The position numbers and the translations under genes were made by a program. The notes beneath the pieces were generated by a model. The model worked only from the letters and a program-made list of their open reading frames with translations. It was not told the origin of the DNA and did no database searches. This document shows positions 1 through 43,840 of a stretch of 43,840 bases of DNA, piece by piece. This DNA is from Coriobacteriia bacterium (GTDB taxonomy: Bacteria; Actinomycetota; Coriobacteriia; Coriobacteriales; Eggerthellaceae), in contig JAUNCQ010000014.1 in NCBI GenBank assembly GCA_030526515.1, positions 1 through 43,840 of the forward strand, given 5' to 3'. Each line of letters begins with the position of its first letter. Within the stretch, counting starts at the first letter, position 1.

Positions 1-209
1 TACATCCAGACTCCTCTCCGAACCCATTTTGGTACGGATTATCGTCAGCACCCCCTTCTTAAATCTCATGCGAGGGATGCGTTATTTGCGCAAAGGTACC
101 GTGCCTTCCGTTCTTCGGGATGTGCGGTGATCGTCCCCAGGCTTTGGGAAAGGCCTTGGGGCGGAAATCAGGATGGGGTGCTCGCACCTTGTCCGCACGG
201 GCGTCGGCT

Positions 210-232
210 TCAATCAAGCTCGATCAGATTGA
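210..232. promoter_or_regulatory. Inverted repeat upstream of lactate permease, possible operator
   Basis: TCAATC at 210-215 and GATTGA at 227-232 form a perfect 6-bp inverted repeat with an 11-nt spacer, about 45 nt before the permease start. The half-sites resemble TTGAT-type Crp/Fnr-family contacts, and a Crp/Fnr-like regulator is encoded convergently downstream. Any link between the two is inference. The rest of 1-209 shows no gene, only a GC-rich imperfect hairpin around 137-162. Confidence 0.35.
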
Positions 233-248
233 TTAAAGCCAGCTCCCA

Positions 249-275
249 AAAACTATTTTTAGGAGGGATAGTTTT
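249..275 (+). promoter_or_regulatory. Hairpin enclosing the lactate permease Shine-Dalgarno
   Basis: AAAACTAT (249-256) is perfectly complementary to ATAGTTTT (268-275), which abuts the ATG at 276. The ribosome binding site AGGAGGG (261-267) fills the 11-nt loop. The hairpin would display or restrict the binding site, so a translational control element is plausible. The pairing is seen in the sequence; the role is inferred. Confidence 0.55.
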
Positions 276-1877
276 ATGGATCTGTTGATTTCCTTTATCC
301 CGGTTGTCGTGATGATCGTCGCGATTGTCGGCTTTAAGATGCGCGGTGACATTGCCGGTTGTATCGGCTGGGTTCTCACCGTTCTCATCGCATTCGCTAT
401 CTTCAATACTTCTTTTGAGGTTAGCCTTCTCGCTACTCTGAAGGGTGCCCTGGCATCCATGGCCATTACTGGTATGGGCTTCTTCGCACTGCTTCAGATT
501 ACGTTCATGCAGGAAACCGGCGCTCTGGCTCGTGCCATCGTCGCTATCAAGACTCTGGCAGCTTCCAACAAGCCCTGCCAGATCATGCTGCTGAACGTCG
601 TCATGGGCACCGGCCTGGTCTCCGTTGGCGCTACCCCGGCAATTATTCTGCCGCCCATTATGCTGGGTCTGGGTTACTCCATCGGTATGTCCATCGCACT
701 GCCCTGCATCGGTTATGACTCCCTGTGCACCTTCGCAATGCTGGCTGCACCGGTTGTTGCACTGACCGACATCCTGACCGGCGCTGGCTTCACCGTTAAC
801 GGTGCTGCCCCGACGGTTGCATACTGCGCACAGTACTTCACCAACTACCTGCCGTTCATCACCCCGTGCATCGCTTTCTCGATGCTGTTCATGTGCGGTG
901 GCGCTAAGCTGCTGAAGGAAGGCATCGTTCCTGCTCTGATCACCGGCTTCGGCATGGGTGGCACTGCTTGGATCATCTCTCGCATCGGCTTCGGCGTCGT
1001 TCTGACCGGCGTTATGTCCGCTGCTGTGACCTTCTGCCTGATGTTCGTCTACATGAAGATTCGCAAGATTCCTCTGGTCGATCGCTCTCACCTGTCCGAC
1101 GAGGACAAGGAAGTTGAGAAGACCATGCCGCTGTGGAAGGCTCTGTCTCCCTGGGCACTGCTCATCTTCTTCTGCGTTATCACCAACTTCGTGACTCCGC
1201 TGTACGACCTGCTGTACAAGGGTCCGCTGGAGATGCGCATCATCCTGTGGAACGGCGACGCTGGCCAGCCCATGCGCGTCTTCTGGCAGGCATACTTCTG
1301 GGTTCTGGTTTCCACTCTGCTCGGCTCCATCATCATCAAGCCCAAGAAGGGCGCATGGGGCTCCATCATCAAGAAGTGGAACAAGCGCTGGCTGCCGCCG
1401 ACGCTGTCCTCCATCGTTTACTTCTGCATCGCTTACGTCATGATGTACTCTGCATACGCACCCGGTGCTGACGGTGTTTGGGCAATGGCTGATCCGTCCA
1501 AGAACATCATTTCTCTGTGGGCTAACTCCGCAGCAGCAGCCTTCGGTTGGTTCTACCCGATCGCTAACGGCTTCCTGGGCCTGCTGGCCGGCTTCGTTAC
1601 CGGTTCCGAGGCTTCCACGGTTGCACTGTTCGCTAAGTACAACCTGATCTCTGCTGACCTGCTCGGCCTGAACCCGGTCGTCGTCATCGCTTCCGGTGGC
1701 GTGGCTGCTGGCCTGGCATCCGTTGTTACCCCCGTTAAGCTGCAGCAGGCTGCAGCGTCCCTGGACGCTGTGGGCGAAGAGGGCGCAGTTCTGCGTACCG
1801 TTCTTCCTTACGCCGTGGTCCTGGTTACCATGTCCGTTATCCTGTCTCAGGTCTTCGCCGTCACCATTTCCGTGTAA
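276..1877 (+). CDS. lctP: Lactate permease (LctP family)
   Basis: A 533-residue polytopic membrane protein, hydrophobic almost throughout with about a dozen segments, matching the length and layout of the L-lactate permease family, which imports lactate or glycolate with protons. The N-terminal helix, the glycine/proline-rich VSVGATPAIILPPIMLG stretch near residues 115-130 and the C-terminal GSEASTVALFAKYN and ASGGVAAGLASVVTP segments support the family. The start at 276 is set by a strong AGGAGGG site that lies in a hairpin loop. The gene stands alone, with a Crp/Fnr-type regulator convergent downstream. Coding favours GCT, GTT and CTG, as in the ATP synthase genes, which suggests high expression. 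Exact substrate is inferred from family. Confidence 0.85.
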   Translation: MDLLISFIPVVVMIVAIVGFKMRGDIAGCIGWVLTVLIAFAIFNTSFEVSLLATLKGALASMAITGMGFFALLQITFMQETGALARAIVAIKTLAASNKPCQIMLLNVVMGTGLVSVGATPAIILPPIMLGLGYSIGMSIALPCIGYDSLCTFAMLAAPVVALTDILTGAGFTVNGAAPTVAYCAQYFTNYLPFITPCIAFSMLFMCGGAKLLKEGIVPALITGFGMGGTAWIISRIGFGVVLTGVMSAAVTFCLMFVYMKIRKIPLVDRSHLSDEDKEVEKTMPLWKALSPWALLIFFCVITNFVTPLYDLLYKGPLEMRIILWNGDAGQPMRVFWQAYFWVLVSTLLGSIIIKPKKGAWGSIIKKWNKRWLPPTLSSIVYFCIAYVMMYSAYAPGADGVWAMADPSKNIISLWANSAAAAFGWFYPIANGFLGLLAGFVTGSEASTVALFAKYNLISADLLGLNPVVVIASGGVAAGLASVVTPVKLQQAAASLDAVGEEGAVLRTVLPYAVVLVTMSVILSQVFAVTISV

Positions 1878-1936
1878 GGCAAGGATTCTGTCCAGCTTGA
1901 CAAACAGAGCTTAGGCGCACCCTCGCGCTGATCGAA

Positions 1937-1985
1937 GGCGGGGTCGTGGGCGAGCAATCGTCCGCGGCCCCGCCGCTGCTTTTTT
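1937..1985 (+). terminator. Rho-independent terminator after lctP
   Basis: GGCGGGGTC (1937-1945) pairs with GGCCCCGCC (1966-1974) with one G-U pair, followed shortly by a T run at 1980-1985. Confidence 0.7.
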
Positions 1986-2005
1986 CGTGCCCAGGTGGGG
2001 GTTCG

Positions 2006-2584
2006 CTAGGATTGCTCCTTCATTTGGGAGAGTTTCTTCCGGATGCGGCTGATGGATACGCGGTGCATGCCCATGAAGGATGCCAGGGTGGAGTCGCTGA
2101 CCCTTTCGCCCTTAAGCGCATCGATGTTCTGTAGGTACTCTTCGATGTCCTGCAGACGAACCTCGGAGGGATCCAGCGCTGCACGCTTGTAGTTGTCCAG
2201 GGTGCGGACAAACTGGTAATGGTAGTATTCCGCCAGTTCCCAGGACAGGGAGGCGTCCTTGTGGACCTGCTCGTTGAAGTCCTCAGAGGAAACGCGGACC
2301 AGCACCACGTCGGTGAGCGCGTGCATGGGCAGCATCTTGTCGTCTTCCAGGGAGTGGATCATGTTGCCAGCCTGCCAGATGCTGTTGGCAAGCTCGCCAA
2401 TGCCCTGCTCGGTCTGCATGGTGGTGAACATGCAGCCTTCCTTCACGAACCAGGTGTAGGTGCGCGATCCGCAGGAGATGACGTTGACCGTTCCCTTCTT
2501 GCAGCGAAGTTCGGTGGTGTCCAGGTTGGCGACGGCCCATTCATACAGGGTGGGCCCCGGCGGGGTTACGGGAATGCTCTTCAT
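2006..2584 (-). CDS. Crp/Fnr-family transcriptional regulator
   Basis: A 192-residue protein with an N-terminal beta-rich cyclic-nucleotide-like sensor region (about 20-110), a long dimerisation helix (about 113-135) and a C-terminal Crp-type winged helix (about 140-192). The recognition helix is near ASFMGMHRVSISRIRKKL. No Fnr-like N-terminal cysteine cluster is visible, and the canonical cAMP-binding residues are not obvious, so the effector is unknown. The start is supported by AAGGA seven nt upstream on the minus strand. It converges on lctP and diverges from the cobalamin riboswitch operon, so it could act on either. It is not an obvious part of either operon. Confidence 0.8.
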   Translation of the reverse strand: MKSIPVTPPGPTLYEWAVANLDTTELRCKKGTVNVISCGSRTYTWFVKEGCMFTTMQTEQGIGELANSIWQAGNMIHSLEDDKMLPMHALTDVVLVRVSSEDFNEQVHKDASLSWELAEYYHYQFVRTLDNYKRAALDPSEVRLQDIEEYLQNIDALKGERVSDSTLASFMGMHRVSISRIRKKLSQMKEQS

Positions 2585-2787
2585 TCGGTGGTCCTTAGTA
2601 GAATGAAACGAGAATTACACTTTTGATGTAATAATAGCTACAACTTACTCTGCAGGCAAAGCAAAATCCCTTTTGGCGGCGGATTTCATACGGAGGATTA
2701 CATAGTCGAGTAATACCGACTAACAAACTAATTAACACTTGCTATCGAATTTCTTAACGATAATGTGTATAATGCTTTACGACGAAA
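2585..2787. promoter_or_regulatory. Divergent promoter region with palindrome and TATAAT box
   Basis: This intergenic stretch separates the Crp-like gene from the riboswitch operon. TTACA (2615-2619) and TGTAA (2627-2631) form an inverted repeat with a 7-nt spacer just upstream of the regulator gene, a plausible autoregulatory site. A consensus TATAAT at 2768-2773 would start the riboswitch transcript near 2780; no good -35 is seen at standard spacing. No small gene is evident. Confidence 0.5.
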
Positions 2788-3002
2788 GACGTGTTGGGCA
2801 GAGTGAAGCGGGTGAGAATCCCGCACGGTACCGCCACTGTGATTCCCCGTGGGGGATGAGTCAGATCCCTGCCCATCCGTGCGAGCCGCGCAGCGAGCTA
2901 CTGCAATGCGAATCGCCTTGCCGGATTAGTGCAATCCCCAGCGTATCCCATGGCCACGCACGGAGCGACCTTTAGGTCGAACGTGCGTGGCCTTCTGTGT
3001 TT
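2788..3002 (+). promoter_or_regulatory. Cobalamin riboswitch with terminator platform
   Basis: The aptamer (about 2788-2885) has the hallmark cobalamin-riboswitch sequences: GGTGAGAATCCCGCAC at 2811-2826, CCGCCACTGTGA at 2831-2842, and the B12-box-like AGTCAGATCCCTGCCC at 2859-2874. TGGGCA (2795-2800) pairs with TGCCCA (2870-2875) to close the fold. The expression platform ends in a strong terminator: GGCCACGCAC (2952-2961) pairs with GTGCGTGGCC (2983-2992), with an inner GCGACC/GGTCG stem and a T-rich tail. Bound cobalamin should therefore stop transcription before the downstream operon. The aptamer looks compact; I cannot tell adenosyl- from methyl-/hydroxo-selective type. Confidence 0.92.
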
Positions 3003-3066
3003 CTGAGGGTTCGAAGCGTCTTTGGAGGGAGGGGGCGAAAGCCCCGAGGATTTGAGAGGAGAAAGC

Positions 3067-5409
3067 ATGAAGTTTTCAACGGCCATGACCGGCACGCGCA
3101 AAATGCTCGCGCTGCTGGTCGCTGGTGCGGCTGCCTTCGGTGCTGCGGGAGCGGTGGCTCTTTCGCCCGTTGCGCAGCAGATGGCATTCGCCGAGGAGTC
3201 GGTGCTTGCCGTTCCTGATGCGGATCGGCTGACGCTCATCGGCGGCAACAACGACGATGGATTCGTGTACTACTACGAGGCCGATCAGGCTTATGAGTCC
3301 ATTGACCTTTCTGCTCTGGGCGATTTCGGCCTGGATTCCATGATCGCCGTCATCAATGGTGACTATTTCGTTGAGGGCTCGGCTACTGCCAGCATTGACC
3401 TGTTTGCTGCTACCAAGGAAGACATTGATGCGGCGAACCTCGGACTCTATGATGATGCCATTGAAGGGCTTGATCTGAACGAGAACGTTTACGTGTTCTG
3501 GTTCATGGACGACGATTATTACTCGGGCTATCTGGTCCTGAAGATGCCGCCTGCTGAGGCCGCTGGTTGCCCGGGCGAAGATCACGACCCTGGCTTCCTG
3601 GTTTCTTCTGAGTCCGGCGTGCGTCAGTTCGAGTCCGTGCATGTGGCGAACTCCTATGAGTACTACGACTACATGGCCAACAAGACCCTGACTGTGTGCC
3701 AGTTCACCGTGAAGATTCCCCAGGGAACCAAAAAGGTGACCATTGACGCCGAGAAGCCGTCCCTGTTCTACAACTACCAGAACGGTCAGTACGTTGCTGG
3801 TTGGGTTGAGGATTACACCCAGGGCGCAGAGTCTGTGACGGTGGACGTTGATGCCAATAACGACGGTACCCTGGACGCCATCCAGGTCCAGGACGTGTAC
3901 AACGCCGACTACAGTGGCGGCGACCTGCGCTATGCCATTGCCTTCGAGGAGATTCCGGCAATCGCTCCGGCCGTCGACGTTGATGCGCTCAAGGCCAACC
4001 TGGCTGCTCGCTTCAGCAAGGGCGGCAGCAATGCGGTCATCGACAACAGCACCTGGGCAGCCGCTATTGCCCTGAACGCTCTGGGCAAGGAGGCCGACAT
4101 TGACGCCGAGGCCATTCTTGCTGATCTGGCAGACCTGGGCGCAGACACCCTGACCCCCGGTCAGCTGGGCAAGTACATCATGGTCCTGACCTCTGCTGGC
4201 GTGGACTGCACCAAGGCCAAGGTCGGCGAGTCCGAGGTCGACCTGGTCCAGATGCTGAAGGACGGCGTTAAGGCCAAGGTCGACGGCGGCAAGGCCATTG
4301 ACGAGTGTTCCGCACCGTGCATCGTTCCGGTATTCGGCTGCTGCGGCTATGACGCAACGGGCTTCGAGACTTATCTGCAGGGCATGATCTCCACCATGGT
4401 CAAGAAGGTTCCGAGCCTGTATGAAGGCTGGGGCTCCATTGACGTCATGAGCACCGGTCAGGCCGTCCTGGCTCTAATTCCCTATGCCGAGGAGGACGAT
4501 GAGGTTGCTACTGCTCTGGGCGAGGCCTTTGACGCACTGATGGACCAGCTGCAGGAGAACGGCAGCTTCCCGACCCAGTGGGGCAACGGCGTTGACGATA
4601 CCGCCCTGGGCTATGCCGCTGTGAAGGCTCTGGGTGCTGACGACCTGGACCTGTTCACCGCCAGCGGCGCACATCCGCTGAGCTTCCTGGCCTCCAAGGC
4701 CAAGGAGACGGCTGACGGCTTCAACGTGAGCGGCGAGGCCCTGAGCGCCTCCAGCGCTCTGCTGGCCCTGGCTGCCGCTGAGGTCGACGGTCCCGTGTAT
4801 CAGGTCCAGAAGCCCGAGGCTGACGACCCCGATGAGGGTGACGAGGGCGATGAGGGAGATGGCAAGGACCCCGACGAGCCTGCTGACATCAAGCCGGGCC
4901 CCACGCCCCTGAAGTCTGCAACTGTGAGCGCTGCGACCAAGCCCTACAACGGCAAGTCCCAGGCTCTGAAGATCTCCGTGAAGGGCGCCGACGGCAAGGC
5001 CCTGGCGGCAGGCGTGGACTATACCCTGAGCCGCAAGACCGTGAAGTACGTGGGTACCTACAAGATCAAGATCACCGGCAAGGGCAAGTACGGCGGCATC
5101 CTGACCAAGTACGTGAAGGTGAACCCGGCCAAGGAAGGCATGGATTACGCCAAGGCTGGCAAGAAGCGCGCCCTGGTGAAGACCACCAAGTCCGCTGCCA
5201 AGTGCGGTGCCACCAAGATCCAGTTCGCCTACAAGAAGGTCGGCGCCTCCAAGTGGAGCTACAAGACCGTCAAGGCAAGCAAGACCTATCTGACCAAGCT
5301 GAGCAAGGGCAAGCGCTACTACGTGAAGGCCCGCGCCATCAAGGTCGTGAACGGCAAGACCTACAAGGGCGCTTGGAGCGCCTGCAAGAAGACTGCCAAG
5401 ATCAGGTAG
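3067..5409 (+). CDS. Secreted alpha/alpha-toroid protein, candidate corrinoid-capture subunit
   Basis: A 780-residue exported protein. A signal peptide (1-42, ending AFA before EES) is followed by an aromatic-rich beta domain of unknown family (about 45-298). Next comes a helical-repeat region (about 303-572) that reads like a prenyltransferase/squalene-cyclase-type alpha/alpha toroid (STWAAAIALNALG, DVMSTGQAVLALIPY, VDDTALGYAAVKALG). Intrinsic factor and transcobalamin use this class of fold for their alpha domain. An acidic linker (583-612) leads to an MBG-like repeat (about 615-687) and a lysine-rich fibronectin-III-like C-terminus (about 700-780). There is no LPXTG motif or C-terminal membrane anchor. 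The ATG at 3067 follows GAGGAGAAAGC; an upstream in-frame start at 3022 lacks such a site. It is the first gene of the B12-riboswitch operon. Corrinoid binding is inferred from fold and context. Confidence 0.75.
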   Translation: MKFSTAMTGTRKMLALLVAGAAAFGAAGAVALSPVAQQMAFAEESVLAVPDADRLTLIGGNNDDGFVYYYEADQAYESIDLSALGDFGLDSMIAVINGDYFVEGSATASIDLFAATKEDIDAANLGLYDDAIEGLDLNENVYVFWFMDDDYYSGYLVLKMPPAEAAGCPGEDHDPGFLVSSESGVRQFESVHVANSYEYYDYMANKTLTVCQFTVKIPQGTKKVTIDAEKPSLFYNYQNGQYVAGWVEDYTQGAESVTVDVDANNDGTLDAIQVQDVYNADYSGGDLRYAIAFEEIPAIAPAVDVDALKANLAARFSKGGSNAVIDNSTWAAAIALNALGKEADIDAEAILADLADLGADTLTPGQLGKYIMVLTSAGVDCTKAKVGESEVDLVQMLKDGVKAKVDGGKAIDECSAPCIVPVFGCCGYDATGFETYLQGMISTMVKKVPSLYEGWGSIDVMSTGQAVLALIPYAEEDDEVATALGEAFDALMDQLQENGSFPTQWGNGVDDTALGYAAVKALGADDLDLFTASGAHPLSFLASKAKETADGFNVSGEALSASSALLALAAAEVDGPVYQVQKPEADDPDEGDEGDEGDGKDPDEPADIKPGPTPLKSATVSAATKPYNGKSQALKISVKGADGKALAAGVDYTLSRKTVKYVGTYKIKITGKGKYGGILTKYVKVNPAKEGMDYAKAGKKRALVKTTKSAAKCGATKIQFAYKKVGASKWSYKTVKASKTYLTKLSKGKRYYVKARAIKVVNGKTYKGAWSACKKTAKIR

Positions 5410-5424
5410 CGGTCTGCTGAACCC

Positions 5425-5464
5425 GTCCGGCCCGCAGCCCGAATATGCAGGTTGCGGGCCGGAC
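5425..5464 (+). other. Intercistronic hairpin between toroid and DUF4430 genes
   Basis: GTCCGGCCCGCA (5425-5436) is perfectly complementary to TGCGGGCCGGAC (5453-5464). There is no following T run, so mRNA stability or partial attenuation between the abundant secreted subunit and the lipoprotein/transporter genes is more likely than full termination. Confidence 0.6.
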
Positions 5465-5490
5465 GTTCGCGTGTACGAGGAGAAGAGATC

Positions 5491-6351
5491 ATGAGCAAAA
5501 CGGTAATGCTACGTGCGGTGGCCTTTGCAGCAGCGGCTGCGCTGGCGCTCTGCCTGGGCGGTTGCGGATCGCCCAACGTCGAGGAGCCTGCAGGGGCCAC
5601 GGCACCGGATACCGCTCAGGAGGAGTCGGACGAAGCCGATCCCGCAGAGGCTGAAGCAGGGGGCGAAAACGCCGATGCGGAGGTTGAGCAGGCGGAGATC
5701 GACGAGGAGTCCGACGAGCCTTCCGCAGACGATGACGCCGAGGAGGCCGACAAGGCTGACGCCGAGGAATCTGACAAGGCCACGGCGAAGGCCGATAGCA
5801 AGAAGGACGCGTCTGCAAGCGACTCGAAGTCCTCGAGCAAGGCTTCGTCCTCAACCAGCAAGAAGGCGGCCTCCGAGGCTGACTCGAAGAAGACCAGCAG
5901 CAAGAACTCCGCGTCCAAGAAGGAGCCGGCGAAGAAGCCTGCGGCCAAGCCCAGCAAGGAGCCTGCCAAGAAACCGTCTTCGGATTCCACGGGCGGTTCC
6001 AGCTCCACCACGCCCAGCAAGCCCGATCCCGTCCCGAGCGCTCCGGAGCCCACGGGCGTGACGGTGACCGTCAGCATTGACGGCGCGGGCTTTATTTCGC
6101 CCGTCACCAATAAGAAGGTGCAGCTGGAGGAAGGCGCCAGCGTGTTCGATGCCTTGAAGAAGGTGGCCACCACCATCGGCGGCAACAAGCGTTATGTGAG
6201 CGCCATCAACGGCCTGGCTGAAAAGGACCACGGCAACCTGTCCGGCTGGATGTACGACGTCAACGGCGAAACCCCCATGATCGAGTGCGGCAAGTACGAG
6301 CTCAAGGACGGCGACGTGGTGAAGTGGTACTACGTCAACGTGGAGAAGTAG
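5491..6351 (+). CDS. DUF4430 lipoprotein, transcobalamin-like beta-domain subunit
   Basis: A 286-residue lipoprotein. The signal peptide ends in the lipobox LGGC, with the lipidated cysteine at about residue 25. Residues 30-185 are a low-complexity stalk rich in Ala, Glu, Asp, Ser and Lys that would span the cell wall. Residues 189-286 are a DUF4430 domain with the typical SGWMYDVNG (251-259) and DGDVVKWYY (273-281) motifs. DUF4430 is related to the C-terminal beta domain of transcobalamin and intrinsic factor. The start at 5491 follows GAGGAGAAG. The gene ends four nt before ecfT, so it is tied to the transporter. I infer that it presents corrinoid to the S component, possibly with the toroid protein. 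Confidence 0.85.
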   Translation: MSKTVMLRAVAFAAAAALALCLGGCGSPNVEEPAGATAPDTAQEESDEADPAEAEAGGENADAEVEQAEIDEESDEPSADDDAEEADKADAEESDKATAKADSKKDASASDSKSSSKASSSTSKKAASEADSKKTSSKNSASKKEPAKKPAAKPSKEPAKKPSSDSTGGSSSTTPSKPDPVPSAPEPTGVTVTVSIDGAGFISPVTNKKVQLEEGASVFDALKKVATTIGGNKRYVSAINGLAEKDHGNLSGWMYDVNGETPMIECGKYELKDGDVVKWYYVNVEK

Positions 6352-6354
6352 CGC

Positions 6355-7263
6355 GTGACCAGGACCGTCTTCAATACGTATCATCCGCTGGTTGCCGCCA
6401 CCTATCTGGTGGCGGCGCTGGCGTTTACCATGGCGGCGTTCCATCCGCTGTTCCTGGCGCCGTCGCTGCTGGTGGCGCTGGGGTACAACGCCTGCCTGAA
6501 GGGGCCGCGGGCCACGGCTCGGTCCCTGGCGTGGCAGCTGCCCCTGGGCCTGGTGATTGCCCTGGTGAACCCGATCTTTTCCCAAAGCGGCTCTACCATT
6601 CTGTTCATGTGGGGCGAAAGCCACGCCTATTACCTGGAGAGCCTGTGCTACGGCGCCTGCATGGGAGCCATGCTGGTGGCGGTCATGGTGTGGTTTTCCA
6701 ACTTCAGCCACATCATGACCAGCGACAAGATCATGCAGCTCACCGGCAACGTGGCGCCGACCCTGGGCCTGATGATCACCATGATCCTGCGGCTGGTTCC
6801 CCAGTTCGTCCGCCGGGGCGGCTCGGTGGGCGCGGTCCAGTCGGTCTGCACGGCGGCATCTGCCGGCGCGGCGGGGGAGGAGCCGGCGACGGGCGGCTTT
6901 TTCGCCCGAAAGGCAGCGCAGCTGCAGGGGAGCATGCGCAACATTTCCGTCCTGATGGGCTGGGGCATGGAGGACTCCCTGGACACGGCCGAGTCCATGC
7001 GCGCCCGCGGCTGGGGCGCGGTGGGGAAGCGCACCACGTATAGGCGCAACGACTTCCGCGCTGCCGACGGCGTGGTCATGGCCGTGCTGGCGGTGCTCAT
7101 TGCCGTGAGCGCCTGGTGCGCGGTGACCGCGTGCTCGTGCTTTACCTTCTACCCGCGCATGTCCACGGCCAACGCGCTGTGGTGGGGATACTATCCGTAC
7201 GTTGCGCTGCTGCTGATGCCGGTTGCGCTTGAGCTGAAGGAGCGTGCCGCATGGCGCAACTGA
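6355..7263 (+). CDS. ecfT: ECF transporter transmembrane component EcfT
   Basis: A 302-residue membrane protein with hydrophobic segments at about 10-45, 58-78, 95-116, 132-150, 235-262 and 278-295. A long cytoplasmic helical region carries the EcfT coupling motif ARGWG at about 217-221, within DTAESMRARGWG, which contacts the ATPases. It starts at a GTG three nt after the lipoprotein stop and overlaps the ATPase gene by 13 nt, so translation is coupled. An insertion rich in Gly and Ala (about 163-182) precedes the coupling helices. The role is to link substrate binding to ATP hydrolysis in an energy-coupling-factor importer, here dedicated to one substrate because its S component lies in the same operon. 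Confidence 0.9.
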   Translation: MTRTVFNTYHPLVAATYLVAALAFTMAAFHPLFLAPSLLVALGYNACLKGPRATARSLAWQLPLGLVIALVNPIFSQSGSTILFMWGESHAYYLESLCYGACMGAMLVAVMVWFSNFSHIMTSDKIMQLTGNVAPTLGLMITMILRLVPQFVRRGGSVGAVQSVCTAASAGAAGEEPATGGFFARKAAQLQGSMRNISVLMGWGMEDSLDTAESMRARGWGAVGKRTTYRRNDFRAADGVVMAVLAVLIAVSAWCAVTACSCFTFYPRMSTANALWWGYYPYVALLLMPVALELKERAAWRN

Positions 7264-8735
7264 CCAAGGACCCGGCCATTCGCGTGAGGGACTTCCGCTT
7301 TGCCTACAGGCTGCCGGACGGCTCCGCGGGCGCAGACGTGGTGGGTCCCGTGGACTGGACCGTCGAGCAGGGGGACTTTGCCCTGCTGGTAGGGGGCACG
7401 GGCTGCGGCAAGACCACGCTCATGCGCAACCTGAAGCCGGAGCTTGCTCCCACGGGCAGCCGCAGCGGCACCCTGGAGCTGCTGGGCATGCCGGCGGACC
7501 AGATGGACGCCGTGACCTCCGCCCAGACGGTGGGGTACGTTTCCCAGAGCCCCAGCAACCAGATCGTGTGCGACTCCGTGTGGCACGAGCTGGCCTTCGG
7601 CCTGGAGAACCTGGGCACGCCGGTGGCGGAGATGCGCCGTCGGGTGGCCGAGGTGGCGCATTTCTTCGGCATAGCCCCGTGGCTTGACCAGTCCACGGAC
7701 GCCCTGTCCGGCGGCCAGAAGCAGCTGCTGACGCTGGCAAGCGTGCTTGCCCTTCGCCCCAAGATCCTGCTCCTTGACGAGCCAACCAGCCAGCTGGACC
7801 CGGTGGCGGCCAAGAACTTCCTGCATGCCCTGTTCCGCGTGAACCGCGAGCTCGGCCTGACCGTGGTGGTGGTCACCCATGAGCAGGAGATGGTGGCCGA
7901 GTACGCCACGTCGCTGTTCCGGATGGAGGACGGCGCCGTGGTGCAGCATGACCTGGAGGAGTACAGGTCCCAGGTCCGCCAGCGGGCGGCGTCCGTGGAC
8001 TACGCTGCGGTGTGCGCGCCCGAGCCTGAGGGGACGAAAGACCCCGTAGTGACCCTGCGTGACGCCTACGTCCGCTATGCCCGGGAGCTCCCCTTTGTCC
8101 TGCGCGGCCTTGACCTGGAGCTGCGACCCGGCACCGTGCATGCCCTGGTAGGCGGCAACGGCTGCGGCAAGTCCACGCTGCTGGCCTGCCTGGGCGGGTC
8201 CCTGCGGCTGGACCGCGGCAAGCTTCGCAACGACCTGCGCAGCTGCCAGGCGCTGCTGCCCCAGGAGCCCAAGACCCTGTTCGTGCGGGACACCGTGGCC
8301 GAGGAGCTGGCCGAATGGCAGAAGGGCTGCGGCTACACGGACGCCGACGTTGCCCGGTGGGTGGAGCGTTGCGGCCTGCAGGACTTGATGAGGCGGCACC
8401 CCTACGACTTGTCCGGCGGACAGCAGCAGCTGCTCGCCTTCTGCAAGGTGGCGCTGACCCGCCCCCGGCTGCTCATGATGGACGAGCCCACAAAGGGCCT
8501 GGACAGTAGCTACCGGCTGATCATGGCCGACGTGCTGACGGAGCTGGCGGCGGACGGCGTGTGCGTGCTCATGGCTACCCACGACCTGTCCTTCGCGGCG
8601 CGGGTTTCCCAGGTTACGTCGCTGCTGTTCGATGGGCAGATTGCCTGCACCCAGCCCACCGCTGACTTCTTCCGGGAAAACCTGTTCTACCGGCCCACGG
8701 TGGACCGCTTCTTCACGGACTGGAGGCGCCCATGA
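7251..8735 (+). CDS. ecfA: Fused double ATPase of ECF transporter (EcfA-EcfA')
   Basis: A 494-residue protein holding two ABC ATPase domains. Domain 1 has Walker A GGTGCGKT (48-55), signature LSGGQ (152-156) and Walker B LLLDEP (173-178). Domain 2 has Walker A GGNGCGKS (301-308), signature LSGGQ (387-391) and Walker B LLMMDEP (407-413). Most ECF systems encode EcfA1 and EcfA2 separately; fusion occurs in dedicated systems such as YkoEDC. The ATG at 7251 lies inside the ecfT end, and the stop overlaps the next gene's start by four nt (ATGA). Both sites look catalytically complete. It powers the membrane complex from the cytoplasmic face. Confidence 0.93.
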   Translation: MAQLTKDPAIRVRDFRFAYRLPDGSAGADVVGPVDWTVEQGDFALLVGGTGCGKTTLMRNLKPELAPTGSRSGTLELLGMPADQMDAVTSAQTVGYVSQSPSNQIVCDSVWHELAFGLENLGTPVAEMRRRVAEVAHFFGIAPWLDQSTDALSGGQKQLLTLASVLALRPKILLLDEPTSQLDPVAAKNFLHALFRVNRELGLTVVVVTHEQEMVAEYATSLFRMEDGAVVQHDLEEYRSQVRQRAASVDYAAVCAPEPEGTKDPVVTLRDAYVRYARELPFVLRGLDLELRPGTVHALVGGNGCGKSTLLACLGGSLRLDRGKLRNDLRSCQALLPQEPKTLFVRDTVAEELAEWQKGCGYTDADVARWVERCGLQDLMRRHPYDLSGGQQQLLAFCKVALTRPRLLMMDEPTKGLDSSYRLIMADVLTELAADGVCVLMATHDLSFAARVSQVTSLLFDGQIACTQPTADFFRENLFYRPTVDRFFTDWRRP

Positions 8736-9439
8736 GCGCGGGCAAGGCCACGGGCGTGCTGCAACGGCTGGAGGTGCCGGCCCTGGTGCTGGTGCCGGCC
8801 ACCCTGCTGGGCTGCGCCTACCTGCAAATCGACCAGGCAGCCCTGCTGACCATGCTGGTGGCGCTGCTGTGCCTGATGGTGTTCTTCGCCGGCTACGAGC
8901 GCTCCCGCCCGCCCCTGAAGCAGATCATGCCCACGGTGGTGCTGGCAGCGCTGGCTGCGGCGGGTCGTATGATCTTCGCCCCGATCCCGGACTTCAAGCC
9001 GGTGAGCGCCATCGCCATCATTGCCGGCGTGGTGTTCGGCAAGCGCTGCGGCTTCATGGTGGGAGCCCTGGCGGCGCTGGTCAGCAACTTCTTCTTCGGG
9101 CAGGGTCCCTGGACCCCCTGGCAGATGTACGCCTGGGGCCTGATGGGATACATGGCCGGCGTGCTGGCCAGCCACGGCGCCTTCAAGCGGCCGGCGGTGC
9201 TGTACGCCTACGGCTTCCTGGCGCCGTTCCTGGGATACGGCCTGATCCTGAACAGCTGGTACGTGGTGGGCTTCGTCCATCCGCTGACCTGGCCCGCGGT
9301 GGTGGCGGCGTTCGCGGCCGCGGCGGCCCTGGACCTGACCCACGGCGTAGCCACGGTGGTGTTCCTGCTGGCCCTGTACGAGCCCTGGAAGCGGAAGCTC
9401 CAGCGCATCAAGAACAAGTACGACCTGATGCTGGGCTGA
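8732..9439 (+). CDS. ECF transporter S component, likely cobalamin-specific (CbrT-like)
   Basis: A 235-residue membrane protein with about six hydrophobic segments. The stretches AALAAAGRMIFAPIPDFKPV (about 70-89) and NFFFGQGPWTPWQMYAWG (about 116-133) are typical of the S-component group that includes CbrT, the experimentally known B12-binding S component of Lactobacillus delbrueckii. It is the last gene of the riboswitch operon, coupled to the ATPase by ATGA. With the riboswitch and the DUF4430 lipoprotein, cobalamin or a related corrinoid is the best substrate guess. Family assignment is from recalled motif similarity, so another vitamin cannot be excluded by the protein alone. Confidence 0.85.
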   Translation: MSAGKATGVLQRLEVPALVLVPATLLGCAYLQIDQAALLTMLVALLCLMVFFAGYERSRPPLKQIMPTVVLAALAAAGRMIFAPIPDFKPVSAIAIIAGVVFGKRCGFMVGALAALVSNFFFGQGPWTPWQMYAWGLMGYMAGVLASHGAFKRPAVLYAYGFLAPFLGYGLILNSWYVVGFVHPLTWPAVVAAFAAAAALDLTHGVATVVFLLALYEPWKRKLQRIKNKYDLMLG

Positions 9440-9494
9440 CCCGCGTCGCGACGAGGAGCCGCCTGTCCGCAGCCGTCGGCTTGGCTCTGGCGGG

Positions 9495-9534
9495 TCTTTC
9501 GCCCTGCAAAGCGCCTATAATAGCGGGCGAAAGA
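9495..9534 (+). promoter_or_regulatory. Promoter flanked by a perfect inverted octamer repeat
   Basis: TCTTTCGCCC (9495-9504) and GGGCGAAAGA (9525-9534) are exact reverse complements and enclose a consensus TATAAT (9516-9521). The start site would fall in the right arm. A CGCCGG/CCGGCG hairpin (9541-9558) follows in the leader. This likely drives the TsaC-like gene, because there is no clear terminator after the ECF operon. Confidence 0.55.
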
Positions 9535-9584
9535 AAACGCCGCCGGCTGCGTCCGGCGCATGAGCAGCGGGAAGGGGACCCGGG

Positions 9585-10151
9585 ATGGAGCAGAGCGCGC
9601 GCGTGGAGCAGGCCGTGGAGGCGCTGCGGTCCGGCCGCGCCGTCATCTTTCCCACCGACACCGTCTACGGCCTGGGGGTTTCCGTGGAGCACGCGCCGTC
9701 GCCGCAGGAGCTGTTCGACCTGAAGCACCGCGACGCCGGCAAGCCCATTGCCTGGCTGGTGGGGTCCCTGGAGGACCTGGACGTTTACGGCGCGAACGTG
9801 CCCGATGCCGCCCGCGCCGCCGCTCGCGAGCAGTGGCCCGGCGCGCTGACGCTGATCGTGCGGGCCAGCGACCGGGTGCCGGCGGCCTTCGCGTCCGCCC
9901 GGGGCACCATCGGCTTGCGCATGCCGGGCAATCCCACGGCCCTGGAGCTGATCCGGCGGGTGGGGTGCCCGCTGGCCACCACCTCCGCCAACGCCTCCGG
10001 CCAGCCGGCCCCCTATGAGGTGGCTGAGATCGCCCCCGACCTGGCCGCTTCCGTGGGCTGCGTCCTGGCAGATGACCTGCCCAAATCCGGCGTGGCCTCC
10101 ACCATCCTGGACTGCACGGGAGCCGAGCCGGTGGTCCTTCGCCAGGGATAG
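9585..10151 (+). CDS. tsaC: Threonylcarbamoyl-AMP synthase (TsaC/Sua5/YrdC)
   Basis: A 188-residue YrdC-domain protein of TsaC length, lacking the extra C-terminal Sua5 domain. Conserved features are PTDTVYGLG near 23-31, the KHRDAGKPIAWLV segment near 47-59, GTIGLRMP and TTSANASG near 130-137. The enzyme makes threonylcarbamoyl-AMP from threonine, bicarbonate and ATP, the first step of the t6A modification of tRNAs that read ANN codons. The start follows GGGAAGGGGACCCGGG. No TsaB, TsaD or TsaE gene is adjacent. It sits between the ECF operon and glpK and probably has its own promoter at 9516-9521. Confidence 0.9.
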   Translation: MEQSARVEQAVEALRSGRAVIFPTDTVYGLGVSVEHAPSPQELFDLKHRDAGKPIAWLVGSLEDLDVYGANVPDAARAAAREQWPGALTLIVRASDRVPAAFASARGTIGLRMPGNPTALELIRRVGCPLATTSANASGQPAPYEVAEIAPDLAASVGCVLADDLPKSGVASTILDCTGAEPVVLRQG

Positions 10152-10250
10152 CTTGCCGCGGGTCGAACGGGCGGTGTGACCTGGCTTTGTTTCGTCCTGA
10201 TGTCGTATATAGTTAGTAGCAGCTATAACAGCGACCTGAAAGGACCAGCA

Positions 10251-11744
10251 ATGGCCGGCAAGTACATCATCGCCCTGGACCAGGGCACCACCTCGTCCCG
10301 CTCCATGCTCATCGACCACGACGGCAACCCCGTTGGCTCCGTGCAGCGCGAGTTCCCCCAGATCTACCCGCAGCCGGGTTGGGTCGACCATGATCCGCAG
10401 GACATCATCGCCACCCAGCTGGGCACCTTCACCGAGCTGCTGACCCAGTACAACGTGCATCCGGAGGACATCGACTCCATCGGCATCACCAACCAGCGTG
10501 AGACCACCATCATCTGGGACCGCCAGACCGGCGAGCCCATTGCCAACGCCATCGTGTGGCAGTGCCGCCGCACCGCTGACGTGATCAACGAGATCTGCGG
10601 CGACGACCAGGAGGTCTTCGACCAGATCATCCAGCGCACCGGCCTGCGCCCGGACCCGTACTTCAGCGCGTCCAAGGCCAAGTGGCTGCTGGACAACGTC
10701 CCGGGCGCCCGTGAGCGCGCCGAGCGCGGCGAGCTGTGCTTCGGCACCGTGGACACCTGGGTGCTGTGGAACCTGACCGCCGGTCGCGTCCACGCCACCG
10801 ACACCACCAACGCCAGCCGCACCATGCTGTACAACATCCACACCTGTGAGTGGGACCCGTACCTGCTAGACCTGTTCCAGATTCCGGCTTCCATGATGCC
10901 CGAGGTCAAGCCCAGTGCCTCCAACTTCGGCGCCACCGCCAACCCCAACCTGCCCCAGGGCATTCCCATCTGCGGCATTGCCGGCGACCAGCAGTCCGCC
11001 CTGTTCGGCCAGTGCTGCTTCGACGCGGGCCAGGCCAAGAACACCTACGGCACCGGCTGCTTCTTCCTGATGAACACCGGCACCGAGGCCCCGGTTTCCC
11101 ACAACAACCTGGTGACCACCATCGCCGCATCCGCCCCGGGCGAGCCCGTCAAGTACGCTCTGGAGGGCTCCGTGTTCGTGGCCGGCGCCCTGATCCAGTG
11201 GCTCCGCGACGAGCTGGGCATTGTTGAGAAGGCCTCCCAGACCGAGGCCATGGCCCTTTCCGTTGAGGACAGCAACGGCGTGTACATCGTGCCTGCCTTC
11301 ACAGGCCTGGGCGCACCCTATTGGGACTCCGAGGCCCGCGGCCTGATCTGCGGTCTGACCCGTGGTGCCAACCGCAACCACATTGCCCGCGCGGCGTTGG
11401 AGGCCCTGGCCTATCAGATGGCCGACCTGTGCGAGGCCATGGAAGCCGACGCCGGCGCCCCCATGGCGGTGCTCAACGTGGACGGCGGCGCCTCTGCCAA
11501 CAACTTCCTGATGCAGTTCCAGTCCGACATCATCGGCACCCCGGTCCGCCGCCCCCAGAACACCGAGACCACGGCCCTGGGCGCTGCGTTCCTGTCCGGC
11601 CTGTGTACCGGCTTCTGGAACAACACCGACGAGCTGCGCGCCCTGCGATCCGCCGACGACGTGTTCGAGCCCAAGATGGCCCAGGACAGGGTGGACGAGC
11701 TGCTGGCCGGTTGGAAGAAGGCCGTTGCCCGCGCAACCATGTAG
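10251..11744 (+). CDS. glpK: Glycerol kinase
   Basis: A 497-residue FGGY-family kinase, the usual glycerol kinase length. It has the N-terminal ATP-site motif [10 protein letters not shown] (about 8-17), [11 protein letters not shown] (about 82-92), the [13 protein letters not shown] segment (about 242-254), and the C-terminal [19 protein letters not shown] (about 407-425). It phosphorylates glycerol to sn-glycerol 3-phosphate. The ATG at 10251 follows AAAGGACC; a longer in-frame start at 10176 has no comparable site. The glycerol channel gene glpF lies 19 kb away, so the two are not an operon. An octamer (TTTCGTCC at 10190) sits in the upstream region. Confidence 0.96.
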
Positions 11745-11751
11745 CGGAACA

Positions 11752-11840
11752 GGGCGAAAGGGGCTTTCGTCCCGCGCAAAATCTGCTTTGTTTCAAACTT
11801 GTACTTTTTCAGGGACCGCGTCTCAAGGCGCGGTTCTTTT
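11752..11840 (+). terminator. Octamer hairpin and terminator after glpK
   Basis: Two hairpins follow the stop. GGGCGAAAG (11752-11760) pairs with CTTTCGTCC (11764-11772) across a 3-nt loop and is made of two inverted copies of the abundant octamer. GGACCGCG (11813-11820) pairs with CGCGGTTC (11829-11836), followed by TTTT, and is the likely terminator. Confidence 0.7.
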
Positions 11841-11888
11841 GGGTTACCCTATGCCATGTTCAATAATCTCTAGTTCAGGAGGGTGAAT

Positions 11889-12329
11889 ATGAAGGTCAGC
11901 ATCGCCAGCGACCATGCAGGCTTCGAGCAGAAGCAGATGCTCGTGGAGCACCTGAAGTCATCAGGTCATACGGTGATCGATCGCGGTCCGGACTCTGACG
12001 ACCGAGTCGACTACCCGGACTTCGCCGAGCTGGTTGCCCGTGACGTGGTTTCGGGCGAAGCAGAGCGCGGCGTCCTGGTCTGCGGCACCGGCATCGGCAT
12101 GGCCATCGCAGCCAACAAGGTCGACGGCATCCGCGCCGCCAACATCGTGTCCGCCGAGTTCGCAGCACTGACCCGTGAGCACAATGACGCCAACGTCATC
12201 ACCGTCTCCGGTCGCTTTGTGAGCGAAGAGGACAACCGCACCATCGTAGACACCTTCTTGACCACCGAGTTCGCAGGCGGACGCCATGCGGGTCGCGTGG
12301 AAAAGATCATGGCACTGGAAGGGAAGTAA
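11889..12329 (+). CDS. rpiB: Ribose-5-phosphate isomerase B
   Basis: A 146-residue RpiB/LacAB-family protein. The N-terminal SIASDHAGF (about 4-12), the active-site [14 protein letters not shown] (about 65-78) with its catalytic cysteine, and [10 protein letters not shown] (about 97-106) are diagnostic. It interconverts ribose 5-phosphate and ribulose 5-phosphate in the non-oxidative pentose phosphate pathway. The ATG at 11889 has GGAGGG five to six nt upstream; an in-frame GTG at 11883 overlaps that site and is unlikely. It ends four nt before glyA, suggesting a two-gene operon that joins pentose metabolism and one-carbon supply. Confidence 0.95.
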
Positions 12330-12333
12330 GCAC

Positions 12334-13581
12334 ATGGCTATGCAGTATGTTTCTCAGACAGATCCTGAGGTAGCCGAAATCATCAACATGGAACTGGAGC
12401 GTCAGCGCGACTGCATCGAGCTGATCGCCTCCGAAAACATCGTCAGCCCCGCCGTCATGGAGGCCATGGGCAGCGTGCTGACCAACAAGTACGCTGAAGG
12501 CTACTCCGGCAAGCGCTACTACGGCGGCTGCGAAAAGGTCGACCTGGTGGAGGACCTGGCCATCGAGCGCGCCTGCAAGCTGTTCGACGCCAAGTACGCC
12601 AACGTGCAGCCCCACTGCGGCGCCAACGCCAACCTTGCCGTGTACTTCGCCCTGTGCCAGCCCGGCGACACCATCCTGGGCATGAGCCTGGACAACGGCG
12701 GTCACCTGACCCATGGTTCCCCGGCCAACTTCTCCGGCAAGCTGTACAACGTCATCGGCTATGGCGTGGACGAAAACGAGGTCATCGACTACAAGGAGAT
12801 CGAGAAGCTGTGCAAGAAGCACAACCCTCGCATGATCATCGCCGGCGCCAGCGCCTACCCCCGCGCCATCGACTTCGAGCGCATTGCTGAGATCGCCCAT
12901 GGCTACGGTGCCTACCTGATGGTCGACATGGCCCACATTGCCGGCCTGGTCGCCGCTGGCCTGCATCAGAACCCGGTGCCCTACGCCGACGTGGTCACCA
13001 CCACCACCCACAAGACCCTGCGCGGTCCCCGCGGTGGCCTGATCCTGACCAACAACGCCGTCATTGCCAAGAAGATCAACTCCGCCGTGTTCCCGGGCAG
13101 CCAGGGCGGCCCGCTGATGCACGTGATCGCCGGCAAGGCCGTCGCCTTCGGCGAGGCCCTGAAGCCTGAGTTCAAGACCTACCAGGAGAACGTGGTGAAG
13201 AACTGCGCTGCTCTGGGCAAGGGCATGATCGACGGTGGCCTGCGTCTGGTCTCCGGCGGCACCGACAACCACCTGTGCCTGGTTGACCTGACCCCGGCTG
13301 ACGTTACCGGCAAGGACGCTGAGAAGCTGCTGGAGTCCGTGGGCCTGACGGTGAACAAGAACACCATCCCCAACGAGCCCCGCAGCCCGTTCGTCACCAG
13401 CGGCATCCGCGTGGGCACCGCAGCCGGTACCACCCGCGGCCTGAACGAGGAGGACTTCTACAACGTGGGCTCCTACATTGCCGCCACCGTGTTCGGCAAG
13501 GATGACCCGGCCAAGCTGGCTCAGATCAAGGCTGACGTGCAGAAGATCATCGACGCACACCCGCTCTATCCGGAGCTGTAG
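12334..13581 (+). CDS. glyA: Serine hydroxymethyltransferase
   Basis: A 415-residue PLP enzyme of normal length. It has [36 protein letters not shown] near 29-64 and the PLP lysine in [14 protein letters not shown] (about 220-233). It converts serine and tetrahydrofolate to glycine and methylene-tetrahydrofolate, the main one-carbon entry point. The start at 12334 (MAMQYVSQ) follows GGAAGGGAAG; longer in-frame starts would run into rpiB. It is co-directional and nearly contiguous with rpiB. Two hairpins follow the stop. Confidence 0.97.
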
Positions 13582-13656
13582 CCGAAAATACCCCTTTCGG
13601 GATTACCCGAATGATGCAAAATAACGAGGCGGGCGCCATGTCCGCCTCGTTTATTT
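13582..13656 (+). terminator. Terminator region after glyA
   Basis: A small hairpin CCGAAA (13582-13587)/TTTCGG (13595-13600) directly follows the stop. A strong terminator follows: CGAGGCGG (13625-13632) pairs with CCGCCTCG (13642-13649), then TTTATTT. Confidence 0.8.
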
Positions 13657-13699
13657 ATGCAAGAATACCCAGGTCGGAAACAAGAACAGGGAGGATCCG

Positions 13700-14176
13700 A
13701 TGGATATGGAACATCGACCCAGTTGGGACGAGTACTTCATGTCCCTTGCCCACACCGTCGCATCGCGCACCACGTGCCTGCGCCGCGCCGTGGGTGCGGT
13801 GATCGTGAAGGACAAGCGCATCCTGGCCACGGGCTACAACGGAGCGCCCTCGGGTGTGGAGCACTGCGCCATCACCGGGTGCCTGCGCCAGCAGCTGGGC
13901 ATTCCCAGCGGCCAGCGCCATGAGCTCTGCCGTGCGCTGCACGCCGAGCAGAACGCCATCATCCAGGCGGCCCGCCACGGCGTGAACATCGACGGTTCCT
14001 CCATCTACATCACCACCCAGCCCTGCGTGCTGTGCGCCAAGATGCTCATCAACGCAGGTGTGAAGGAGGTCCTGTTCGCGGAAGGATATCCCGACGAGCT
14101 TTCGCTGAGCATGCTCCTGGAGGCCGGCCTTCGGCTGTACACCTTCAAGGACGGGGTCCGCACCCCGGTTGAATAG
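13700..14176 (+). CDS. Deoxycytidylate deaminase-family protein (ComEB-like)
   Basis: A 158-residue zinc-dependent cytidine/deoxycytidylate deaminase. The catalytic motif HAEQNAI (about 79-85) supplies the zinc histidine and catalytic glutamate, and [11 protein letters not shown] (about 105-115) gives the two zinc cysteines. The extra [23 protein letters not shown] segment is typical of dCMP deaminases, which make dUMP for thymidylate synthesis. The protein is often called ComEB because of a gene-order link to competence operons elsewhere; no competence genes are seen here. The start at 13700 follows GGGAGGATC. It stands alone between the glyA terminator and the ATP synthase operon. Confidence 0.9.
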
Positions 14177-14336
14177 GGGACGAAAGGGCAGTTGGCAAGG
14201 GGTTGTTGCTCCCGCCGAAAAAAAGATGTCCGTTCGCCTACAAAATCGGCGCATGTGTGTTTTATGCGAAGGCGCTTGCTAATCTTTATTAGGTTTAGTT
14301 TGGAAGTCGTCCGTACTTACGAGGTAGTAGTAGTAA
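14177..14336 (+). promoter_or_regulatory. Upstream region of the ATP synthase operon
   Basis: This AT-richer stretch must carry the operon promoter, but I cannot place -35 and -10 boxes with confidence. A small hairpin CTAAT/ATTAG lies at 14279-14292, and an octamer GGACGAAA lies at 14178-14185 just after the deaminase stop. Confidence 0.4.
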
Positions 14337-14618
14337 ATGGTAATTGCGGTTATAGCTGGCATTTTGATTGGCGTCCTGGGTGCCGTGCCGCTGTTCGTGG
14401 CCTCTAAGAAGGTTCGCAAGATCAGCGCCACCAGCTCCATGGACATGCTGGCTCCCTTCCTTATCACTATGGCCATCTCCTTTATCGTACTGATTTGCGG
14501 TATGATAGTGTGTCGCGTCGCGTTCCCCGAGATGGCGAAGTTCTTCACCATCGCGGAGTTCGCGGCTTTTGTTATCTCAGTTTTCCTTTTCGGCATTTCG
14601 GTGTCTAAAAGAATGTAG
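14337..14618 (+). CDS. Small membrane protein at the AtpI position of the ATP synthase operon
   Basis: A 93-residue protein with three predicted membrane segments (about 1-22, 38-62 and 69-90). A basic loop (KKVRKISATSS, about 24-34) separates the first two. It lies 20 nt before atpB, the place usually held by AtpI (subunit I), which aids c-ring assembly or Mg2+ handling. Sequence similarity to AtpI is not obvious to me, so I name it by position only. The ATG at 14337 is preceded by GAGG and a run of TAG triplets, giving a rather distant binding site. Confidence 0.7.
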   Translation: MVIAVIAGILIGVLGAVPLFVASKKVRKISATSSMDMLAPFLITMAISFIVLICGMIVCRVAFPEMAKFFTIAEFAAFVISVFLFGISVSKRM

Positions 14619-14638
14619 GTTTGGAAAAGGAGAGGAGT

Positions 14639-15445
14639 ATGGAATTTCATCTAACAGGCAATCCGCTTGCGGATATTGCCGCTCCGATCGAAGAGTTAAG
14701 TGAGTCATTTAACTCTACGTTCGTGGTTGACTTCGGAGGTGGAATCGGACTCACGCAGTACACCGCGTGGATGATTCTGATCTGCGTGGTCACCCTTGCC
14801 GTCGTGATGATCGGCGTGCGCAAGATCAAGGTCAGCCCCGAAGGCAAGTTCGCCGGTCTGATTGACTGGGGCTACGATGCTGTTTGCCGCAACATGGGCG
14901 AAGGCGCAATCGGCCACGGGTACAAGAAGCACATCCCGTTCCTGGCCACGCTGTTCTTCTTCCTGCTGATCAGCAACATCATCGGTCTGATCCCGGGCTC
15001 CAAGACCCCCACGGGCTCTCTGAGCGTCACCTGGGCACTGGCTCTGATCGCGTTCGTCTACTTCAACGCGTACGGCTTCAAGGCGAAGGGCGGTCTGGGC
15101 TACATCAAGTCCATCGCTCCGTCTGGTCTGCCGGGCCCGATGGTTCCGATCATCTGGTTCTTCGAGTTCTTCTCGCTGGTCATCCGTCTGCTGACCCTGG
15201 CCGTCCGACTCTACGGCAACATGTTCGCAGGCCACATGATCCTGGGCATCTTCGCCATCATGACTCAGTTCTTCATTCTGGATGCCATCCAGTTTGCAGC
15301 ACCCCTGACTGCCGCTCCGGCAATCGCCTGGGCAGTCTTCCTGATCCTTATGTACTGCCTGGAGTGCCTGGTTGCATTCCTGCAGGCATATGTGTTCACC
15401 ATCCTGACCGCAGTGTACGTTGGCCTGGCTCAGGGCGAGCACTAA
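14639..15445 (+). CDS. atpB: ATP synthase F0 subunit a
   Basis: A 268-residue membrane protein forming the stator half of the proton channel. The essential arginine is R190 in LTLAVRLYGNMFAGH, and the conserved FFFLLISNIIGLIPG segment is at about 106-120. An exported-looking N-terminal region with DFGGGIGLTQYT precedes the first helix. The ATG at 14639 is chosen because AGGAGAGGAG lies just upstream; an in-frame TTG at 14621 would overlap that site. It is part of the complete operon order B-E-F-H-A-G-D-C. Confidence 0.97.
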   Translation: MEFHLTGNPLADIAAPIEELSESFNSTFVVDFGGGIGLTQYTAWMILICVVTLAVVMIGVRKIKVSPEGKFAGLIDWGYDAVCRNMGEGAIGHGYKKHIPFLATLFFFLLISNIIGLIPGSKTPTGSLSVTWALALIAFVYFNAYGFKAKGGLGYIKSIAPSGLPGPMVPIIWFFEFFSLVIRLLTLAVRLYGNMFAGHMILGIFAIMTQFFILDAIQFAAPLTAAPAIAWAVFLILMYCLECLVAFLQAYVFTILTAVYVGLAQGEH

Positions 15446-15557
15446 TCTGCGGCGCCTCGCATGAGGCATTGATTTTGGCAATTAGCCGGCCTCGGCTGGC
15501 TAAGTATTGTAAGTGGGAAACGGGTGAGGTACCCGGTTCCATATGAAGGAGGAAACA

Positions 15558-15776
15558 GTGGAAACTACGTTCATCATTGCAGCTCTGAAGTGCGTCGGCT
15601 ACGGCCTCGGTACCATCGGCCCAGGCATCGGTCTCGGCCTGTGCGGCTATGGCCTGTGCGTCGGTTCTGCACGTCAGCCTGAGCTGGCCGGCAAGCTGTT
15701 CACCAACGCCCTGATCTTCGGCGCTCTGGCTGAGGCACTTGCACTTATCGGCTTCGTGCTCACCTTCATCTTCTAA
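15558..15776 (+). CDS. atpE: ATP synthase F0 subunit c
   Basis: A 72-residue hairpin of two membrane helices that forms the rotor ring. Helix 1 has GTIGPGIGLGLCGYG (about 18-32), an unusual glycine motif interrupted by a proline and followed by bulky Tyr and Cys. The polar loop is ARQPE (38-42). The ion-carrying glutamate is E59 in GALAEALAL. The glutamine and serine/threonine ligands of sodium-type rings are missing, so a proton-driven ring is inferred. The GTG at 15558 is preferred because AAGGAGG lies five nt upstream; an ATG at 15543 would overlap that binding site. Confidence 0.95.
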   Translation: METTFIIAALKCVGYGLGTIGPGIGLGLCGYGLCVGSARQPELAGKLFTNALIFGALAEALALIGFVLTFIF

Positions 15777-15826
15777 TTTGCGCCAACACGGAAAACGTCT
15801 GTAAAGCAAAAAGAGAAGGTGGATAA

Positions 15827-16426
15827 GTGAAAGCAAAGCTGAATAAGAAGATTGGTATCGCTGCTGCATCTGCGGCTCTCGCGAGCGCTTTCCCCACCTA
15901 CGCCTTCGCTTCTGAAACCAAGGAGGGCATCGCAGTCCTGATTCCGGACATGAACGAGTTCGTCCCGATGCTCGTTGCCTTCCTGATCATTCTGTTTGTG
16001 CTGGCAAAGTTCGGTTGGCCGATCGTCGACAACATCGTCGAGAAGCGCGCCACCACCATTCGTACCGCACTGAAGAAGTCTGAGGAAGCTCAGGTCGAGG
16101 CAGAGCGTACGCTGGCCGAGTACAAGAAGGAGCTGGCTGACGCCAAGGCTCAGGCAGCTGAGATCGTTGCTGAGGCTAAGAAGACGGGCGAAGCTGTCAA
16201 GGCTGACATCGAGGCCAAGGCTCAGGCCGAGGCCACTGCGATGATCGAGAAGGCAAAGCAGACCATCGAGGCCGAGAAGAAGGCCGCTGTTGCTGAGCTC
16301 CAGGGCTCCATCGCGGACATCTCCACCTCTGTGGCCGAGCGCCTGATCGGCGAGAGCCTGACCGACGACGAGCATCGCAAGATCATCGAGCGTTACGTCA
16401 ACGAGGCAGGTAACTTCAATGCCTAA
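15827..16426 (+). CDS. atpF: ATP synthase F0 subunit b
   Basis: A 199-residue peripheral-stalk subunit. The true membrane segment is about 43-62 (FVPMLVAFLIILFVLAKFGWPIV), followed by a long charged coiled coil (about 65-175) rich in Ala, Glu and Lys. An additional N-terminal segment (1-30, ending AFA before SETKEG) looks like a cleavable signal peptide, absent from E. coli AtpF. The GTG at 15827 has AGAAGGTGG upstream. It overlaps atpH by eight nt. Confidence 0.95.
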   Translation: MKAKLNKKIGIAAASAALASAFPTYAFASETKEGIAVLIPDMNEFVPMLVAFLIILFVLAKFGWPIVDNIVEKRATTIRTALKKSEEAQVEAERTLAEYKKELADAKAQAAEIVAEAKKTGEAVKADIEAKAQAEATAMIEKAKQTIEAEKKAAVAELQGSIADISTSVAERLIGESLTDDEHRKIIERYVNEAGNFNA

Positions 16427-16979
16427 GAATCGTCTTGTTGAAAAGGAGAAGGTCGGCGTTTACGCGGAAGCGATGTACAACGCTGCTTTCAACGCCGGCG
16501 GTCGTGAGGCTGTCATCGAGGTGCGCGACCAGATCGAGTCCGTGGCTCCCATCATGCGCGGCAACGCCAAGCTGATGGAGACCCTGAAGGACTCCATGAT
16601 CGAGCCCCAGAAGCGCGCGGACGTGGCACGCAACGTCTTCGCCCAGTGCAATGTTGCCCTGGTCGAGGTGCTTGCCGTTATGGCTGAGCGCGGTGACGTC
16701 GATCTGTTCCAGCGTGTTGCCAACGCCTACGCAGGCGTTCTGAGCACCAAGCTCGGCGTTACCATCGTTGACGTCACTACGGTCGTTGAACTTGACGACA
16801 AGCTTCGCGATCTGATTACGAAGAAAGCGGCCGCTGACTTCGGGACTGACATCGTGCTGCGTGAGCACATCGATAAGTCCATTCTCGGCGGCGTACTCAT
16901 CAGTGCAAACGGCAAGCGCCTGAACGCCAGCGTCCGCTGGCAGCTGGACAACGCCCGTATTGCACTCAAGAAGAACTAG
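16419..16979 (+). CDS. atpH: ATP synthase F1 subunit delta
   Basis: A 186-residue subunit that links the b stalk to the top of the alpha3beta3 head. The N-terminal helical domain begins VGVYAEAMYNAAF (about 12-24). The C-terminal signature is DIVLREHIDKSILGGVLISANGKRLNASV (about 143-171). The start overlaps the end of atpF, so translation is coupled. Confidence 0.95.
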   Translation: MPKNRLVEKEKVGVYAEAMYNAAFNAGGREAVIEVRDQIESVAPIMRGNAKLMETLKDSMIEPQKRADVARNVFAQCNVALVEVLAVMAERGDVDLFQRVANAYAGVLSTKLGVTIVDVTTVVELDDKLRDLITKKAAADFGTDIVLREHIDKSILGGVLISANGKRLNASVRWQLDNARIALKKN

Positions 16980-16995
16980 TAGGAGGTGAATGCTA

Positions 16996-18561
16996 GTGAC
17001 TGAGATCACCGCACAGTCCATCGACGAGATGCTGCGCAAGCAGCTGGACGAGCTCAACATGAGCGTCGAGTCTCGCGAAGTCGGTACGGTTATGCAGGTT
17101 GGTGACGGTATTGCCCGTATCGACGGCCTGAAGGGCGCCATGATGGGCGAGCTTCTGGAGTTCGAGGGTGCAAACGGCCGCACTGTCTACGGCATGGCTC
17201 AGAACCTCGAGGAAGAGGAAGTCGGCGCCGTACTTCTGGGTGACGTCACGGCAATTCGTGAGAACGACAAGGTCAAGACGACCGGTCGTATTATTGAGGT
17301 TCCCTCCGGCAAGGCCTTCCTGGGCCGCGTCGTGAACCCGCTGGGCCAGCCGATCGACGGCAAGGGCCCCATCGAGGCTGAGGGCATGCGCCCGGTTGAG
17401 TTCAAGGCTCCCGGCGTTATCTCCCGTAAGCCCGTTCATGAGCCGGTGCAGACCGGCATCCTGGCAATCGACTCCATGATCCCCGTTGGCCGTGGCCAGC
17501 GTGAGCTGATCATTGGCGACCGCCAGACTGGTAAGACCGCTGTTGCGATCGACGCCATCATCAACCAGAAGGGTCAGAACATGATCTGCATCTACGTGGC
17601 AATCGGCCAGAAGGCCTCCACGGTTGCTCAGATCGTCGAGACCCTGGAGCGCCACGGTGCCATGGAGTACACCATCATCGTTGCCGCTACCGCTTCTGAC
17701 TCCGCTCCGCTGCAGTACATCGCTCCTATGGCCGGTGCTGCAATGGGCGAGTACTTCCTGTACAACGGCGAGGACGGCCAGCCCGCCTCCGCCACCAACC
17801 CGGGCCGCCACGTGCTGGCCGTCTACGACGACCTTTCCAAGCAGGCTGTGGCCTATCGTCAGATGTCCCTGACCCTGCGCCGCCCGCCGGGACGCGAAGC
17901 TTACCCGGGCGACGTCTTCTACCTGCATTCTCGCCTGCTCGAGCGTGCAGTTAAGATGAACGACGAGAACGGTGCAGGCTCCATGACGGCTCTGCCGATC
18001 ATCGAGACCCAGGCAGGCGACGTTTCTGCATACATTCCGACCAACGTGATTTCCATTACCGACGGTCAGATTTACCTGCAGACCGACCTGTTCTTCCAGG
18101 GCCAGCGCCCCGCAGTCGACGTCGGTATCTCCGTTTCCCGCGTTGGCGGCTCCGCACAGATCAAGGCTATGAAGCAGGTTGCAGGCTCTCTGCGTCTGGA
18201 CCTGGCTGCATACCGCGAGCTGCAGGCCTTCACCCAGTTCGGTTCCGACCTGGACAAGGCTACTCAGGACCAGCTGAACCGTGGTGCACACATGACCGAG
18301 CTGCTGAAGCAGGGTCGTTATGTGCCGATGCCGGTTGCTGAGCAGGTTGCTGCCATCTATGCAGGCAACGAAGGCTACCTGGACGATCTGCCGGTGCGCG
18401 ACGTTGTTCGTTTCCGCGAAGAGCTCACCGCCTACCTGCGTGCTTCCAAGCCCGAGGTTCTGGATGCAATCGTCTCCGAGGGCAAGCTGACCGACGACAT
18501 CAAGTCTAAGCTCAACGCTGCCCTGGATTCCTTCAAGTCCCAGTTCGCTGCGACGGAATAG
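16996..18561 (+). CDS. atpA: ATP synthase F1 subunit alpha
   Basis: A 521-residue nucleotide-binding subunit of the catalytic head, with P-loop GDRQTGKTA at about 173-181 and the C-terminal [24 protein letters not shown] region. I choose the GTG at 16996 (MTEITAQS) because AGGAGG at 16981-16986 is nine nt upstream. The ATG at 16990, only three nt from that site, would give two extra residues. It lies in the operon with tight spacing on both sides. Confidence 0.97.
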
Positions 18562-18575
18562 AAGGAAGGTAGACC

Positions 18576-19517
18576 ATGCCTAACCTACACGACATAGAGA
18601 GGCGCATTAGCTCCGTACAGTCTACGAAGCAGATTACGCGCACCATGGAGATGGTTTCCGCGGCTAAGATCCGTCGCGCCACCGAGCGCCTGATGGATGC
18701 CACCCCGTGGACCACTAACCTTTCCGAGGTCCTTCTGAATGCTGCAAAGCATGCTCCGCTCGACGCTGAGCCGCTGCTGCGCAAGCATGACGAGGTCAAG
18801 CGCGTGCTCGTAGTGCCTGTTACCTCCGATCGAGGTTTGGCTGGCGGTTTTTCAAGCAACATCCTTAAGGCCGCTGACCGTATTATTGCGGAAAAGCAGG
18901 CCGAAGGCGCAGAAGTCGAAGTCATTGCCTGCGGCAAGAAGGCTTGCGGTTACTTCAAGTACCGCGGCATCGAGCCGGTGCTTTCGTTCAGCGGCAACTC
19001 CGCTGATCCTAAGTTCGATGAGGCGGCAGCAATTTCCGCCTATTCCGGTGATGCTTACAACGTAGGTGACCTTGACGAGGTCTACCTGCTGTACAACCAT
19101 GCGAAGAATGCTGGCGAGCAGGTCGTCATCGAGCATAAGGTCCTTCCCATCGACTATCACGACTTTGCAGACATGCTGGGTCTGAGGAAGAAGGAAGAGG
19201 ACATCTTTGCTCAGTGGCGCGAAAGGAAGGAGGGCGAGCTTCCGCAGTTCGAGAAGATGGACTGCGCATTCGAGCCCGACGCTGCCGAGGTTGTTCATCA
19301 CATGATGTTCGCTTACATGCGTAACATGTTCTTCTTCGCTCTGGTAGATTCGGCTGCAGCCGAACAGGGTGCTCGTCGCACGGCCATGAAGGCAGCAACT
19401 GACAATGCTTCCGAAATGGTTGATACGCTGACGACTTACTACAACCGTGTACGTCAAGGTGCCATTACGACCGAGATTACCGAGATCGTCGGTGGCGCAG
19501 CAGCTTTGGAGGAGTAA
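18576..19517 (+). CDS. atpG: ATP synthase F1 subunit gamma
   Basis: A 313-residue rotor shaft subunit. The N-terminal coiled coil begins LHDIERRISSVQSTKQITRTMEMV, and the C-terminal coiled coil contains MKAATDNASEMVDTL. It is about 25 residues longer than E. coli AtpG; the extra length includes a charged segment around GLRKKEEDIFAQWRERKEGE (about 204-223). The stop is directly followed by the atpD start. Confidence 0.95.
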   Translation: MPNLHDIERRISSVQSTKQITRTMEMVSAAKIRRATERLMDATPWTTNLSEVLLNAAKHAPLDAEPLLRKHDEVKRVLVVPVTSDRGLAGGFSSNILKAADRIIAEKQAEGAEVEVIACGKKACGYFKYRGIEPVLSFSGNSADPKFDEAAAISAYSGDAYNVGDLDEVYLLYNHAKNAGEQVVIEHKVLPIDYHDFADMLGLRKKEEDIFAQWRERKEGELPQFEKMDCAFEPDAAEVVHHMMFAYMRNMFFFALVDSAAAEQGARRTAMKAATDNASEMVDTLTTYYNRVRQGAITTEITEIVGGAAALEE

Positions 19518-20951
<1,434 letters not shown>

Positions 20952-20953
20952 TA

Positions 20954-21397
20954 ATGGCTATGCTTCTTTGCGAAGTCGTTACTCCCACCCAGCTCCTGTT
21001 CCATGAGCAGGCGTATCAGGTGGAAATTCCGAGCGTCGATGGCTATTTCGGTGTTCTTCCTGGTCATTGCATGACGTCTTGCCGTATGCAGAACGGTACC
21101 GTGACGATCTACAAGGACGCTGACCACAAGGACAAGGTCACCTACGTTACCTATATGGGTTTCGCTCAGGTCGACAATGACAAGGTCACCGTCCTGGGTC
21201 GCCAGGCCATCCTGAAGGACGATATCAACGTGGAGGCCGTTCGTGCTGAGCGCGAGCGCATCCAGGCTAAGATCGACCAGATCTCCACTGAGGAGCTGAC
21301 GGAGATGAAGGCAAAGGCCGGTAGGGTCCTGCGCGACACTCTGCTGTGCGACCTCGAGTGGTGCGATGTTCAGCTGGCCGCATGCGAGGGTAAGTAA
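20954..21397 (+). CDS. atpC: ATP synthase F1 subunit epsilon
   Basis: A 147-residue subunit with the N-terminal beta-sandwich (VVTPTQLLFHEQAYQVEIPSVDGYFGVLPGH) and a C-terminal helical hairpin (about 90-145) that can inhibit ATP hydrolysis. The ATG at 20954 is two nt after the atpD stop; longer starts lie inside atpD. It is the last gene of the operon and is followed by a strong terminator. Confidence 0.95.
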   Translation: MAMLLCEVVTPTQLLFHEQAYQVEIPSVDGYFGVLPGHCMTSCRMQNGTVTIYKDADHKDKVTYVTYMGFAQVDNDKVTVLGRQAILKDDINVEAVRAERERIQAKIDQISTEELTEMKAKAGRVLRDTLLCDLEWCDVQLAACEGK

Positions 21398-21462
21398 CGC
21401 CCTTAACAACTACGACGAAGCTGCTTGATTTCAACCGCTTCGCCAGGCTCATCAAGCCTTTG

Positions 21463-21493
21463 AGGACCCCCGTGATTCGCGGGGGTCCTTTTT
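21463..21493 (+). terminator. Terminator of the ATP synthase operon
   Basis: AGGACCCCCG (21463-21472) pairs with CGGGGGTCCT (21480-21489), followed by TTTT. Confidence 0.9.
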
Positions 21494-21515
21494 CGTTTTG
21501 GCGGGGCGCAGGTGT

Positions 21516-21534
21516 GGTATCTTCGATTGATACC
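21516..21534. promoter_or_regulatory. Inverted repeat upstream of dnaE
   Basis: GGTATC (21516-21521) and GATACC (21529-21534) are perfect complements with a 7-nt spacer, in the short region between the atp terminator and dnaE. It could be a protein-binding site overlapping the dnaE promoter, but no regulator is identified. Confidence 0.35.
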
Positions 21535-21621
21535 AAAACTGATTCATCGCATATTTGTTCGCGAAACGGACCCTCGCCCAAGGGCCCTGGAAGGGGAGTT
21601 GGGCGAAGATCGGAGCATCTC

Positions 21622-24600
21622 ATGGCATTCGTTCATCTGCACAACCACACTGAATTCTCCCTGCTTGACGGCCTGACCCATATCAAGGACATGGTCATGC
21701 GCGCAGCCGAGCTGGACATGCCCGCAGTGGCCATCACCGACCATGGCGTCATGAGCGGCGTGGTCGAGCTGGACACCTGCTGCGCTGCGGTTGAGAAGGA
21801 GACCGGCAAGAAGGTCAAGCCCATCTTCGGCTGCGAGGTGTACTTCACCACGGACGAAACGCTGCGTACCGACGTGAAGCCCAAGCTGTATCATCTGCTG
21901 CTTCTGGCCAAGACCAACGAGGGCTACCACAACCTGCTGAAGCTGGTCAGCGAATCTCATACGGACAACTTCTACTACAAGCCCCGCACCACCTTCAGCC
22001 AGCTGCAGAAGTACGGCCACGGCATCATCGGCGCCAGCGCCTGCATTGCAGGCATCGTGCCCAAGCTCATCGACGCGGGCCAGTACGACGAGGCCGTCAT
22101 GTGGGCCCAGAAGCTGGCAAGCTGCTTTGACCCCGGCGACTTCTATATTGAGCTGCAGGACCACGGCATCATGACCGACAACGGCATGACCCAGAACCAG
22201 CTGAACCATGTCCTGACCAAGATCGCCAACGAGTGCGGTTTCAAGACCATCGCCACCAACGACTTCCACTACCTGACCCGCGAGGACGCCCGTGCCCAGG
22301 ACATCTTGCTGTGCATTGGCACCGGCGCCAAGGTCAACGAAGAAAAGCGCATGAAGTTCGAGAACGATGAGTTCTACATGAAGACCGAGGAGGAGATGCT
22401 CGCGGCTCTGAAGGACTTCCCGGAGGCATGCGCCAACACCGTCGAGGTGGCGGAGAAGTGCAACGTGGTCCTGGAACGCGACCCCATTCTGCCCCGATTC
22501 CCCCTGCCCGAGGGCGAAACCGAGGAGTCCTGGTTCCGCCACAAGTGCGAGGAGGGTCTGCACAAGCGCTATGGCGAAAACGTGCCCGAGCGCGAGTGGA
22601 AGCAGTACGAGTACGAGGCCAGCGTCATCATCCAGCAGGGCTTCCCGGCATACTTCCTGATCGTGCAGGAGTACATCGAGTGGGCCCGTAGCCAGGGCAT
22701 CGGCGTCGGTCCCGGCCGTGGCTCCGCAGCAGGCTCCATCGTTGCGTACGCCATGGGCATCACCGACCTGGACCCCATCCCCAATGGCCTGATGTTCGAG
22801 CGATTCCTTTCGCCCGAACGTGTGGAGATGCCCGATATCGACGTTGACTTCGAGGACGAACGTCGCGGCGAAGTCATCGACCACATCAAGGACGTGTACG
22901 GCGAGGACCACGTGGCCGGCGTTATCACCTTTGGCAAGCTGCAGGCGAAGAACGCCGTGCGCGACTCCGCCCGCGTTCTGGACTATCCCTACTCTGTTGG
23001 CGACCGCATCTGCAAGATGATCGGCGACGAGCTGGGCATCACCATCGACAAGGCCCTGGAGAGCAATCCGGACCTGGCCAAGGCCTATAAGGAAGAGGAC
23101 GAGGTCAAGCAGGTCATCGACGCTGCGCGGTCCATCGAGGGCCACGTCCGCGGCGAAGGCGTCCATGCTTGCGCAACCATCATCTGCCGTGACCCCATGA
23201 GCGACCACGTGCCGCTGAAGCGCGACACCAAGGGCGGCGGCATCATCACCCAGTACGACGGCCATTACACGCCGGACCTGGGCCTGCTGAAGATGGACTT
23301 CCTTGGCCTGCGTACCCTGGGCGTGCTGTCCCGTGCCTGCAAGAACATCAAGGAGACCACGGGCACCGTCCTGATTCCCGAGGAAATCCCCATCGACGAC
23401 CCCAAGGCCTTCGAGATCATGCGTGCGGGCAACATGGACGGCCTGTTCCAGGTGGAGGGCGCGCTGTACGTGAGCCTTTTCGCCCGCCTCCCACCGTCCC
23501 GCTTCTCCGACATCGTCGCGTCCATCGCACTGAACCGTCCGGGCCCTCTGGAGTCCGGCATGGTGGATGACTACGTTGCGGTAGCCAGCGGCAAGGTCCC
23601 GGTGCAGTACTACGACGACCGCCTGAAGGACCTGCTGGAGGAAACCTACGGCACCATGGTCTACCAGGAGCAGATCATGCAGATCTCCATGGTCATGAGC
23701 GGCTTTTCGGCAGGCAAGTCCGACAAGCTGCGTAAGGCCATGGGTAAGAAGCGCCTGGAGGTCATGCGCCAGCTGCAGGCCGACTGGGACAAGGGCGCCG
23801 TGGAGAACGGCTACGACCTGAAGATCGCCCAGCAGATCTGGAACGACGCCGAGAAGTTCGCAAAGTACGCGTTCAACAAGTCGCACTCCGCAGCATACGC
23901 TCTGCTGGTCATGCGCACGGCGTACCTGAAGGCCCATTTCCCCAACGAGTACATGGCCGCAGTGCTGTCCAGCTACATGGGCAACACCGACCGCCTGATC
24001 AAGTACATTGCCAGCTGCAATAAGAACGGCACTCCCGTGCTGCCGCCGGACATCAACTCCTCCAACGCGGAGTTCACTCCCGTGCCGGGCGGCATTCGCT
24101 TCGGCCTGGTGGGCGTCCGTGGCGTGGGCCGCAACGTGGCCGACGCCATCATCGAGGAGCGTGAGGAGAACGGCCCCTACACGAGCCTGCACGACTTCGT
24201 GAACCGCCTGGACTCCAAGTGCTACAACCGCAAGACCCTGGAGTCCCTGATCAAGGGCGGCGCCTTCGACAGCACGGGCTACACCCGCAAGCAGCTCATG
24301 TACTTCGTGGACGAAACGACCCTGCTGGAAAACGCTGCCAAGCGCCAGAAGGACAAGGACGCCGGCCAGATGGACATGTTCGCCATGTTCGCGGAGGTGG
24401 ACGAAAACTTCAAGGAGGACGTGCCCGAGCCGGACGGCGTGGAGTGGGACAAGCGCACCCTGCTTGCCTACGAGAAGGAGATCATGAAGATCTACGTATC
24501 GGACCACCCGCTGGCCCCGTACGAGCGCGCCCTTTCCCGCATGACCAAGTACACCATGGCCGACCTGACCGAGCGCACCAAGGAAATCAAGTCCGCGGTG

Positions 24601-25077
24601 TTCGTGGGCCTGGTCGTGGGCGTGAGCGTGCGCCTGACCAAGCGCGGCTCCAAGATGGCCACCTGGACCCTGGAGGATCAGACCGGCTCCATCGAGTGCA
24701 TCACCTTCAAGTACGACGACTTCGCCGACGTGATCGAGGAAGACGCCATCGTCAAGATCAAGGGCAAGTTCGAGCATAGCGACCGTGGCAACCAGATCAT
24801 GGCCTTCGACATCGAGCGCATCGAGCTCTCCGAGGCTGACGAGGGCTCCCGCAGCGTGACGCTGAACCTGCGCTCCTCCGACCTGGACGCCACCCGCTCC
24901 CTGAAGCTGAACCGCATCCTCAGCAGCTACGGCGGCAACGACGCCGTGCAGCTGATCGTGGAGCAGTCCGACGGCCGCAAGTTCCGTGCGCAGCTGCCCT
25001 GCACCGTGGACGCCCGCAGCACCGTGCTGCGCTCCGAGCTGTCCATGCTGTTCGGCTACAACGTAATGACAGCGTAG
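21622..25077 (+). CDS. dnaE: DNA polymerase III subunit alpha
   Basis: A 1151-residue replicative polymerase of the DnaE type. The PHP domain begins at once (HLHNHTEFSLLDG, 5-17; ITDHGVMSG near 50). The palm has GPGRGSAAGS (about 368-377) and the catalytic aspartates in MPDIDVDFEDER (about 403-414). A helix-hairpin-helix tract lies near residues 830-860, and an OB fold (about 990-1075) contains VFVGLVVGVSVRLTKRGSKMATWTLED. I choose the ATG at 21622, with GGAG upstream; a longer in-frame start at 21460 would run back through the palindrome and the terminator. It heads an apparent operon with truA. Confidence 0.97.
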   Translation: MAFVHLHNHTEFSLLDGLTHIKDMVMRAAELDMPAVAITDHGVMSGVVELDTCCAAVEKETGKKVKPIFGCEVYFTTDETLRTDVKPKLYHLLLLAKTNEGYHNLLKLVSESHTDNFYYKPRTTFSQLQKYGHGIIGASACIAGIVPKLIDAGQYDEAVMWAQKLASCFDPGDFYIELQDHGIMTDNGMTQNQLNHVLTKIANECGFKTIATNDFHYLTREDARAQDILLCIGTGAKVNEEKRMKFENDEFYMKTEEEMLAALKDFPEACANTVEVAEKCNVVLERDPILPRFPLPEGETEESWFRHKCEEGLHKRYGENVPEREWKQYEYEASVIIQQGFPAYFLIVQEYIEWARSQGIGVGPGRGSAAGSIVAYAMGITDLDPIPNGLMFERFLSPERVEMPDIDVDFEDERRGEVIDHIKDVYGEDHVAGVITFGKLQAKNAVRDSARVLDYPYSVGDRICKMIGDELGITIDKALESNPDLAKAYKEEDEVKQVIDAARSIEGHVRGEGVHACATIICRDPMSDHVPLKRDTKGGGIITQYDGHYTPDLGLLKMDFLGLRTLGVLSRACKNIKETTGTVLIPEEIPIDDPKAFEIMRAGNMDGLFQVEGALYVSLFARLPPSRFSDIVASIALNRPGPLESGMVDDYVAVASGKVPVQYYDDRLKDLLEETYGTMVYQEQIMQISMVMSGFSAGKSDKLRKAMGKKRLEVMRQLQADWDKGAVENGYDLKIAQQIWNDAEKFAKYAFNKSHSAAYALLVMRTAYLKAHFPNEYMAAVLSSYMGNTDRLIKYIASCNKNGTPVLPPDINSSNAEFTPVPGGIRFGLVGVRGVGRNVADAIIEEREENGPYTSLHDFVNRLDSKCYNRKTLESLIKGGAFDSTGYTRKQLMYFVDETTLLENAAKRQKDKDAGQMDMFAMFAEVDENFKEDVPEPDGVEWDKRTLLAYEKEIMKIYVSDHPLAPYERALSRMTKYTMADLTERTKEIKSAVFVGLVVGVSVRLTKRGSKMATWTLEDQTGSIECITFKYDDFADVIEEDAIVKIKGKFEHSDRGNQIMAFDIERIELSEADEGSRSVTLNLRSSDLDATRSLKLNRILSSYGGNDAVQLIVEQSDGRKFRAQLPCTVDARSTVLRSELSMLFGYNVMTA

Positions 25078-25088
25078 GGGAGGACCCG

Positions 25089-25916
25089 GTGGAAAACGTT
25101 CAGGATCAGATTCAGGACATGGAGCAGAGTGGAGTTCAGGACGAAAGCCCCGCTCTGCTGACCTTTGCCCTGCAGGTGGCCTATCATGGCGCGCCCTTCT
25201 GCGGCTTTGCCCGCCAGCCGGGCCAGCTGACCGTGCAGGGAGAGCTGGAAAAAGCCCTGGAGCTGCTGTTCCGGCGTGAGGTGCGGACCGTGTGCGCGGG
25301 CCGCACCGACGCCGGCGTCCATGCGCGCGGCCAGTGGGTCACCTTCGACGTGGAGCCCGACGAGCTGCGGGGCCGCACCGAGCGCAACCTGCTGAAGTCC
25401 CTGAACGCCCTGACCCATGAGGGCGTCATGGTCCGCGCCGTGGAGCAGCGTTCCGCGGGCTTTTCCGCCCGCTTCGACGCTCAGAGCCGCGAATACCACT
25501 ACCACCTGTGCACCGAGCCCACGCCGCCCCTGTTCATGGGGGATTTCTGCTGGCACCTGCCCTATGAGCTGGACGTGGATGCCATGCGCGCGGGCGCGAC
25601 GCACCTCATTGGCGAGCACGACTTCAAGAGCTTCTGCATGGCGGTTTCCGCCGTGGGCAAGCCCACCTGCCGCAACGTGCAGGAGATCAGCATCTACGAG
25701 GAAGAGGTGCTGGGCGAAAAGCTCCTGACCATCAAGGTGGTGGGCAACGCCTTCCTGCACTCCATGGTCCGCACCATCGTGGGCACCCTGGTGGCTGTGG
25801 GCCGCGGCCAGCGCACCCCTGACTGGGTGGCGGACGTGCTGGCGGCCAAGGACCGCAGTGCAGCGGGCGAAAACGCCCCTGCCCAGGGCCTGGTGTTCTG
25901 GAAGGTGAACTACTAG
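25089..25916 (+). CDS. truA: tRNA pseudouridine38-40 synthase
   Basis: A 275-residue TruA with the catalytic aspartate D74 in AGRTDAGVHARG (70-81). RTIVGTLVAVGRG near residues 228-240 is the usual C-terminal motif. It isomerises uridines 38-40 in the anticodon arm of many tRNAs. A 20-residue acidic N-terminal extension precedes the normal TruA start. It begins at a GTG eleven nt after dnaE, with GGGGAGGA upstream, and its stop overlaps the next gene. Confidence 0.94.
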   Translation: MENVQDQIQDMEQSGVQDESPALLTFALQVAYHGAPFCGFARQPGQLTVQGELEKALELLFRREVRTVCAGRTDAGVHARGQWVTFDVEPDELRGRTERNLLKSLNALTHEGVMVRAVEQRSAGFSARFDAQSREYHYHLCTEPTPPLFMGDFCWHLPYELDVDAMRAGATHLIGEHDFKSFCMAVSAVGKPTCRNVQEISIYEEEVLGEKLLTIKVVGNAFLHSMVRTIVGTLVAVGRGQRTPDWVADVLAAKDRSAAGENAPAQGLVFWKVNY

Positions 25917-26179
25917 TGCGGGGCTACGTGCGCGTGGACGCCGGCTGCGTCCCGCGCAAGGCCGTCGCTCCCAAGGAGGAGCCGGCTGCAAGTGCGGTAG
26001 GGGAGCGCCCCGCCGCAAGGGGATCAGAGGCTGTGACGCCTGCGGAGGCCACGGAGCCGGAGACCTCGAAGGCTCCCGCGGACTTTGCCCTGCTGTACGA
26101 AAGCCGAGACAAGGCATTGTGCCTGTTCGAGCTGTCACGCGGCGGCTTGCAGGCCGTTCCCTCCGTCCGGCTGGCATAG
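25916..26179 (+). CDS. Small protein of unknown function coupled to truA
   Basis: An 87-residue reading frame whose GTG start shares a base with the truA stop (TAGTG), an arrangement typical of translational coupling. Residues 1-53 are Ala/Pro/Glu-rich and probably disordered. Residues 54-87 (ADFALLYESRDKALCLFELS...) look like one compact beta unit. I do not recognise a family. The coupling and the folded-looking C-terminus favour a real gene, but a chance frame in GC-rich DNA is possible. Confidence 0.5.
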   Translation: MRGYVRVDAGCVPRKAVAPKEEPAASAVGERPAARGSEAVTPAEATEPETSKAPADFALLYESRDKALCLFELSRGGLQAVPSVRLA

Positions 26180-26341
26180 GCGTCCCTGCCGTCCGCCGCG
26201 GGCGAGCGGTGGGGCTTCTGCCGAAAACTCAGCAATCATGCCGCTTACGGCAATGGATGCACGGTCGAAACTTTCGCCCTGCAAAATAAACTCCGGCAAA
26301 CGGACCGGGACTGCCCGGTGGGAATACGAAGGAGTGATCGC

Positions 26342-27190
26342 ATGGCACTGACGGATGCGGAAATCAACGCCCTCAAGCCCGACTGCACGGCTGCAGCGGC
26401 CATTGAGGCGAAGGCGGAAAACGTTGCGGTGGGCAAGACGAAGTTGGAGTTCGCCCGCTGCTTTGCCCTTGCGGTGCTGGCGGGCATGTTCATTGCCAGC
26501 GGCGCCCTGTTCATGACCTATGTGAAGTCCGACCCGGCGCTGCCCTTCGCAGTGTCCCAGGTATTCGGCGCGGCCATGTTCAGCCTGGGCCTGATCATGG
26601 TTATCGTGGCTGGCGCTGAGCTGTTCACCGGCAACAACCTCATGGTCATGGCCGCCCTTTCCAAGAAGATCACCTGGGGCCAGGTCCTGAAGAACTGGGT
26701 CGTGGTGTACGTGGGCAACCTGCTGGGCTCCCTGGTCATTGTCTGCTGCGCCTTCGGTGCCAATTGCGCCGGCATGAACGGCGGGGAAGTGGGCTCCACC
26801 ATGATGACCGTGGCCGCCGGCAAGATCGGCCTGGCGCCCAGCGTCATCATCTTCCGCGGCATCATGTGCAACTTCCTGGTGTGCATGGCCGTGTGGATGG
26901 GCTTTGCGGGCCGTACCGTCATCGACAAGATCTTCACCAGCGCCTTCCCGGTAACCGCCTTCGTGGCCATGGGCTTCGAGCACTGCGTTGCCAACATGTT
27001 CTTCCTTCCCATGGGCCTGGTGGCCAAGCTCAGCGGCGTGGCCTACACCGGCACCGCCAACATCGACCTGATCACGGTGGGCGGCATCGTGTACAACATC
27101 GGCTTCGCCACCCTGGGCAACATCATCGGCGGCGCGGTGTTCGTGGGCGTCATGTACTGGATTGCCTATGCAAAGCGCAAGGCCGAATAG
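26342..27190 (+). CDS. Formate/nitrite transporter (FNT) family channel
   Basis: A 282-residue membrane protein with six predicted helices. The FNT motifs are present: AELFTGNN (about 92-99), RGIMCNFLVCMAVW (about 176-189) and FEHCVANMFFLP (about 216-227), which carries the pore histidine. Family members FocA, NirC and HSC move formate, nitrite or hydrosulfide as pentamers. The substrate cannot be told from sequence; formate is likely in an anaerobe, although no pflB or formate dehydrogenase is adjacent. The start at 26342 follows GAAGGAG. An octamer TTTCGCCC followed by TGCAAA lies 70 nt upstream. Confidence 0.9.
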   Translation: MALTDAEINALKPDCTAAAAIEAKAENVAVGKTKLEFARCFALAVLAGMFIASGALFMTYVKSDPALPFAVSQVFGAAMFSLGLIMVIVAGAELFTGNNLMVMAALSKKITWGQVLKNWVVVYVGNLLGSLVIVCCAFGANCAGMNGGEVGSTMMTVAAGKIGLAPSVIIFRGIMCNFLVCMAVWMGFAGRTVIDKIFTSAFPVTAFVAMGFEHCVANMFFLPMGLVAKLSGVAYTGTANIDLITVGGIVYNIGFATLGNIIGGAVFVGVMYWIAYAKRKAE

Positions 27191-27237
27191 GGTATACTGT
27201 TCGTTTGTATATGCACTGAACACGAAAGGACATGCGG

Positions 27238-29001
27238 ATGAAGATCGTCTACAAGGATGGCACCGTTGCTGACTGCCCCGAACAGGAAGAGCTCGAAGTC
27301 ATCCGTCATACTGCTGCGCACATCATGGCCCAGGCCGTGAAGCGCATCTACCCGCATGCTGACTTCGGCTACGGACCGGCCACCGAGCGTGGCTTCCACT
27401 ATGACATCGACCTGGGTGACACCAAGCTCAGCGACGAGGACCTGCCGGCCATCGAAGCTGAGATGAAGAAGATCATCAAGGAAAACCTGCCCATTCGTCC
27501 CTCCATCCTGCCGCGCGCGGAGGCCATTGCTCTTATGGAGGAGCGGGGCGAAAAGTACAAGGTGGAGCACATCGACGACCTGCCCGAAGACGCCGAGATC
27601 AGCTTCTTCACCCAGGGCGAGTACGTTGACATGTGCACCGGCCCGCACCTGCGCTACACCAAGGCCCTGAAGGCCTTCAAGCTCATGAGCATTTCCGGCG
27701 CCTACTGGAAGAACAACGCCGAAAACAAGATGCTGACCCGCATCAACGGCATCGCCTTCCGCACCCAGGCCGAGCTGGACGACTACCTGAAGCTGCTGGA
27801 GGAGGCCGAAAAGCGCGACCATCGCCGCATCGGCAAGGAGATGGACCTGTTCATGCTCCGCGACGAAGCCCCCGGCTTCCCGTTCTTCCTGCCCAAGGGC
27901 ATGGAGGTCTACAACTCCCTGCTGGAGTTCTGGCACGAGATCCATCGTGAGGCCGGCTACGTGGAGATCAAGACCCCGCAGATCATGACCCGCGCCTTGT
28001 GGGAGACCAGTGGTCACTGGGATCACTACAAGGACAACATGTACTCCACCACCATTGATGAGGACCCGTTCTGCATCAAGCCCATGAACTGCCCGGGCGG
28101 CGTGATGGTGTACGCCAGCAAGCCCCACAGCTACCGTGAGCTGCCCATCCGCGCCGGCGAGCTGGGCCTGGTGCATCGCCATGAGATGCGCGGCGCCCTG
28201 CACGGCCTGTTCCGCGTGCGCGCCTTCACCCAGGACGACGCCCACATCTTCATGCGTCCCGACCAGATCGCGGACGAAATCCGCGGCGTGGTGAACCTGA
28301 TCGACAAGGTCTACACCAAGTTCGGCTTCGACTACTTCATTGAGCTGTCCACCCGCCCGGAGGACTCCATGGGCTCCGACGAGGACTGGGAGATGGCGAC
28401 CAACGGCCTGATCGACGCCCTGAAGTCCATGAACCTGGACTACATCCTGAACGAGGGCGACGGTGCCTTCTACGGTCCGAAGATCGACTTCCACCTGCGC
28501 GACTGCCTGGGCCGTACCTGGCAGTGCGGCACCATCCAGCTGGACTTCCAGATGCCCATCAACTTCGACCTGGGCTACATCGACGCCGACGGCGAGCGCA
28601 AGCGTCCCGTCATGATCCACCGCGTGTGCTTCGGCTCCATCGAGCGCTTCATCGGCATCCTGACCGAGCACTTCGCCGGCAAGTATCCTACCTGGCTGGC
28701 TCCGGTGCAGGTCAAGGTCCTGCCCGTGTCCGAGAAGAGCAACGAGTACGCCACCAGCGTGTACCAGAAGCTGTTCGCAGCCGGCGTCCGCGTTGAGCTT
28801 GACGAGCGCAACGAGAAGATCGGCTACAAGATCCGCGAGGCCCGCCAGGTCGACCGTGTCCCGTACATGGTGATCCTGGGCGAAAAGGAAGTCGAGGACG
28901 GCTCCATCTCCGTCCGCGACCGCGCCACGGACAAGACCACCAACATGAGCTACGACGAGTTCGAGGCCATGCTGCTGAAGGAGATCTCCGACCGCGCCTA
29001 G
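27238..29001 (+). CDS. thrS: Threonyl-tRNA synthetase lacking most of the TGS domain
   Basis: A 587-residue class II synthetase that charges tRNA-Thr. The editing site is intact: HTAAH (24-28) and YVDMCTGPHL (about 130-139). The catalytic core has MNCPGGVMVY (zinc cysteine), the motif-2 arginine in HEMRGALHGLFRVRAFTQDDAHIF, and the anticodon-binding domain starts near PTWLAPVQV. E. coli ThrS is about 642 residues. Here a short MKIVYKDGTVADCPEQ stub leads straight into the editing domain, so some 50 residues of the N-terminal TGS domain are missing. The ATG at 27238 is seven nt after AAAGGA; the ATG at 27232 is too close to that site. Confidence 0.95.
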   Translation: MKIVYKDGTVADCPEQEELEVIRHTAAHIMAQAVKRIYPHADFGYGPATERGFHYDIDLGDTKLSDEDLPAIEAEMKKIIKENLPIRPSILPRAEAIALMEERGEKYKVEHIDDLPEDAEISFFTQGEYVDMCTGPHLRYTKALKAFKLMSISGAYWKNNAENKMLTRINGIAFRTQAELDDYLKLLEEAEKRDHRRIGKEMDLFMLRDEAPGFPFFLPKGMEVYNSLLEFWHEIHREAGYVEIKTPQIMTRALWETSGHWDHYKDNMYSTTIDEDPFCIKPMNCPGGVMVYASKPHSYRELPIRAGELGLVHRHEMRGALHGLFRVRAFTQDDAHIFMRPDQIADEIRGVVNLIDKVYTKFGFDYFIELSTRPEDSMGSDEDWEMATNGLIDALKSMNLDYILNEGDGAFYGPKIDFHLRDCLGRTWQCGTIQLDFQMPINFDLGYIDADGERKRPVMIHRVCFGSIERFIGILTEHFAGKYPTWLAPVQVKVLPVSEKSNEYATSVYQKLFAAGVRVELDERNEKIGYKIREARQVDRVPYMVILGEKEVEDGSISVRDRATDKTTNMSYDEFEAMLLKEISDRA

Positions 29002-29036
29002 CGCAGCCGCTCCCGCTTCATAGAGTCAAAGGTCGG

Positions 29037-29065
29037 AAGCCAGGGCCCAGTGCCCTGGCTTCCTT
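29037..29065 (+). terminator. Terminator after thrS
   Basis: AAGCCAGGGC (29037-29046) pairs perfectly with GCCCTGGCTT (29052-29061) over a 5-nt loop. The T run is weak (TCCTTGCGTTT). Confidence 0.65.
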
Positions 29066-29224
29066 GCGTTTGCGGTTAATTTCGCCCCAATATTGAAAAA
29101 CTTTGAGGTAAACACGAAAAATTCACATACGATGCCACTATGCATTTTTGCCGCATAGTGCGGCTTTGCACATTTTGGGATGCCCCGTCCGCTGCCGGGC
29201 GAGGCGCGTTGGAAAGGTAAGATT

Positions 29225-30637
29225 ATGAGTGACAAGCTCGACACCGCGAAGCCCCGTGCTTCGTGGCGCGGCAAGTGGGGGTTCATCCTTGCGGCCGCTG
29301 CGTCCGCTGTTGGCCTGGGCAACATGTGGCGCTTCCCGTACCTGGCCGCGAAGTACGGCGGCGGTACGTTCCTGATCACCTACATCGTGCTGGTGGTGAC
29401 CTTCGGCTTTGCCCTGATGATGGCCGAAACCGCCCTGGGTCGCATGACCAAGCAGAGCGTCACCGGTGCGTTCTCCAAGTTCGGCGGCAAGTTCGCCTTC
29501 ATCGGCATCCTGGCCGCGCTGGTTCCGTTGATCATTACCCCGTACTACTGCGTCATCGGCGGCTGGGTCACCAAGTACATGGTGTCCTACCTGACCGAGC
29601 TGCCGTCCCAGATCGCGGCTGACGGCTACTTCACCGGCTTCATCCTGAGCCCGGGTCCGGACACCTTCCTGTGGATGATCGTGTTCGTGGCCGTGGTGGC
29701 CATCGTCGTGTCCCTGGGCGTCAACCGCGGCATCGAGAACCTGAACCGCGTCCTCATGCCCGCGCTGATCGTGATGGCCATCGGCATCAGCCTGTACTCC
29801 CTGACCATTCCCGGCGCCATCGACGGCCTGAAGTACTACCTGATCCCGGACGTGACCAAGTTCAGCCCCGAGCTGGTGGTCGCCGCCATGGGCCAGATGT
29901 TCTTCAGCCTGTCCCTGGCCATGGGCATCATGGTCACCTATGGCTCCTACTTCAGCAAGGAAGATGACCTGGAGCATTCCGTCCGCCGTATCGAGATCTT
30001 CGACACCGGCATCGCCATCCTGGCCGGCTTCATGATCATCCCCATCAGCGTTGCCGTCATGGGCAGCGCTGAGGTGGTCTCCTCCAAGGCGGGCCCCGGC
30101 CTGATGTTCGGCGTGCTGCCCGTGGTCTTCAACGACCTGGGCCCGGCCGCTCCCATCCTGGGCTTCATCTTCTTCCTGCTGGTGTTCTTCGCCGCGCTGA
30201 CCAGTGCCATCTCCCTGTTCGAGACCATCGTGTCCTGCATCCAGGACTTCTGCCACTGCTCCCGCACCACGTCCATCATCCTGAACGTGGTCTGGGTCGT
30301 GGTCCTGGGCATCATCTGCAACCTGGGCTACAACTCCTGGCTGGGCATTGACCCCATGTACAGCATCTTCGGCATCGGCGCATATCAGGACCACCAGATC
30401 CTGGACTTCATGGACTTCATCTCCAACACCATCATGATGCCCATCGTGGCGCTGCTCACCTGCTTCTTCATCGGCTACGTGATCAAGCCCAAGACCATCA
30501 TCGACCATGTGAAGGAATCCTCCGAGTTCAAGTCGGAGAAGCTCTTCACCGTCATGATCAAGTACATCGCCCCGATCTTCGTCATCCTGATCCTGATCTT
30601 CTACGTCATGGATACCATCGGAATGATTCACCTGTAG
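29225..30637 (+). CDS. Sodium-dependent transporter, NSS/SNF family
   Basis: A 470-residue polytopic protein of the neurotransmitter:sodium symporter family (LeuT fold). The first helix has the family signature AVGLGNMWRFPYLAAKYGGGTFLITY (about 23-48), whose unwound part binds Na+ and substrate. The segment near SLSLAMGIMVTYGSYF (about 222-237) matches the unwound sixth helix. Bacterial members import amino acids with sodium; the substrate here is unknown. The ATG at 29225 follows GGAAAGGTAAG; a longer in-frame start at 29180 lacks such a site. It is a single gene between terminator-like hairpins. Confidence 0.92.
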   Translation: MSDKLDTAKPRASWRGKWGFILAAAASAVGLGNMWRFPYLAAKYGGGTFLITYIVLVVTFGFALMMAETALGRMTKQSVTGAFSKFGGKFAFIGILAALVPLIITPYYCVIGGWVTKYMVSYLTELPSQIAADGYFTGFILSPGPDTFLWMIVFVAVVAIVVSLGVNRGIENLNRVLMPALIVMAIGISLYSLTIPGAIDGLKYYLIPDVTKFSPELVVAAMGQMFFSLSLAMGIMVTYGSYFSKEDDLEHSVRRIEIFDTGIAILAGFMIIPISVAVMGSAEVVSSKAGPGLMFGVLPVVFNDLGPAAPILGFIFFLLVFFAALTSAISLFETIVSCIQDFCHCSRTTSIILNVVWVVVLGIICNLGYNSWLGIDPMYSIFGIGAYQDHQILDFMDFISNTIMMPIVALLTCFFIGYVIKPKTIIDHVKESSEFKSEKLFTVMIKYIAPIFVILILIFYVMDTIGMIHL

Positions 30638-30663
30638 GCGCCCCGCAGCGGCTCGCAATGAGC

Positions 30664-30834
30664 TAAAATAGACAGAGCGTTTCACGTGCGCTGGTCGAGC
30701 CCTGACATCGACGCTGCGCCAACCTTGACCTGCTGCCCTGACCAGCAGGGAAGGGCGCGCAGGCGTGCGTGAGAAGTAAGCGTCTTCGGACGCGACAATA
30801 CTGCGGCCCCGGATGAACAGGCATCCGGGGCCGT
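30664..30834 (+). ncRNA. Candidate structured small RNA with twin identical loops
   Basis: A TAAAAT box (30664-30669) is followed by about 160 nt of dense secondary structure. TTTCACG (30680-30686) can pair with CGTGAGA (30768-30774) to close a multibranch fold. Inside are GTCGA/TCGAC (30694-30698/30708-30712) and CCTGCTG/CAGCAGG (30729-30735/30743-30749), and both loops show the same GCCCTGAC. A UUCG-capped hairpin GCGTC/GACGC follows at 30780-30793, then an 11-bp hairpin GGCCCCGGATG/CATCCGGGGCC at 30805-30831. There is no coding potential of note. I cannot match it to 6S, SRP, tmRNA or RNase P RNA. It could also be a long leader of glpF or the trailer of the upstream gene. Confidence 0.45.
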
Positions 30835-30845
30835 CTTGCGCTGTG

Positions 30846-30888
30846 AACGCGCCCCCTTGGAGTGTCTGGCCAAAGGGCGCGTTTTGCT
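30846..30888 (+). terminator. Terminator, member of a repeated family
   Basis: AACGCGCCC (30846-30854) pairs with GGGCGCGTT (30875-30883) and TTGG with CCAA inside it, followed by TTTGC and TTTT. The left arm and loop (GCCCCCTTGGAGTGTCTGG) recur almost unchanged at 33182-33200. Confidence 0.75.
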
Positions 30889-30893
30889 TTTCG

Positions 30894-31144
30894 GGGCGAA
30901 AGTTTCGTCCGGCAATTCGACATTTGTGAATATATGACCAATGCCACTATATTCCTTGCTCTGGGGTCGGAATTGTCCTACTATACCGTTGTTGCTATTT
31001 GCACGCTGCAACTAATTCCGTACACAAATATACGACCTGATTCACTAACTAGTGGGGCAGGGACGGGTTCGGCGGGCAGATGGCAGAATGCTTGGCTGGC
31101 ATTCCAAGAAATTTGACAACGGAAAACATGAAAGGACGTTTCTC
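30894..31144 (+). promoter_or_regulatory. glpF upstream region with octamer pair and Crp/Fnr-like site
   Basis: GGGCGAAA (30894-30901) and TTTCGTCC (30903-30910) form an inverted octamer pair. TTGTGAATATATGACCAA (30924-30941) is a partly symmetric sequence resembling Crp/Fnr-family sites. ATGCCACTAT at 30941-30950 recurs exactly upstream of the NSS transporter (29132-29141). The remaining bases up to the glpF start are AT-richer and show no gene. Confidence 0.45.
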
Positions 31145-31939
31145 ATGGCAGAAACCGTAAAGGGCAACGAAATCCTTCGTAACGCCCTGGGCGAAATCAT
31201 CGGCACCTTCCTGATGTGCTTCCTGGGCATTGGCGCAGTGGCCAACGCAACGCTGGGCGTTTCCGGCGCATTCGGCGGCCCGTTCCAGGTCGGTATGGTC
31301 TGGGGCATCACCATTGCCATTGCCATCTACGCAACCCGCAACCTGTCCTGCGCCCACTTCAATCCCGCAGTGACCTTTGCCATGTGCCTGACCGGCCGCC
31401 TGCCCTGGGGCAAGGCTCCCATCTACCTGGTGGGTCAGTTCGTCGGCGCCATCCTTGCTGCCGCTTGCCTGTGGGCCCTGTTCGGCGAGTCCTGCATTGC
31501 CGCAGGCACCGCAATGGACTGGTCCTCCATCTGGGCTGAGCGCACTCCGAACGGCGTCCCCGCTGCCAGCACCCTGGTCGGCTGCCTGGCTGAGGGCATT
31601 GGCGTGTTCATCCTGGTGTTCGTGATCTTCTCCATGACCGAGGACGCAAACGCTGGCAAGCCCGGCGACGTCATCTTCCCGCTGTTCATCGGCCTGACCG
31701 TCACCATGATCATCGTCACCGTCGGCCCCATCACCGACGCTGGTCTTAACCCGGCCCGTGACCTTGGTCCCCGTGTGATCGCAGCCATCTGCGGCATGAC
31801 CGAGCCCATGAACGGCAACGTCGTGGCGACCCTGCTGATCTACACCGTTTCCCCGCTGATTGGCGGCGGCCTTGCTGGCCTGTTCTACACCAAGTTCGTG
31901 GACAAGCAGCATGCTGACGCTGTTGCCGCTTCCAAGTAG
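31145..31939 (+). CDS. glpF: Glycerol facilitator / aquaporin (MIP family)
   Basis: A 264-residue major intrinsic protein with six membrane helices and the two pore half-helices. The first NPA motif is FNPAVT (about 72-77) and the second is LNPARDLGPR (about 201-210). The D after the second NPAR (NPARD) is the mark of glycerol-conducting aquaglyceroporins, so glycerol uptake is likely and complements the glycerol kinase at 10251. The ATG at 31145 follows GAAAGGACG; longer in-frame starts lack a binding site. It is a single gene with its own terminator. Confidence 0.92.
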   Translation: MAETVKGNEILRNALGEIIGTFLMCFLGIGAVANATLGVSGAFGGPFQVGMVWGITIAIAIYATRNLSCAHFNPAVTFAMCLTGRLPWGKAPIYLVGQFVGAILAAACLWALFGESCIAAGTAMDWSSIWAERTPNGVPAASTLVGCLAEGIGVFILVFVIFSMTEDANAGKPGDVIFPLFIGLTVTMIIVTVGPITDAGLNPARDLGPRVIAAICGMTEPMNGNVVATLLIYTVSPLIGGGLAGLFYTKFVDKQHADAVAASK

Positions 31940-31963
31940 GGAAGCCTAAATTCAGTCCCCTGA

Positions 31964-31993
31964 CAGAAAAGCCCCGGTAACGGGGCTTTTCTG
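31964..31993 (+). terminator. Terminator after glpF
   Basis: CAGAAAAGCCCCG (31964-31976) pairs perfectly with CGGGGCTTTTCTG (31981-31993) across a GTAA tetraloop. The A and T runs inside the stem make it potentially bidirectional. Confidence 0.85.
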
Positions 31994-32011
31994 CGTTATA
32001 GGGTCATATCC

Positions 32012-32034
32012 AATAGTTTCAAATTGATACTATT
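32012..32034. promoter_or_regulatory. 23-bp near-perfect palindrome upstream of ArsM-like gene
   Basis: AATAGT at 32012-32017 and ACTATT at 32029-32034 flank a core TCAAaTTGA (32019-32027), giving a 23-bp palindrome with only one mismatched pair and a central base. It has the size and symmetry of a repressor operator, such as those of ArsR/SmtB proteins, but no such regulator is encoded here. It lies 180 nt before the methyltransferase. Confidence 0.45.
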
Positions 32035-32215
32035 GCCATTGTTTTTGCTGCTGCGGCGGACTATCATTGCTTTCTGTTGACGGCATTTGCCCTGTTCAAG
32101 GCCAAATGCACGCTTCGTCACCTATGCCAGCTAAGCATGATTTCCGGCTCCCGGCCGGGGAGCAGTATTCGCGCGCCTGCCCTCAGGCGCTTACCTAGAC
32201 GAAAGAGGTTCATGC

Positions 32216-33154
32216 ATGAGCGAGATTCGCGTTCCTGGCACTCCCAATGACAAGATCGCCCAGATTCTGAAGACCATCCCGCAGGAGGTCATCGACGGCA
32301 CCCTGACCACCGGCTTCCCCTTCCCGCCGGCCATGGACGGCATCCGCGTCCTGGTCCTGGGCTGCGGCGCCGGCCGTGACGCCTACATTGCCTCCGCCCT
32401 GGTGGGACAGGATGGCATGGTCATAGGCGTCGACCCCGATCCGGAGAAGATCGCCGTGGCGCGCAAGGCCGCTCCCGCCAACTGCCAGTTCCTGGTCCAG
32501 GAGCTCGACAACCTGGAGGCCCTGGTGGATGGCGAAATCGACCTGGTCATCTCCAACTGCGGCATCTCCGCTCCCATCAACACCCAGGCCGTGCTGGACG
32601 AGATCTGGCGCGTGTCCGCCTACGGCGCCGAGCTCTTCGCCTGCGATATCTTCGCCGACCGCCGCATGCTGCCCTACATCAAGGCTTGCCCGACCAAGCG
32701 TGCCGAGGGCACCGGCTCCGCCCTGTACATCGAGGACTTCCGCCGCTGCATGACCAAGGCCGGCTGGGAGGACTTCCGCCACATGCGCACCGTCCTGGCA
32801 ACCACCGACGATCCGCTGTTCGAGGGCATCACCTTCTTCGCCCGCACCGTCCGCGCCTACAAGATGCCGGATAAGATCGAGGACCTGTGCGAGCAGTACA
32901 ACCAGGTTGCCACCTACAAGGGCGGCATCGAGGGCTGCGAGGACTACTACGACCTGGACGACCACCATCGCTTCGTCAAGGACGAGCCCCTGGAGGTTTG
33001 CGGCAACTCCTGCGCCATGGTCCAGGACACCCGCGTGGGCAAGTTCTTCGAGGTCACCGGCAACCGCAACGTCCACTACGGCCCGTATCCCGGCTGCGGC
33101 AACATCCCCTACACCGCAGACGACGGCTCCGTGGAGACCAGCAGCTGCTGCTAA
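32216..33154 (+). CDS. ArsM-like SAM-dependent methyltransferase
   Basis: A 312-residue class I methyltransferase. Motif I is LVLGCGAGRDAYIASALVG (47-65), with the acidic loop GVDPD at 71-75 and VISNCGIS at 111-118. The C-terminal half follows the layout of bacterial arsenite methyltransferases: ATYKGGIEG (232-240), LDDHHRF (247-253), VCGNSCAMVQDTR (261-273), and a final GPYPGCG and Cys-rich tail SSCC. In ArsM enzymes the SNC-type cysteine binds trivalent arsenic; it is kept here (C115). Arsenite methylation is a good hypothesis, but no ars resistance gene is adjacent. The start follows AAAGAGG. The DUF5714 gene downstream is a likely partner, though a terminator lies between them. Confidence 0.7.
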   Translation: MSEIRVPGTPNDKIAQILKTIPQEVIDGTLTTGFPFPPAMDGIRVLVLGCGAGRDAYIASALVGQDGMVIGVDPDPEKIAVARKAAPANCQFLVQELDNLEALVDGEIDLVISNCGISAPINTQAVLDEIWRVSAYGAELFACDIFADRRMLPYIKACPTKRAEGTGSALYIEDFRRCMTKAGWEDFRHMRTVLATTDDPLFEGITFFARTVRAYKMPDKIEDLCEQYNQVATYKGGIEGCEDYYDLDDHHRFVKDEPLEVCGNSCAMVQDTRVGKFFEVTGNRNVHYGPYPGCGNIPYTADDGSVETSSCC

Positions 33155-33178
33155 GCCGCGCTGAACCGTGAAACCGTG

Positions 33179-33217
33179 CGCGCCCCCTTGGAGTATCTGG
33201 CAAGGGGGCGCGTCTTT
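33179..33217 (+). terminator. Terminator after ArsM-like gene, member of a repeated family
   Basis: CGCGCCCCCTTG (33179-33190) pairs perfectly with CAAGGGGGCGCG (33201-33212), followed by TCTTT. The left arm and loop match the terminator at 30846-30888. Confidence 0.85.
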
Positions 33218-33311
33218 GTATTAGCATGGGACGAAAGCCACGGGCGTTTTCGCCCAACGTCTGAAGGGGCTCACGAGTCCCGTTCCCCGAACCAAGCAAA
33301 GGAGACCACCT

Positions 33312-34037
33312 ATGGCGGGAGCGCTTCCCAACTGCCTGATCTGCGGGGCCGACCTGGTCTACGCGTCCGAGTCCACCCTGCATACCTGCGCCGTGTGCGG
33401 CAAGGAGGAAATGGGCACCACCGCCTGCGAGGGCGGCCACTACGTGTGCAACACCTGCCACAGGCAGGGCGGCGTGGACTTCATGCGCAAGCTGTGCGTG
33501 CTTTCTCGCTCCAAGAACGCGGTGGAGATCCTGACCCAGGCCATGGAGGACAAGTCCGTCTACCCCAACGGCCCCGAGCACCATACCATGGTGGGCGCGG
33601 CGCTGCTGACGGCCTACTACAACGCCGGCGGCAAGATCGGCGGCGGCCGCATGACCAAGGGCGATGCCCTGAAGGAGCTCCAGGCCCGCAGCATGCAGGT
33701 CCCTGGCGGCACCTGCGGCTTCTGGGGTTGCTGCGGCGCGGCTACCAGCGCCGGCCAGGCCCTGAGCATCATCAACGGGTCCACGCCCCTGAAGCGGGAC
33801 GAGTGGGGCCAGTGCCAACGCCTCACCTCCACCATCTTGGGGCACCTGGCGGACCAGGGCGGCCCTCGCTGCTGCAAGCGCACGGGCTACACCGCGCTGC
33901 TGGACGGCACCGACTTCCTGAACGAGCACTTCAACGTGCGCATGGAGCGCCCGGAGTCCGTGACCTGCCGCTTCAGAGCCGGCAACAAGCAGTGCCTGCG
34001 CCGGGAGTGCCCGTACTTCCCGAAGAAGGGGGAGTAG
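33312..34037 (+). CDS. DUF5714 cysteine-rich protein
   Basis: A 241-residue protein of unknown biochemical role. The N-terminus holds zinc-ribbon-like cysteine pairs (CLIC at 8-11, CAVC at 26-29, CNTC at 46-49). The DUF5714 core follows, with PEHHTMVGAALLTAYYNAGG, VPGGTCGFWGCCGAA and GGPRCCKRTGY, and the C-terminus adds CRFRAGNKQCLRRECPYF. Many conserved cysteines suggest metal, Fe-S or metalloid chemistry. Such proteins are, as I recall, often found beside SAM methyltransferases, as here. The start at 33312 follows AAAGGAG. An inverted octamer pair (33229-33255) lies upstream. Confidence 0.8.
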   Translation: MAGALPNCLICGADLVYASESTLHTCAVCGKEEMGTTACEGGHYVCNTCHRQGGVDFMRKLCVLSRSKNAVEILTQAMEDKSVYPNGPEHHTMVGAALLTAYYNAGGKIGGGRMTKGDALKELQARSMQVPGGTCGFWGCCGAATSAGQALSIINGSTPLKRDEWGQCQRLTSTILGHLADQGGPRCCKRTGYTALLDGTDFLNEHFNVRMERPESVTCRFRAGNKQCLRRECPYFPKKGE

Positions 34038-34129
34038 GCCTTCGGGGCGAAAGCTCCGCTTGGGATTGCGCCGGGCTCCTGGGCGTGATTTTCGTCCGCT
34101 GGATGAATACGCCCCGAGGGGCGCGGGTC

Positions 34130-34195
34130 TGCTAAAATAGGTCGACTACCCGAATCCGCGAGCCGCGACCCGGGAGGGGAGCGGCTCTTCTTTTA
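34130..34195 (+). promoter_or_regulatory. Promoter and leader terminator ahead of ychF
   Basis: An extended -10 element TGCTAAAAT (34130-34138) predicts a start near 34145. Only about 15 nt later GAGCCGC (34160-34166) pairs with GCGGCTC (34181-34187) and is followed by TTCTTTT. Transcripts would meet this intrinsic terminator before the ychF binding site, which suggests attenuation. Alternatively it ends transcripts from the DUF5714 gene. Confidence 0.55.
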
Positions 34196-34210
34196 GCGAA
34201 GGATACTCAC

Positions 34211-35278
34211 ATGGCACTTTCCATTGGCATTGTGGGCCTGCCCAACGTGGGCAAGTCCAGTCTGTTCACCGCGCTCACCAAGAAGGGCGGCCTGGCGGCA
34301 AACTACCCGTTCGCCACCATCGAGCCCAACACCGGCATGGTGCCGGTGCCCGACAAGCGCCTGGACGCCCTGGCCGAGCTGGACAACCCGGCCAAGATCA
34401 TCCCGGCTACCGTTGAGTTCGTGGACATCGCCGGCCTGGTGGAAGGCGCCAGCCATGGTGAGGGCCTGGGCAACAAGTTCCTGGCCAACATCCGCGACAC
34501 CGATGCCATCTGCGAGGTGGTCCGCTTCTTCAGCGATCCCAACGTCGAGCACGTGTCCAAGCGCGTTGACCCCCTGGCTGACGTGGACACCATCAAGACC
34601 GAGCTGATCCTGGCCGACGTGGCCACCATCGAAAAGGCCCTGCCGCGCCTGGAGAAGGAAGCCAAGCGCTTCGGCAAGGAAAAGGAGCTCACCTTCAAGA
34701 CCGCTCAGAAGGTGCTGGCCGGCCTGCTGGAGGAGCAGCGCGCCCTGACCCAGGACCTGACCGACGAGGAGCGCTTGTCCATTCGCGAGCTGTGCCTGCT
34801 GACCATGAAGCCCATCCTGTACGTGGCCAACGTGGACGAGGACAAGATCGGCGACGAGCTGCCCGAGATCGACGGCCAGAAGCCGCTGCCGCTGTGCTCC
34901 AAGACCGAGGCCGAGCTGTCTGAGCTCGACCCGGAGGACGCCGCCATCTTCATGGAGGAGCTGGGCCTGGAGGAGTCCGGCCTGGCCCGTCTGGTGCAGG
35001 CTGCCTACAAGCTGCTGGGCCTGCAGAGCTACTTCACCTCCGGTCCGGACGAAACCCGCGCTTGGACCATCCCCGTGGGCGCCAAGGCACCGCAGGCTGC
35101 CGGCGTGATCCACTCCGACTTCGAGCGCGGCTTCATCAAGGCGGAAACCGCCAGCTTCGAGGACTACATTGCCTACAAGGGCGACAAGGGCTGCCGCGAC
35201 GCCGGCAAGCTGCGCCAGGAAGGCAAGGAGTACGTGGTCCAGGACGGCGACGTGATGCACTTCAAGTTCAACGTGTAG
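34211..35278 (+). CDS. ychF: Redox-regulated ATPase YchF (Obg family)
   Basis: A 355-residue Obg-family P-loop protein. G1 is GLPNVGKSS (8-16), the switch segment is [12 protein letters not shown] (about 31-42), and G3 is DIAGLV (about 71-76). The base-specificity motif is NVDED (about 204-208) instead of NKxD, which accounts for the ATP preference of this family. A C-terminal TGS domain (about 276-355) follows a helical domain. YchF binds ribosomes and is linked to stress and translation fidelity. The start follows GAAGGA. It is single, bracketed by hairpins. Confidence 0.96.
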
Positions 35279-35322
35279 GGGAGCGCGCCCAGCGCGCTTT
35301 TCGCCCGTAAACTGGCGCTTTG

Positions 35323-35355
35323 GAGCCGACGAATGACCGTCGGCTCTATTTTTTC
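35323..35355 (+). terminator. Terminator after ychF
   Basis: GAGCCGACG (35323-35331) pairs perfectly with CGTCGGCTC (35338-35346), then TATTTTTT. Confidence 0.9.
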
Positions 35356-35450
35356 CCATAGTTATAGTGAAAACAGAATAAATAAGTGCTACATTATATA
35401 CGCATAGAAATAGTTAGAAATGCGCATAATGAGTGAGCCAAGGAGGTCAT
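35356..35450 (+). promoter_or_regulatory. AT-rich promoter region of the ModE-like gene
   Basis: This AT-rich region includes ACATTATATACGCAT (35391-35405) and the palindrome ATGCGCAT (35420-35427). CGCAT (35401-35405) and ATGCG (35420-35424) also form an inverted pair. ModE operators contain TATATA-type arms, so autoregulation is possible but unproven. Confidence 0.35.
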
Positions 35451-35786
35451 ATGCTGGTTCAGGGCCAGAAGCTTGATCCGGTGGTGCGCCTGACGCTGCG
35501 TAAGGGCGAAGGCGACGAGCGGTTTTCCTTCAATCCGTCGGTGGCGGAGCTGTGCCGGGGCGTTCGATCCCGCGGCTCCCTTTCCGCCGCGGCCTACGAT
35601 GCCCAGATGAGCTACAGCAAGGCATGGAACCTGATCAAGGGCGCCGAGCGCAGCCTGGGAGTGAAGCTGCTCATCAGCCAGGGCCAGGGCGGCAGCTTGC
35701 TCACGCCTGAGTGCGAGGCTATACTTGAGGCCTACGACAAGGCCCTGGGCGACCTGCAGGATCAGGCAGATCTTCTGGTGGGCTAG
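35451..35786 (+). CDS. ModE-like winged-helix regulator (DNA-binding domain only)
   Basis: A 111-residue protein matching the N-terminal LysR-type/ModE winged helix: SLSAAAYDAQMSYSKAWNLIKGAERSLGVKLLISQGQGGSLLTPECEAIL (about 41-90). The order serine-rich helix, MSYSKAW, then a GG-containing wing is the ModE pattern. The C-terminal molybdate-binding Mop domains are missing, so any metal response would need a partner. The ATG at 35451 follows AAGGAGG by five nt. A MOSC-domain gene 1.9 kb downstream gives a weak molybdenum context. No mod transporter is present in the window. Confidence 0.8.
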   Translation: MLVQGQKLDPVVRLTLRKGEGDERFSFNPSVAELCRGVRSRGSLSAAAYDAQMSYSKAWNLIKGAERSLGVKLLISQGQGGSLLTPECEAILEAYDKALGDLQDQADLLVG

Positions 35787-35803
35787 ATTTTTGTCAAAAT
35801 GAC

Positions 35804-35831
35804 TTGACAGACCATTTGGTTGCGGTATGCT
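35804..35831 (+). promoter_or_regulatory. Promoter of the rplJ-rplL operon
   Basis: Consensus -35 TTGACA (35804-35809), a 16-bp spacer and -10 TATGCT (35826-35831). The start is expected near 35838. Confidence 0.8.
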
Positions 35832-35837
35832 TACAAG

Positions 35838-35994
35838 GCTGCTTTTAATGAAGCAGTAACGAACAACCAGTTCCGCTGCCAAAGACAGCCGGTACCGAAA
35901 GGTTTAATCGCACCTAGTGCGGCCCGCCGAGGTGGTCGAAGAAAGTTAGCGCTTATCGACCCCTGCTGTCCTAGGACGGCAGGGGTCGTTTTTA
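35838..35994 (+). promoter_or_regulatory. Ribosomal L10 leader with attenuator
   Basis: The leader contains the sequence typical of L10 (rplJ) leader RNAs, CCAAAGACAGCCGG and the CCCGCCGAGGTGG region (about 35879-35936), where the L10-L12 complex binds. It ends in a strong terminator: CGACCCCTGC (35957-35966) pairs with GCAGGGGTCG (35979-35988), with an inner GTCC/GGAC and then TTTTTA. Excess L10(L12)4 should promote termination, giving feedback control of the stalk proteins. Confidence 0.85.
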
Positions 35995-36054
35995 TTCGTG
36001 GACGATCCCTCCCACTGCGCGGAACGTGAGCGCATGTGGAAGGAGGTGCACAGT

Positions 36055-36540
36055 ATGGCAAACGCACAGAACATCCAGTCCCTGGCTGCTATCAAGGAGG
36101 ATCTGGCAGACGTCACCGCCGTGTGGGTGGTGGACTACCGTGGTCTTTCCGTGAAGGAGATCCAGAAGCTTCGCCGCGACGTTCGCGAGGCCGAGGGCGT
36201 CATGAGGGTTTACAAGAACACCCTGGTGAAGAAGGCCCTGGCTGAGCTGGACCTGGTGAACATGGACGCAATCCTGGAGGGTCCCTCCGCCTTCGTCTTC
36301 ACGACGGGCGACCCGGTCGCTCCGGCAAAGGCTCTGAAGGACTTCGCAAAGGAGACCGGCAAGATGGAGCTGAAGGGCGGCATGATGGAGGGCGAATTCC
36401 AGGACGCTGCTGCTTTCGAGCAGATCGCATCCCTGCCTTCCCGCGATCAGCTGCTCGGTCAGATCGCTTGCTCCCTTACGGGTGTTGCTTCTCAGCTGGC
36501 AATCGCTATCGGCGAGATGTCCGAGAAGGAAGCTGCTTAA
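36055..36540 (+). CDS. rplJ: 50S ribosomal protein L10
   Basis: A 161-residue stalk-base protein. It has VWVVDYRGLSVKEIQKLRRDVREA (about 22-45), VYKNTLVKKAL (about 51-61) and the C-terminal helical tail to which L7/L12 dimers attach. The ATG at 36055 lies eight nt after AAGGAGG; an upstream in-frame GTG would overlap the leader. It is the first gene of the rplJ-rplL operon behind the L10 leader. Confidence 0.97.
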   Translation: MANAQNIQSLAAIKEDLADVTAVWVVDYRGLSVKEIQKLRRDVREAEGVMRVYKNTLVKKALAELDLVNMDAILEGPSAFVFTTGDPVAPAKALKDFAKETGKMELKGGMMEGEFQDAAAFEQIASLPSRDQLLGQIACSLTGVASQLAIAIGEMSEKEAA

Positions 36541-36631
36541 TGCTTCGCCGCAAAAATGCGGCTTAGAAAAAGAAATGTTACGTGACGTCGCCGCGTAAAG
36601 GAATGTGGCGACCGTTGAAAGGAAAAAGAGA

Positions 36632-36997
36632 ATGGCTCTTACCAACGAAGAGATCATTGCTGCTCTGGGCGAGAAGACCCTGCTCGAGCTGGCTGAGCTT
36701 CGCGATCAGATCTGCGAGGCATTTGGCGTTACCGCTACTGCTGCTGTTGCTGTTGCTGCCGAGGGTGGCGCTGCTGCTGAGGAGCAGACCGAGTTTGACG
36801 TTATCCTGGAGGGCTTCGGCGACAACAAGATCGCTGTCATCAAGGCTGTCCGTGAGATCACCGGCCTGGGCCTGAAGGAAGCTAAGGCTGCCGTCGAGGC
36901 TGCTCCCGCTCCGCTGGCTGAGGGCGTTGCCAAGGAGAAGGCTGAGGAGATCAAGGCTAAGATGGAAGAGGCAGGCGCTGCTGTCACCATCAAGTAA
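36632..36997 (+). CDS. rplL: 50S ribosomal protein L7/L12
   Basis: A 121-residue protein with the N-terminal dimerisation domain ([21 protein letters not shown]), an Ala/Val/Gly-rich hinge (about 35-55) and the C-terminal factor-binding domain ([32 protein letters not shown]...). It is present in several copies per ribosome and recruits translation GTPases. The ATG at 36632 follows GAAAGGAAAAAG. A strong terminator follows. Confidence 0.97.
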
Positions 36998-37038
36998 TTA
37001 TGCTGCGGCTCTGTGAGTCGCGCGTACTTGAATCCTTT

Positions 37039-37068
37039 GGGGCCGGACGTTCGCGTCCGGCCCTTTTT
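37039..37068 (+). terminator. Terminator of the rplJ-rplL operon
   Basis: GGGCCGGACG (37040-37049) pairs perfectly with CGTCCGGCCC (37054-37063) over a TTCG loop, followed by TTTTT. Confidence 0.92.
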
Positions 37069-37083
37069 GCATTGTTTGGCCCT

Positions 37084-37153
37084 TATGCGCACATAGGTAG
37101 GCCTTGTGGGGCGAAATCGGGCATTGGGCCCGACCTATGCGCGCATAGGTCGG
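37084..37153. promoter_or_regulatory. Two copies of a palindromic site upstream of the MOSC gene
   Basis: TATGCGCACATAGGT (37084-37098) and TATGCGCGCATAGGT (37136-37150) differ by one base. The second lies in a perfect 24-bp palindrome (37130-37153) with half-site CCGACCTATGCG. Octamer copies lie at 37109 and 37188. The pair looks like a tandem operator; a terminator role for the long palindrome followed by TTTT is also possible. Confidence 0.5.
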
Positions 37154-37203
37154 TTTTGATCGCAGGGGTGATGTTGAGTCGCCTATCTTTCGTCCTGAAT
37201 CTA

Positions 37204-37379
37204 TTTACCGAAAAGATAATGCGTGGTATTATCCTATGTGCTCGATAGGAATTGGCAGCATGTGGCGCGCTCGGGATGCGAGCCGGTGTATGCGATGCCC
37301 CTGGCGCCTTGCCCCGTTCCGGGGGCTGCGCGGGCATCGGGTCTGTGCCGCTGGTTCCGCAAGCTCAAGGAGCTTTCTC
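37204..37379 (+). promoter_or_regulatory. Promoter and long structured leader of the MOSC gene
   Basis: A promoter with -35-like TTTACC (37204-37209), a 17-bp spacer and extended -10 TGGTATTAT (37224-37232) places the start near 37238, about 140 nt before the ATG. The leader folds into GCTCG/CGAGC (around 37268-37286) and a long hairpin whose outer arms are GATGCCC and GGGCATC (about 37292-37340), with GCCCCG/CGGGGGC at its tip. A MOSC (molybdenum cofactor) gene behind a structured leader suggests a riboswitch-like element. I cannot match it to the known Moco RNA motif. Confidence 0.5.
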
Positions 37380-37913
37380 ATGGCGAATATCATTGCTCAT
37401 GTTCGTTCGGTCAACCTGTCTGCAAAGAAGGGCCAGCGCAAGACGCCGGTGCCCGCCGACCAGCCGGAGATGGTGCTGGAGCAGCACGGTTTTGAAAACG
37501 ATGCCCATGCGGGCGACTGGCACCGTCAGGTGTCCTTCCTGGCCTGGGAGTCCATTTCCCGCGCCCAGGAGCACGGCCTGGACGTGAAGGAAGGCGACTT
37601 TGCCGAAAACTTCACCACCGAGGGCTACGAGGTCATGACCCTGCCGCTGGGTACTCAGCTGCGCATCGGCAACGACGTGCTGGTTGAGATCAGCCAGATC
37701 GGTAAGGTCTGCCACACCCGCTGCGCCATCTACTACCTGTCCGGCGACTGCATCTTCCCGCGTGAGGGCATCTTCGGCGTGGTGCTGCAGGGCGGCACCG
37801 TCAAGGCCGGCGACCCCATTGAGCTGGTGAAGATGGGCGAGGGCACCTGTGAGTTCTCCCCGCAGGCCGCTCTGGACGAGGTCGAGGCCGCACGCAAGGC
37901 CGGCACCCTGTAG
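37380..37913 (+). CDS. MOSC domain protein
   Basis: A 177-residue stand-alone MOSC protein. Supporting segments are GFENDAHAGDWHRQVSFL (about 37-54), the FAENFTTEGYEV segment (about 74-85), and VEISQIGKVCHTRCAIYYLSGDCIFPREGIF (about 102-132) with the conserved cysteine. MOSC domains bind molybdenum cofactor and move sulfur; small stand-alone members occur near Moco biosynthesis genes or detoxify N-hydroxylated bases. None of those genes is adjacent. The ATG at 37380 follows CAAGGAG; an in-frame ATG at 37236 would sit at the predicted transcript start with no binding site. Confidence 0.88.
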   Translation: MANIIAHVRSVNLSAKKGQRKTPVPADQPEMVLEQHGFENDAHAGDWHRQVSFLAWESISRAQEHGLDVKEGDFAENFTTEGYEVMTLPLGTQLRIGNDVLVEISQIGKVCHTRCAIYYLSGDCIFPREGIFGVVLQGGTVKAGDPIELVKMGEGTCEFSPQAALDEVEAARKAGTL

Positions 37914-37942
37914 GGACGCATCTCGGTTTCATAGAAGAACAG

Positions 37943-38002
37943 CAATAGGGCGAAAGCCAGGTTGCGGTCCCTTCGGGGACGGGCCTGGCTTTCGCCCTAT
38001 TG
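37943..38002. terminator. Bidirectional terminator between MOSC gene and vsr
   Basis: A perfect 19-bp stem joins 37943-37961 (CAATAGGGCGAAAGCCAGG) with 37984-38002. A small inner hairpin GTCCC/GGGAC caps it. Each arm contains one octamer copy. It separates two convergent genes. Confidence 0.9.
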
Positions 38003-38043
38003 TGCTTTGGTTGCTTGAGTTGGGGCCGGATGGGGGAGCGGGG

Positions 38044-38595
38044 CTATGCCGTGGGCTCGATGTCCTCGGGCTCGGGTGCCCTGGCGTCCTCGGGCTCGGC
38101 GGGTTGGACGGCCTGCTGGTCGTGACGGTCGATGGCCTGCTGGCGCTCCCGGGGGTCGTCCAGGCTCACCACCTCGTACAGGTACTGGCTCACGGCGGGG
38201 CGGTTCTTCTTCTTGAGCTCGTGCTCCCAGATGACCACCACGTTCCAGCCGGCTTCGCGCAGGGCCGCGTAGGTACGTTGGTCTCGCTCCACGTTGCGGG
38301 TGAACTTGGCCTCCCAGTAGGGGACGTTGGTCTTGGGGGTGGGCAGGCTGCACACTGGGCAGCGATGCCAGAAGCAGCCGTTCACGAAGATGGCGATCTT
38401 GCGGCCCGGGTAGGCTATGTCCGGGTGGCCAGGGCACTTCTTCCACTGCAGGCGATAGCCCGGGAACCCCTGCTCCCGCAGCATCTGGCGGACCACCTGC
38501 TCGGGCTTGGTGTTGGCCCGCTTGTTGCCCTTCATGCACTTGCGGGTGGCCGGCGCCACCGGCCCCATGATCTGCGGTTCGTCAGCGGCGGGCAT
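38044..38595 (-). CDS. vsr: Very short patch repair endonuclease (Vsr)
   Basis: A 183-residue Vsr nuclease, longer than the usual 130-150. The core has NTKPEQVVRQMLREQGFPGYRLQ (about 28-50), HPDIAYPGRKIAIFVNG (57-73) with the catalytic aspartate, and the zinc/active-site GCFWHRCPVC (73-82). Vsr nicks T:G mismatches left by deamination of 5-methylcytosine, so a cytosine-C5 methyltransferase should exist elsewhere; none is in this window. The C-terminal 45 residues are Pro/Glu/Gln-rich and probably disordered. Its start overlaps the end of the VanZ-RDD gene by 14 nt, implying one operon. Confidence 0.9.
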   Translation of the reverse strand: MPAADEPQIMGPVAPATRKCMKGNKRANTKPEQVVRQMLREQGFPGYRLQWKKCPGHPDIAYPGRKIAIFVNGCFWHRCPVCSLPTPKTNVPYWEAKFTRNVERDQRTYAALREAGWNVVVIWEHELKKKNRPAVSQYLYEVVSLDDPRERQQAIDRHDQQAVQPAEPEDARAPEPEDIEPTA

Positions 38596-39934
38596 GGTAC
38601 TTGCTGCTCCCTCGGTCGTACTGGCTTGCGTTGGCGTTGGCGTAGGGTTCCGCCGCCTGCGGTGCTCGGGCGGCCTCTACGGGCACGCTGGCTGCCTTCG
38701 GGTAGGCGTTGGTCGAAACCGTCGGCGTTGCGACCGGAGCCGCGGTTGCGGCGGCGTTGCGGCGCATGCGGATGTCCTGGGCCTGCTTGGAGGACATGAC
38801 GCGCGTGTTGGCGAACAGCTCCGAGAGCAGGACGAAGGGCCGGTGGAACAGGGACATGAGCGCGCGCAGGGCAATGCTCACCAGCCACAGCAGGTAGGCG
38901 GCGCCCACCACGCCGGCCAGGTCGTCGAAGGTCAGGCCGTCCACGGAGCCCGGGTACAGCGATACCACCCATGGAATGATGATCTGCAGCAGCCATACGA
39001 ACAGGCCGTAGTGGACTATGGGCCCGTACCACGGCGCCCGGCTGCCTTCGGGGGTGACCAGGCGCAGGCCCACCACCAGCTGGCCCGGGGTGCGCATGCC
39101 CAGCAGCTGCGGCACCACCATGAACACCAGGCCGGTGACCGCCAGCGAAAGCAGCAGGTCGAAGTTTTCCGGCATGGTGGAGCTGTTGACGGGGTCGGGG
39201 CCGATGACCTGGTACGCACCCAGGTAGATCACGGTGACCACGGTCATGTCTAGGATGAAGCTGACCAGGCGGCGCGTGAAGGTGGTGTAGCGCTGGCCCT
39301 TGGCGCGGGCGCGGGCGTTCATTTCGTCCACATCCGGCAGGAGCAGGCCCAAGGGGACCATGAGCAGCCAGCCCACCACGGCGCCCAGGGTGTTCAGCTC
39401 CAGGTCGCAGACGTCGAACAGGCGGTAGGGGTGGTCGTACAGGCCGTACAGGCCGCTGAGCTGGGTCAGCTCGAAGAACAGCGTCAGGCCGAAGCCCAGG
39501 ATGAGCGTCTGCCACAGGGGGCGGCGCATGAAGTACTGCAGGAACATGCCGAAGGGCACCGTCAGCGCTACGTTGAACACGGCCTGGTAGACGTTGCGGT
39601 TGGTCAGGAACGCCAGCCAGGCGTGCTTGGTGCCGGATGACAGGCCGGCGTTGGCGGCGGCATCGCGCAGCTCGCGGAGCACCAGCAGCGGGTCCATCTG
39701 GGGCACCTGGGCGTAGGGGACCACGGCATGGCGGTCCGCCGGCAGCGGCAGGATCACCAGGTAGTAGGCGCACAGCAGGTACAGGGCAAAGGCGAACACG
39801 CACAGGGTCTTCCACGGCGGAATGGAGCCGTAGCGGCGGTACTGGTAGGCCATGTAAGGCACGGACATCAGCAGCGCCAGCAGGGGGAAGCAGGCAAAGG
39901 CGAAGTTGATGTTCGCCAGGTATACGTTGAACAC
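38582..39934 (-). CDS. VanZ-RDD fusion membrane protein
   Basis: A 450-residue membrane protein. The N-terminal half (about 1-205) is VanZ-like, with NVALTVPFGMFLQYF and DLELNTLGAVVGWLL motifs. The middle (about 228-375) is an RDD domain with RRLVSFILDM and the TPGQLVVGLRLVTPEG signature. A basic, Ala/Pro/Ser-rich cytoplasmic tail follows (about 390-450). The two domains occur together in various Gram-positive bacteria. VanZ relates to teicoplanin resistance in enterococci; RDD proteins include Na+/H+ antiporters. The true role is unknown. It is the second gene of a three-gene minus-strand operon. Confidence 0.85.
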   Translation of the reverse strand: MFNVYLANINFAFACFPLLALLMSVPYMAYQYRRYGSIPPWKTLCVFAFALYLLCAYYLVILPLPADRHAVVPYAQVPQMDPLLVLRELRDAAANAGLSSGTKHAWLAFLTNRNVYQAVFNVALTVPFGMFLQYFMRRPLWQTLILGFGLTLFFELTQLSGLYGLYDHPYRLFDVCDLELNTLGAVVGWLLMVPLGLLLPDVDEMNARARAKGQRYTTFTRRLVSFILDMTVVTVIYLGAYQVIGPDPVNSSTMPENFDLLLSLAVTGLVFMVVPQLLGMRTPGQLVVGLRLVTPEGSRAPWYGPIVHYGLFVWLLQIIIPWVVSLYPGSVDGLTFDDLAGVVGAAYLLWLVSIALRALMSLFHRPFVLLSELFANTRVMSSKQAQDIRMRRNAAATAAPVATPTVSTNAYPKAASVPVEAARAPQAAEPYANANASQYDRGSSKYHARR

Positions 39935-39940
39935 GGGAGG

Positions 39941-40357
39941 CTACCTCCGGTTGCGGGGGTCGTAGGGGCCGCGGGTGAGGGCTTCCAGCACCTTGCGCAG
40001 CAGGGCCTCGGGGCGGCTGATGGTGCGGGCCCAGACGGGCTCCTCGGCGTAGTTGGGGTGGTTCTTCCGGAACCGGGCGCGGCAGATCAGGGTGATTCCC
40101 AGGGCTGCCGCGGACACGGCCAGGAACGCGCCGAAGAACTCCAGCACCGCCTGGTTCCCTTCGATGGCGGCATAGGCGCATGCCAGGACGAAAAGAACGC
40201 ACAACGCGGTGGTCAGGACGGTGAACAGCTTCACCAGGATTTCCTTGGCGCGGTTGGGGGACTGCCGCCAGGACACGAACACATAGACCGCCACGGCAAG
40301 GACGGCCAGTGCCAGCATGAGGGGCAGCGATTGTATGAGGCGAATCAGAATTGTCAT
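39941..40357 (-). CDS. Membrane protein of unknown function
   Basis: A 138-residue protein with predicted membrane helices at about 9-29, 43-64 and 71-92, followed by a charged cytoplasmic tail (about 93-138) rich in Arg and Pro. I recognise no family. It ends six nt before the VanZ-RDD gene and is probably its operon partner. The start lies at the edge of the divergent promoter region shared with the TetR fusion gene. Confidence 0.7.
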   Translation of the reverse strand: MTILIRLIQSLPLMLALAVLAVAVYVFVSWRQSPNRAKEILVKLFTVLTTALCVLFVLACAYAAIEGNQAVLEFFGAFLAVSAAALGITLICRARFRKNHPNYAEEPVWARTISRPEALLRKVLEALTRGPYDPRNRR

Positions 40358-40443
40358 GGGCTCATTCTACCGTTCGAGGGATTTGGAACCGTTTGAGAAA
40401 TGAGCATTTTGACTGTCTTTCTGAACTGGGGAAACGCTCGGTG

Positions 40444-40468
40444 CATTTTCCATAATCATTAGAAAATG
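40444..40468. promoter_or_regulatory. Palindrome in the divergent promoter region, likely TetR operator
   Basis: CATTTTC (40444-40450) and GAAAATG (40462-40468) are perfect complements with an 11-nt spacer. The site lies between the divergent membrane-protein operon and the TetR fusion gene, about 100 nt before the latter, where TetR regulators usually bind. The rest of 40358-40570 shows no gene. Confidence 0.55.
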
Positions 40469-40570
40469 AAATCGTGGAATTCGCGCTCTGAGCGGGGGAA
40501 ATGTGTGTTAGTGTAGTTTCAGAGACGAAGCGTTTTCATCCCCTCGGAAACAGGCGCGGAGGTGTGTTTT

Positions 40571-42034
40571 GTGGTGAAGAAAAATCTCACAAACAACAAA
40601 GAAAAAGCTGCGCCCGTCCGCAGGGGTCGACCTCGCAAGGACGGAGCTGTCAGCACGAACCAGCGGGAGGAGATCCTTGACGCTGCCGCGAAGCTGTTCA
40701 CGAGCCAAGGCTGCTCCCGAACCACCATGAGCTCCATTTCCCATGAGGTGGGAATGGACCAGTCTTCCATCTACTACTGGTTCAAGAACAAGGACGACAT
40801 CCTGTTGGCCCTGCTGGCCCGGACCGTCGAGCGCAACAGGGGCATGATCGAGCGCTTGGCCGAAGTTCTTCCCCGGGATGGGGAGGAGGACCTGTTCATC
40901 TGCGCCATGGCCTATGCGGCCACCTACGTGATGTGCGACCTTCCCTACGAGTTCCGCGAGGTGGAGGCTCTTTCCCTGCGCCGTCCTGATGACGTGAAAA
41001 GCTATCTGAAGGACTACGGCCGGACCTACCGGACGGTGGGCCGGGCCATCGAGCGCGGCATCCGCAGGGGCATCTTCCGGGTGGACAGCCCCGAGATGGC
41101 GGCGGAGTTCTTTTTCGCCCAGGTCGAAGGTGCGCAGCACCGCCATCACCTGCGTTGCTTGAACGCCTGGGAGGACACGTTCACCTACGTGCGCTCCTTC
41201 GCCTTCGAGCGGATTCCCACCAAGTCGGATGAAGCCCGTCTTGCTGCCACCACCATCTGCCTAGCCCTGTGCACCGAGCGCAACGTGGTGAGGCTGTTCC
41301 GCGAGCTTGCGCTGCGGGGGTGGCTTGAATGCGAGTCCCATATTGAGCTGAGCCTGTACTACGGCAAGCGAACCTTCGAGTTCGGCCGGGAGAGCCTGTG
41401 CAAGATGACCCTGCCGGATAACCTGGAGGGCCTGACGGTGCTGGACGCCGGCTGCCGTCGTGGCAAGGGCGCGTACAAGATCAGCCAGATGGTGGGTCCC
41501 ACCGGCCGCGTTATCGGCACCAATTGGAACGCTGAGTACATCCGCGAGGCCCAGGCCGGCGTGCCTCGGGCGCTGGAGCGCAGCGGGTTTGCCGAAAGCA
41601 ACATGGAGTTCAGCGTGGTGTTCCCGGAGGACCTGCACTGGGCGGGCATTGAGGACGGCACCGTGGACGTGGTGTACGCCAACACGGCGCTGAACCTGAC
41701 CTTCGAGCCCCGTGAGGTTGTCAACGAGTTCTATCGCGTCCTGAAGCCGGGCGGCCTGCTGATCCAGGGGCTGGTCGTGGCAGAGGGCGAAGTGTCCGAG
41801 CCCGTGGTGCGTGCGGCACGACGCATTGGCAATTGCGTTCAGGCGGCACCTTCCCGCAAGCAGGCCTTTGAGGCGTTCCGCGATGCTGGGTTCCAGGAGC
41901 CGGAGATCGTGGAGTCGTACCCGGTGAGGCCCGACCAGGGCAGTCGCGATGGCTACCGGGTTCCCACGGTGGACTTTGCGGAGGACGCGGTCTTCTACGA
42001 GGAGGTCCTCCACCTGCGCAAGCCCGCGGAGTAG
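40571..42034 (+). CDS. TetR-family regulator fused to an ArsM-like SAM methyltransferase domain
   Basis: A 487-residue fusion. A basic tail (RRGRPRKDG, 18-25) precedes a TetR helix-turn-helix (about 31-76: QREEILDAAAKLF ... DQSSIYYWFKNKDDIL) and a helical TetR ligand-domain region (about 80-235). From about 255 the sequence resembles an ArsM-like methyltransferase: motif I TVLDAGCRRGKG (289-300), GPTGRVIGTNW (309-319), DVVYANTALNL (366-376) and EFYRVLKPGGLLI (386-398). The arsenic-binding cysteine position of ArsM (SNC) reads ANT here, so arsenite methylation is unlikely; the domain may sense SAM or another ligand, or modify something else. The GTG at 40571 is eight nt after GGAGG; a GTG at 40562 overlaps that site. 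Confidence 0.85.
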   Translation: MVKKNLTNNKEKAAPVRRGRPRKDGAVSTNQREEILDAAAKLFTSQGCSRTTMSSISHEVGMDQSSIYYWFKNKDDILLALLARTVERNRGMIERLAEVLPRDGEEDLFICAMAYAATYVMCDLPYEFREVEALSLRRPDDVKSYLKDYGRTYRTVGRAIERGIRRGIFRVDSPEMAAEFFFAQVEGAQHRHHLRCLNAWEDTFTYVRSFAFERIPTKSDEARLAATTICLALCTERNVVRLFRELALRGWLECESHIELSLYYGKRTFEFGRESLCKMTLPDNLEGLTVLDAGCRRGKGAYKISQMVGPTGRVIGTNWNAEYIREAQAGVPRALERSGFAESNMEFSVVFPEDLHWAGIEDGTVDVVYANTALNLTFEPREVVNEFYRVLKPGGLLIQGLVVAEGEVSEPVVRAARRIGNCVQAAPSRKQAFEAFRDAGFQEPEIVESYPVRPDQGSRDGYRVPTVDFAEDAVFYEEVLHLRKPAE

Positions 42035-42075
42035 GGGCTTGGGACGGGGATTTCGTCCATAGATTTTGGATTGAG

Positions 42076-42107
42076 CGCCTAGTCGGTGGTTCCGGCTAGG
42101 CGTTTTT
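42076..42107. terminator. Terminator between convergent TetR fusion and GH25 genes
   Basis: CGCCTAG (42076-42082) pairs with CTAGGCG (42096-42102), followed by TTTTT. The minus-strand lysozyme stop codon (42096-42098) lies in the right arm. Confidence 0.75.
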
Positions 42108-43097
42108 CATGCGCAGGTTCACGTCTACCGGCGTGCTGATGCCGGGCACCTGACCGGACTCGGTGTACTGCCAGTAGGTGAAGGGCAGCGTGCTGGCGGG
42201 GGCGGCGGTGTGGTATTCGGCGTACCAGATGGGGTAGGTCCGCAGCAGGTCCCGGTCGAAGAGCTGCAGGTCCTGCTTGTTTCCGTAGAGGATCGGGCCG
42301 GTGCCCAGGTCTGCCACCTCCTGGCAGAAGGCGCGGGCGCAGGCGCTGGCCTGCTTCTGGGTCAGGTTGCTGATGCGGGAGTCGGGGGTGACCTCCAGGT
42401 CGAAGGCCACGGGGCCGGTGAGCTCCAGGCCTTCCAGCAGTTGTCGCAGGTAGGCGGCTTCCTGGCGGGCCTCGTCCTCTGTGGTGGCCTGGCTGAAGAA
42501 GTAGGCACCCACGGTCAGGCCGGCCTGCTGGGCTTGCTGGATGTTTTCGCGGTAGCGCTTGTCGGCGTACAGGGATCCTTCGGTGGTGCCGCGGCGGCCC
42601 ACGCGGACGAAGGCGAACTCTACGCCGCTTTGGGCCACCGCGTTCCAGTCGATCTGGCCCTGGTGATCGGAAACGTCCACGCCCACGGAGGACACCACCT
42701 GGCCGTTTTCGGTGTATGCGTAGAAGGAGCCGTTGGTGCTCAGGTTGGCCCAATCGTAGGGGCTCTTCTGGGCGGTGCTGCAGGAGCGCAGGGCGTTGGC
42801 TGCCGCCAGGCCCAGGGCCACGGCCAGGACCATGAGCAGCAGCGGGCGCAGCGGGAGACGCCGCCGGGGTGCGGTTGCTGCGGGGGCGGCGTTGTGGCGG
42901 GCGGCAGCGGGGCGCGCGGATCGCTGGCGGGCGTTGGCGCCGCGGGTGCCGGCGCTGCGGTTGGCGGTGCCGCGGGTGGCGCGAGATGTCGGTGCGGCGC
43001 TGCGGCTGGCGCGAGGTGGCGGCGCGGGCCGGGTGCTGCGAGAGCGCGCTGCGGTGCTGCGGCGGGTCGTCCCCTGGTCGGGCCTTCTGGAGGGCAT
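42096..43097 (-). CDS. GH25 lysozyme (N-acetylmuramidase), membrane-anchored
   Basis: A 333-residue protein. Residues 1-82 are a basic Arg/Ala/Pro/Ser/Thr-rich cytoplasmic tail, and 84-104 is a single membrane helix. The rest is a GH25 catalytic domain (about 137-330): GVDVSDHQGQIDW (139-151) with the catalytic aspartate, GAYFFSQATTEDEARQEA (197-214), AFDLEV (231-236), and the closing FTYWQYTESGQVPGI. It would cut the glycan of peptidoglycan outside the membrane, during remodelling or division. The ATG at 43097 follows AAAGGA on the minus strand. The frame stays open further upstream to 43772, but that part is antisense to the DUF523 gene. Confidence 0.88.
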   Translation of the reverse strand: MPSRRPDQGTTRRSTAARSRSTRPAPPPRASRSAAPTSRATRGTANRSAGTRGANARQRSARPAAARHNAAPAATAPRRRLPLRPLLLMVLAVALGLAAANALRSCSTAQKSPYDWANLSTNGSFYAYTENGQVVSSVGVDVSDHQGQIDWNAVAQSGVEFAFVRVGRRGTTEGSLYADKRYRENIQQAQQAGLTVGAYFFSQATTEDEARQEAAYLRQLLEGLELTGPVAFDLEVTPDSRISNLTQKQASACARAFCQEVADLGTGPILYGNKQDLQLFDRDLLRTYPIWYAEYHTAAPASTLPFTYWQYTESGQVPGISTPVDVNLRMKNA

Positions 43098-43187
43098 GGG
43101 GTCCTTTCGGTAGAATTGCGGATGGACCCAGTATAGGTGCTGGGCGCGGTCCCGCCGCGGGTGCGGGGGAGGGAGCACGAAGAAATC

Positions 43188-43661
43188 ATGAGGATAGCCG
43201 TGAGCGCCTGCCTGCTGGGGGAACCCTGCCGCTACGACGGGAGGTCGGTGCCCTGCGTGGCTGCTGAGACCCTTGCGGAGCAGTTCGAGCTGGTTCCCGT
43301 GTGCCCGGAGGTCATGGGCGGCATGCCCACGCCGCGGGTTCCATCGGAGGTCCAGATGGCGGCTGGGCGGCCCGACGTGGTGCTGAGCGCCGAAGGCCAG
43401 GACGTGACCGGGTATTTCGTCCGCGGAGCAGAGGAGGCGCTGCGGGTTGCCCGGGAGTCCGGGTGCGTGGCGGCGCTGCTGAAGCAGAAGAGCCCCTCGT
43501 GCGGCAGTGCGCTGATCTACGACGGCTCCTTCAGCGGCACGCTGGTGTCCGGCCGGGGCCTGGCGGCGCGCCGGTTCGCGGAGGCGGGCCTGCCGGTGTT
43601 CGACGAGTCCCAGGTGGACGCCTTGTGGGAGGCCTTCTCCGGCATTGCTCGCGAAAAGTGA
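43188..43661 (+). CDS. DUF523 family protein
   Basis: A 157-residue protein of the DUF523 (YbbK-like) family. The family signature SACLLGEPCRYDG opens the protein (6-18). VCPEVMGGMPTPR is near 40-52, and LLKQKSPSCGSALIYDG (about 97-113) carries the second conserved cysteine. The function is unknown; the paired cysteines suggest metal binding or redox chemistry. The ATG at 43188 places the signature at the extreme N-terminus as usual; an in-frame GTG at 43137 would add 17 unrelated residues. It diverges from the GH25 gene. Confidence 0.85.
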   Translation: MRIAVSACLLGEPCRYDGRSVPCVAAETLAEQFELVPVCPEVMGGMPTPRVPSEVQMAAGRPDVVLSAEGQDVTGYFVRGAEEALRVARESGCVAALLKQKSPSCGSALIYDGSFSGTLVSGRGLAARRFAEAGLPVFDESQVDALWEAFSGIAREK

Positions 43662-43840
43662 GTACGGATTCAGGGGTCGTGCGCCGCAGCCGGCGTTTTG
43701 TGAGAACGGGGTTGCGCCCGGGGCCCTGGAAAAGTGCGGATTCTTCCCGGATTGGCAGGACCGGGTTCTCACTGAATCGAAAGAAAGTCAAGTCCCGATT
43801 AGTGTGTAAATTCTTCTGGCCTCGCCGTTCCTTCCCTTCC
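43662..43840. other. Intergenic tail of the window
   Basis: I see no gene here. GAGAAC (43701-43706) and GTTCTC (43765-43770) could close a long imperfect hairpin after the DUF523 gene. The last 60 bases are AT-richer and may hold a promoter for a gene beyond the window. Confidence 0.3.

Follow-up and report, generated by a model that had tools for sequence, protein, structure and literature searches.

Organization of the locus

The window analysed here, a whole stretch of 43,840 nucleotides, comes from an uncultured Eggerthellaceae actinobacterium of gut type. It contains an operon in which an AdoCbl riboswitch precedes five codirectional genes, for a secreted toroid protein, a lipoprotein with a DUF4430 domain, the EcfT subunit, two fused EcfA ATPases and the S component (Table 1). 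Every element listed in the original prediction for this DNA was found where it had been placed, with small corrections only. The first two genes are 81 nt apart. A spacing of at most 4 nt had been proposed across the last four genes, and this holds for the gap between the lipoprotein and EcfT genes (3 nt) and for the overlap of the EcfA and EcfS genes (4 nt), but not for the EcfT and EcfA genes, which overlap by 13 nt.

Table 1. Features of the corrinoid-related operon in the window
Feature	Position	Strand	Evidence
AdoCbl (cobalamin) riboswitch aptamer, RF01482	2776..2913	+	cmscan, 55.0 bits (gathering score 50), E 1.7e-7
GC-rich hairpin after the aptamer, possible attenuator/terminator	2952..2992	+	sequence reading, MFE fold
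Secreted toroid protein, 780 aa	3067..5409	+	profile, fold
Alpha6/alpha6 toroid domain, residues ~303-573	3973..4785	+	family HMM (2.2e-42), AlphaFold2, VIA-align
Strongly basic C-terminal region, candidate cell-envelope binding part	4882..5406	+	net +39 over 175 aa
Lipoprotein, 286 aa, lipobox LGGC	5491..6351	+	Pfam PF14478, 3.6e-19
DUF4430/SLBB domain, residues 192-282, transcobalamin beta-domain fold	6064..6336	+	model pLDDT 91
EcfT, GTG start, EcfT motif SMRARGWG	6355..7263	+	family profile against PDB
EcfA-EcfA' fused double ATPase	7251..8735	+	Pfam ABC_tran in two stretches, 4.9e-50; NCBIfam ECF ATPase
EcfS, CbrT-type S component	8732..9439	+	profile A2 against PDB

The RF01482 aptamer upstream of the genes, which scores above the gathering threshold, supports regulation of the operon by corrinoids. 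The terminator that had been proposed together with it is a plausible but not a strong assignment, since only a weak T tract (TTCTGTGTTTCTG) follows the hairpin, which in the MFE fold has an 11-bp stem and a further 5 bp inside it; a hairpin consensus scan gave a score near chance.

An ECF transporter of the CbrT type

A search of the PDB with the family profile of the S component (A2) rendered 6fnp_A, from ECF-CbrT, as the top match (E 6.8e-15) and the next one at 0.04, CbrT being the sole strong match among the solved S components. The S component is thus of the CbrT kind, as had been predicted. EcfT lacks a Pfam match of its own, but all PDB matches of its family profile (A6) are EcfT chains, the best at E 3.2e-15. 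Its gene and the two EcfA domains lie beside the S component gene, an arrangement expected of a CbrT-type ECF transporter and one which agrees with the proposal of a dedicated module. Transport of B12 by ECF-CbrT has been proven, and CbrT also takes cobinamide (PMC5997447).

It seems quite improbable that B12 is not what the S component imports, its substrate being instead a different vitamin or a corrinoid precursor, for example cobinamide. The best Pfam family of the protein is PF07155, that of the riboflavin S component, which would speak for another substrate, but the single strong match to CbrT and the recurrence of cobalamin riboswitches across phyla argue against a foreign vitamin, and it is very unlikely that the substrate lies outside the corrinoids. 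Cobinamide, on the other hand, would be used by the products of the CobS and CobU/CobT/CobC genes of this genome and is taken by CbrT itself, so that it is likely to be one among several substrates.

Two surface proteins with the folds of intrinsic factor

The toroid protein is composed of a signal peptide, two beta-rich N-terminal domains, the alpha/alpha toroid, an acidic linker and a basic C-terminal region, and has no sortase motif. The C-terminal region, which shows a weak MBG match, probably holds the chain in the wall. The family profile and the AlphaFold2 model (about 12 helices, pLDDT mostly above 85) confirm the predicted alpha/alpha barrel. VIA-align matched it to alpha/alpha toroids with Z 16-21; haptocorrin is among them, as are transcobalamin and intrinsic factor with Z 16.3-17.5. 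Scores are higher with terpene cyclases (Z 21): the top structural matches are drimenyl diphosphate synthase and squalene-hopene cyclases, followed by GH105 hydrolases, and for this reason the toroid fold alone is uninformative with regard to corrinoids. These matches would suit a secreted enzyme unrelated to corrinoid uptake, either a terpene cyclase or one resembling sugar lyases, but such an enzyme is very improbable, given that the protein is secreted, that its gene lies behind a cobalamin riboswitch and inside an ECF B12 operon, that the toroid is fused to DUF4430 in most relatives, and that the DxDD motif of cyclases is not conserved in the family. Secretion, operon context and this lack of conservation are the grounds on which a terpene cyclase was rejected.

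The lipoprotein consists of the lipobox, a long stalk rich in acidic residues and Ser, and the C-terminal DUF4430/SLBB domain. In a Foldseek search with the model of this domain, ranks 1 to 14 were all transcobalamin or haptocorrin; in VIA-align it matched the transcobalamin beta domain with Z 12.4-14.2 over 92-98 residues (rmsd 1.7-2.2), the first unrelated fold appearing at Z 8.8. The predicted kinship of DUF4430 with the beta domain of transcobalamin is supported.

As had been proposed, the toroid and the transcobalamin-type beta domain are encoded by two separate genes. No DUF4430 domain was found in the toroid chain by Pfam, profile-profile comparison or a sensitive HMM scan. The N-terminal beta domains (residues 27-302) were considered as a hidden DUF4430 and rejected: Pfam gave nothing, profile-profile comparison a probability of 0.4% and the sensitive HMM scan nothing significant. 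The model of this region is of low confidence, and its second half is shared by no more than two relatives, members of a single different genus.

Conservation of the operon

Our neighbourhood survey covered 58 scorable S component loci from Coriobacteriia and Bacillota. A small DUF4430 gene is present in 50 of them. The order, a toroid and/or large DUF4430 chain followed by small DUF4430, T, AA and S, is shared across both groups, and conservation of the operon reaches from Coriobacteriia as far as Paenibacillus. In Collinsella-type loci T-AA-S occurs but both surface proteins are missing, which indicates that these proteins are not essential to the importer. In a genome of the same genus (G328) the S component, with 86-87% identity, was seen on 3.6-kb contigs only, with no readable upstream genes. 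Operons of many relatives start with a cobalamin riboswitch; among the first 20 loci, one of the cobalamin class lies directly upstream in five cases above the gathering score and in four more below it, and in Bacillota loci cobalamin riboswitches score 81-114 bits.

The survey bears on whether the toroid and the lipoprotein's DUF4430 domain enclose one corrinoid between them, each forming half of a single site, a true split transcobalamin, which we regard as a tentative reading. Both folds occur, each on its own chain, the toroid chain of the window lacks DUF4430 even in the sensitive scan, and the same split recurs in at least six other loci (L111, L133, L169, L176, L180, L187, L092). Moreover, 35 scored loci have a toroid or a large DUF4430 chain, and none of them lacks the small DUF4430 protein. 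Against this, 31 scored loci have the small DUF4430 protein in an operon in which no toroid was detected, so that the protein works without a toroid there, and most loci with a toroid encode it in a chain that bears its own DUF4430 domains, the lipoprotein being then an extra one. Because of these 31 loci and its presence beside toroid chains with their own DUF4430, the basic role of the small DUF4430 protein would more likely be hand-over to the transporter.

Corrinoid metabolism of the host

The genome encodes MetH, as well as CobS with CobU/CobT/CobC neighbours. Neither CbiA nor CbiP was detected in the genome, which is 96% complete; the best GATase_3 matches, which come ahead of a third one (C87), resemble MurT-GatD and PdxT. 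The host, which uses B12 and has no detected CbiA or CbiP, appears to be a salvager of corrinoids. Apart from that of the window, a single cobalamin riboswitch was found in the genome; it precedes a glutamate mutase operon, and no AdoCbl-II riboswitches were found in it. Coriobacteriia are monoderm, and BtuB is therefore not expected. The predicted absence of BtuFCD holds within the window but not as a statement about the genome, which has 13 FecCD permease domains, and FecCD transporters encoded elsewhere could also import corrinoid.

Probable capture and import of corrinoids

Vitamin capture by ECF transporters is usually ascribed to the S component alone. Here, the riboswitch, the folds, the affinity to CbrT, the conserved operon order and the recurrent cobalamin riboswitches, all shown computationally, make it likely, with a probability of about 0.82, that the operon provides riboswitch-controlled capture of corrinoid plus import of the CbrT (ECF) kind. 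At low cellular AdoCbl the riboswitch would permit expression of the operon. The secreted toroid protein, whose basic C-terminal region probably keeps it in the wall, would bind extracellular corrinoid, and the stalked lipoprotein may then receive it, alone or still pressed on the toroid, and pass it on to the S component; the EcfT-EcfAA' motor would empty the S component into the cell. A plausible, though doubtful, variant is a two-chain clamp, in which the wall-bound toroid would catch the corrinoid and the stalked beta domain, closing over it, would lock it in, after which the complex would dock on the S component of CbrT type. A split transcobalamin is a special case of capture and import, and both may hold.

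Secreted toroid and DUF4430 (SLBB) proteins of bacteria, whose genes accompany those for CbiO and CbiQ, were predicted in 2007 to be B12 scavengers (PMC1796856), their hosts being devoid of key steps of B12 synthesis. The operon described here shares with those the secreted DUF4430/SLBB domain, which is transcobalamin-like, the alpha/alpha toroid, a second extracellular SLBB protein and, in the same operon, an ATPase like CbiO and a membrane protein like CbiQ; the riboswitch and the CbrT-type S component are now added. Secreted proteins of both intrinsic factor folds combined with an ECF B12 importer are of a kind already predicted and widespread. What is new is narrow: toroid and SLBB are described as fused in the 2007 operons, whereas here they are on separate proteins and the toroid chain has no DUF4430. 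Fusion in one chain is a common, not a required, architecture (Burroughs et al. 2007, PMC1796856). With ECF-CbrT of Lactobacillus delbrueckii (PDB 6fnp, PMC5997447) our system has in common the S component family and the EcfT and EcfA motor, but the L. delbrueckii motor serves many S components, while here T, AA' and S form one operon with two additional surface proteins. Vertebrate transcobalamin, intrinsic factor and haptocorrin have the same alpha6/alpha6 toroid and SLBB beta domain folds, in a single chain with the toroid first instead of two chains. The likeness to BtuG/BtuFCD-type systems of Bacteroides and E. coli is one of function only, namely surface capture of corrinoid by a lipoprotein and ABC import, the folds and the transporter class being unrelated. 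In their hosts an outer membrane receptor is required.

A literature search on predicted cobalamin ECF transporters, CbrU/CbrV and DUF4430 rendered no experimental work on surface proteins of this type. The results indicate that CbrT-type B12 importers are regularly encoded with extracellular proteins of the two folds of intrinsic factor, and the operon makes the 2007 prediction directly testable. If true, the two-chain reading would represent a secreted-plus-tethered binding protein distributed over two genes and serving an ECF transporter, and the split form would let the two domains be studied apart. These findings bear on the competition for corrinoids among monoderm gut bacteria, and on the proposal that the B12 carriers of animals came from bacteria.

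Organization of the operon

The AdoCbl riboswitch is followed by five genes sharing one direction (see table), separated from the toroid gene onward by an 81-nt gap, a 3-nt gap, a 13-nt overlap and a 4-nt overlap. The riboswitch, the parts and their order are as the original prediction had them, but the overlap of EcfT and EcfA had been put at no more than 4 nt, and calling the hairpin a terminator was too firm given its weak T tract.

Features of the operon in the window
Feature	Position	Strand	Details
AdoCbl riboswitch (RF01482)	2776-2913	+	55.0 bits (gathering 50), E 1.7e-7
GC-rich hairpin	2952-2992		weak T tract
Secreted toroid protein	3067-5409	+	780 aa
Lipoprotein with DUF4430	5491-6351	+	286 aa; PF14478, 3.6e-19
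EcfT	6355-7263	+	
EcfA, fused double	7251-8735	+	
S component	8732-9439	+	

Elsewhere in the window, inspection alone suggested an ArsM-like methyltransferase (32216-33154) followed by a cysteine-rich protein (33312-34037), and positions 35861-36003 match the leader of ribosomal protein L10 (RF00557, 45.4 versus 44 bits).

Secreted proteins and transporter

By profile, residues 303-573 of the toroid protein resemble alpha/alpha toroids (squalene-hopene cyclase at 3e-15); modelling gave, with good confidence, about 12 helices arranged as a toroid, which bears out the fold proposed. However, transcobalamin, haptocorrin and intrinsic factor aligned to this model (VIA-align) with Z 16.3-17.5 while terpene cyclases reach 21, so that the modelled fold is not specific to corrinoid binders. 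The stated kinship of DUF4430 with the transcobalamin beta domain is also upheld: for the C-terminal domain of the lipoprotein, modelled with 40 relatives (pLDDT 91), the best 14 PDB matches were all transcobalamin or haptocorrin, and Z was about 12.4-14.2 (rmsd 1.7-2.2) against these and intrinsic factor, versus 8.8 for the first unrelated fold (VIA-align), a likeness that is specific. A second DUF4430 lipoprotein gene of the host genome (L002; contig 92, 17633-17821) lies, without a riboswitch, between two histidine kinase/response-regulator genes.

Residues 27-302 of the toroid protein are predicted to be beta-rich, gave no DUF4430 signal and are common, in part, to just one other genus. 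Its C-terminal 175 residues are strongly basic, with a net charge of +39. Other secreted proteins of the host, including those at contig 44, 10599-14541 (L197), finish in a related region, perhaps a common wall-binding part. Since several relatives carry sortase-like motifs in place of the basic region, retention at the wall is a fair inference.

A grouping of the S component with a non-corrinoid vitamin was considered, but a ten-sequence profile had the ECF-CbrT S component as its best PDB match (6fnp_A, E 6.8e-15, versus 0.04 for the next). The EcfT protein had no Pfam match; its family profile matched exclusively EcfT chains (best E 3.2e-15). ECF-CbrT transports B12 and cobinamide (PMC5997447); CbrT's role, predicted in 2009 according to that paper, was demonstrated in 2018.

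Distribution of the operon and proposed mechanism

The S component occurs in 231 of 299 Coriobacteriales genomes and the toroid in about a dozen. Among 80 S loci from named genomes, 58 had enough upstream sequence to be scored. The small DUF4430 gene was found in 50 of these, which makes its product the transporter's constant partner. Both split and fused arrangements occur: toroid and DUF4430 share one chain at 13 loci, the toroid chain lacks DUF4430, as in the window, at six, a large DUF4430 chain lacks the toroid at 16, and the large partner is absent from 23, eight of them also without the small protein. The order large chain, small DUF4430 protein, EcfT, double EcfA, S component recurs in Gordonibacter, Slackia, Olsenella, Desulfosporosinus, Paenibacillus, Lutispora and Clostridium. 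Because cobalamin riboswitches directly precede the operon at many loci, its assignment to corrinoids is strong. Regulation, folds, kind of transporter and conservation of the operon are established by computation.

In two Desulfosporosinus genomes (L159, 100-812; L169, 982-1547) a tandem pair of cobalamin riboswitches lies ahead of the operon. In two Eggerthellaceae genomes (L097, 4875-12029, minus strand; L111, 1-5919) the first gene encodes a single very long secreted protein. At L097 this protein (about 2,400 aa) combines the toroid, six lectin repeats of the ricin type and a domain of the cobalt chelatase CbiK (PF06180, 5.5e-68). To meet a domain resembling tetrapyrrole chelatases in a secreted protein of a B12 uptake operon is unexpected.

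The toroid protein would capture corrinoid, the DUF4430 lipoprotein would pass it on, and the ECF transporter would import it. As 31 of the 58 loci have the small DUF4430 protein without a toroid in the operon, hand-over is probably its basic role; a closed two-chain clamp of the two window proteins is possible, though less likely than not.

Corrinoid use by the host

The host genome (2.4 Mb, 96% complete; the window is its contig 67) uses corrinoids: by inspection, it has a MetH gene, and a glutamate mutase operon behind the sole other cobalamin riboswitch found. Among named organisms, an uncultured Eggerthellales bacterium has the S component nearest to that of the window (87% identity), which places the window in an uncultured genus of the Eggerthellaceae group. 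The genome encodes CobS, next to CobU, CobT and CobC-like genes; CbiA and CbiP seem to be missing, judged from the best two of three GATase_3 matches (the third is C87), which resemble MurT-GatD and PdxT. Together, these genes and apparent absences suggest an organism that imports corrinoids and completes them by salvage. The claim that BtuFCD is not present holds for the window only, since the genome as a whole has 13 FecCD domains; none adjoins either cobalamin riboswitch found, and these transporters could carry corrinoids.

Annotation systems use labels for a duplicated ATPase, a membrane protein and a lipoprotein of a "predicted cobalamin ECF transporter". Burroughs and co-workers reported that bacteria secrete SLBB (DUF4430) proteins, many of them fused to an alpha/alpha toroid, whose operons also hold CbiO- and CbiQ-like genes and frequently a second SLBB protein, and predicted B12 scavenging for them (PMC1796856); animal transcobalamin was proposed to have been acquired from bacteria with such proteins (PMC1796856). 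What the window adds is a fully split form with its own riboswitch and S component, together with the survey of loci.

Follow-up and report, generated by a model that had tools for sequence, protein, structure and literature searches.

Fusions between a transcriptional regulator and a methyltransferase (MTase) have already been published for the ArsR type, and the TetR version described here varies this arrangement; no TetR-MTase fusion was found among the papers listed by the literature searches. Some members of the SahR group carry an MTase domain. SahR has been described as a SAH-responsive regulator of the ArsR family that controls a SAM-cycle regulon in Proteobacteria (PMC4239095). ArsR^M, an ArsR-MTase fusion of Brevundimonas sp. 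M20, is encoded in a met operon; it was described to bind its own promoter in EMSA, and methylation of As(III) was reported for it (PMC10190100).

The fusion gene studied here lies in a stretch of 43,840 nucleotides from the genome of a Coriobacteriia bacterium of the gut (G000), which is referred to as the window. The coordinates of the gene, its domains and its neighbors are listed in Table 1. Reading of the open reading frames showed a continuous frame from GTG 40571, or from GTG 40562, to the stop at 42034. The downstream start is the likelier one, since a ribosome-binding-like GGAGG sequence (40558-40562) is located 8 nt before it; residue numbers throughout the text nevertheless refer to the longer, 490-aa version. 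The predicted protein matched the Pfam models TetR_N (1.3e-12, 47.7 bits vs. a cut-off of 24, residues 38-84) and Methyltransf_31 (4.4e-15, 56.1 bits vs. a cut-off of 27, residues 289-431). With both domains above their cut-offs and no break in between, the proposal of the sequence-only reading, that one frame joins a TetR DNA-binding region to a class I MTase, was confirmed. No ArsR model was among the matches listed for the fusion, the DNA-binding match being TetR_N.

Table 1. Features of the TetR-MTase locus, in window coordinates (residue numbers of the 490-aa version).
Feature	Position	Strand	Remarks
VanZ-RDD membrane protein, next in divergent operon	38582..39934	-	Pfam PF04892, PF06271
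138-aa membrane protein, divergent neighbor	39941..40357	-	Homologues in 119/395 genomes
Gapped inverted repeat CATTTTC-N11-GAAAATG	40444..40468	.	Weak operator candidate
TetR-MTase fusion gene	40571..42034	+	487 aa from GTG 40571; 490 aa if GTG 40562
TetR_N helix-turn-helix domain	40673..40813	+	aa 38-84; PF00440; pLDDT about 80-91
TetR ligand/dimer domain	40823..41326	+	About aa 88-255; homologues in the order; helical in model
Joint of the halves, LECESHIE	41324..41347	+	aa 255-262; stand-alone TetRs end, MTases begin
CRxGKG-family ArsM-fold domain	41348..42028	+	aa 263-489; tree, alignment, model, Z 24.2 to 4fr0
Cys280, equivalent of CmArsM Cys72	41399..41401	+	
Altered motif I, DAGCRRGKG	41444..41470	+	aa 295-303
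Asn321, position of CmArsM Asp115 / human AS3MT Asp102	41522..41524	+	
Thr375, position of the CmArsM catalytic Cys174	41684..41686	+	
Cys425, equivalent of CmArsM Cys224	41834..41836	+	
GH25 muramidase, convergent neighbor	42096..42833	-	Also beside the G001 fusion and the G033 single MTase

The fusion is not confined to one assembly. An equal fusion is encoded by a second genome of the same genus, the metagenome-assembled genome (MAG) of Eggerthellales bacterium isolate SUG1186 (G001), on contig JAQXGX010000111.1. There the gene is cut by the contig end, and the remaining 460 residues contain no internal stop and are 67% identical to the window protein, with the same joint and with the identity spanning it.

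Homologues of the TetR ligand domain were detected in 9 of the 395 genomes of the order, namely the two fusions and seven stand-alone regulators. In the full-length model this domain was predicted to be helical at low confidence, much of it with a pLDDT below 60. Stand-alone TetRs (G128, G109, G361, G070-G073 and Rhodococcus opacus WP_065493491.1) share the helix-turn-helix (HTH) and the ligand domain with the fusion at 26-39% identity, and differ from it in that they stop at or near the joint and lack the MTase. Two of them (with the tails ...NNWI in G128 and ...AHGWLA in G109, vs. ...ALRGWL in the fusion) stop at the joint or directly beside it, the tails of G070 and G071 are slightly different, and the 244-codon Rhodococcus gene aligns with fusion residues 22-254. 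Because stand-alone TetRs stop and single MTases start at the joint, the fusion is, judged by these alignments, a complete TetR-type regulator joined to a complete class I MTase fold. The PDB matches of the HTH include AmtR. As a separate observation, stand-alone relatives from two distant bacteria (L064, L150) are located near glutamine-synthetase (GS)-family genes: the one of G109 has a type III glutamate-ammonia ligase nearby, and the Rhodococcus gene has a GS-family gene and a gamma-glutamyl-GABA hydrolase nearby.

The structure of the MTase half was predicted by AlphaFold2 with a pLDDT of 94.5 and a pTM of 0.91. The best structure match of this model by VIA-align was CrArsM (5evj_B; Z 25.2, rmsd 2.3 over 206 residues), and comparison with SAM-bound CmArsM (4fr0) gave a Z of 24.2 and an rmsd of 2.0 over 205 residues with 30% identity. 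Judged by these values, the ArsM fold of the MTase half is predicted with confidence. Its score against the NCBIfam ArsM model NF008823 was 71.3 bits, far below the cut-off of 263. The residues of the cofactor and arsenic sites were then compared with those of CmArsM, which correspond to the window protein as follows: Y70 to S278, C72 to C280, G91 to G297, C92 to C298, G93 to R299, D97 to G303, D115 to N321, M116 to W322, Q120 to Y326, I151 to P355, E152 to E356, C174 to T375 and C224 to C425. Nine of the CmArsM residues are described as its SAM network (Y70, G91, C92, D115, M116, Q120, I151, E152 and C174; PMC3790734); the window protein retains three of the nine and the G001 protein four, and the Gly93 of the motif I GxGxG is an Arg. 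In human AS3MT the variants Y59A, G78A, D102P, D102N and C156S are described as inactive (PMC3790734). At these positions the window protein has Ser278 for Tyr59, Asn321 for Asp102 and Thr375 for Cys156, of which only the Asp to Asn change equals a published inactive mutant, the others having been published as Y59A and C156S.

The domain belongs to a family of MTases with an altered motif I, for which we coined the name CRxGKG. Among 56 relatives that are not fused to TetR, R299 and G303 were present in all (56/56), compared with Gly and Asp, respectively, in 8/8 ArsM sequences. The position of the catalytic Cys174 was Ser in 29, Asn in 24, Tyr in 1 and Cys in 2 relatives. Since R299 and G303 are common to the family and Cys174 is replaced in 54/56, the aligned sequences indicate that the cofactor site is rewritten at the base of the CRxGKG family. 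Position 321 was Asp in 53 and Glu in 3 of the 56 relatives, Asp in G001 and Asn in the window only, and Asn321 is thus an extra change of the window species. These results put two remarks of the sequence-only reading into perspective. The lost arsenic cysteine is real, with ANT in place of SNC, but it concerns one of the three arsenic-binding positions (C72, C174 and C224 of CmArsM) and is shared by nearly the whole family, while C280 and C425 are kept. Likewise, the odd residues IGTNW after motif I are present, and motif I itself reads DAGCRRGKG, but its Arg is found family-wide and Asn321 alone sets this gene apart.

Because several ArsM residues are lost, the C-terminal domain would not act as an arsenite methyltransferase in the fusion. 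The MTase half may still be an active SAM-dependent enzyme with another substrate, so that the protein would be regulator and enzyme in one and would act chemically on the very compound that it senses, a mode of action proposed for ArsR^M. This alternative, which we regard as somewhat unlikely, draws on the description of Brevundimonas ArsR^M, for which promoter binding and As(III) methylation are reported without the usual arsenic cysteines. It also draws on the conservation of D295 in 48/56 relatives, on E356, D369 and N374, which occur in 56/56 and are kept in the window, and on Cys280 and Cys425, which are present in both fusions (Cys425 in only 1/56 non-TetR relatives). It is weakened by Asn321 in place of the ribose Asp, the change that is inactive as D102N in human AS3MT, by the Arg for Gly in motif I, by Thr or Ala at the position of Cys174, and by Ser at that of Tyr70.

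By sequence, the MTase half is most closely related to domains found at the C-terminus of MoxR-type AAA+ ATPases and to MTases encoded singly; identity is 41-48% in the better matches. A tree was calculated from 66 domain rows, 58 of them with the altered motif I (29 MoxR-fused, 27 labelled single and 2 TetR) and 8 of them ArsM; some rows labelled single (L012, L055, L057) may stem from MoxR fusions that were truncated at a contig end or by the limits of the frame. The CRxGKG and ArsM rows were split at 100/100. Inside the CRxGKG side the backbone was not resolved, and the two fusions paired weakly (60/98). R299, G301, G303, M282, Y267 and N374 were invariant in the CRxGKG clade, and all six occur in both fusions. 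At E values up to 1e-30, the CRxGKG profile matched 5/296 sampled genomes of the phylum, all of this bacterial family. Both fusion genomes also encode a MoxR-MTase gene (G000:C41 and G001:C108). The idea that the fusion recently acquired its MTase domain from the MoxR-MTase gene of its own genome was not supported, as the MoxR-MTases of G000 and G001 pair in the main MoxR clade (100/100) and the fusions lie outside this 27-row clade.

The genes around the family members were inspected at hand-picked loci, which are not a random sample. Of 39 non-TetR CRxGKG genes, 8 were fused to MoxR, another 12 belonged to a MoxR operon or adjoined one, and the remaining 19 were located elsewhere. A recurrent operon encodes a BspA-like LRR protein, a DUF2201 VWA-like protein and a MoxR AAA+ ATPase, and the MoxR protein carries or adjoins the CRxGKG MTase (L032, L034, L036, L068-L070, L075, L076, L130-L132); at L068 it also includes proteins of 279 and 193 aa (4976-5815 and 6651-7232) without a Pfam match at E 0.01. 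No functional assignment of the CRxGKG family or of the LRR-VWA-MoxR operon was found in the searches made. The CRxGKG domain might be a docking module for this MoxR-VWA(DUF2201)-LRR chaperone system, in which case the fusion would tie a regulator to an AAA+ machine. The genes fused to MoxR or lying in or next to MoxR operons at the hand-picked loci and the MoxR-MTase genes of both fusion genomes would fit this idea, but no MoxR genes lie close to the fusion gene, and the same holds for roughly half of the family members that were inspected; we consider the idea clearly unlikely. In a side observation on the ArsM fold, ArsM domains open frames of 695-815 aa at L024, L028, L029 and L033, and in the first three a radical-SAM-like part with a CxxxCxxC motif, read by eye, follows the ArsM domain.

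Among the matches listed for the 395 genomes of the order, only G000 and G001 had matches that span both halves. No match to the fusion query was found in phages, and none of 83 matching plasmid records had a place covering 80% of the query. Comparison of the window gene with that of G001 gave a Ka of 0.243 and a Ks of 0.92 for the whole protein (ratio about 0.26), 0.133 and 0.47 for the HTH, 0.243 and 1.11 for the TetR ligand domain, and 0.276 and 0.94 for the MTase half (ratio about 0.29). Ka is low relative to Ks in each part, which points to purifying selection on both halves. A neutral or recent fusion, in which the TetR half works alone and the MTase half contributes nothing, would agree with the presence of the fusion in only these two genomes, but it is made very unlikely by the Ka/Ks of the MTase half at a Ks near 0.9 and by the intact frame in both species. 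An assembly or frameshift artefact has practically no chance. Although the two genomes consist of many pieces (93 and about 200 contigs) and the G001 gene of the MAG is truncated, the fusion recurs in this second assembly of the genus, with the same joint, no internal stop and 67% identity across the joint in the two species.

The fusion gene is divergent from a membrane-protein operon. The sequence-only reading had claimed a perfect palindrome in the shared promoter, which turned out to be a gapped 7-11-7 repeat that is neither perfect nor contiguous. The repeat is unique in G000, and arms of at least 7 were obtained in 104 of 1,000 mononucleotide shuffles of the 213-bp intergenic stretch; as an operator it thus has no support beyond chance. 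It was absent from G001 at up to 1 mismatch, where the region 5' of the fusion lies outside the contig. No sigma-70-like promoter or terminator was found in the region. A gene for a Vsr-like mismatch endonuclease follows the VanZ-RDD gene in the same orientation (the two at window 38044-39934), and the neighbors also include a frame that we take to be DUF523-like. Methionine or SAM-cycle genes were not found beside the fusion, the neighbors being the Vsr-like, VanZ-RDD, membrane protein and GH25 genes. In G033, a single CRxGKG MTase is located between the same 138-aa membrane protein and GH25; the membrane protein usually occurs elsewhere. This gene order suggests that a TetR gene may have been fused to an MTase that was already at the locus. 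The G033 MTase did not group with the fusions in the tree, and the AU test (p = 0.063) neither supports nor clearly rejects such a grouping. Elsewhere in the window (31088-34037), three genes form a possible metalloid-handling cluster: an aquaglyceroporin-like gene, named from its sequence, an ArsM-like MTase with GCGAGRD and SNC (77 bits with NF008823, below the cut-off), and a protein with cysteines and no in-frame TGA, whose match to the MbdU double selenoprotein model covers positions 39-269 out of 468.

On the best reading of these results, to which we assign a probability of about 45%, the fusion is a TetR regulator whose ArsM-fold module serves as a sensor and has lost the methylation of arsenite. 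The TetR half would bind operator DNA as a dimer; its probable targets, judging from the divergent arrangement, are its own gene and the membrane-protein/VanZ-RDD operon. By analogy with ArsR^M and SahR, the protein would be a one-component TetR regulator whose C-terminal domain is most likely a second sensing module. Its remodelled pocket, with the invariant Arg299, Gly303, Tyr267 and Asn374 and the near-invariant Lys/Arg302, Asn424 and Gln427, may bind a small molecule, for which SAM, SAH or a different charged metabolite are candidates, and binding could alter the affinity of the dimer for DNA. The DNA targets, the ligand binding and the signal coupling of the fusion are what we infer; the data themselves show the fusion and its conservation in two species, the predicted fold, the altered residues and the membership in the family. 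A conserved function of the pocket is suggested rather than decay, because the alternative residue set is invariant across the 56 relatives. The proposal of the sequence-only reading that the MTase fold reads SAM or a metabolite is in line with the ArsR-type precedents and is less easily reconciled, for SAM, with the heavily altered ArsM contacts. Several points count against the sensor reading: G001 keeps Asp321, and a mechanism common to both fusions therefore does not include the loss of this Asp; E356, D369 and N374 are retained, which leaves room for catalysis on another substrate; and the presence of relatives in MoxR operons speaks for a chaperone-linked role instead.

For the family as a whole we tentatively propose that CRxGKG is a lineage-specific, catalytically repurposed ArsM fold that serves the Eggerthellales as a plug-in metabolite sensor, its partner being either a MoxR-VWA AAA+ chaperone or, in a single genus, TetR, with the invariant motif I Arg reading a ligand other than plain SAM; we hold this to be possible, though rather doubtful. 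If true, no earlier one-component regulator of the TetR type would have had a sensor with a methyltransferase fold. The MTase half also brings to light a family of ArsM-like proteins whose motif I is rewritten and which is integrated into a MoxR AAA+ system, and with DNA binding the fusion offers a simple readout for finding the ligand of the CRxGKG family.

Compared with known systems, the MTase half resembles ArsM/AS3MT (PDB 4fr0, 5evj, 6cx6 and 8xt7) in the fold of the C-terminal half, with Z 21-25 and 28-32% identity over about 200 residues, and differs from it in the changes of Tyr70 to Ser, Gly93 to Arg, Asp97 to Gly, Asp115 to Asn and Cys174 to Thr and in its low NCBIfam score. The MoxR AAA+ ATPases of the same order share the CRxGKG MTase at the C-terminus, but their N-terminal half is a MoxR ATPase and their genes belong to the LRR-VWA-MoxR operon. 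SahR may be likened to the fusion as a one-component type of regulator, its own feature being the response to a SAM-cycle metabolite; it differs in its ArsR family, its regulon of SAM-cycle genes and its occurrence in Proteobacteria. The fusion has a C-terminal MTase domain on a one-component regulator, as does ArsR^M, in which an N-terminal DNA-binding regulator is likewise followed by an ArsM-like MTase and the usual arsenic cysteines are described to make no contacts. In ArsR^M, as described, the regulator half is of the ArsR/SmtB type and the gene lies in a met operon, whereas the window fusion has a TetR half, VanZ/RDD and GH25 neighbors and a remodelled motif I. A TetR regulator with an enzyme-derived second domain would extend what is known from the ArsR type to the large TetR family.
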